Shown here piece by piece: positions 1 through 32,597 of a DNA stretch of 32,597 bases; the stretch's first letter is position 1, and each line of letters begins with the position of its first letter. This DNA comes from an uncultured Lachnospiraceae bacterium (GTDB taxonomy: Bacteria > Bacillota > Clostridia > Lachnospirales > Lachnospiraceae), in the NCBI GenBank assembly GCA_946491665.1, contig CAMLYL010000034.1, forward strand, positions 1 to 32,597, in the 5' to 3' direction. Both the position numbers and the translations under genes were made by a program. The notes beneath the pieces were generated by a model. The model did not search any database. It saw only the letters and a program-made list of their open reading frames with translations, and was not told the origin of the DNA.

Positions 1-1
1 A

Positions 2-493
2 GCCACACAGGAAAAGACAAAGCAGCTGATCCGGGAAGAAAAAAGAAATCTGTATATCGGAGTTCCCGGACACGGTATTATTGTAGCAGTTCCCGTAAAA
101 AGTGTAGGAGGTGGAAAGACAATGGCTCTTTTAAATGGCGGACAGCAGCCGGAAGGTGTGCAGCCGGATATCAATTATTCTTATGAACTGATTGTTGTAA
201 TCTGTAATGCCGGACGGACGGATATGGTTATGAATGCGGCGAGGGAAGCCGGAGCAGCCGGAGGAACGGTACTTCACGGAAAGGGAACCGGAGCAGTTGC
301 CGCAGAAAAGTTCTACAAAGTGAGCATTGCCCAGGAGAAGGAAGTGATCCTGATTGTGTCCCGGGCAGAGCAGAAGGCGGAGATTATGAAAACGATTCTG
401 AAAAAAGCAGGACAGAATACAGAGGCCAGGGCGATCGTATTCTCGCTTCCTGTTACGGAAGTCGCCGGATTCGGCATGTTCGAGGACGCCTGA
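2..493 (+). CDS. Fused double PII-domain (P-II family) nitrogen-regulator-like protein, 5' end outside the window
   Basis: The reading frame is open from base 2 to the TGA at 491-493, so the gene enters from outside the window. The visible 163 residues hold the end of one PII-like domain (GVPGHGIIVAVPVKSVGGG) and then a full second PII-like unit with ELIVVICNAGRTDMVMNAAR, the short loop HGKGTG and a terminal IVFSLPV strand. PII proteins are trimeric sensors of ATP/ADP and 2-oxoglutarate that control transporters or enzymes. In this fused form the long T-loop is largely missing, so the classical uridylylation site is not seen. An ATG at 122 follows an AGGAGG, but the frame is continuous and domain 1 lies upstream, so I treat it as internal. 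I recall such fusions next to DUF1538 membrane proteins; the neighbour needed to test that is off-window. The ligand and target are unknown. Confidence 0.8.
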   Translation, partial: ATQEKTKQLIREEKRNLYIGVPGHGIIVAVPVKSVGGGKTMALLNGGQQPEGVQPDINYSYELIVVICNAGRTDMVMNAAREAGAAGGTVLHGKGTGAVAAEKFYKVSIAQEKEVILIVSRAEQKAEIMKTILKKAGQNTEARAIVFSLPVTEVAGFGMFEDA

Positions 494-538
494 GCGGAGC
501 GCCCGTTACTGTGATCTTTGTTAAAATAATAATTTACA

Positions 539-568
539 TTGACAATTTATACAGCCGGAATTTATAAT
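539..568 (+). promoter_or_regulatory. Sigma-70/SigA-type promoter of the hydF operon
   Basis: TTGACA at 539-544 and TATAAT at 563-568 are both perfect consensus hexamers, separated by 18 bases in AT-rich DNA. It lies 45 bases after the PII stop codon. Transcription would start near 575 and pass through the leader and terminator ahead of hydF. No other comparably strong promoter is seen before 13608, so this one probably serves the whole hydF-to-hypE run. Confidence 0.75.
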
Positions 569-574
569 AATTTT

Positions 575-810
575 TATCAATAGAAAGCGCAGGTCATGAA
601 TCTGACCATAAGGGTTAACCTGAAGGGAAAGACAAGTGAGTGTGACAGCGAATGATTCTGGTGATAGTTTCGGAGTTTCCGTGTGCCGGCTGGCGTGCAG
701 GAGATCCGGATACAGACGGAAGATGTTGCCCTTGTACCCATTTGCAGGTACAGGGGTTTTCTTTTTTCTGAGCGCCCTTTCATCGGCCTGCAGTAAAAGG
801 AGGAATACAT
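575..810 (+). promoter_or_regulatory. Long 5' leader of hydF, candidate attenuator or riboswitch
   Basis: About 235 bases separate the inferred transcription start from hydF, with no convincing coding frame. Local pairing is visible: GGTCA/TGACC at about 592-607, CGGA/TCCG around 671-680, and TTCCGT near 677-682 with ACGGAA near 715-721, enclosing a GCCGGCTGGC mini-hairpin. A strong intrinsic terminator sits at the 3' end, before the ribosome binding site. A promoter, structured leader, terminator and gene in this order are the usual layout of a transcription-attenuating riboswitch. I could not match it to the box sequences of the cobalamin, SAM, TPP, FMN, lysine, glycine, c-di-GMP or T-box classes by eye. 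Confidence 0.45.
729..767 (+). terminator. Intrinsic terminator in the hydF leader
   Basis: A ten-base-pair stem (729-738 with 747-756, one G.U pair) with an eight-base loop is followed directly by TTTTCTTTTTT at 757-767. It lies downstream of the promoter at 539-568 and 43 bases upstream of the hydF start. Unless it is conditionally disrupted, it should block hydF transcription. It could instead end a roughly 190-nt independent small RNA. Confidence 0.75.
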
Positions 811-2010
811 ATGGGACTGAATAGTACGCCATCCGCAAACAGGATCCACATTGGATTTTTCGGGAGAAGGAATGCAGGAAAGTCGAGCGTTGTGAATGCT
901 GTGACAGGACAGGATCTGGCGGTGGTATCCGAGGTTAAGGGCACAACAACAGATCCGGTTTACAAATCCATGGAGCTTCTGCCTCTGGGTCCGGTGGTGA
1001 TTATCGACACCCCCGGTTTTGATGATGAGGGAGCGCTGGGAGAGCTGCGGGTAAAAAAGACGAAACAGGTGCTGAATAAAACAGATGTGGCAGTCCTTGT
1101 AGTAGATGCTTCTGCGGGACTTCTGCAGTGCGACCGGGAGCTGATTGATCTTTTTCAGAAGAAAGAAATTCCCTATGTTATCGTATATAATAAGGCGGAC
1201 CTGCTGGAAGAGATAAAAGAATTAGAAAGCGAGGAGATTTATGTCAGCGCGCTGAATGGACAGGGAATCTATGAATTAAAGGAAAAAATCGGCAGTACCG
1301 TGGAGATGGACAGTGAGAAAATGCGGATTATCGGAGATCTGATCCGTCCGCTGGATTTTGTGGTTCTGGTGGTTCCCATTGATTCCGCCGCTCCCAAAGG
1401 GCGGCTGATTCTTCCCCAGCAGCAGACGATCCGGGATGTGCTGGAGGCAGGCGCGGCAGCCATTGTTGTGCGGGAATCAGAGCTGAAGGATACGCTGGAG
1501 AAGCTGTCCGGGAAGCCGGCTGTGGTTGTTACTGACAGCCAGGTTTTTTCTCAGGTTGCCGCAGTTGTGCCGGATGATGTTCTGCTGACTTCTTTTTCGA
1601 TTCTCATGGCCAGATATAAGGGGTTTCTGGATGCGGCGGCAGAGGGTGTCTGTGCCATCAGCCGTCTTGAGGATGGGGATACGGTTCTGATTTCCGAGGG
1701 GTGTACGCATCACAGACAGTGTGATGATATCGGAACGGTGAAACTCCCCCGGTGGCTGCGGGAGTATACGGGTAAGGACATTCATATAAAGACCAGCTCC
1801 GGCACGGAATTTCCGGAGGATCTGTCTCCTTATAAGCTGGTAATTCACTGCGGCGGCTGTATGCTGAATGAGCGTGAGATGAGATATCGTATGAAATGTT
1901 CGGCAGACCAGGGAATCCCTTTTACCAATTATGGAACTGCGATTGCGTATATGAAGGGAATTCTCAAAAGAAGCGTGAAGATATTTCCGCATCTTTATGA
2001 CAGACTTTAA
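811..2010 (+). CDS. hydF: HydF, [FeFe]-hydrogenase H-cluster maturation GTPase
   Basis: HydF is the GTPase and scaffold that carries the precursor of the [2Fe] subcluster and delivers it to apo-[FeFe] hydrogenase HydA. The N-terminal G domain shows the P-loop GRRNAGKS (residues 18-25), a GTTTDP G2 motif, DTPGFDD (G3) and YNKAD (G4). The C-terminal part carries the iron-sulfur motif C298-x-H300 and H346-C347-xx-C350, which fits the family pattern CxHx(44-53)HCxxC. Its 399 residues are the usual length. The ATG at 811 follows AAGGAGG at 797-803. It is the first gene after the attenuator-like leader and is 47 bases ahead of a NifH-like gene. HydE and HydG, its radical-SAM partners, are not in this window, so they must be elsewhere or HydF has another role here. 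Confidence 0.95.
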
Positions 2011-2057
2011 CCAGAAGGGAGATATCTGCCACTGTCGGGGCGGCGGATACAGACAGA

Positions 2058-2798
2058 ATGAAAAAGATAGCGATTTACGGAAAAGGCGGCATCGGAAAGT
2101 CCACGATTGTTTCCAATATGGCTGCGGCTCTGGCGCTGAAGGGATACCGCGTACTGCAGATCGGGTGTGATCCCAAAGCGGATTCCACCATTGCCCTTCG
2201 GCACGGGGAAGCGCTCCCCACAGTGCTGGAAACTTTTCGGAAGAAGAAAAATAATTTTGAGCTGGATGAAATTGTACGGATCGGTTACGGCGGCGTGATC
2301 TGTGCTGAGGCGGGAGGCCCCATTCCCGGAATGGGATGTGCCGGACGGGGAATTATTACTGCCCTGGAAAAAGCAGAAGAAAAGGGGATTTATGAGAGAT
2401 TCCAGCCGGACATTGTATTTTATGACGTGCTGGGAGATGTGGTCTGCGGCGGGTTTTCCATGCCCATGCGAAGCGGCTATGCGGATCAGGTGTATATTGT
2501 TTCCTCCGGTGAAAATATGTCGATCTATGCGGCGGCAAATATTGCGGCGGCCATTGAGAATTTCAGGGGGCGGGGATACGCGGAACTGGGAGGAATTATT
2601 CTGAACCGCAGGAATGTAAAAAATGAGGATGCAAAGGTGCAGGAACTGTGCAGTGACTTCCACACCGGAATTGTGGGAGCCATTGATTTTTCAGAGCTGG
2701 TACAGGAGGCGGATGACCGCCGCGTAACGCTGATGGAGGCTTATCCGGAAAGCGCTCAGGCTGACGCCTACCGCGTTCTTGCGGAAAAAATGCTGTGA
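2058..2798 (+). CDS. NifH-like nitrogenase iron-protein homologue, first copy
   Basis: This is a homodimer-type ATP-dependent reductase of the NifH/BchL/CfbC family, which donates electrons from a bridging [4Fe-4S] cluster to a NifDK-like partner. Seen are the P-loop GKGGIGKS (residues 8-15), CDPKADST switch region, the cluster ligands Cys94 in GMGCAGRG and Cys130 in DVVCGGF, and the [10 protein letters not shown] switch II segment. At 246 residues it is shorter than NifH (about 290) and lacks the long C-terminal extension. The ribosome binding site before ATG 2058 is weak, which suggests coupling to hydF. The partner is presumably the D/K-like pair directly downstream. It is not true NifH by context: no nifB/E/N genes are near. 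Confidence 0.88.
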
Positions 2799-2901
2799 TA
2801 TGATCTCCGTTTCCGGAAACTGCGGAAAGGGAATCGGAGGCTGATCAGGCGGAGAAGATAGGAGAAAGGGTCCGGAGTTTTCCGGATACGGGAAAGAATT
2901 T

Positions 2902-4230
2902 ATGTTGAAAAGAGTCGGAGAAGAACGGAATACGGAGGGCGTTAAAATTCCTGTCAGAGAGGCTTCCTTTCCGGCTCCCTTCCGGGAGGGACTGGAGTAC
3001 AGTTCTCCGGCCCGGGGAAACTGGAATATTGTTCACACCGGAATGCTGATACCGGAGTCGCATCAGATTTTTGTCTGTGCTCTGGGATGTCTGCGGGGAG
3101 TGGTGCTGACAGCGGCGGAGATGAATGCCCTGGACCGGTATTCGGCGATTCAGATCCGTGAAGAAAATGTGCTGGACGGTGGCATGGAAGAGCTGATGAT
3201 TGACGGTGTGACAGATATCATTGAAAAGCTGAGATACAGGCCAAAGGCGATTCTGCTGTTTATCAGCTGCCAGCACTTTTTTCTGGCTTATGACCAGAAG
3301 CTGGTGTTTTCTGTTTTGCGGGAACGTTTTCCCGATATAAAATTTGTAGATTGTTATATGATTCCCACCCTTCGGAAAAGCGGCCTGACGCCGGATCAGA
3401 AGATGCGGATCCAGATGTACCGTATGTGGGAGCCGCGGCCGGTGAAAGAGAAAAAGGTGAATCATATCGGCAGCAATCTGCAGATCTCTCCGACCTGCGA
3501 ACTGGTTTCAATGCTTGAAAATGCCGGATATGAATGGTGGGATCTGCATCGGTGCAGAACATTCCAAGACTATATGAATATGGCAGAGTCCGCGCTGAAT
3601 CTGGCTTATGAACCCATGGCGATACCGGCGGCGGAAGATCTGAAAAAACGTCTCGGGCAGGATTATCTGTATCTGACTTTCAGTTTTGATTTTGAGGAGC
3701 TGGAAGAAAATTATGACAGGCTGGCGAAGAAGCTGGGAATACAGAAACCGGATTTTTCAGAATTAAAAAGCAGGGCGCGGCAGGCGCTGATTCACGCCAG
3801 AGAGGTGATCGGCGATACTCCTGTGGCGGTGGATTACACCTTTACGTTCCGGATTTTAAGCTTTACGCGGATGCTGCTGGAGTATGGTTTCCATGTGGCG
3901 GAAATTTATGCGGACAGCTTTTTGCCGGAGGATGAAGAAAACTTTTACTGGATCCGGGAAAATTATCCGGAAATTGTGGTGTCTGCCACCAATCGGCCCG
4001 GGATGCGTTTCCAGTATGAACACGGAGAGGGAACAGCGCTGGCGGTTGGGCAGAAGGCGGCTTACTTTACCGGAACCGATCACTTTGTAAATGTGGCGGA
4101 AAGCGGCGGCTATTACGGATTTGACGGCATCATTCAGATCGCGGAGCTGCTGGAAGATGCGTATTTTAATAAAAAAGACAGAAAGGCCCTGATTCAGAAA
4201 AAGGGATATGGTTGCGAGAGCTGTATATGA
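2902..4230 (+). CDS. Nitrogenase component 1-like protein (NifD-type half), first set
   Basis: This 442-residue protein belongs to the Oxidored_nitro (nitrogenase component 1) family. Candidate cluster ligands are Cys59 and Cys63 in HQIFVCALGCLRGVVL and Cys123 in LLFISCQHFF, which correspond in order to the second and third P-cluster cysteine regions of NifD. The first NifD-type cysteine is not evident; that stretch reads PARGNWNIVHTGMLIPESH. The FeMo-cofactor ligand pair of NifD cannot be recognised. The C-terminus ends in CESCI, a possible extra thiol site. The stop overlaps the next start as ATGA, so it is translationally coupled to the K-like gene. It probably forms the heterodimer served by the NifH-like protein upstream. 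Substrate unknown. Confidence 0.82.
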   Translation: MLKRVGEERNTEGVKIPVREASFPAPFREGLEYSSPARGNWNIVHTGMLIPESHQIFVCALGCLRGVVLTAAEMNALDRYSAIQIREENVLDGGMEELMIDGVTDIIEKLRYRPKAILLFISCQHFFLAYDQKLVFSVLRERFPDIKFVDCYMIPTLRKSGLTPDQKMRIQMYRMWEPRPVKEKKVNHIGSNLQISPTCELVSMLENAGYEWWDLHRCRTFQDYMNMAESALNLAYEPMAIPAAEDLKKRLGQDYLYLTFSFDFEELEENYDRLAKKLGIQKPDFSELKSRARQALIHAREVIGDTPVAVDYTFTFRILSFTRMLLEYGFHVAEIYADSFLPEDEENFYWIRENYPEIVVSATNRPGMRFQYEHGEGTALAVGQKAAYFTGTDHFVNVAESGGYYGFDGIIQIAELLEDAYFNKKDRKALIQKKGYGCESCI

Positions 4231-5417
4231 AACAGGTATCGGGATTGATTTCAACATATTCATCCGATGAGTTCGGCATCTGTTCTGCGCTGTTTGAACT
4301 GGGCGGAATGGTGGTGATGCACGATGCCTCCGGATGTAATTCTACATATACGACCCATGATGAGCCCCGGTGGTATGATATGGACAGTATGATTTTCATT
4401 TCTGCCATTTCCGAATCAGAGGCAATTATGGGAGATGACGACAAGTTTATCGGAGATCTGATTGAGACTGCGGAAGAACTGCATCCGAAGTTTATTGCGC
4501 TGGTGGGGGCGCCGATTCCCTATATGATCGGAACCGATCTGAAGGCAATCGCGTCGATTGTCAGCCGGGAGACAGGAATTCCCTGTTTCGGCTTTCCGGC
4601 AAACGGGATGCATGCTTATACAACGGGGATTTCCATGGCGCTGGAAAAAATTGCGGAAGAATTCGGCGGCGTCATTTCAGGAGAGAACCGGGAAAACAGC
4701 CGGGTAACTGTGAATATCCTGGGCGCCACGCCTCTGGATTTTTCTGTGAACGGCAGTGTGGAATCTTTAAAATGCTGGATCAGGGAGCATGAAATGAATC
4801 CGGGAGTCAGCCTGGCAATGGGCTGTACACTGGAGGATCTTGGACGGCTGGGAAATGCCGATGTGAATCTGGTGGTTTCCTATGGAGGTCTGGCGGCAGC
4901 AAGGGTGCTGGAAGAACGATTTGGCACCCCTTATGTAACAGGGGTGCCTTTTGGCGAAGCCTTCGGGGACCGGCTGGCGGCAATGCTGAAACAGGCTGCG
5001 GCGGCAAAGGTGAATTACTGCGGTTATCAGAGGCTGGAAACAGAGAACTGCGGCGGACAGTATGAAGGAGAAAAGCAGAGCAGTACGGTCATTATCGGTG
5101 AGAGCGTTTTCTGCGGATCTCTGGCGGAAGCCATAGAGCTGGATACGGGGATTCCCGTGAAGCTTTTGTGTCCTCTGGACACAGAAAACCGGCTGTTAAG
5201 GAGCGGGGATCTGGAAACGCCTGAGGAGGATGATCTGATCCGTGAGATCAAAAATGCAGATATCGTCATCGGAGATCCGCTGTACCGGGCGCTCGCAGAT
5301 GGAAAGCAGTTTTATGAACTGCCCCATGAGGCGTTTTCCGGAAGAATTTACGACAGAGTGAATCCGGATCTGATCGGGAAAAAGATAGGAAAAGATGAGG
5401 GGATAGAAGAATGTTAA
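4227..5417 (+). CDS. Nitrogenase component 1-like protein (NifK-type half), first set
   Basis: I place the start at ATG 4227 because it forms an ATGA overlap with the preceding stop; a TTG at 4212 is also in frame. The 396-residue product has Cys19 ([14 protein letters not shown]) and Cys37 ([10 protein letters not shown]), then DEPRW. Where NifK has its third P-cluster cysteine, this protein reads [11 protein letters not shown] without cysteine. [10 protein letters not shown] and [19 protein letters not shown] are shared almost block for block with the second K-like protein at 7457-8548, showing that the two are paralogues. It should pair with the D-like protein upstream. The end overlaps the next NifH-like gene by seven bases. 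Confidence 0.82.
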
Positions 5418-6172
5418 AGTTAGCGATTTATGGAAAGGGAGGAATCGGCAAATCGACCACCACGGCAAATCTGGCAGCGGCCTTTTCCGTTCTCGGGAAA
5501 AAGGTCATCCAGATCGGGTGTGATCCCAAGGCGGATTCCACCATTAATCTGCTGGGCGGCAATCCGCTGCTGCCGGTGATGAATTATATCCGGGAACACG
5601 ATGAGGAACCGGAAAAAATTGAGCAGATTGCAAAGAAGGGATTCGGCGGCGTTCTCTGCATTGAGACCGGAGGTCCCACGCCGGGCCTGGGCTGCGCCGG
5701 CCGGGGAATTGTCACCACGTTCAGTCTGCTGGAAGATCTGGAATTATTTGAGACATATGAGCCGGATGTGGTGCTCTATGATGTGCTGGGAGACGTGGTC
5801 TGCGGAGGTTTTGCCGCGCCGATCCGGGAGGGATATGCAGAGCGGGTGCTGATTGTTACTTCCGGAGAGAAGATGGCTCTTTACGCGGCCAACAACATCA
5901 ATACAGCGGTGAAAAATTTTGAGGACCGGGGCTATGCCACAGTGGGAGGAATTATTTTAAACCGCAGAAACGTGGAAAACGAATACGAAAAGGTCAGTGC
6001 TTTTGCAGAGGAAAACGGACTGGAAATCATCGCAGATATTCCCAGAAGTCAGGACATTATCCGGTTTGAAGACCAGGGAAAGACGGTGATTGAGGGGGAT
6101 CAGAGCCTTCCTGTGAGCCAGACGTACCTGGAGCTGGCGAGGCGTCTTTTGAAGGAGGATACCAATGAGTAA
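5411..6172 (+). CDS. NifH-like nitrogenase iron-protein homologue, second copy
   Basis: This 253-residue Fe protein has the P-loop GKGGIGKS (8-15), CDPKADST, [4Fe-4S] ligands Cys95 (GLGCAGRG) and Cys131 (DVVCGGF), and [10 protein letters not shown], closely matching the first copy ([10 protein letters not shown]). The two are clear paralogues that differ mostly after residue 45 and at the C-terminus. It starts inside the end of the K-like gene and overlaps the next D-like gene by eight bases, so the second trio is tightly coupled. A second complete H/D/K set argues for a dedicated reductase per component-1 pair rather than a shared Fe protein. Confidence 0.88.
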
Positions 6173-7460
6173 GGATGTATATTATATAAGGGCGGAGGAG
6201 CTCGCAGCTCTGGGAAAGGATCGTGTCCCTGACGAGCTGCAGTCCTCAAAGCATTTGATTTACAGTTCTCCTGCCACGCTGGCGTTTAATTCCCCGGGAG
6301 CCCAGGGCTTCGGCGTGAAGCGGGCAGGGCTGGCGATTCCGGGATCTGTGATGCTTCTGGTGGCCCCCGGCTGCTGCGGAAGAAATACCATGATGTTGAA
6401 TGAGATCGGCTATGCGGAGCGTTTCTTTTATCTGCTCCAGGATGAGACAGATATTGTGACGGGACGCCATTTGAATAAAATACCGAAAGCGGTGAAGGAA
6501 GTGGTGGAGGCCTGTGAAGAGCGGCCGACGGCAGTGATGATCTGTATTACCTGTGTGGATGCGCTGCTGGGAACGGATATGGACCGTGTCTGCCGGAAGG
6601 CTTCTGAATATGCAGGGGTGCCTGTCCTGCCCTGTTATATGTACGCGCTGACCAGGGAGGGCCGGGTGCCGCCCATGACATCCGTGAGAAAGACGGTATA
6701 TCAGCTTCTGGAAAAACGTCCCCGGAAAAAGAATGTGGTGAATCTGCTGGGAGAGTTTGCGCCGTTCCGGGATTCCTGTGAGCTGTATGATATTTTGAAA
6801 AAGCTGGGCATCGAGAAAGTGAATGAGATTTCCAGATGTGAAAGTTTTGAAGAATACCAGGCCATGTCTGAGGCAAATTTCAATATTGTGCTGAATCCGG
6901 AAAGCCGTCTGGCGGCAGAGGATTTTAAGAAGCGGCTGGGAATTCCTTCTCTGGAACTGACGCGGGTATATCAGATTGACAAAATTAAAAAGCAGTATGA
7001 GTTATTTGGCGCGGCTCTCGGTGTGGAAATTGATGACAGCGCTTATTATCAGGAAGCCATGGCGGCTGTCCGGGATTTCTCAAAAGCATACCCGGGGAGA
7101 ACCTTTGTGGTAGGCGAATGGCTGAACGCGGATCCTTTCGAGCTGTCTCTGGCGCTGCTGCGGTACGGTCATAATGTTCCGGAGATTTACGGAACTATTA
7201 CAAATGTGAATTTTGTATATATCAGAAAAATAGCGGCCATCAGTCCGGATACGAGGATTTATACGAATCTGTCTCCGACTATGCTGAATTACAACTGCTC
7301 CGCATGTCAGGCGGATATTTCCATCGGACAGGATGCGGCTTATTATCATCCGGACTGTGTCAATGTCCCCTGGAACGATGAAAATATGCCTTTTGGGTAT
7401 GCGGGGCTCAGGGATCTTTTCCTGGAGCTTGGAAATGCAATGGAAGGAGCCGGAAAATGA
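6165..7460 (+). CDS. Nitrogenase component 1-like protein (NifD-type half), second set
   Basis: This 431-residue Oxidored_nitro-family protein has an N-terminal block [19 protein letters not shown], then the cysteine pair Cys70-Cys71 in [10 protein letters not shown] and Cys127/Cys130 in [12 protein letters not shown]. These align in order with the second and third P-cluster cysteine regions of NifD. It is only distantly similar to the D-like protein of the first set, much more diverged than the H and K pairs are from each other, so the two complexes probably act on different substrates or at different steps. [10 protein letters not shown] near residue 370 adds two cysteines (NCSAC). It overlaps H by eight bases and K by four (ATGA). 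Confidence 0.82.
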
Positions 7461-8548
7461 AAGGATTATTGAAATATTTATCTCCCTTTGCGCCGGATCA
7501 GTCGGGAGCGGTCTCTGTGTTTTATGAGCTGGGCGGCATTACGGTGATCTGCGACGCGGGAGGATGTACGGGAAATATCTGCGGGTTTGACGAACCCCGC
7601 TGGTTTCTGGAAAAAAGCGCCCTGTTTTCGGCAGGGCTGAGAGATATGGACGCGATTCTCGGAAGGGACGACCGTCTGATTGAAAAGCTGCAGGATGCGG
7701 CTTCCCGCCTGGATGGAAAGTTTGCGGCCCTTATCGGGACTCCGGTTCCCGCAGTGATTGCCACAGATTTTAAGGCTTTAAAGCGGATGGCCGAAAAACG
7801 CTGCGGCATGCCGGTGATGACCGTGGAGTGCACCGGAACCCGGATGTATGACCGGGGCGAGGAAGATGCCTACATGGAGTTGTTCCGGACTTTTGCCGGC
7901 AAAGATGTCTTCCAGGCGGAAACCGTCCGTACTGCAGGTGTAATCGGGGCAACACCCCTGGATACAAGCCATGTGAGGGCAGGAAAAATTATCAGCAGGC
8001 GCCTGAAGGAGCAGGGATATGATGAGGTGTACTGTTATGGGATGGGAGCCGGTCTGGAGGAAGTGAAAAAGGCCGGGAATGCTGAGCGGAATTTCGTGGT
8101 TTCTCCTGCCGGAATCCGGGCGGCGAGATACCTGGAGAGGGAATTCGGCACACCCTGGGAGACCGCTTATCCCATGCTGCGGCGGGAATGGAGGGAACAG
8201 CTGCGGGGACTTGCGTCCAAAAAGGTTCTGATTGTGCATCAGCAGATAGCGGCAAATGAAATCCGCCGGGAGATCCGGTCGGAGATTGGGCGGAATGAAG
8301 GCTGCCGGAGCGCTTCAGAGAGGAATATTATCTGCGGCACCTGGTTTATGCAGCATCCGGAGTTTGGCGAACCCCAGGATGTGACTTTTGAGAGGGAAGA
8401 GCAGTTTGCCGATTATGTAAAACAGGAGCAGTTTGATGTGATTATCGGGGATCAGATGCTGAAGCGGGCGCTTGGAAAATACTCCGGCGGGTTTATCCAT
8501 ATTCCGCATTTTGCTGTATCAGGAGAGTATGAAGAAGATATCTTCTAA
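7457..8548 (+). CDS. Nitrogenase component 1-like protein (NifK-type half), second set
   Basis: The product is 363 residues, shorter than the first-set paralogue (396). The N-terminus carries Cys32, Cys37 and Cys42 in CDAGGCTGNICGFDEPRWF, against Cys37 only in that block of the first copy. The position of the third NifK P-cluster cysteine reads LIGTPVPAVIATD, again without cysteine. VIGATPLDTS and AARYLEREFGTPW match the first-set protein. The start forms an ATGA overlap with the D-like stop. Twelve bases separate its stop from hypF, so the nitrogenase-like genes and the Hyp genes are very likely on one transcript. Confidence 0.82.
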   Translation: MKGLLKYLSPFAPDQSGAVSVFYELGGITVICDAGGCTGNICGFDEPRWFLEKSALFSAGLRDMDAILGRDDRLIEKLQDAASRLDGKFAALIGTPVPAVIATDFKALKRMAEKRCGMPVMTVECTGTRMYDRGEEDAYMELFRTFAGKDVFQAETVRTAGVIGATPLDTSHVRAGKIISRRLKEQGYDEVYCYGMGAGLEEVKKAGNAERNFVVSPAGIRAARYLEREFGTPWETAYPMLRREWREQLRGLASKKVLIVHQQIAANEIRREIRSEIGRNEGCRSASERNIICGTWFMQHPEFGEPQDVTFEREEQFADYVKQEQFDVIIGDQMLKRALGKYSGGFIHIPHFAVSGEYEEDIF

Positions 8549-8560
8549 GTTATTTCAGAC

Positions 8561-11023
8561 ATGAAACAGGTATTGAATGAAACGATTACTACAAAAATTA
8601 TAAGAGTGTACGGTATTGTCCAGGGCGTGGGATTCCGGCCTTTTGTCAGCCGGACGGCGGACCGGATCGGCGTGACCGGAAGCGTTGCCAACAAGGGCTC
8701 CTATGTGGAGATATATGTTCGCGGTGATGACGGCAGACAGAGGGAATTCCGTGAAGCGCTGGAGCATGAGGCTCCGGAGCGGTCGGCGATTCTGAAAATT
8801 GATGTTCATGACTGTGAGGACAGGGCGTTTTCCGGATTTGATATTATTGAGAGCGAAAGGGAAACGGGCGACATTTTCGTGTCGCCGGATATTGCTACCT
8901 GCCCCAGGTGCAGAGCGGAACTTTTTGATCCGAAAAACCGACGATATATGCATCCGTTTATCAACTGCACAGCCTGTGGTCCCCGGCTGACCATACTGGA
9001 TGCCATGCCCTATGACCGGGAGAGGACCAGTATGAAGGAATTTCCCATGTGTCCGGCCTGTGAGTATGAGTATACCCACGCTGAGACCCGGCGGTATGAC
9101 GCCCAGCCGGTCTGCTGCAATGACTGTGGTCCCGAGGTGTATCTGCTGGGAAGGCCTGAACGGGGAAGGGAGGCGATCACCTGTGTCCGGAAAGCGATCC
9201 GGGAGGGACAGATTATCGCCGTCAAGGGAATCGGCGGATTTCACCTCTGCTGTGATGCCCGCAATGAACGGGCGGTTGCCCGTCTGCGGCAGCTGAAACA
9301 CCGTCCCGCCAAGCCCTTCGCTGTTATGATGCGGGATCTGGATGCAGTGAGAAGATACTGCCGCGTGTCTCCCGGGCAGGAAGAGATTCTGGACGGTCAT
9401 CAGAAACCGATTATATTGCTGGAGAAACGAAACTTTGCGGAAGAAGAAAACGGAGGATCGGACGCGGGAGAATCCGGATCCGGGAAAATGAAAGATTCCG
9501 GAGCGGGCTCCGGTCTGGCGCCTTCCGTGGCTCCGGACAATCCGGGGATTGGCGTAATGCTTCCCTATGCGCCGGTGCAGATGCTGCTGTTTGATTATGA
9601 TGATGATGTCACTATGATCACTGACTGCTTTGTCATGACCAGCGGAAATGTGTCCGGCGCCCCGATCTGCCGTACAGACGAAGATGCCGCGAAAGAGTTA
9701 TCCGGGTTCTGTGATATCATTTTATCCCATAACCGGAAGATCCGGCTGCGGGCAGATGATTCTGTTATGGATTTTTACGAAGAGGAGCCTTACATGATCC
9801 GCCGCTCCAGAGGCTATGCGCCTCTTCCCGTTATGATGAGCGGGGAGCTGAAAGGACAGGTGCTGGCAGTTGGCGGTGAGCTGAAAAATACTTTCTGCAT
9901 CGGGAAGAATCAGCTGCTGTATCTGTCTCCCTATGTTGGAGATATGGCGGATCCCCGGACGGTGGCCGCTCTGGAGGAGTCGATTGTCCGGATGGAGGAG
10001 CTGCTGGAAACAGAGCCGGAGCTGGCTGTCTGTGATCTGCATCCAAAGTATAATACGACTATTGTGGCGGAGGAGCAGGGGATTCCGGTCATGAAGATTC
10101 AGCACCATTATGCCCATATTTTATCCTGTATGGCGGAAAATGATGTGCCGCTGACAGAAAAAGTAATCGGTGTTTCCTTTGACGGAACCGGATATGGAAC
10201 AGATGGGACGATCTGGGGAGGAGAGATTCTTCTGGCAGATTACCATTCTTTCCGGCGGCTGGGAAGTATTTATCCTTTCCTCCAGATCGGCGGAGATGCG
10301 TCTGCGAAGGAAGGGTGGAGAATCGCAGTATCCATGATCAATGCCCTGTATCCGGAAAACGCTTCTGAAATTACTGAGAAGCTGGAACTCTGTGAAGCGC
10401 AGATGCAGAAGCTCTATCTGCAGATGGCGGCCCGGGGAATCAACAGCGTGGTTTCCACCAGCGCCGGCCGGCTGTTTGACGCGGTCAGCGCTATTCTGGG
10501 AGTGCGGAGGAAGTCCTCCTTTGAAGGGGAGGCGTCCACGACGCTTCAGTTCCGGGCGGAGGAATATGAGAAGCATCTCCACTCCGGCGGGACGGATCCG
10601 GTCCGGGAGATGGAACCGTGGCTTCGGGAACTGCAGAACTCTGCGGCAGATGCCTCCCGGAATGAAAAGCCGGAGGAGAGCAGATTTTACCTCCCCACAG
10701 ACCGACTGGTGCGGATGCTGGTGGAACTGAAAATGTCGGGAGAAGATGTCCGAAGGCTGGCGTATTTCTTCCATCTGGCCCTGGCGGCACAGATCCGGGA
10801 GGGATGCCGTGAGGCATCGCGGATTTCGGGAGTGAAGTCCTGTGCCTTAAGCGGCGGCGTATTTCAGAACCGGCTGCTGCTGAAGCTCTGCGATCAGATG
10901 CTGCGGGAGGATGGATTTACAGTATACCGCCACAGTCTGATTCCGCCCAATGACGGCGGTCTGGCTCTGGGGCAGGCGGTGTTCGGAATGGTTTATCTGA
11001 ATGAGAACAAATCATGTCAGTGA
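8561..11023 (+). CDS. hypF: HypF, carbamoyltransferase for cyanide-ligand synthesis
   Basis: HypF turns carbamoyl phosphate and ATP into a carbamoyl adenylate and passes the carbamoyl group to the C-terminal cysteine of HypE, the first step to the CN ligands of [NiFe] hydrogenases. All domains are visible: acylphosphatase motif VQGVGFRPFVSR (20-31), two zinc-finger-like repeats (CPRC...CTAC about 112-138 and CPAC...CNDC about 165-188), a YrdC-like domain (about 200-385), and a Kae1-like domain with KIQHHYAH near residue 513. At 820 residues it exceeds the usual 750 or so. Part of the excess is a Gly/Ser-rich insert at about 290-326 within the YrdC-like region. All key motifs are intact, so it looks functional. 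It follows the second K-like gene by 12 bases. Confidence 0.96.
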   Translation: MKQVLNETITTKIIRVYGIVQGVGFRPFVSRTADRIGVTGSVANKGSYVEIYVRGDDGRQREFREALEHEAPERSAILKIDVHDCEDRAFSGFDIIESERETGDIFVSPDIATCPRCRAELFDPKNRRYMHPFINCTACGPRLTILDAMPYDRERTSMKEFPMCPACEYEYTHAETRRYDAQPVCCNDCGPEVYLLGRPERGREAITCVRKAIREGQIIAVKGIGGFHLCCDARNERAVARLRQLKHRPAKPFAVMMRDLDAVRRYCRVSPGQEEILDGHQKPIILLEKRNFAEEENGGSDAGESGSGKMKDSGAGSGLAPSVAPDNPGIGVMLPYAPVQMLLFDYDDDVTMITDCFVMTSGNVSGAPICRTDEDAAKELSGFCDIILSHNRKIRLRADDSVMDFYEEEPYMIRRSRGYAPLPVMMSGELKGQVLAVGGELKNTFCIGKNQLLYLSPYVGDMADPRTVAALEESIVRMEELLETEPELAVCDLHPKYNTTIVAEEQGIPVMKIQHHYAHILSCMAENDVPLTEKVIGVSFDGTGYGTDGTIWGGEILLADYHSFRRLGSIYPFLQIGGDASAKEGWRIAVSMINALYPENASEITEKLELCEAQMQKLYLQMAARGINSVVSTSAGRLFDAVSAILGVRRKSSFEGEASTTLQFRAEEYEKHLHSGGTDPVREMEPWLRELQNSAADASRNEKPEESRFYLPTDRLVRMLVELKMSGEDVRRLAYFFHLALAAQIREGCREASRISGVKSCALSGGVFQNRLLLKLCDQMLREDGFTVYRHSLIPPNDGGLALGQAVFGMVYLNENKSCQ

Positions 11024-11076
11024 AAGCGCTGAACAGATATAAAAGTATATATAATTAAGACGAGGAGGATATTGAT

Positions 11077-11283
11077 ATGTGTGTAGGACTTGCGGCAAAG
11101 GTAGTCGGCATGAAAGACGGAATGGCGGTTGTGGACGCGTCCGGGGCAAAGCGGGAAGTATCTGTGGAACTGCTGGATGAGCTGGAGCCCGGTGACTACG
11201 TGATGGTTCACGCGGGGATCGCTATTGCAAAAATTGACGGAGATGACGAGAGCGAGGCAGAGGATATTATCGGGCTGCTGTAA
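11077..11283 (+). CDS. hypC: HypC/HupF family [NiFe]-hydrogenase maturation chaperone
   Basis: HypC forms the HypCD complex on which the Fe(CN)2CO unit is built, and then carries it to the hydrogenase large subunit. The 68-residue product starts MCVGLAAKV with the essential Cys2, has GDYVMVHAGIAI with the conserved His of the OB-fold, and an acidic C-terminal tail. The usual proline of the N-terminal motif (MCxxxP) is Ala here, a departure from most family members. The ATG follows a strong GAGGAGG. It lies 53 bases after hypF and 104 bases before hypD, in the family's common order. Confidence 0.92.
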   Translation: MCVGLAAKVVGMKDGMAVVDASGAKREVSVELLDELEPGDYVMVHAGIAIAKIDGDDESEAEDIIGLL

Positions 11284-11387
11284 TCATCGAAAAGCGAATA
11301 AAAGTAAGAATGAAAAAGTGATCTGGTATTTGCCGGCTGCTGTGAACGCCGGCAGTCTGATATTTCAGTATCACGGATAGGAGCAGC

Positions 11388-12437
11388 ATGGAAGATACAA
11401 TCAAAAAAGCAAGGGATATCATAGAGAATTATAACGGCCCGAAGCTTCGGATTATGGAAGTGTGCGGTACACATACCCATGAGATTTTCCGTCTGGGGAT
11501 CCGTAAAATACTTCCGGAAAATATAGAACTGATTTCAGGACCGGGATGTCCGGTCTGTGTAACGCCGGTAGATTTTATTGACGAGGCGATTTACCTGGCG
11601 CTGGAAAAGGGAGTTACAGTCTGTACATTCGGAGATCTGATCCGGGTGCCGGGAACAAAGATGAGTCTGGGAGAAGCCCGGGCGGAAGGCGCTGATGTGA
11701 AAATCGTTTATACTCCTCTGGATGCAGTGACCATTGCCCGGGAGAATCCGGAAAAGCAGGTGGCTTTTCTGGCGGTGGGATTTGAAACGACCACTCCGGC
11801 GGTCTGTCTCGCGGTAAAGAAAGCGAAGGAGGCGCAGCTGGATAATTTTTCTGTTCTGACTGCCAACAAAACCATGCCGAACGCTTATCAGGCGCTGAAA
11901 GGCAGCGCGGACGCGTTCCTTTATCCCGGGCATGTAAACGCCATTACCGGAGAGGCGGAATGCCGGAAGCTGGCTGAAGAAGGCGTGTCCGGCGTAATTG
12001 CCGGATTTACGGCGAAAGAGCTTCTGACGGCTCTGGCTGTGATCATTGAAAAATCAAAAGAAGGAAAGCCTTTTTTTGTAAACTGTTATCCCAGAGTCGT
12101 CCGTCCGGAAGGGAATCCTGCCGGAATGCGCATGATTGACCAGATGATGGAGCCCTGTGATTCTCAGTGGAGAGGGCTGGGCGTGATTCCCGGATCCGGG
12201 CTGAAGCTGAGAAAAGAATATGAGGCTTATGACGCCCGGCTGAAATATCTGGTGCCGTCCATGAATGGAAAGCCCAATCCGGCCTGCCGCTGCGGAGATG
12301 TGCTGCAGGGGAAATGCAAACCGTCCGACTGCAGGGTGTTTGGGACGGCCTGTACGCCGCAGCATCCCATCGGAGCCTGCATGGTTTCCAATGAGGGAAG
12401 CTGCTCGGCTTATTATCAGTATGGGATGAATGCGTAG
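11388..12437 (+). CDS. hypD: HypD, Fe(CN)2CO scaffold iron-sulfur protein
   Basis: HypD holds a [4Fe-4S] cluster and redox-active cysteines and is the scaffold on which iron receives CN and CO. Seen are CGTHTHE (Cys26), SGPGCPVCVTP (Cys54, Cys57), NCYPRVVRPEGNPAG, and the cysteine-rich C-terminus with CRCGDVLQGKCKPSDC and CTPQHPIGAC. The 349 residues match the family length. The start follows ATAGGAGCAGC. In the 104-base gap before it there is a seven-bp TGCCGGC/GCCGGCA hairpin at 11331-11354 without a T-run. It is the core partner of HypC and HypE in the same operon. Confidence 0.96.
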   Translation: MEDTIKKARDIIENYNGPKLRIMEVCGTHTHEIFRLGIRKILPENIELISGPGCPVCVTPVDFIDEAIYLALEKGVTVCTFGDLIRVPGTKMSLGEARAEGADVKIVYTPLDAVTIARENPEKQVAFLAVGFETTTPAVCLAVKKAKEAQLDNFSVLTANKTMPNAYQALKGSADAFLYPGHVNAITGEAECRKLAEEGVSGVIAGFTAKELLTALAVIIEKSKEGKPFFVNCYPRVVRPEGNPAGMRMIDQMMEPCDSQWRGLGVIPGSGLKLRKEYEAYDARLKYLVPSMNGKPNPACRCGDVLQGKCKPSDCRVFGTACTPQHPIGACMVSNEGSCSAYYQYGMNA

Positions 12438-12533
12438 CGGGACGGGAAGACGGCGGACCCGAAAAAGATCAGACGCGGCTTCCGGGAAGAAACTGCCGGG
12501 GCCGAAGCGTGCAAAATCAGCGGAGGATTTGTT

Positions 12534-13541
12534 ATGACAGAGAAAAAAGTAACTCTGGCTCATGGAGCCGGAGGAAAACAGACATCAGAATTAATACATG
12601 AAGTATTTCAGGAACACTTTTCTAATCCGGAGTTTACAGCGGACGATGCGGCTATTTTAAATGTGGGAGACGGGAAAATTGCCATGTCCACGGATGGATT
12701 TATCGTATCGCCGTTTGAATTTAACGGAGGAAATATCGGAAAACTCAGCATCTGCGGGACCGTCAATGACCTGGCCTGCATGGGCGCAAAGCCCCTGTAC
12801 CTGACCTGCTCTTTTATCATTGAAGAGGGATTTTCCATGGATAAGCTGGAGGAGATCGCCGCCAGTATGGAGAAAACGGCAAAAGAGGCCGGAGTCAGGA
12901 TTGTCGCCGGAGATACAAAGGTGGCCGGAAAAGGTCAGGTGGACAACATTTTTATTACTACTGCCGGAATCGGCAGGCTGACAGAAGGCGTTTCCACCTC
13001 GGGAGCTTTTGCGAAGCCGGGGGATGCGATTCTTGTAACCGGTGATATCGGGCGGCACGGATGTACAATTCTTCTTGCCAGAGAGGATCTCGGCATTGAG
13101 GCGGACATTAAAAGCGACTGTGCGCCTCTGTGGGGAACAGTAGAGTCTATGATTCAGACTACAAAGGATATTCATGTGATCCGCGACGCCACCAGAGGCG
13201 GTGTGGGAACCGTGCTCTATGAAATTGCGGCGGAAAGTAATGTCGGCATTCGTATTCACAGTGATGCTGTTCCTGTAGATCCGGCTGTGAAGGGCGTCTG
13301 CGGGATGCTGGGACTGGATCCTCTGTATCTTGCCAATGAAGGAACGCTGGTGGTGATTGCGCCAAAAGAACAGGCAGAATCTTTGCTTGCGGTGCTGAGA
13401 CAGGGAAAATACTCCGCCAATGCGGCAATCATCGGCGAGATTACGGATTCTCTGCCGGGAAAAGTGGTGGTGACAACAGAGATCGGCGCGGAGACGCTGC
13501 TTCCGCAGCCGGGAGGAGAACTGCTGCCCCGGATCTGCTGA
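12534..13541 (+). CDS. hypE: HypE, thiocarbamate dehydratase that forms the cyanide group
   Basis: HypE (AIR-synthase/PurM fold) dehydrates its S-carbamoylated C-terminal cysteine to a thiocyanate in an ATP-dependent step and hands CN to HypCD. The N-terminal LAHGAGGKQT and DDAAIL metal/ATP-binding segments, VAGDTKV, and the hallmark C-terminal PRIC (Cys335, the acceptor) are all present. With the intact tail the CN pathway looks complete from carbamoyl phosphate. GGAGG at 12522-12526 precedes the ATG. It is the last gene of the run; hypA and hypB (nickel insertion) do not follow, and a new promoter starts at 13608. Confidence 0.96.
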   Translation: MTEKKVTLAHGAGGKQTSELIHEVFQEHFSNPEFTADDAAILNVGDGKIAMSTDGFIVSPFEFNGGNIGKLSICGTVNDLACMGAKPLYLTCSFIIEEGFSMDKLEEIAASMEKTAKEAGVRIVAGDTKVAGKGQVDNIFITTAGIGRLTEGVSTSGAFAKPGDAILVTGDIGRHGCTILLAREDLGIEADIKSDCAPLWGTVESMIQTTKDIHVIRDATRGGVGTVLYEIAAESNVGIRIHSDAVPVDPAVKGVCGMLGLDPLYLANEGTLVVIAPKEQAESLLAVLRQGKYSANAAIIGEITDSLPGKVVVTTEIGAETLLPQPGGELLPRIC

Positions 13542-13607
13542 TGAAGGACAATGGTTCGGCTGAGGGATGAACCGCGGTGTATTTACCCATATTTTACCCG
13601 CGCCATG

Positions 13608-13636
13608 TTGACAATACAGTTATTATACGATATAAT
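13608..13636 (+). promoter_or_regulatory. Consensus sigma-70/SigA promoter upstream of the CNNM-family gene
   Basis: TTGACA at 13608-13613 and TATAAT at 13631-13636 with a 17-base spacer make a perfect consensus promoter. It lies 66 bases after hypE. The start site would be near 13643. What it transcribes first is a short unit with a ribosome binding site, a tiny ORF and a long hairpin, and only then the membrane protein gene at 13859. Confidence 0.85.
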
Positions 13637-13675
13637 CCATCTCAGTATTTTGCAGAAGGAGGACGATCATACATA

Positions 13676-13777
13676 ATGGACGATTGCGACAGTGACGCTA
13701 ACCCTGATCGAACAAACAATGTATTAAATTGTTTCTATTATATAAAAATAAGACATGATCTGTGTATCTCCGTCTGA
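13676..13777 (+). CDS. Possible 33-residue small protein or leader peptide
   Basis: The 316-base gap between hypE and the CNNM gene holds a possible small ORF. ATG at 13676 follows GAAGGAGGA at about 13655-13664 with a 12-base gap, and reads MDDCDSDANPDRTNNVLNCF and on to a TGA at 13775-13777. The stop lies in the loop of the hairpin at 13750-13794, so ribosomes would cover the left arm of that hairpin. This is what a leader-peptide attenuator would look like, but there is no run of one amino acid to point to a regulator, and the peptide resembles no family I know. The ORF may be chance. Confidence 0.3.
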   Translation: MDDCDSDANPDRTNNVLNCFYYIKIRHDLCISV

Positions 13778-13805
13778 TACACGGATCATGTCTTATGCCG
13801 TTTTT
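13750..13805 (+). terminator. Long hairpin, probable terminator or attenuator before the CNNM gene
   Basis: Bases 13750-13768 pair with 13776-13794 over 19 base pairs with a single G.U, leaving a seven-base loop. On the plus strand a TTTTT follows only after six bases (13801-13805), so termination may be partial. On the minus strand a T-rich stretch follows directly. With the promoter at 13608 it would give a transcript of about 155 nt. Confidence 0.6.
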
Positions 13806-13858
13806 AGGGTGATTTTATACAGGAATACTATTTATTTTAAGAAAGAGGTTGAAGAATT

Positions 13859-15211
13859 ATGGGTAATTCCATAGGTTTACTATTATTGCTGCAGGTGGTG
13901 CTGATTGCACTGAATGCCGTTTTTGCCAGCGCCGAGATTGCAGTCTTATCAATTAATGAAACAAAACTGGAGCGGACAGTGGAAGAAGGCGATATCCGGG
14001 CGAAGCGGCTGTTCCGCCTGACACAGGAGCCTGCGAAGTTTCTGGCAACGATTCAGGTTGCGATTACATTATCCGGATTTCTCGGAAGTGCCTTTGCGGC
14101 AGATAATTTTTCCGAGCCCCTGGTAGAATGGCTGGTGGGACTGGGCGTAAAAATTCCCCGTTCTACGCTGTCTACCATTGCGGTAATCCTGATTACGATT
14201 ATTCTGTCTTATTTTACACTTGTTTTCGGAGAACTGGTTCCGAAGCGGATTGCAATGAAAAAGTCTGAGCAGCTTGCCATGAAAATCTCAGGTCTGGTCA
14301 GCGCCATTTCAGTAGCTTTTAAACCGGTGGTATGGTTCCTTTCTGTTTCAACAAATGTGGTGCTGCGTATATGCGGGATTGATCCCAATGAAGCCGAAGA
14401 GGAGGTCAGTGAGGAAGAGATCCGGATGCTGGTGGACGCGGGCAGCGCAAAGGGCATTATCGCGTATCAGGAGAAGGAATTTATTCAGAATGTATTTGAA
14501 TTTAATGATACCACTGCCGGTGAGATTGCAACTCACCGGACGGAGGTGGCGATTCTGTGGCTGGATGATGGAGAGGATACCTGGGCGGAGACAATTCATG
14601 AGAGCCGTCATACCCGGTATCCGGTATGCGACGGGTCTCCTGACAATGTGGTGGGCATTCTGAATGCCAAGGACTATTTCCGTCTGGAGGATAAAACAAA
14701 AGAGAACATTCTTGCCACATCGGTGCGGCCGGCCTATTTTGTTCCCGAGACCATCAAGGCTGACGTGCTGTTCCGGAATATGCAGAAAAGCAGAACTGCC
14801 ATGGCTGTTGTTCTGGATGAATACGGCGGCATGGTAGGTGTGATTACCCTGTTTGACCTGGTGGAGGAGCTGGTGGGCGAACTGAATGATGAGCCCGACG
14901 ATCCTCAGAATATGGATCCCTATATCGAACAGACCGGTGAGAATACCTGGGATGTTTTCGGCAATGTGGAATTATCTGATATTGAAGATGCTCTGGGAAT
15001 TGAGATTGAATCCGCTTCGGATGTAGATACATTTACAGGTCTTGTCTTTGACGCCCTTGGCATGATTCCGGCTGAAGGTCCTCAGAGTATTGATCTGGAG
15101 ATTCAGAATATGATGATTCATATCAGCAGCATTGCGGAACATCAGATTGAAACGGCAGCAATTATATTGAAAAAAGAAGAAGCTGAAACAGCGGCTGAGG
15201 AAGAGCGGTAA
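13859..15211 (+). CDS. CNNM/CBS/CorC-domain membrane protein (hemolysin family, TlyC/HlyC-like)
   Basis: The 450-residue protein has an N-terminal CNNM (DUF21) membrane domain with hydrophobic segments at about 5-28, 58-80 and 98-125 and the NAVFASAEIAVLS motif. A CBS-domain pair follows (about 205-330, with TRYPVCDGSPDNVVGILNAKD and VVLDEYGGMVGVITLFDL), then a CorC_HlyC transporter-associated domain (about 345-430). Family members are linked to magnesium or other divalent cation efflux; the hemolysin label is historical. AGAAAGAGG precedes the ATG. It stands alone between its own promoter and a terminator-like hairpin. Confidence 0.9.
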   Translation: MGNSIGLLLLLQVVLIALNAVFASAEIAVLSINETKLERTVEEGDIRAKRLFRLTQEPAKFLATIQVAITLSGFLGSAFAADNFSEPLVEWLVGLGVKIPRSTLSTIAVILITIILSYFTLVFGELVPKRIAMKKSEQLAMKISGLVSAISVAFKPVVWFLSVSTNVVLRICGIDPNEAEEEVSEEEIRMLVDAGSAKGIIAYQEKEFIQNVFEFNDTTAGEIATHRTEVAILWLDDGEDTWAETIHESRHTRYPVCDGSPDNVVGILNAKDYFRLEDKTKENILATSVRPAYFVPETIKADVLFRNMQKSRTAMAVVLDEYGGMVGVITLFDLVEELVGELNDEPDDPQNMDPYIEQTGENTWDVFGNVELSDIEDALGIEIESASDVDTFTGLVFDALGMIPAEGPQSIDLEIQNMMIHISSIAEHQIETAAIILKKEEAETAAEEER

Positions 15212-15218
15212 TAAAGAG

Positions 15219-15253
15219 AAAGGCCTTCTGTGGGATTTCCATGGGAGGCTTTT
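15219..15253 (+). terminator. Probable intrinsic terminator after the CNNM gene
   Basis: An imperfect stem of about 14 pairs (AAAG, a bulged G, then CCTTCTGTGG against CCATGGGAGGCTTT, with some G.U pairs) encloses GATTT and is followed by a short TTTT. It starts eight bases after the stop codon. The T-run is weak. Confidence 0.5.
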
Positions 15254-15307
15254 GGAATTCGGGAAAAAGACAGAATGTGATTTTGTCACAGTAATATTTG
15301 TCCTTTA

Positions 15308-15316
15308 TGATATAAT
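15308..15316 (+). promoter_or_regulatory. Extended -10 promoter of ccdA
   Basis: TGATATAAT (TG at 15308-15309, TATAAT at 15311-15316) is a consensus extended -10 element 39 bases before ccdA. No good -35 sits at 17 bases; TTGTCA at 15283-15288 is 22 bases away. Extended -10 promoters often tolerate this. Confidence 0.5.
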
Positions 15317-15354
15317 AGGGGACATCAGATGGAAGAGCTGAAAGGAATGCAAAG

Positions 15355-16017
15355 ATGCAGTATGTCATATCATTTTTAGAAGGAATTATAACTTTCATAT
15401 CGCCGTGTCTGCTTCCGATGCTGCCCGTTTATATTTCTTATTTTGCCGGCAGCAGTGAGGAGAGCAGTACGGGGCGGACATTAAAAAATGCTCTGGGTTT
15501 TGTCCTGGGGTTTACGATTGTTTTTGTTGTTCTTGGGGCTCTTGCGGGAACTGTCGGCGGGTTTTTAAGGGAATATGAGACAGCGGTAAATATAGTGACG
15601 GGTGTCATTGTCGTATTTTTCGGCCTGTATTTTTTGGGAATTTTCAGGCTGAACATTTTCAGGGGAATGAAAGGATTTGACAGGAAAGAGCTGGGATTTT
15701 TTTCTACCATGCTGTTCGGTCTGGTCTTTTCCGTCAGCTGGACTCCCTGTGTGGGGGCCTTTCTCGGTTCGGCTCTGATGCTGGCATCCCAGCAGGGAGA
15801 GACCATGACCGGGGTGCTGATGCTGCTTGCCTATTCTCTGGGGCTGGGGATTCCGTTTGTTGTGAGCGCCCTTCTGATTGACCGGCTGAAGACAGCATTT
15901 GATTTTATAAAACGACATTACAGAGTGATTAACATTGTCTGCGGACTGCTTCTGATTGGCGTGGGAGTTCTGATGATGACGGGACTCCTGGGCCGGGCGC
16001 TGAATCTGCTGGGCTAG
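15355..16017 (+). CDS. ccdA: CcdA-type thiol-disulfide transmembrane electron carrier
   Basis: CcdA moves reducing equivalents from cytoplasmic thioredoxin across the membrane to extracytoplasmic thioredoxin-like proteins. The 220-residue product has about six hydrophobic segments and the two hallmark redox cysteines in SPC (Cys18) and TPC (Cys132). The length is typical of the minimal CcdA rather than of DsbD fusions. The next gene is a membrane-anchored TlpA-like protein 61 bases downstream, the standard partner. In an anaerobe without an obvious c-type cytochrome cluster here, the pair may protect or repair exported thiols. Confidence 0.92.
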   Translation: MQYVISFLEGIITFISPCLLPMLPVYISYFAGSSEESSTGRTLKNALGFVLGFTIVFVVLGALAGTVGGFLREYETAVNIVTGVIVVFFGLYFLGIFRLNIFRGMKGFDRKELGFFSTMLFGLVFSVSWTPCVGAFLGSALMLASQQGETMTGVLMLLAYSLGLGIPFVVSALLIDRLKTAFDFIKRHYRVINIVCGLLLIGVGVLMMTGLLGRALNLLG

Positions 16018-16078
16018 AAAACAGACGGCGGAAGAAAACTGCAGAACCGGAAATCGTCCGGAGAAAGAGGTGCAAATT

Positions 16079-16654
16079 ATGAAAAAATCTGTAAAATGGA
16101 TCGTTATTGTGCTGATTGCAGCCGCGGCGTTTGTGTGTGTGTATTTTATATATCAGAATTTAAAAGAAAAATATACTCCCGCTCAATTTTCAGAGGTAAC
16201 ACAGAGCGATCAGCAGGAGGAGATGGATGATCCGGATGAGAATGAAGCGCCTGATTTTACCGTATATGATGAAAACGGGCAGGCTGTAAATCTTTCTGAT
16301 TACTTCGGCAAGCCGGTTGTTCTCAATTTCTGGGCTTCCTGGTGTTATTACTGCAAGGAGGAGATGCCTTATTTTAATGAAGCATATATGAATTATCCCG
16401 ATGTCCAGTTTCTGATGATCAACGTGACGGACGGAAATCAGGAAACAATGGAATCTGCAGGAGCGTTTCTGGAGGAAAATGACTATGCTTTCCCGGTTTT
16501 GTATGATACGGATCTTGACGCGGCGTGTACTTATGGAGCCTATGGACTTCCCATGACCGTCTTTATTGATCGGGACGGCAATATTGTGACCTATGCCAAT
16601 GGCATGCTGAGCAGAGAAAATCTCGAAAAAGGCATCCGGATGATTCTGGAATGA
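16079..16654 (+). CDS. Membrane-anchored TlpA/ResA-like thiol-disulfide oxidoreductase
   Basis: I choose ATG 16079, seven bases after AGAGGTG, over the in-frame GTG at 16070. The 191-residue protein has an N-terminal membrane anchor (about 7-26), an acidic linker (about 36-57), and a thioredoxin fold of the TlpA/AhpC-TSA group with the active site WASWCYYC (Cys89, Cys92) and the cis-proline in GLPMT. It would act outside the membrane and be reduced by CcdA, its upstream neighbour. WCYYC differs from ResA's CEPC and is unusual for general thioredoxins. The specific target is unknown. Confidence 0.9.
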   Translation: MKKSVKWIVIVLIAAAAFVCVYFIYQNLKEKYTPAQFSEVTQSDQQEEMDDPDENEAPDFTVYDENGQAVNLSDYFGKPVVLNFWASWCYYCKEEMPYFNEAYMNYPDVQFLMINVTDGNQETMESAGAFLEENDYAFPVLYDTDLDAACTYGAYGLPMTVFIDRDGNIVTYANGMLSRENLEKGIRMILE

Positions 16655-16672
16655 AAAAAATCGCCAAAATCC

Positions 16673-16700
16673 TTGACATCTCCGGGGTTTGTGATAAAGT
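16673..16700 (+). promoter_or_regulatory. Promoter of the rimP-nusA-infB operon
   Basis: TTGACA (16673-16678) and TAAAGT (16695-16700) are 16 bases apart, and a TG one base upstream makes it an extended -10. It starts just after the TlpA-like gene. The transcript would begin near 16707 with a leader of about 80 nt. Confidence 0.75.
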
Positions 16701-16726
16701 AGTATCTGAGAATATGTAATTTAGGA

Positions 16727-16752
16727 TGAGAGTGGGTGCAAGCCCACTCTCA
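16727..16752 (+). promoter_or_regulatory. GNRA-capped hairpin in the rimP leader
   Basis: TGAGAGTGGG pairs perfectly with CCCACTCTCA over ten bases; the loop TGCAAG closes as a U.G pair on a GCAA tetraloop of the GNRA type. No T-run follows, so it is not a terminator. It lies between promoter and ribosome binding site and may stabilise the message, be an RNase site, or serve a regulatory protein. Confidence 0.6.
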
Positions 16753-16789
16753 GTTGTTGTATTGAAAAACAGGAAAGAAGGTGAGGGAG

Positions 16790-17257
16790 TTGTCAAAAAG
16801 AGAGATCTATGAAAGCCGCACAGAGGCGCTGCTTTTGCCGCTGATGGAAGAATTCGGATTCGAACTCGTGGATGTAGAGTATGTGAAAGAGGGAGGTTCC
16901 TGGTACCTGCGTGCCTACATTGACAAAGAGGGCGGCATTACAGTGAACGACTGCGAGGCTGTGGCCAGGAGGATGAATGATCTTCTGGATGAGGAGGACT
17001 TTGTTGAGGAATCCTATATTTTTGAGGTGAGTTCTCCGGGACTGGGAAGACCGTTGAAAAAGGAAAAGGATTATATCCGCAGCATGGGAAAGGATGTGGA
17101 GATCCGTACCTACCGTGCGATCAACCGGAGCAAGGAATTTACCGGCGCACTGAAAGCCTACACCGACGATACTGTGACGATTGAGACCGGGGACGGCGAA
17201 GAAATGACTTTTCAGAAAAAAGAGATTGCGCTGATCCGGCTGGCATTTGATTTTTGA
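16790..17257 (+). CDS. rimP: RimP, 30S ribosome maturation factor
   Basis: RimP binds the free 30S subunit early in assembly. The protein has the N-terminal alpha/beta domain (ESRTEALLLPLMEEFGFELVDVEYVKEGGSWYLRAYID) and the conserved FEVSSPGLGRPL at the domain border, then a C-terminal SH3-like domain with TIETGDGEEMTF. I prefer the TTG start at 16790, five bases after AAGGTGA, giving 155 residues; an in-frame GTG at 16781 lies inside that Shine-Dalgarno and would need a poorer site. It is first in the nusA operon, as in most Firmicutes. Confidence 0.94.
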   Translation: MSKREIYESRTEALLLPLMEEFGFELVDVEYVKEGGSWYLRAYIDKEGGITVNDCEAVARRMNDLLDEEDFVEESYIFEVSSPGLGRPLKKEKDYIRSMGKDVEIRTYRAINRSKEFTGALKAYTDDTVTIETGDGEEMTFQKKEIALIRLAFDF

Positions 17258-17348
17258 TTTTCGGCCCGGAGGCCGGCCGGAAAAGTATCTGCGAAAGTAC
17301 TGTACAGATGCGAGAACAGAAAGAGAAATAAGGAGGAGAAAGGAAAAA

Positions 17349-18659
17349 ATGGCTAAGACCACCAAAAACAGCAAACAGGATGACAGTAAAGAACTGCTGG
17401 ATGCGCTGACGATTCTTGAGAAAGAAAAGAACATCAGCAAGGAGGTTCTGCTGGAGGCGATCGAGAACTCCCTGATTACTGCCTGCAAAAACCATTTCGG
17501 CAAGGCTGATAATGTGAAAGTAGTGATTAATCCGGATACATGTGAATTCCACGTTTTTGCGGAAAAGACGGTTGTTGAGGAAGTGGAGGATCCGGTTCTG
17601 CAGATTTCTCTGGCGGAGGCCAGAATGCGTGACGATACCATTCAGCCGGGAGAGGTGATCCGTGAGGAGATTAAATCCAGAGATTTCGGCCGTATTGCCA
17701 CACAGAATGCCAAGAATGTGATTCTCCAGAAGATTCGCGAGGAAGAGCGGAAGGTGATTTACGATCAGTATTACGGAAAGTCCAGAGATGTGGTGACCGG
17801 TATTGTTCAGCGTTATGTCGGTCGGAATGTCAGCATCAACCTGGGCAAGGCTGACGCAATCCTCAATGAAAATGAAATGATAAAGGGAGAACATTTTGAG
17901 CCTACTCAGAGAATTAAGGTTTATATTCTGGATGTGAAAGCCACCTCCAAAGGTCCGAAGATTCTCGTGTCCCGTACTCATCCGGAGCTGGTAAAAAGAC
18001 TGTTTGAAGAAGAAGTTTCCGAGGTGCGCGACGGCATTGTGGAGATCAAGAGCATTGCCCGTGAGGCGGGAAGCAGAACCAAGATGGCCGTCTGGTCCAA
18101 TGATCCGGACGTAGACCCGGTGGGAGCCTGTGTCGGCATGAACGGCGCCCGTGTGAACGCCATTGTGGATATGTTAAACGGTGAAAAAATAGACATTATC
18201 AACTGGGATGAAAATGCGGCTCTGCTGATTCAGAACGCATTAAGTCCTGCAAAAGTAATTTCCGTTATTGCTGACGGAGAGGAGAAAACCGCAAAGGTTG
18301 TAGTTCCTGACTATCAGTTGTCTCTGGCGATCGGAAAAGAAGGACAGAACGCCCGTCTGGCGGCCCGTCTGACCGGTTTCAAGATCGATATCAAGAGTGA
18401 GACACAGGCCCGTGAGGCAGGCGACTTCATGGATTATGAGACCGACTATGAAGACGTAGATTATGATGAATACGACGACTACGATGAGGATTACGACGAT
18501 TATGACGACTATGACGGGGAGTTCTATGATGAAACTGCCTACGATGAGGAGTCGGATCCGGAAGAAGTCTCTGATGAAAGAGCCGCAGGTGAGGAAGATA
18601 CCGCCGAAAGCAGCGGCAGCGCCGAAGACCTGTATGATGACAGTGAGGAAGAGGCATAA
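17349..18659 (+). CDS. nusA: Transcription elongation/termination factor NusA with acidic tail
   Basis: NusA binds RNA polymerase and nascent RNA and modulates pausing, termination and antitermination. The N-terminal polymerase-binding domain (to about 125), S1 domain (about 135-200) and two KH domains ([18 protein letters not shown] and [16 protein letters not shown]) are clear. ATG 17349 follows AAGGAGGAG at the expected distance; the frame extends further upstream without a better start. The product is 436 residues. After KH2 it carries about 80 residues of Asp/Glu/Tyr-rich sequence with repeated DDYD units (18430-18650), instead of the long acidic repeats of proteobacterial NusA. Most Firmicute NusA proteins stop soon after KH2. 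Confidence 0.95.
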
Positions 18660-18673
18660 AGAAAGGTTTCAGA

Positions 18674-18943
18674 ATGGGTAAAAAGATTCCGATGCGGATG
18701 TGCGTCGGCTGTCGGCAGATGAAGGAAAAAAAAGACATGATACGAGTGCTCCGTACACAGGAAGGTGAGTTCTGTATTGATATTACCGGAAAGAAAAACG
18801 GACGCGGCGCTTATGTGTGCAAAAATCCGCAGTGTCTGCAGATGGCCGTCAAAAATCACGGGCTGGAACGCTCGTTTAAGATGAGTATACCAAAAGAAAC
18901 AGCTGTATTATTAGAAAAGGAGATGGAACGTATTGCCGAATGA
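18674..18943 (+). CDS. rnpM: YlxR-family RNA-binding protein (RNase P modulator RnpM)
   Basis: The 89-residue product has the family signature MRMCVGCRQMKEKKDMIRVLR at its N-terminus and GRGAYVCKNPQC in the middle. In Bacillus subtilis this protein (YlxR, renamed RnpM) binds RNase P RNA and reduces its activity. It lies 14 bases after nusA and its end overlaps the start of ylxQ, the standard arrangement. Confidence 0.93.
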   Translation: MGKKIPMRMCVGCRQMKEKKDMIRVLRTQEGEFCIDITGKKNGRGAYVCKNPQCLQMAVKNHGLERSFKMSIPKETAVLLEKEMERIAE

Positions 18944-19253
18944 CAGAATTTTGTCAACCCTTTCCCTGGCTCAGAAAGCAGGGCAGGTAAAGAGCGGAGA
19001 GTTTGCTGTGGAAAAGGCGGTGAAGGAATACAGAGCCAGCCTGGTGATTGTGGCACAGGATGCTTCCGAGAATACAAAAAAGAAGATGAAAAATATGACG
19101 GATTTCTATGAGGTCCCTCTGTATTTTTATTCGGATAAGGAGAGTCTGGGCAGACAGATCGGGAAAGAATACCGCTCCATGGTGGCAGTAACTCATCCCG
19201 GATTTTCGGATTCCATTGAAAAGCAGCTAAAATTATATTTCACAACTGAATAG
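18933..19253 (+). CDS. ylxQ: YlxQ, L7Ae-family RNA-binding protein
   Basis: The 106-residue protein is of the L7Ae/L30e/S12e/Gadd45 family, which binds kink-turn RNA; YlxQ itself has no settled role. LSLAQKAGQVKSGEFAVEKAV and LVIVAQDASENTKKKM are typical. The start is a TTG at 18933 preceded by AAAGGAGAT about eight bases upstream, inside the end of rnpM, so translation is coupled. Confidence 0.92.
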   Translation: MPNDRILSTLSLAQKAGQVKSGEFAVEKAVKEYRASLVIVAQDASENTKKKMKNMTDFYEVPLYFYSDKESLGRQIGKEYRSMVAVTHPGFSDSIEKQLKLYFTTE

Positions 19254-19265
19254 GGAGGAACAAGC

Positions 19266-22049
19266 ATGGCAAAAATGAAAGTTCATGAACTTGCGAAAGA
19301 GTTGAATGTACCCTCAAAGGATATTATCACTTTCCTGGAGGGAAACAGTATAGAGGTAAAAAGCCACATGAGTGTGCTGGAAGATGATATGGTTTCTCTT
19401 GTAAAGAGCCATTACAGAAAAAAAGCGCAGCCCCAGGAGACTGCAGCGGCTTCTGAGGGAGAGGCGAAGAAAGAGCGCCCGAAGAAGAAAGCGAGCATTT
19501 CTGCTGTCTACAATCCCCAGAACAGTAAACTGGGAGACCGGAAAGGCGGACAGAGAGGACGGGGAGGAAACCAGACCCGCATCACCAATGAGCGTCCGGC
19601 GGGAGAAAGACCGAAACGTCCGGCAGGAGAGAGACGTCCCCGTCCGGCAGGAGAAAGACCTGTTCGCCCGGCAGGGGAGCGTCCGGTACGTCCGGCGGGA
19701 GAGAGACCGGTACGTCCGGCAGGGGAACGTCCCGTTCGCCCGGCGGCAGAGAAGCCGGTACGTCCGGAAGCTGAGAAGCAGGCAGAGAAGATTGTCCGTA
19801 CAGAGGCGGAGAAAGCAGTGGTACGTCCGGAGGCAGAGGCGCCCAAACCGGCGGAGAAACCGAAAAGACGGAATGTATATGCGGACCGCCCGCAGAATGT
19901 TTATAATGACAGACCTGTAAAGCAGGAGGGCGACAGAAATGGCAGGGGTGAGAGAAAAGATTACAAAAATCAAAAAGGTAATCAGAATAATCGAAATAAT
20001 TCCGGCAATTATCAGGGCGGCAGAAACGGCCGGCAGGATAATCAGAATCGTTTCAAAGATTCGAAAAACAGATTAGACGACAAGATCACCCGTATGAACC
20101 GGGATGCATCCAAGGCGCCTATTGAGGAGCTGAGAGGAAAGGATTCCCGGAACAATAACAACAGCAATAAAAAGAAAAAACAGGATTACGATAAGAAGAA
20201 CCGGAAGCAGGAGAATTTTGTCAATCTTGAGAAGAAGACCGGTCATAAGAAGAGAAATGCGACTCCGCAGCCTCACAGTGAGAAGAAGACCGATGAAGTA
20301 CGCACCATTACCCTTCCGGAAGTGATGACAGTCCGTGAACTTGCGGATATTATGAAGGTGCAGGCTTCAGAGATCGTTAAAAAGCTTTTCATGCAGGGAA
20401 TTATGATGACTGTAAATCAGGAAATTGAGTATGATAAAGCAGAGGAGATCGCGCTGGAGTTTAACTGCATCGCTGAGCCGGAGGAGAAAGTGGATGTGAT
20501 CGCCGAGCTTCTGAAAGAGGATGAAGAAGATGAATCCGCCATGGTAACGAGACCGCCTGTAGTCTGCGTTATGGGTCATGTAGACCACGGTAAAACCTCC
20601 CTTCTGGATGCGATCCGAAACACACGCGAGACCGATAAGGAGGCCGGCGGCATTACGCAGGCCATCGGTGCATCAGTTGTAACTATTAACGGCCAGAAGA
20701 TTACTTTCCTGGATACGCCGGGACATGAGGCGTTTACTGCAATGCGTATGCGCGGAGCCAATTCTACCGATATCGCGATTCTGGTTGTGGCGGCGGACGA
20801 CGGCGTGATGCCTCAGACTGTGGAAGCCATCAATCATGCCAAAGCAGCCGGCGTGGAGATTATTGTGGCGATCAACAAGATTGATAAGGAAGGCGCGAAT
20901 ATTGAACGCGTAAAGCAGGAACTGACGGAATATGAGCTGATTGCAGAGGACTGGGGCGGCAGCACTATCTGTGTTCCCGTTTCCGCTCATACCGGAGAGG
21001 GAATCAAAGAACTTCTGGAGATGGTTCTTTTAAGCGCTGAGGTTCTGGAACTGAAGGCGAACCCCAACCGGAATGCAAGAGGCCTTGTTATTGAGGCGCA
21101 GCTGGATAAAGGACGCGGAGCGGTAGCGACTGTCCTGGTACAGAAGGGAACCCTCAAAGTGGGTCAGTCTGTAGCAGCGGGAAGCAGCTACGGCAAGGTT
21201 CGTGCCATGATCGATGATCACGGCAGACGGGTCAAGGAAGCGGGACCGTCTACTCCGGTGGAGATCCTGGGCTTAAACAGCGTACCAAATGCGGGAGAAG
21301 TATTTGTAGTATGTGATTCCGAGAAGGAAGCCAGAAGCTTTGCTGAAACCTTCGTTTCTCAGGATAAGGAGAGACTGCTGGCGGAGACAAGAGCCAGAAT
21401 GTCCCTGGATGATCTGTTCTCCCAGATTCAGGCAGGTAATCTGAAGGAACTGAATCTGATCGTAAAGGCGGATGTACAGGGATCTGTGGAAGCTGTAAAG
21501 CAGAGCCTTGAGAAACTGTCAAATGAAGAGGTTGTGGTAAAAGTGATTCACGGCGGCGTGGGCGCCATTAATGAATCCGATGTTTCTCTTGCGGCTGCTT
21601 CCAATGCGATTATTATCGGATTTAACGTGAAACCGGATCCTGTTGCAAAATCAACTGCAGAGCAGGAGAAGGTGGATATCAGACTGTATAATATCATTTA
21701 CAAAGCCATTGAAGATATTGAGGCGGCCATGAAGGGTATGCTGGATCCGATCTTTGAGGAGAAAGTGATCGGCCATGCTGAAGTTCGCCAGATCTTCAAA
21801 GCATCCGGCGTCGGCAATATTGCCGGTTCCTACGTTCTGGACGGCGTCTTTGAGCGGGGCTGCAAGATCCGCATTACCAGAGAAGGCGAGCAGATCTATG
21901 AGGGAGCTCTGGCGTCCCTGAAGCGCTTTAAGGATGATGTGAAGGAAGTGAAGGCCGGATTTGAGTGTGGTCTCGTGTTCGAAGGCTTCAATGATATTGC
22001 GGAGTTTGATATTGTGGAAGCTTATAAAATGGTAGAGGTTCCCCGATAG
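19266..22049 (+). CDS. infB: Translation initiation factor IF-2
   Basis: IF-2 is the GTPase that places initiator fMet-tRNA on the 30S subunit and promotes subunit joining. The 927 residues hold an N-terminal IF2_N domain (1-50), a long basic low-complexity linker (about 60-330), a second IF2_N domain (about 350-400), and the G domain starting with GHVDHGKT (437-444), followed by DTPGHEAF and NKID, then domains II to IV with [10 protein letters not shown] and [12 protein letters not shown]. The linker carries tandem RPAGERPV units. GGGAGGAA precedes the ATG, 12 bases after ylxQ. Confidence 0.97.
19590..19760 (+). repeat. Tandem 24-bp repeat coding for RPAGERPV in the IF-2 linker
   Basis: About six to seven near-identical eight-residue units (RPAGERPV and the variants [24 protein letters not shown]) occupy roughly residues 109-165. 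The DNA repeats with a 24-base period, with synonymous third-base changes between units. Such arrays change copy number by slippage. The repeat lies in the disordered basic linker, so length change should be tolerated. Confidence 0.8.
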
Positions 22050-22074
22050 GAGGAACCTGGCGAAAGGAATTGCC

Positions 22075-22461
22075 ATGAGGAAGAACAGTATAAAAAATAC
22101 CAGATTAAACGAAGAGGTTATGCGGGAACTGAGCAATATTATCCGCAACGAGATCAAGGATCCCCGCATTCATCCCCTGACCAGTGTATCTCTGGTGGAG
22201 GTGGCTCCGGATCTGAAGACCTGCAAGGCATATATCAGTGTGCTGGGCGATGAAAAGGCCCAGCAGGATACGATTGCGGGTTTGAAAAGCGCGGCCGGAT
22301 ACGCCAGAAGGTGTCTGGCGCATTCGCTGAACCTGCGGAATACGCCGGAGATTCGTTTTATTCTGGATCAGTCGATTGAGTACGGAATCCGTATGTCGAA
22401 GAAGATTGATGAGCTCAGTGAAAAGGAAGCGGGATCCGGAAATGAACCTTCGGAGGAGTAG
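22075..22461 (+). CDS. rbfA: RbfA, 30S ribosome-binding factor
   Basis: RbfA is a small KH-fold protein that helps 16S rRNA 5'-end maturation and 30S assembly. The 128 residues start RKNSIKNTRLNEEVMRELSN and include DPRIHPLTSVSLVEVAPDLK and LRNTPEIRFILDQSIEYG, all typical. It follows infB by 25 bases. The last ten or so residues are an acidic tail. Confidence 0.95.
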   Translation: MRKNSIKNTRLNEEVMRELSNIIRNEIKDPRIHPLTSVSLVEVAPDLKTCKAYISVLGDEKAQQDTIAGLKSAAGYARRCLAHSLNLRNTPEIRFILDQSIEYGIRMSKKIDELSEKEAGSGNEPSEE

Positions 22462-22464
22462 GAA

Positions 22465-23457
22465 ATGGAAATGACATCATCAGATCTGCTGAGATCCACG
22501 CTGGATCGTGCGGATTCTGTGGCAATTGCAGGGCATGTGCGTCCCGACGGAGACTGCACAGGTTCCTGCCTTGCCGTGTATAATTATATCAGGGACAATT
22601 ATCCGCAGACTTCTGTTGATCTGTATCTGGAACCGGTGCCGGAAAAGTTTTTGTTTCTGAAAAACTCAGACCGGATCCGGACAGATGCGGAGGAGACCGC
22701 CCGGGTGTATGATTTGTTTATTGCTCTGGACTGCGGAGATTCAGGAAGACTGGGTGCGGCGGCTCATCTGTTTCAGTCTGCGGGGCATACACTTTGTGTG
22801 GATCACCATATGACCAATCAGAGTTTTGCGGATCACAACTTTGTTTTTCCCGAGGCCAGTTCCACCTGTGAACTGGTATATCAGCTGATGGATCCTCAGA
22901 AAATCACGAAAGAGATTGCCGAGTGTCTGTATCTGGGAATTGTCCATGATACGGGAGTGTTTCAATATTCCTGCACGTCTCCGGCAACGATGGAGATTGC
23001 CGGAAAACTGATGGCAAAGGGAATTGATTATCCGAAGATTGTGGATGAGACCTATTATATGAAATCTTTTGCCCAGCAGAAAATATGGGGAAAGGCCATG
23101 ATGGAGAGTCAATTGCATCTGAACGGAAAATGCATCAGCAGCATTGTCACGAAAAAGGATATGGAAGTGTACGGAGTAAGCCCGAAGGAACTGGACGGAC
23201 TGGTGAGCGGACTCCGGTCCACCGCGGGTGTGGAAGCTGCAGTTTTCCTCTATGAAACGGAGGATGGTTATAAGATCAGTCTTCGTTCCGCCCGTTATGT
23301 GGATGTGGCAAAAATTGCTATGGAATTCGGCGGAGGCGGTCACGTGAGAGCAGCGGGAGCGTCTTCCGATATAAAGGATCCGGAGAGAATTTTGAATGAA
23401 TTGCTTGGGAAGATCAGGCAGCAGCTTACGGAGGGCGTATGTACCACGGAATCATAA
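22465..23457 (+). CDS. nrnA: DHH-family phosphoesterase, NrnA-like nanoRNase/pAp phosphatase
   Basis: NrnA-type enzymes degrade 2-5 nt RNAs and dephosphorylate 3'-phosphoadenosine 5'-phosphate using manganese. Metal ligands are visible: His24, Asp28 and Asp30 in GHVRPDGDC, Asp89 in ALDCGDSG, and the D113-H114-H115 motif in VDHHMTN. The C-terminal DHHA1 domain ends with the substrate-binding GGGGHVRAAG. The 330 residues fit the family. It lies three bases after rbfA, and its end overlaps truB by 19 bases. Confidence 0.93.
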   Translation: MEMTSSDLLRSTLDRADSVAIAGHVRPDGDCTGSCLAVYNYIRDNYPQTSVDLYLEPVPEKFLFLKNSDRIRTDAEETARVYDLFIALDCGDSGRLGAAAHLFQSAGHTLCVDHHMTNQSFADHNFVFPEASSTCELVYQLMDPQKITKEIAECLYLGIVHDTGVFQYSCTSPATMEIAGKLMAKGIDYPKIVDETYYMKSFAQQKIWGKAMMESQLHLNGKCISSIVTKKDMEVYGVSPKELDGLVSGLRSTAGVEAAVFLYETEDGYKISLRSARYVDVAKIAMEFGGGGHVRAAGASSDIKDPERILNELLGKIRQQLTEGVCTTES

Positions 23458-24347
23458 ATGTTTACAAGGAACGGGGATATACTTCTTTTGATGTAGTTGC
23501 AAAGCTGCGGGGAATCTGTGGACAGAAAAAGATCGGTCATACGGGCACACTGGATCCGGAAGCGGAGGGTGTGCTCCCCGTATGTCTGGGGAATGCCACA
23601 AAGGTCTGTGATATGCTGACAGACCGGGATAAGGAATACCGTGCGGTAATGCTTCTGGGAATCGATACGGATACTCAGGATACGACAGGGGAAGTCCTTG
23701 CCCGGGGGGATGTGTCTGGCATTACAGAAGAGCAGATTCGCCGGACGATCCGGTCTTTTGAGGGCGAGATCGAACAGATCCCGCCCATGTATTCCGCCCT
23801 TAAAGTCAATGGTCAGAAGCTCTGCGACCTGGCGAGAAAAGGGCAGGTTGTGGAGCGGAAGCCCCGCAGGATTACCATATATGATATCTCGGTAAATGAG
23901 ATTGCAGCGCCCCGGGTGACCATGACAGTGAAATGCTCCAAGGGAACTTATATACGGACGCTCTGCCATGACATCGGGGAGCAGCTTGGATGTTACGGAA
24001 CGTTGGAATACCTTCTGCGTACCAAAGCGGCCGGATATTGTCTGGAGGATGCCCTGCGGCTGTATGAGCTCCAGGAAAGAAAAGACCGGGGGACGCTTGC
24101 CGAAGTGATTCGTCCGGTGGAGGATGTGTTTCTTTCCTGTCCGGCTTTTCAGACGGGGGAAAACTCGGATAAGATGCTTTATAATGGAAACAGTCTTGGA
24201 AAGCATCAGATGTTTCCGGTGCTGGAGGGGATGGAAATCCCTGAAAGCGGCTGGATCCGGGTGCGGGATTCGTCCGGGCGATTCTGCGGGATTTATGAGT
24301 ATTCCCGGGAAAAGGGCTGCTGGCGTCCGGTGAAGATGTTTCTTTAA
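23439..24347 (+). CDS. truB: TruB, tRNA pseudouridine-55 synthase
   Basis: TruB makes pseudouridine 55 in the T loop of nearly all tRNAs. The catalytic Asp39 lies in GHTGTLDPEAEG; KEYRAVMLLG, PPMYSALKVNGQKL and CSKGTYIRTLCHDIG are the other signatures. The product has 302 residues, with a degenerate PUA-like C-terminal end. ATG 23439 follows GGAGGG inside the end of nrnA. Confidence 0.96.
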   Translation: MYHGIINVYKERGYTSFDVVAKLRGICGQKKIGHTGTLDPEAEGVLPVCLGNATKVCDMLTDRDKEYRAVMLLGIDTDTQDTTGEVLARGDVSGITEEQIRRTIRSFEGEIEQIPPMYSALKVNGQKLCDLARKGQVVERKPRRITIYDISVNEIAAPRVTMTVKCSKGTYIRTLCHDIGEQLGCYGTLEYLLRTKAAGYCLEDALRLYELQERKDRGTLAEVIRPVEDVFLSCPAFQTGENSDKMLYNGNSLGKHQMFPVLEGMEIPESGWIRVRDSSGRFCGIYEYSREKGCWRPVKMFL

Positions 24348-24377
24348 GATGTTTGATTACAGGGAAGTTTTTTACTT

Positions 24378-25292
24378 ATGAAATATATAAAGGATACGCT
24401 GGAATTTCATATAGAAGAGCCTTCGGTGGTTACTCTGGGGAAGTTTGACGGTCTTCATCTCGGGCACCGGTATCTGATGGAGGAGCTGAAAAAGGGAAAA
24501 GCGCTGGGACTGAAAAGCGTTGCTTTCACGTTTGATATTTCTCCCCGGGCTTTTTTGCAGGAGGAATACCGGGTTCTTTCTACCAATGAGGAAAAGATGC
24601 ACATATTTGAGGAGGCCGGTGTGGATGTTCTGATTGAATGTCCTTTTACAGAAGAATTTCGAAGTCTGAGTCCCCGGGCCTTTCTCGAGATGCTGACCGG
24701 AAAGATCTGTGTCAGACGGATTGTGGCGGGTACAGATTTCTGTTTTGGCTATAAGCGGAGCGGGACTTACCGTGAACTGGAACAGTATGCTCCGGAACTG
24801 GGATATGAGGCGGTGATTGTGAAGAAGATGCAGTACCGCGGCGCCGACATCAGCAGTACGCGGATACGGGAATGTATCAGCCGGGGAGATATGGAGGAAG
24901 CGAACCGGCTGCTGGGATATGAGTATTTTGTATCAGCTCCGGTGCTCCATGGGAACGCGCTGGGACGCACCATCGGATTTCCGACAGCCAACCAGATTCC
25001 CCCGAAAGAGAAGCTGCTTCCCCCTAATGGAGTTTACGCGGTACATGCCATAATGAACGGCAAGACGTACTGCGGCGTCTGCAATATTGGCAGGAAGCCG
25101 ACAGTTGGTGACAATTATCCTGTAGGAATTGAGACTTTCTTCTTTGATTTTCACGGAGATATTTACGACCGGGAGATCCGGGTGGCATTTGTGAAACATA
25201 TCCGTCCGGAGAAGAAGTTTGCTTCAGTGGAAGAGCTGGCAGCTCAGATTGAAAGGGACAAGGAGACCTGTCGGAAGCTGTTTGGATTATAA
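24378..25292 (+). CDS. ribF: RibF, bifunctional riboflavin kinase / FAD synthetase
   Basis: RibF phosphorylates riboflavin to FMN and adenylylates FMN to FAD. The N-terminal nucleotidyltransferase domain shows TLGKFDGLHLGHRYL (about 20-34) and SSTRIRECI; the C-terminal riboflavin kinase domain shows GRTIGFPTAN and NGVYAV. The 304 residues are normal. This is the last gene of the rimP-led run; a hairpin follows directly. Confidence 0.95.
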   Translation: MKYIKDTLEFHIEEPSVVTLGKFDGLHLGHRYLMEELKKGKALGLKSVAFTFDISPRAFLQEEYRVLSTNEEKMHIFEEAGVDVLIECPFTEEFRSLSPRAFLEMLTGKICVRRIVAGTDFCFGYKRSGTYRELEQYAPELGYEAVIVKKMQYRGADISSTRIRECISRGDMEEANRLLGYEYFVSAPVLHGNALGRTIGFPTANQIPPKEKLLPPNGVYAVHAIMNGKTYCGVCNIGRKPTVGDNYPVGIETFFFDFHGDIYDREIRVAFVKHIRPEKKFASVEELAAQIERDKETCRKLFGL

Positions 25293-25294
25293 AG

Positions 25295-25336
25295 AGTTAC
25301 TGTTCACAGCCCCTTCACTCCTCATGAACAGTAACT
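25295..25336 (+). terminator. Inverted repeat after ribF, possible terminator
   Basis: AGTTACTGTTCA (25295-25306) and TGAACAGTAACT (25325-25336) are perfect 12-base inverted repeats around an 18-base C-rich loop, three bases after the ribF stop. No T-run follows, so it may instead be a processing or mRNA-stabilising hairpin. Confidence 0.5.
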
Positions 25337-25375
25337 ATTAAAGAAAGTTATTATTGCAACTTTTCAGAAAAACAG

Positions 25376-25404
25376 TTTACAAAAATTACGCATTATGCTA
25401 TAGT
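25376..25404 (+). promoter_or_regulatory. Promoter of rpsO
   Basis: TTTACA at 25376-25381 and TATAGT at 25399-25404, with a 17-base spacer and a TG extension (25396-25397), lie about 107 bases before rpsO. The leader it makes contains a folded element. Confidence 0.7.
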
Positions 25405-25412
25405 TAACAGCA

Positions 25413-25471
25413 GTGAGCATTCAGCCCATGTTCAGTGTCTGGAGTCTCCGACCTGACACTTAGCAGCTCAC
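25413..25471 (+). promoter_or_regulatory. rpsO: Structured rpsO leader, candidate S15 autoregulatory RNA
   Basis: GTGAGC (25413-25418) pairs with GCTCAC (25466-25471); inside it AGTGTC (25434-25439) pairs with GACACT (25455-25460), with a GGAGTCTCC element at the tip. S15 represses its own translation through structured leaders in several phyla, with different folds that mimic its 16S site. Position and nested stems support the same here; binding is inferred. Confidence 0.5.
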
Positions 25472-25510
25472 AGTTTCGGGCGATATTATATTAAAAAGGA
25501 GGAAATCGTC

Positions 25511-25777
25511 ATGATTTCAAAGGAAAAGAAAGCAGCTATCATTGCAGAGTATGGCAGAAAGCCGGGAGACACAGGTTCACCGGAGGTTCAGATCGCTATT
25601 CTGACCGCACGTATCAAAGAGCTTACCGAGCATCTGAAGGATCATCCGAAGGATAATCATTCCAGACGCGGTATGTACAAAATGGTTGGTCAGAGACGTG
25701 GTTTACTTGATTACTACAAGAAAAACGATCTGGAAGGCTATCGTGCGCTGATCGCAAAGCTTGGTATCAGACGGTAA
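25511..25777 (+). CDS. rpsO: Ribosomal protein uS15
   Basis: S15 is a primary 16S rRNA-binding protein of the 30S platform and contributes to bridge B4. The 88-residue product starts [20 protein letters not shown] and contains [36 protein letters not shown] and [11 protein letters not shown], all hallmark segments. AAAGGAGGA lies before the ATG. It stands between its own promoter and a terminator, with pnp next. Confidence 0.97.
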
Positions 25778-25792
25778 TACGAAACAGACGCG

Positions 25793-25835
25793 GCGAGAGA
25801 TACTTTTTAGTATTTCTCGCTCTTTGCGTGTTTTT
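25793..25835 (+). terminator. Intrinsic terminator between rpsO and pnp
   Basis: GCGAGAGATAC (25793-25803) pairs with GTATTTCTCGC (25810-25820) through 11 pairs with one G.U, followed by TCTTTGCGTGTTTTT. A second small hairpin, GTGCGG/CCGCAC at 25839-25858, follows at once. Termination may be partial; no clear separate promoter for pnp was seen between here and 25990. Confidence 0.6.
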
Positions 25836-25989
25836 CCAGTGCGGTTTTTGTTCCGCACGGGATCCGGAAATAAAGAAGAGCAGGAGCAAGGATCCGAGAT
25901 TACTGATGAATGCAAATGCGGTCCTGTGTTTGGATTGATCAGTGGTTTCGGATCTCCTGCCGGAAAAGAAAAGGAGAGCGAAGAGAAAG

Positions 25990-28092
25990 ATGAAAAAAAC
26001 ATTTTCTATGGAACTGGCCGGAAGAACTCTTAGTGTAGATGTCGGCCGCGTAGCTGCCCAGGCAAACGGAGCAGCTCTGATGCATTATGGTGATACAACG
26101 GTGCTGTCTACCGCGACTGCATCTGACAAGCCCAGGGACGGCATTGATTTCTTCCCCTTAAGCGTAGAGTTTGAGGAGAAGATGTATGCGGTAGGTAAGA
26201 TCCCGGGAGGATTCAACAAGAGAGAGGGAAAAGCTTCTGAGAACGCAGTGCTGACTGCCCGCGTAATTGACCGTCCCATGCGTCCTCTGTTTCCCAAGGA
26301 TTACCGCAATGACGTGACATTAAATAACCTGGTACTGAGCGTGGATCCGGAGAACCGTCCGGAGCTTCTGGCCATGATCGGATCTGCAATTGCCACCTGC
26401 ATTTCTGATATTCCCTTCTGCGGTCCCTGCGCGATGACTCAGGTAGGTATGGAAAATGGTGAGTTTGTGGTAAACCCCTCCCAGGCAGTATGGGATAACG
26501 GCGACCTGCAGCTGACCGTGGCTTCTACATCAGAGAAAGTAATTATGATTGAGGCAGGAGCCAATGAGATTAAGGAAGAAAAAATGATTGAGGCCATCTA
26601 TATGGCTCACGATATTAATCAGAGCATTATCGCGTTTATTAATGAGATTGCAGCAGAGGTTGGAAAGCCGAAACATGAGTACACAAGCTGCGCAATTCCT
26701 CAGGAAATGTTTGACGCGATTTGTGAGATTGTTCCGCCTCAGGAGATGGAAGAGGCTGTATTTACAGATGAAAAGCAGAAGCGGGAGGAGAATATCCGCC
26801 AGATTACAGAGCGTCTGGAGGAGGCTTTCGCGGAGAACGAAGAGTGGCTTGAGGTACTTGGTGAGGCTGTTTACCAGTATCAGAAAAAGACTGTCCGTAA
26901 GATGATCTTAAAGGATCATAAGCGTCCTGACGGCCGGGCGATTACACAGATCCGTCCTCTGGCCGCTGAGGTTGATCTGATTCCCCGTGTGCATGGTTCC
27001 GCCATGTTTACCCGCGGACAGACACAGATCTGTACCCTTACGACTCTGGCGCCCCTTTCTGAGATGCAGAGAGTTGACGGTCTGGATGAGAATATTACAA
27101 ATAAGCGTTATATGCATCACTACAATTTCCCGTCCTATTCGGTAGGCGAGACAAAGCCTTCCAGAGGACCGGGACGCCGTGAGATCGGTCACGGAGCGCT
27201 GGCGGAGAAGGCTCTTGTTCCTGTGCTTCCTTCCGAGGAGGAGTTCCCTTACGCAATCCGTACCGTGTCCGAGACTTTTGAGTCCAACGGTTCTACCTCT
27301 CAGGCAAGTATCTGTGCATCCAGTATGTCTCTTATGGCTGCAGGCGTGCCGATCAAGAAACCGGTAGCGGGTATTTCCTGCGGACTGGTGACCGGAGAGA
27401 CAGATGATGATTACATTGTTCTGACTGATATTCAGGGTCTGGAAGATTTCTTCGGCGACATGGATTTCAAGGTGGCAGGTACCCGTGACGGTATTACCGC
27501 GATCCAGATGGATATCAAGATTCACGGTCTGACCCGCCCGATTGTGGAGGAAGCGATTTCCAGAACAAGAGAAGCGAGAATGTATATTCTGGATGAGGTT
27601 ATGGCAAAGGCCATTGCCGAGCCCAGAAAGGAACTCAGCAAGTATGCTCCGAAGATCATCTCCATGCAGATCGATCCTCAGAAGATCGGCGATGTGGTCG
27701 GACAGAGAGGAAAGACCATCAATGCCATCATTGAGGAGACCGGCGTGAAGATCGACATTACAGACGACGGAACCGTATCCATCTGCGGTACAGACGCTGA
27801 AATGATGGAGAAGGCAAAACGTTATGTTGAGATTATTGTGACTGATTTCGAGGCCGGCCAGGTACTGACCGGAAAAGTTGTCAGCATCAAGGAGTTCGGC
27901 GCGTTTATTGAGTTTGCTCCGGGCAAGGAGGGAATGGTACACATTTCCAAGATCTCCAAACAGCGGATCAACCGGGTGGAGGATGTGCTGACTCTTGGCG
28001 ATAAAGTTACTGTCGTGTGTCTTGGAAAGGACAAGATGGGACGAATCAGCTTCAGCATGAAAGATGTAAAAGGAAAATATGCATCTGAATAA
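25990..28092 (+). CDS. pnp: Polynucleotide phosphorylase
   Basis: PNPase is the phosphate-dependent 3'-5' exoribonuclease of mRNA decay. Two RNase PH-like domains flank a helical domain; the C-terminus has a KH domain (IGDVVGQRGKTINAIIEETG) and an S1 domain (GKVVSIKEFGAFIEF and GMVHISKI). FTRGQTQ and RREIGHGALAEKAL are catalytic-core signatures. I place the start at ATG 25990 (MKKTFSMELAGR), giving 700 residues, the normal length; an in-frame start at 25942 would add 16 residues not usual in the family. AAAGGAGAG precedes it. Confidence 0.96.
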   Translation: MKKTFSMELAGRTLSVDVGRVAAQANGAALMHYGDTTVLSTATASDKPRDGIDFFPLSVEFEEKMYAVGKIPGGFNKREGKASENAVLTARVIDRPMRPLFPKDYRNDVTLNNLVLSVDPENRPELLAMIGSAIATCISDIPFCGPCAMTQVGMENGEFVVNPSQAVWDNGDLQLTVASTSEKVIMIEAGANEIKEEKMIEAIYMAHDINQSIIAFINEIAAEVGKPKHEYTSCAIPQEMFDAICEIVPPQEMEEAVFTDEKQKREENIRQITERLEEAFAENEEWLEVLGEAVYQYQKKTVRKMILKDHKRPDGRAITQIRPLAAEVDLIPRVHGSAMFTRGQTQICTLTTLAPLSEMQRVDGLDENITNKRYMHHYNFPSYSVGETKPSRGPGRREIGHGALAEKALVPVLPSEEEFPYAIRTVSETFESNGSTSQASICASSMSLMAAGVPIKKPVAGISCGLVTGETDDDYIVLTDIQGLEDFFGDMDFKVAGTRDGITAIQMDIKIHGLTRPIVEEAISRTREARMYILDEVMAKAIAEPRKELSKYAPKIISMQIDPQKIGDVVGQRGKTINAIIEETGVKIDITDDGTVSICGTDAEMMEKAKRYVEIIVTDFEAGQVLTGKVVSIKEFGAFIEFAPGKEGMVHISKISKQRINRVEDVLTLGDKVTVVCLGKDKMGRISFSMKDVKGKYASE

Positions 28093-28103
28093 TATGTAAA
28101 ATA

Positions 28104-28159
28104 AAAAGACCGTGTATTTCGCAGTAGTGAGCAGGAAGGCGCGAAATACACGGTCTTTT
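28104..28159. terminator. Bidirectional terminator between pnp and the flavoprotein gene
   Basis: Bases 28104-28122 and 28141-28159 are perfect 19-base inverted repeats with an 18-base loop. An AAAA on the left edge and TTTT on the right give T-runs on both strands (on the minus strand the run continues as TATTTT). It therefore serves both the plus-strand pnp and the convergent minus-strand flavoprotein operon. Confidence 0.85.
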
Positions 28160-28224
28160 ACCTTACAGGAAACTTTGTTTCCCGGTATTCTGTATCTGTC
28201 CGACTGGGTGCGGAACAGTTACAT

Positions 28225-29955
28225 TTATTCTCTGTTTTCGGGGAGCGGATAATCGTACTGTTCAATGGGGACATTTTCTGTCCGGAAAGTCATTTCTCCG
28301 TTCTGATTTTGTACAATGATCCATTTCAGCCAGTTTTTGTTATCCATTTCCGTATAATCTTCTCTCAGATGAAAACCTCTGGATTCTTTTCTCATCATGG
28401 AAGTGCGGTAGAACAGTTCTCCGCAGAGCGCCATTGCTTTTGCCTCTACACATTTTACCAGATCGTGATAATTGTCTACTTTCATGTTATCCAGTTTAGA
28501 GGCTGCGTCTCTGATAATGTCCAGAGCCTCTTTCATGCGGTCTTCAGATTTGACAAACACATAATCACAGGGGGCGATAGCTTCCTGGATTTCGTGAATA
28601 ATATCTCTGGGAGAGATACCGTCTTTTCTGTTCAGAGGCGCATAGGTTTCTTCTTTGATCGCTTCAATTCTGTCTGCGTCCACATGGATTTCCACAGGAA
28701 GTCTGGAGAGTGTATGTACCAGGGCAACGGCTGTTTCACCGCCTCTGGTTCCCATGTAAACAGCATTCAGAAGTCCGGTTCCATGGATTTTTGCGGGAGG
28801 CGCAGGTACAGCGCCTGCTCTGGCGCTTCCGGAACCGGAAGTGTCGCCGATGGCCAGAAGACAGGGAACGGTAGTTTCCATGCTGTGGCCGACTCTGACA
28901 GCGCTCATCTCAGAAATGACGCCCGGCACAACATTAAATACCTGATGATCAAAAGGATAGCCGCCGATTTCATGATGACGCATATAACGCCGGAATGCTT
29001 CAGGGTGGAAGTGGAAGAATTCTCCGCCGCCACCTTCTGCATTAAATTTTTCCATATCAATCTGGATGGGCCAGTGTCCCTGTTTATATTCCTGGTACCA
29101 GGCATTTGCCGCATTAGGATCCATGGAAGAATGAAATCCGGGACGCCATTTCTGGGAAATATTTTCACCATTGTAATACAGATGGTCGTGTCCGATATGA
29201 GCGCCGCCGTGCATACCGTAAAACAGATGACCCTGTCCGTCTGTTCTGGCAAAATCACCCATACCGCAGAACTCGCAGTTGCGCATTTCTGCTCCGGCAT
29301 TGTAGGCAAGAGACTGGGATACACCGGTGCTGCACCAGATCGGGGTAATATCGAAATTCTGTGATCCGCAGGCCAGGATGGTAACATCAGCCAGGAAAAT
29401 ATGGAAAGAGCCGTCCTTTACATGGAATCCGCAGGCTCCCACAACCCGGTCGCCGTCCTTCAGCAGCTCAACGATTTCAATGTAATCCTGAAAACGCACG
29501 CCGTATTCGTTTGCTTTTGCAGCCATATGTTTGCACATATCCGGATCGATGCCGCCGGTTACCCAGGGAAAGGGCCACTTGGCTACGGCAAAATGTCCGT
29601 TCTCTTCTCTTTCAATAGAGACGCCCCAGGTTTCCAGATGTTCTACGATTCTGCGGCTGTTATAGGCCATATCCCGGAGCAGGTGCTGATCGTTGAGATA
29701 AAAACCGATTTCTTTTAAGTTATACTGCACGAATTCCTCCGGATCTTTTCCTTCGCCTACAAAGCTGATCAGTCCTGCAGTCCGGGCTGCTTTTCCGGCC
29801 CAGCCTTTGCTGGCGCATGCCATATCAGTGATCAGAATATCTACATCAGGATCACTTTCTTTTGCGGTCAGAGCTGCTGTGAGTCCGGAACATGCTCCGC
29901 CGATAATGAGAATCTGTGATTTGTGTACTGTTCCGAATTCTTTCAAATCCTTCAT
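28225..29955 (-). CDS. FAD-dependent reductase, AprA/fumarate-reductase flavoprotein family
   Basis: The 576-residue cytoplasmic protein has an N-terminal FAD-binding Rossmann motif (ILIIGGACSGLTAALTAKES, about 15-34), a central capping domain, and the C-terminal FAD segment LLAIGDTSGSGSARAG...GTGLLNAVYMGTRGGE. The overall plan matches SdhA/FrdA and especially adenylylsulfate reductase AprA. It is co-transcribed one base behind a two-cluster ferredoxin like AprB, so electrons probably pass between ferredoxin and FAD. No signal peptide or heme domain is visible. I do not see sat or qmo genes nearby that would support APS reduction, so the true substrate is unknown; an enoate, fumarate-like or sulfur compound is possible. 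GAAGGAGG precedes the start. Confidence 0.8.
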   Translation of the reverse strand: MKDLKEFGTVHKSQILIIGGACSGLTAALTAKESDPDVDILITDMACASKGWAGKAARTAGLISFVGEGKDPEEFVQYNLKEIGFYLNDQHLLRDMAYNSRRIVEHLETWGVSIEREENGHFAVAKWPFPWVTGGIDPDMCKHMAAKANEYGVRFQDYIEIVELLKDGDRVVGACGFHVKDGSFHIFLADVTILACGSQNFDITPIWCSTGVSQSLAYNAGAEMRNCEFCGMGDFARTDGQGHLFYGMHGGAHIGHDHLYYNGENISQKWRPGFHSSMDPNAANAWYQEYKQGHWPIQIDMEKFNAEGGGGEFFHFHPEAFRRYMRHHEIGGYPFDHQVFNVVPGVISEMSAVRVGHSMETTVPCLLAIGDTSGSGSARAGAVPAPPAKIHGTGLLNAVYMGTRGGETAVALVHTLSRLPVEIHVDADRIEAIKEETYAPLNRKDGISPRDIIHEIQEAIAPCDYVFVKSEDRMKEALDIIRDAASKLDNMKVDNYHDLVKCVEAKAMALCGELFYRTSMMRKESRGFHLREDYTEMDNKNWLKWIIVQNQNGEMTFRTENVPIEQYDYPLPENRE

Positions 29956-29956
29956 A

Positions 29957-30202
29957 CTATTTCGCCTCCTTCATCGTAGATACATATCTCGGGTAATACT
30001 TTGCGTCCCAGTCGGGAATAACCTCAATGGCTTTCGCCGGACAGGCTGCCTCACAGATACAGCAGATCTGGCAGTCCAGAGGATATTTTCCGTAAGGAAT
30101 CTGTTTTTCCTCATCCCACTCAATAACATTTTTGAAGCAGACATCCAGACATGCTTTGCAGTGTACGCATTTTGTCATGTCAACCTTCAGTTCTTTCAGC
30201 AT
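29957..30202 (-). CDS. Small 2x[4Fe-4S] ferredoxin, AprB-like partner
   Basis: The 81-residue protein has two cluster motifs, CVHCKACLDVC and CQICCICEAAC, each CxxCxxCxxxC followed by a distal cysteine or proline, fitting two [4Fe-4S] clusters. The C-terminal tail (WDAKYYPRYVSTMKEAK) has aromatic residues, as AprB tails do, though it is much shorter. AGGAGGTA precedes the ATG. The stop is one base from the flavoprotein start, so the two are made together and probably form a heterodimer. Confidence 0.88.
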   Translation of the reverse strand: MLKELKVDMTKCVHCKACLDVCFKNVIEWDEEKQIPYGKYPLDCQICCICEAACPAKAIEVIPDWDAKYYPRYVSTMKEAK

Positions 30203-30234
30203 AAAATACCTCCTTGATTATTAATTACCGTATA

Positions 30235-30256
30235 GTTACTGCACATTTACTGTAAC
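30235..30256. promoter_or_regulatory. Candidate LysR operator in the divergent intergenic region
   Basis: GTTAC (30235-30239) and GTAAC (30252-30256) form an inverted repeat with 12 bases between, in the AT-rich 189-base gap between the ferredoxin and the LysR gene. LysR proteins bind dyads of this size (T-N11-A type) and commonly control the divergent neighbour. Confidence 0.4.
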
Positions 30257-30261
30257 ATATC

Positions 30262-30289
30262 TTGACAAAAGAAAGAATTATAATAAAAT
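30262..30289 (+). promoter_or_regulatory. Likely promoter of the LysR gene
   Basis: TTGACA at 30262-30267 and TAAAAT at 30284-30289 with 16 bases between. It gives a leader of about 95 bases before the ATG at 30392. A perfect TATAAT on the opposite strand (30277-30282) may serve the ferredoxin, but no -35 accompanies it. Confidence 0.55.
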
Positions 30290-30391
30290 CATAATCAGAT
30301 ATGAGTTTTTGTTATAGCAATTCGGACTGTGTTCTGTCGGTTGAAACCCGTTCCGGACTTGAACAGGAAAGATGTTTGGAGGGATAATGTA

Positions 30392-31288
30392 ATGAATTAT
30401 AATAAGCTGCGGTATTTCTATACGGTGGCGCAGACATTGAATTTTACGAAAGCAGCGGAGCAGCTTTATATCAGTCAGTCGGCGGTCAGCCGTCATATGA
30501 AGGAACTGGAGGAAGATTTCGGTGTGCCTTTATTTGTGAGAACAAACCGGGATCTGATTCTGACCGATGCGGGCCGGGTGCTGAAAGATGAAGTCCAGCA
30601 GTGGTTTTCCAGAGAGGATGAGATTTATCAGAAGGTCCGTGCGGCAGCTTTTAAAAATATAACCCGGTTTAATATAGGATTTATGGGGATCCGCCCGGCC
30701 TATCATATTCCGGCTATCGTAAATCAGATGCTTCTCGAATCCCCTGACCTGAGCGTGAATCTTCGGCGTTATAACTGGGATGAGATTCTGGCCTCATTAA
30801 ACTGCAATGAAACGGATATTTGTCTGAGATTGCGGATGGGAGAATTCCAGGACGAAAATTATGAGCATTTTGTGCTGGATCAGGCATATCCGGCTATGGT
30901 AGTATCTGCGAGACATCCTATGGCGAAGGAAAAGAAGGCTTCCCTGAGTGCCTTCCGGAATGAAAGATTTCTGATTCTGTCCGGAAAAGATTCCGCGATT
31001 CCTTATTCTTATACCAGGAAGATGTTCCAGAAGTCCGGTTTTATTCCTCAGAGCTCGGAATATGATCAGGTGGAAACGATACTTATGATGATTCATTCAG
31101 ATGCGGGGGTATCTTTGCTTTCACGTTTTGCGGCGACGGATCAGTTTCCCGATCTGTGTATCGTGGAGCTGGAAGAAATTGATCCTCTGTATCTGGAACT
31201 GATCTGGAAGAAAAACAATGCGAATGCGTTTATTCCGAATTTTGTAGAAAAGCTGAATGCCTATTATACAAATCTGCCTGCTCAGTAA
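30392..31288 (+). CDS. LysR-family transcriptional regulator
   Basis: The N-terminal winged helix-turn-helix is clear: LRYFYTVAQTLNFTKAAEQLYISQSAVSRHMKELE (about 6-40), followed by a linker helix and a type-2 periplasmic-binding-like effector domain (about 90-290). ATG 30392 follows GGAGGG; an upstream in-frame start at 30329 has no such site. The product has 298 residues. Divergent placement next to the ferredoxin/flavoprotein operon makes it the likely activator, with the reductase's substrate as a plausible co-inducer. The effector is not predictable from sequence. Confidence 0.93.
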   Translation: MNYNKLRYFYTVAQTLNFTKAAEQLYISQSAVSRHMKELEEDFGVPLFVRTNRDLILTDAGRVLKDEVQQWFSREDEIYQKVRAAAFKNITRFNIGFMGIRPAYHIPAIVNQMLLESPDLSVNLRRYNWDEILASLNCNETDICLRLRMGEFQDENYEHFVLDQAYPAMVVSARHPMAKEKKASLSAFRNERFLILSGKDSAIPYSYTRKMFQKSGFIPQSSEYDQVETILMMIHSDAGVSLLSRFAATDQFPDLCIVELEEIDPLYLELIWKKNNANAFIPNFVEKLNAYYTNLPAQ

Positions 31289-31333
31289 TTCTGTTATTTC
31301 CGGATGAGACAAAGGGGGCTGTTTGAAAGGGGA

Positions 31334-31362
31334 TTGCAATATCTTGTCGGACAGAGTAAGAT
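31334..31362 (+). promoter_or_regulatory. Possible promoter of the two-component genes
   Basis: TTGCAA (31334-31339) and TAAGAT (31357-31362) are 17 bases apart, about 50 bases before the response regulator start. Both hexamers deviate from consensus, so this is weak. Confidence 0.35.
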
Positions 31363-31413
31363 AATGTCAATATATTGTGTTATATACAGGGTGAAACTGC
31401 GAGGAGAGAGGTT

Positions 31414-32106
31414 ATGGCAAAAATACTGATTGTAGATGATGAGCCGATGATCCGGGAGGTGATTCGGGAGTACGTGTCTTTTGAGGGTTATGAATTCCGG
31501 GAAGCCGGAAGCGGCATAGAGGCTATTGAGCTGTGCCGGAAGGAAGATTTTGATGTGGTTGTTCTGGATCTGATGATGCCGGGGATTGACGGATTTACGA
31601 CTTATGAAAAGATACGGAAGACCAAGCAGATTCCGGCTATTGTTTTATCGGCAAAGGGGGAGGAATATGATAAGCTCTATGGATTTCAGATCGGTATTGA
31701 TGATTATATGGTAAAGCCCTTTTCTCCCCGGGAACTGATGGCGCGTATTAAGGTGATTATCAGCAGAAACAGCCGGCCCCGTCCGGATTCTGAGACAAAA
31801 GAAAAAAAGCAGATTGAAGTCAGGGGGCTGCTGATTGATCCGGAGCAGTATCAGGTTCTTTTGGATGGGGAGAAAGTGGAAAATATGACGCTGAGAGAGT
31901 TTGATCTGCTCTGCTTTCTGGCGTCCAATCCCCGGATTGTGTTTACCAGGGAACAGCTTTTAGACCGTGTCTGGGGATATGATTACGTGGGAGACGGGAG
32001 GACTGTGGATACCCATATCAAGATGCTCCGCCGTTCCCTGGGGAAATACAGAGACTATATTGTGACGGCCAGAGGAGTGGGATATAAGTTTGATGCAGGG
32101 GAATGA
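31414..32106 (+). CDS. OmpR/PhoB-family response regulator
   Basis: The receiver domain has the acidic pair in VDDE (Asp8, Asp9), phospho-acceptor Asp52 in VVLDLMMPGIDG, the switch Ser79 in VLSAKG, and Lys101 in MVKPFS. The C-terminal winged helix (about 130-228) contains LREFDLLCFLASNPRIVFTR and DTHIKMLRRSLG. ATG 31414 follows GAGGAGAG; the product has 230 residues. It overlaps the start of a sensor kinase by 14 bases, a typical two-component pair. The stimulus is unknown. Confidence 0.94.
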   Translation: MAKILIVDDEPMIREVIREYVSFEGYEFREAGSGIEAIELCRKEDFDVVVLDLMMPGIDGFTTYEKIRKTKQIPAIVLSAKGEEYDKLYGFQIGIDDYMVKPFSPRELMARIKVIISRNSRPRPDSETKEKKQIEVRGLLIDPEQYQVLLDGEKVENMTLREFDLLCFLASNPRIVFTREQLLDRVWGYDYVGDGRTVDTHIKMLRRSLGKYRDYIVTARGVGYKFDAGE

Positions 32107-32597
32107 GACGGGGAACGGGGAGAGAAAAAGGATAAGCATTGATCGAAAGGGGCTTCAGTTCCGGCTGTATACAATGTTTGTGATTTTTTCTGTAATTATT
32201 GTGGCGCTGATCGGCGTGATTCAGGTGATTGTAGCGCACAGACAGGCCAGACAGGATACGGTGGAAAGTCTGGCGGAGACCGCCCGGAATATTTCGGCTA
32301 CTTATGGAACCTCCGCTTTTCGGAATGCTATCAGCTCTGTGATTTATCAGGGAGAGTACCGGGTGCGTTTTCTGAAAGAAAATGGAGAGATACTGATTGA
32401 CACCTCGGATCTGAGTGTATATCTGGGATGGCCCGAGGTTCAGATTGATGCTGCGGAAATGGTGGAACGGCTGGATCATTCCGAGGGATCTTTTTATCTG
32501 ACCAGACAGGATACAGAAGGGATTACCTGGATTGTTTACGGTCAGGTGGGGCAAAGTGGGATGATGTGCGGGAAATACTTCTCATCACCAAAAGTAC
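32093..32597 (+). CDS. Sensor histidine kinase, N-terminal part, runs off the window
   Basis: The frame begins at ATG 32093 inside the response regulator end and shows a cytoplasmic start, a transmembrane segment (LYTMFVIFSVIIVALIGVIQ, about residues 27-46) and the beginning of an extracellular sensor domain with RQDTVESLAETARN. Only about 168 residues are visible; HAMP, H-box and ATPase domains would lie past the window. Near 32556 the protein changes character (SGMMCGKYFSSPKV), while the neighbouring frame reads DDVREILLITKS, which looks like a natural continuation. One missing G in the GGG run at 32558-32560 would explain this. Partner assignment to the response regulator is by adjacency. 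Confidence 0.8.
   Translation, partial: MQGNETGNGERKRISIDRKGLQFRLYTMFVIFSVIIVALIGVIQVIVAHRQARQDTVESLAETARNISATYGTSAFRNAISSVIYQGEYRVRFLKENGEILIDTSDLSVYLGWPEVQIDAAEMVERLDHSEGSFYLTRQDTEGITWIVYGQVGQSGMMCGKYFSSPKV

Follow-up and report, generated by a model that had tools for sequence, protein, structure and literature searches.

Gene organization of the locus

The window, a stretch of 32,597 nucleotides from an uncultured Lachnospiraceae bacterium, carries a locus of eleven intact genes that all lie on the forward strand (811..13541), as judged from the window sequence and profile matches. The first gene encodes the H-cluster scaffold GTPase HydF (811..2010; TIGR03918, 576 bits; cut-off 326), the sole HydF of the window genome above the cut-off. 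It is followed by two sets of nitrogenase-like genes, each encoding a NifH-like Fe protein (H1, 2058..2798, and H2, 5411..6172; PF00142, 291 and 301 bits, respectively), a nitrogenase component 1-like subunit (D1, 2902..4230, and D2, 6165..7460) and its partner subunit (K1, 4227..5417, and K2, 7457..8548). The D and K proteins score 60–108 bits with PF00148, with 106.6 bits for K1 (positions 4212–5417) and 68.9 bits for K2. The start of K1 was set at the ATG at 4227, where most starts of the family align, and not at the TTG at 4212. The remaining genes encode the carbamoyltransferase HypF, which catalyses the first step of CN ligand synthesis (8561..11023; TIGR00143, 721 bits; cut-off 466), the Fe(CN)2CO scaffold chaperone HypC (11077..11283; PF01455, 78.5 bits), the Fe(CN)2CO scaffold HypD (11388..12437; TIGR00075, 402 bits; cut-off 193) and HypE (12534..13541; TIGR02124, 429 bits; cut-off 252), which ends with a C-terminal cysteine (LLPRIC). 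An earlier note had described eleven co-directional genes with overlaps of 4–8 bases and a gap of 12 bases between K2 and hypF, and the measured spacings agree: D1/K1, K1/H2, H2/D2 and D2/K2 overlap by 4, 7, 8 and 4 nt, respectively, and K2 and HypF are separated by 12 nt. Gaps of 47–104 nt are found between HydF and H1, between H1 and D1, and inside HypF-C-D-E.

A full-consensus sigma-70-type promoter (TTGACA-18-TATAAT; 539..568, forward strand) lies upstream of the locus. When 16 kb were scanned, 12/12 promoter matches were found only outside the locus (539–568 and 13608–13636), and the promoter-like matches within it reached 9/12 at best. The hairpins with the most stem pairs in the terminator-like scan of the same 16 kb were those at 728–757 and 13749–13795; the latter, a 20-pair terminator-like hairpin on the forward strand, may mark the end of the unit. 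These scans are noisy: promoter-like matches numbered 28 (15.5 in shuffled sequences) and terminator-like matches 23 (14.2 in shuffled sequences). Between the promoter and hydF, a conserved structured 5' leader (580..768, forward strand), which ends in the hairpin at 728–757, is a candidate riboswitch or attenuator. Its alignment (11 sequences including the window) gave a consensus fold with both-sided changes in 4 of 24 pairs, and the resulting model (R1) detected a further copy ahead of TM1266-H1-D1-K1 in another locus (L037; E 1e-10). A comparison of the leader with Rfam returned nothing at the gathering score and nothing better than E 3.8.

Relationship to nitrogenases and related reductases

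The P-loop is present in all 72 H1 and all 36 H2 proteins, and the two cluster cysteine motifs are present in 71 and 72 of the 72 H1 proteins and in every H2 protein. The D and K proteins belong to the nitrogenase component 1 fold superfamily, and NifE ranked first in a PDB sequence search with the D1 and D2 profiles. The locus shares with NifEN and the nitrogenases a NifH-like Fe protein and a component-1-fold pair, but its nitrogenase-like proteins fall far below every family cut-off: H1 and H2 score 318 and 308 bits with the curated NifH model (cut-off 394), H1 scores 309 with the CfbC model (402), H2 scores 215 with the BchL model (345), D2 scores 75.5 with the NifE model (505), and no D or K protein exceeds 76 bits, whereas the nifD, nifK and nifE cut-offs are 427 or higher. 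In trees, D, K and H of both sets fall into clades distinct from the reference sequences used (NifD/NifE, NifK/NifN and NifH), in line with the possibility, raised in the earlier note, that both sets form clades of their own. Nitrogen fixation or a known nitrogenase-like activity was rejected on the basis of these scores and separate clades.

Nitrogenases have six P-cluster cysteines and bind the FeMo-cofactor through Cys275 and His442. The family alignments revealed invariant cysteines in D1 (C59, C63, C123 and C151), D2 (C70, C71, C127, C130 and C143) and K2 (C37 and C42), and in K1, C37 is invariant and C19 is present in 94%; a full set of P-cluster and FeMo-cofactor ligands is not apparent, as judged by eye. 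The locus proteins share their fold with the DPOR and methylthio-alkane reductase structures and may be likened to DPOR, COR, CfbCD and methylthio-alkane reductase, which carry out Fe-protein-driven reductions, although they score below the NCBIfam cut-offs for the first three. We know of no case in which any of these four systems is tied to hydrogenase or Hyp genes.

Distribution of two separable modules

The locus recurs in many anaerobes as two separable modules, namely module A (H1-D1-K1) and module B (H2-D2-K2-HypFCDE). Because the arrangement is present again in dozens of genomes, it is far beyond chance. The synteny comparison showed that H2-D2-K2 recurs with HypFCDE across genomes, indicating that the nif-like and hyp genes belong together as the earlier note supposed and ruling out the chance proximity in a single strain that it had named as a refutation. 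The view of one new metallocofactor as the target was not supported (see below). The modules are, moreover, separable, and module A also occurs in loci where an ABC importer takes the place of the Hyp genes.

HydE, HydF or the hydrogenase regulator TM1266 was found near module A in 74 of 80 fetched loci; the other six all lie on contigs of 7.5 kb or less. AspA adjoins the relatives in a few loci. Module B was seen in 41 of the 80 loci. Genes of the haem/Fe/B12 ABC type were found in 33 of the 80, whereas no binding protein or permease of this type is encoded in the 41 module-B loci; most loci that lack module B have a haem/iron-type ABC importer. As the two occur together in none of the 80 loci, module B and the ABC importer are alternatives beside H1D1K1. 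Similar H-D-K plus ABC sets are also carried on Treponema and Sporomusa plasmids.

One reading of the ABC genes is that both reductases, H1D1K1 and H2D2K2, act on siderophores, haem or corrinoids and thereby provide hydrogenase maturation with iron, which would make their link to the loss of HydG described below an indirect one. The 33 loci with ABC genes and the plasmid-borne sets fit this reading, but the 41 module-B loci lack such a binding protein or permease, yet HydG was found in none of the 29 module-B genomes searched, and CO and CN ligands are not replaceable by iron alone. We regard it as very unlikely.

Exchange of HydG with D1

In the accepted view, HydG generates the CO and CN ligands of [FeFe]-hydrogenase by cleaving tyrosine. 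The window genome contains seven [FeFe] H-domain matches and a HydE (G000:C15:11231-12247; 563.7 bits), and 60 of the 61 genomes searched have an [FeFe]-hydrogenase. No HydG over the cut-off was found in the window genome (84% complete; best match 185.7 bits against 312).

A sample of 195 genomes from the class of the window included 134 with HydF, of which 122 have HydG and 12 do not. Close relatives of D1 were found in 10 of the 12 HydG-less and in 0 of the 122 HydG-bearing HydF genomes (P = 1.8e-13), leaving two with neither; all ten have HydE and HydF over the cut-off. Five families (f1, f34, f36, f53 and f56) each contain D1-type and HydG-type genomes, as does one genus (g50; four and two genomes, respectively), and the exchange has thus happened more than once. 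Likewise, HydG is missing from 46 of the 50 genomes behind module-A loci; the retention of HydE and HydF was established genome-wide in the ten class genomes.

Several observations count against replacement. HydG and module A occur together in 4 of the 50 genomes (L050, L056, L080 and L085), all of the ABC type. The D1 profile has 16 matches in total in the class sample, and 5 of these genomes have HydG; close and other D1 proteins were separated afterwards at a gap in the scores (498 versus 351 bits), a split with which the tree agrees. One genome (G127) has HydE, HydF and hydrogenases, yet neither a HydG over the cut-off nor D1.

A divergent HydG missed by the model was rejected, because full-length HydG matches over the cut-off score at least 475 bits and fragments at least 319, as against at most 228 for ThiH-like proteins, and because ThiH-like matches are also absent from 24 of the 50 locus genomes and 7 of the 10 class genomes. 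The best match to the HydG model is at most 85 bits in those 24 and no better than about E 4e-24 in those seven; the model scores one HydE at 51 bits. These residual matches are thus at HydE's own level and leave no disguised tyrosine lyase in these genomes. The same counts bear on the proposal that a ThiH-like radical SAM enzyme, or free metabolic CO and CN, does the job of HydG and that the role of the nitrogenase-like proteins is confined to reducing or repairing HydE, HydF or their clusters. Among the 46 HydG-less locus genomes, 22 have a ThiH-level match (166–228 bits), as does the window genome, and PMC9431212 recounts that HydE and HydF by themselves, with stray diatomics, bring HydA to about 1% activation. 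A repair role would nevertheless leave unexplained both the exchange with HydG and the presence of HypCDEF without a [NiFe]-hydrogenase, and the 24 and 7 genomes have no match above HydE's own level; we therefore consider this proposal very improbable.

Hyp proteins without [NiFe]-hydrogenase

HypD was found in 36 of 62 genomes searched, which are exactly the module-B genomes. The motifs needed for Fe(CN)2CO synthesis are conserved: all 27 HypC relatives start with MC and have the HAG motif, all 29 HypD relatives have the cysteine motifs, and 25 of 26 HypE relatives end in PR[VIL]C. No [NiFe] large subunit was found in 33 of the 36 HypD genomes, in agreement with a Hyp set acting outside [NiFe]-hydrogenase as the earlier note implied; the large subunit is present in 3 of the 62 genomes, in all three of which its contig also encodes a second HypD. 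HypB was found in 9 of 35 HypD genomes examined. The locus therefore resembles the HypA-F system in its HypF, C, D and E but differs in that the window genome contains no match to the [NiFe] large subunit and no HypB over the cut-off, and in that the hyp genes follow a nitrogenase-like reductase. A locus for [NiFe]-hydrogenase maturation was rejected on account of the missing large subunit.

A possible HydG-independent route to the H-cluster

Because HydG is exchanged while HydE and HydF are kept, the target appears to be the already known H-cluster, which would be assembled by a new route. The replacement of HydG is well supported by the genomic evidence, and the locus probably takes the place of HydG in H-cluster assembly: HypCDEF, or else an imported compound, would provide an Fe-CN/CO unit, which the ATP-driven nitrogenase-like reductases would convert for HydE and HydF. 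The chemistry of this route is inferred. Of the earlier proposal, Fe(CN)2CO chemistry combined with Fe-protein-driven reduction remains a good reading, given the co-occurrence of nif-like and hyp genes, the separate clades and the missing [NiFe]-hydrogenase, but its single new metallocofactor as target does not fit the exchange of HydG.

As for [NiFe]-hydrogenases, HypF, E, C and D would make an Fe(CN)2CO unit. The ATP-driven nitrogenase-like reductase H2D2K2, whose genes immediately precede that of HypF, may either make the CO ligand or accept and reduce the HypCD-bound unit; reduction of CO2 to CO is a known side reaction of nitrogenases. H1D1K1, the common core, would then act on the Hyp-made unit or, in loci with the ABC system in place of module B, on an imported equivalent, and yield the Fe(CO)2(CN)-type species otherwise supplied to HydE by HydG; HydE and HydF would complete the H-cluster as usual. 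In module-B genomes, carbamoyl phosphate would then be the source of CN, and CO2 perhaps that of CO, with tyrosine serving for neither. A more specific version, in which H1D1K1 acts as an organometallic converter that produces the HydE substrate from a unit of the Fe(CN)2CO type, independently of tyrosine and HydG, and the same precursor is imported, where module B is missing, by a haem/siderophore-type ABC system and shared among gut bacteria, is tentative and rather unlikely as a whole. No HypD was found in the module-A-only genomes among the 62, so the scheme leaves their source of CN and CO unexplained, which counts against it.

Compared with HydE-HydF-HydG maturation, the proposed route would give the same H-cluster and shares a HydF encoded in the locus, a HydE encoded at another site of the genome and, beside relatives, TM1266 and in a few loci AspA, but HydG is absent and two NifHDK-like sets and HypFCDE are present instead. 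As HydE and HydF are standard, the new part would be the ligand-supplying step. To our knowledge, no pathway joins NifDK-like and Hyp proteins, and this would favour a locus dedicated to making or inserting some other, new Fe-CO/CN metallocofactor for use by another enzyme, with the hyd genes nearby through shared regulation or iron demand. Distant ABC-linked relatives do sit in a non-hydrogenase context, with no hyd genes inside the stretches taken, and one of their genomes (G113) has no HydE, HydF or HydG over the cut-off, from which it follows that the wider family has another job. Such a cofactor is improbable for the present locus, since it would not explain the loss of HydG in 10 of 10 close-D1 class genomes and 46 of 50 others, the retention of HydE and HydF in the ten, or the exchange within genus g50.

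Implications

According to PMC9431212, several acetogenic Clostridium species combine [FeFe]-hydrogenases, HydE, HydF and HypCDEF with the lack of both a motif-complete HydG and HypAB, HydG (by motif) and HypAB each being found in three species only. This matches the present locus in HydE, HydF, HypCDEF and the missing HydG; the paper offers no replacement and contains the word 'nitrogenase' once, in a reference. Motif-based HydG in C. autoethanogenum, and in the other species a radical SAM candidate with an atypical motif, which the authors of that paper consider a possible HydG, count against replacement there. No prior description of a nitrogenase-like stand-in for HydG was found in the open-access literature searched.

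If the HydG-independent route is correct, it could explain the acetogens without a recognisable HydG (PMC9431212). Nitrogenase-like reductases acting with Hyp proteins would represent a new way in biology to Fe-CO/CN centres, linking the nitrogenase, [NiFe] and [FeFe] cofactor worlds, and could open new options for hydrogenase maturation in biotechnology. Uncharacterised nitrogenase-like families of gut and rumen bacteria would gain a function. Our results show that many [FeFe]-hydrogenase-bearing gut and rumen bacteria are without HydG and have in its place a conserved group of nitrogenase-like reductase genes, often together with Hyp genes, and suggest that these genes provide a second, so far unrecognised cofactor route.

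Organization of the locus

The window genome comprises 3.35 Mb in 171 contigs (84% complete), and the window represents bases 1-32597 of contig C34. Eleven intact, co-directional genes occupy positions 811-13541 in the order hydF, H1, D1, K1, H2, D2, K2, hypF, hypC, hypD and hypE, where H, D and K denote NifH-, NifD- and NifK-like proteins. The measured spacings bear out the earlier note: some neighbouring genes overlap by 4-8 bases, and 12 bases separate K2 from hypF. Full-consensus promoters are located on either side of this unit (at 539 and 13608), and T-run hairpins are present at 728 and 13749. A gene for a P-II-like regulator (PF00543, 34 bits) lies immediately upstream of the locus (122-493), and a relative is also found upstream in locus L016. 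In the segment 13608-13795, the promoter is followed ~110 bases on by a 20-pair terminator-like hairpin and then by a CNNM/CorC-type gene at 13859; this segment is possibly a small RNA or leader.

Features of the nitrogenase-like proteins

H1 and H2 retain the P-loop and cluster cysteine motifs, and structure predictions for D1 and D2 (mean pLDDT 81 and 82, respectively) exhibit the nitrogenase component 1 fold. In the trees, whose long-branch warnings concerned plasmid references, D1, D2 and distant ABC-linked relatives form a single clade (100/99) separate from NifD and NifE, and K1, K2 and their relatives form another (100/100) separate from NifK and NifN. High-scoring matches to the D1 profile (close D1) have their own clade (100/100), as do H1 and H2. 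On this topology, the two sets appear to be ancient duplicates in a single new branch. The invariant cysteine sets of the D and K proteins, which could hold a bridging cluster, appear to differ from the cysteine pattern of nitrogenase.

Close D1 is nested in a group of ABC-linked homologues found in L116, L117, L118, L127 and a Treponema saccharophilum plasmid (L132). These five stretches encode an H-D-K set together with a haem/iron-type ABC importer, no hyd genes were found in the portions taken, and the reductase may act on an imported compound. On the Sporomusa termitida plasmid pSPTER (L135), a further distant NifH-D-K-like set lies downstream of genes for iron ABC permeases and an ATPase.

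Two modules and their neighbours

In a pattern search of the genome collection, 316 stretches encoding a D1 relative were identified, and the best 80 of the 316 were fetched with their flanks. When the window proteins were mapped onto these 80 loci, which derive from Lachnospiraceae, other Clostridia, Erysipelotrichia, Lentisphaeria, Synergistes and Megamonas, two blocks were resolved, namely module A (H1-D1-K1) and module B (H2-D2-K2-HypF-HypC-HypD-HypE), the latter present in 41. Recurrent neighbours of module A are HydE (528 bits, cut-off 255), the iron-only hydrogenase regulator TM1266 (107 bits, cut-off 61) and a haem/Fe/B12-type ABC transporter; 74 of the 80 loci encode one or more of HydE, HydF and TM1266, and the remaining six are contigs of 7.5 kb or less. 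Aspartate ammonia-lyase adjoins module A in a few loci, and the link between hyd operons and ammonia-lyase is treated in the available text of PMC11736057. An ABC binding protein or permease is found in 33 loci and module B in 41, with both in none and neither in six (mutual exclusion, P = 1e-16 on the 80-locus counts, kinship ignored). In two Clostridium-type loci, H1 and D1 constitute a single reading frame of 698 (L046, 9236-11332) or 706 codons (L047, 9212-11332), with the P-loop and D1 motif in both and a NifH domain (Pfam) in L046, which argues that H1 and D1 work together.

Exchange with HydG

The window genome contains seven [FeFe]-hydrogenase domains, one HydF over the cut-off and one HydE; HydG over the cut-off was not found in this 84% complete assembly, the sole matches scoring 185.7 and 65.8 bits (cut-off 312). 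Among 195 genomes of the same class, drawn at a requested completeness of at least 95% and including the window genome, HydG, HydF and HydE exceeded the cut-off in 126, 134 and 135, respectively. The D1 profile matched 16 genomes, ten at 498-768 bits, four at 313-351 and two at 58-71. Of the 134 HydF genomes, 122 have HydG without close D1, ten have close D1 without HydG, none has both and two (G127 and G186) have neither (exclusion, P = 1.8e-13). G186 retains only a fragment of HydE. G127 (L124, contig C7) has TM1266-HydE-HydF and hydrogenases, with neither HydG over the cut-off nor D1, representing either an assembly gap or a third solution. HydG was found in five of the six genomes with distant or weak D1 matches; one of the six (G113) has no HydE, HydF or HydG over the cut-off.

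Close-D1 and HydG genomes occur side by side within each of five families (f1, f34, f36, f53 and f56). Genus g50 is likewise mixed, with four close-D1 genomes that lack HydG and two HydG genomes that lack D1. Among the 50 genomes behind module-A loci, HydG occurs in four (L050, L056, L080 and L085, the first two both Intestinibacter bartlettii), all of the ABC type, i.e. with module A and the importer but without module B, and in none of the 29 with module B. A search of 61 genomes for [FeFe]-hydrogenase gave a match in 60, the exception being a 1.2-Mb bin.

Hyp genes without [NiFe]-hydrogenase

A search of 62 genomes detected HypD in 36, and this set coincides exactly with the module-B genomes (one genome counted twice). 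A [NiFe] large subunit was detected in three of the 62, in two as a 70-residue stretch, and all three encode a second HypD on the same contig as the large subunit. HypB over the cut-off, not found in the window genome, is present in nine of 38 genomes, comprising these three and six others (G196, G197, G205, G209, G210 and G211); because the six yielded no [NiFe] large subunit match, their HypB may serve another nickel enzyme. The HypE C-terminal cysteine (25 of 26 relatives), the HypC Cys2 and His motif (27 of 27) and the HypD cysteine motifs (29 of 29) are conserved, all of which we take to be required for Fe(CN)2CO assembly.

A conserved leader upstream of hydF

A leader at 580-768, upstream of hydF, is common to 11 aligned sequences, from which a consensus fold was obtained: the window, L016 (7731-7924), L018 (28-206), L019 (7832-7972), L020 (7211-7389), L021 (7006-7192), L022 (7202-7387), L023 (7798-7926), L024 (7462-7589), L026 (3041-3169) and L028 (4043-4229). 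Its core, UCUGACCAUAAGG...CCUGAAGGGGAAGAC plus a terminator, precedes hydF of D1-type maturation operons. Using a model built from the 11 sequences, 70 sources were searched, yielding a diverged copy before TM1266 (L037, 268-398; E = 1e-10) and weak look-alikes before or at TM1266 or HydE (L069, L038 and L119; E = 3e-5 to 0.03). Nothing in Rfam convincingly matches the copy in the window. The leader is a candidate riboswitch for hydrogenase maturation.

Possible route to the H-cluster ligands

In the open-access literature searched, no account of this nitrogenase-like/Hyp system was found, and within that scope the system appears to be new. On the basis of motifs, PMC9431212 assigns HydG to just three of the acetogenic Clostridium species studied (C. 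autoethanogenum, C. drakei and C. scatologenes). Every species except C. autoethanogenum has an atypical radical SAM candidate; HypCDEF is present throughout and HypAB in just three. The paper offers hypotheses for this maturase pattern and no settled explanation.

Where HydG is absent and HydE and HydF are kept, the CO and CN ligands must have another source. HydE takes up the Fe(CO)2(CN) unit made by HydG. In the available text of PMC9431212, the HydG product is described as CO and CN, in the form of an Fe(CO)2(CN) unit or free diatomics, and Fe(CN)2CO as the product of HypCDEF. Compared with Fe(CO)2(CN), Fe(CN)2CO has one CN in surplus and is one CO short. Since nitrogenases reduce CO2 to CO and also reduce cyanide, two Fe-protein-driven reductases would be apt for this conversion. 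To the observed gene exchange, synteny and conservation we add a mechanism that we infer: H2D2K2 would act with HypCD, and H1D1K1 would serve as a converter step ahead of HydE. In ABC-type genomes, an imported compound would enter at the same point, undergoing conversion by H1D1K1 before HydE. H1D1K1, often together with Hyp proteins, probably substitutes for HydG.
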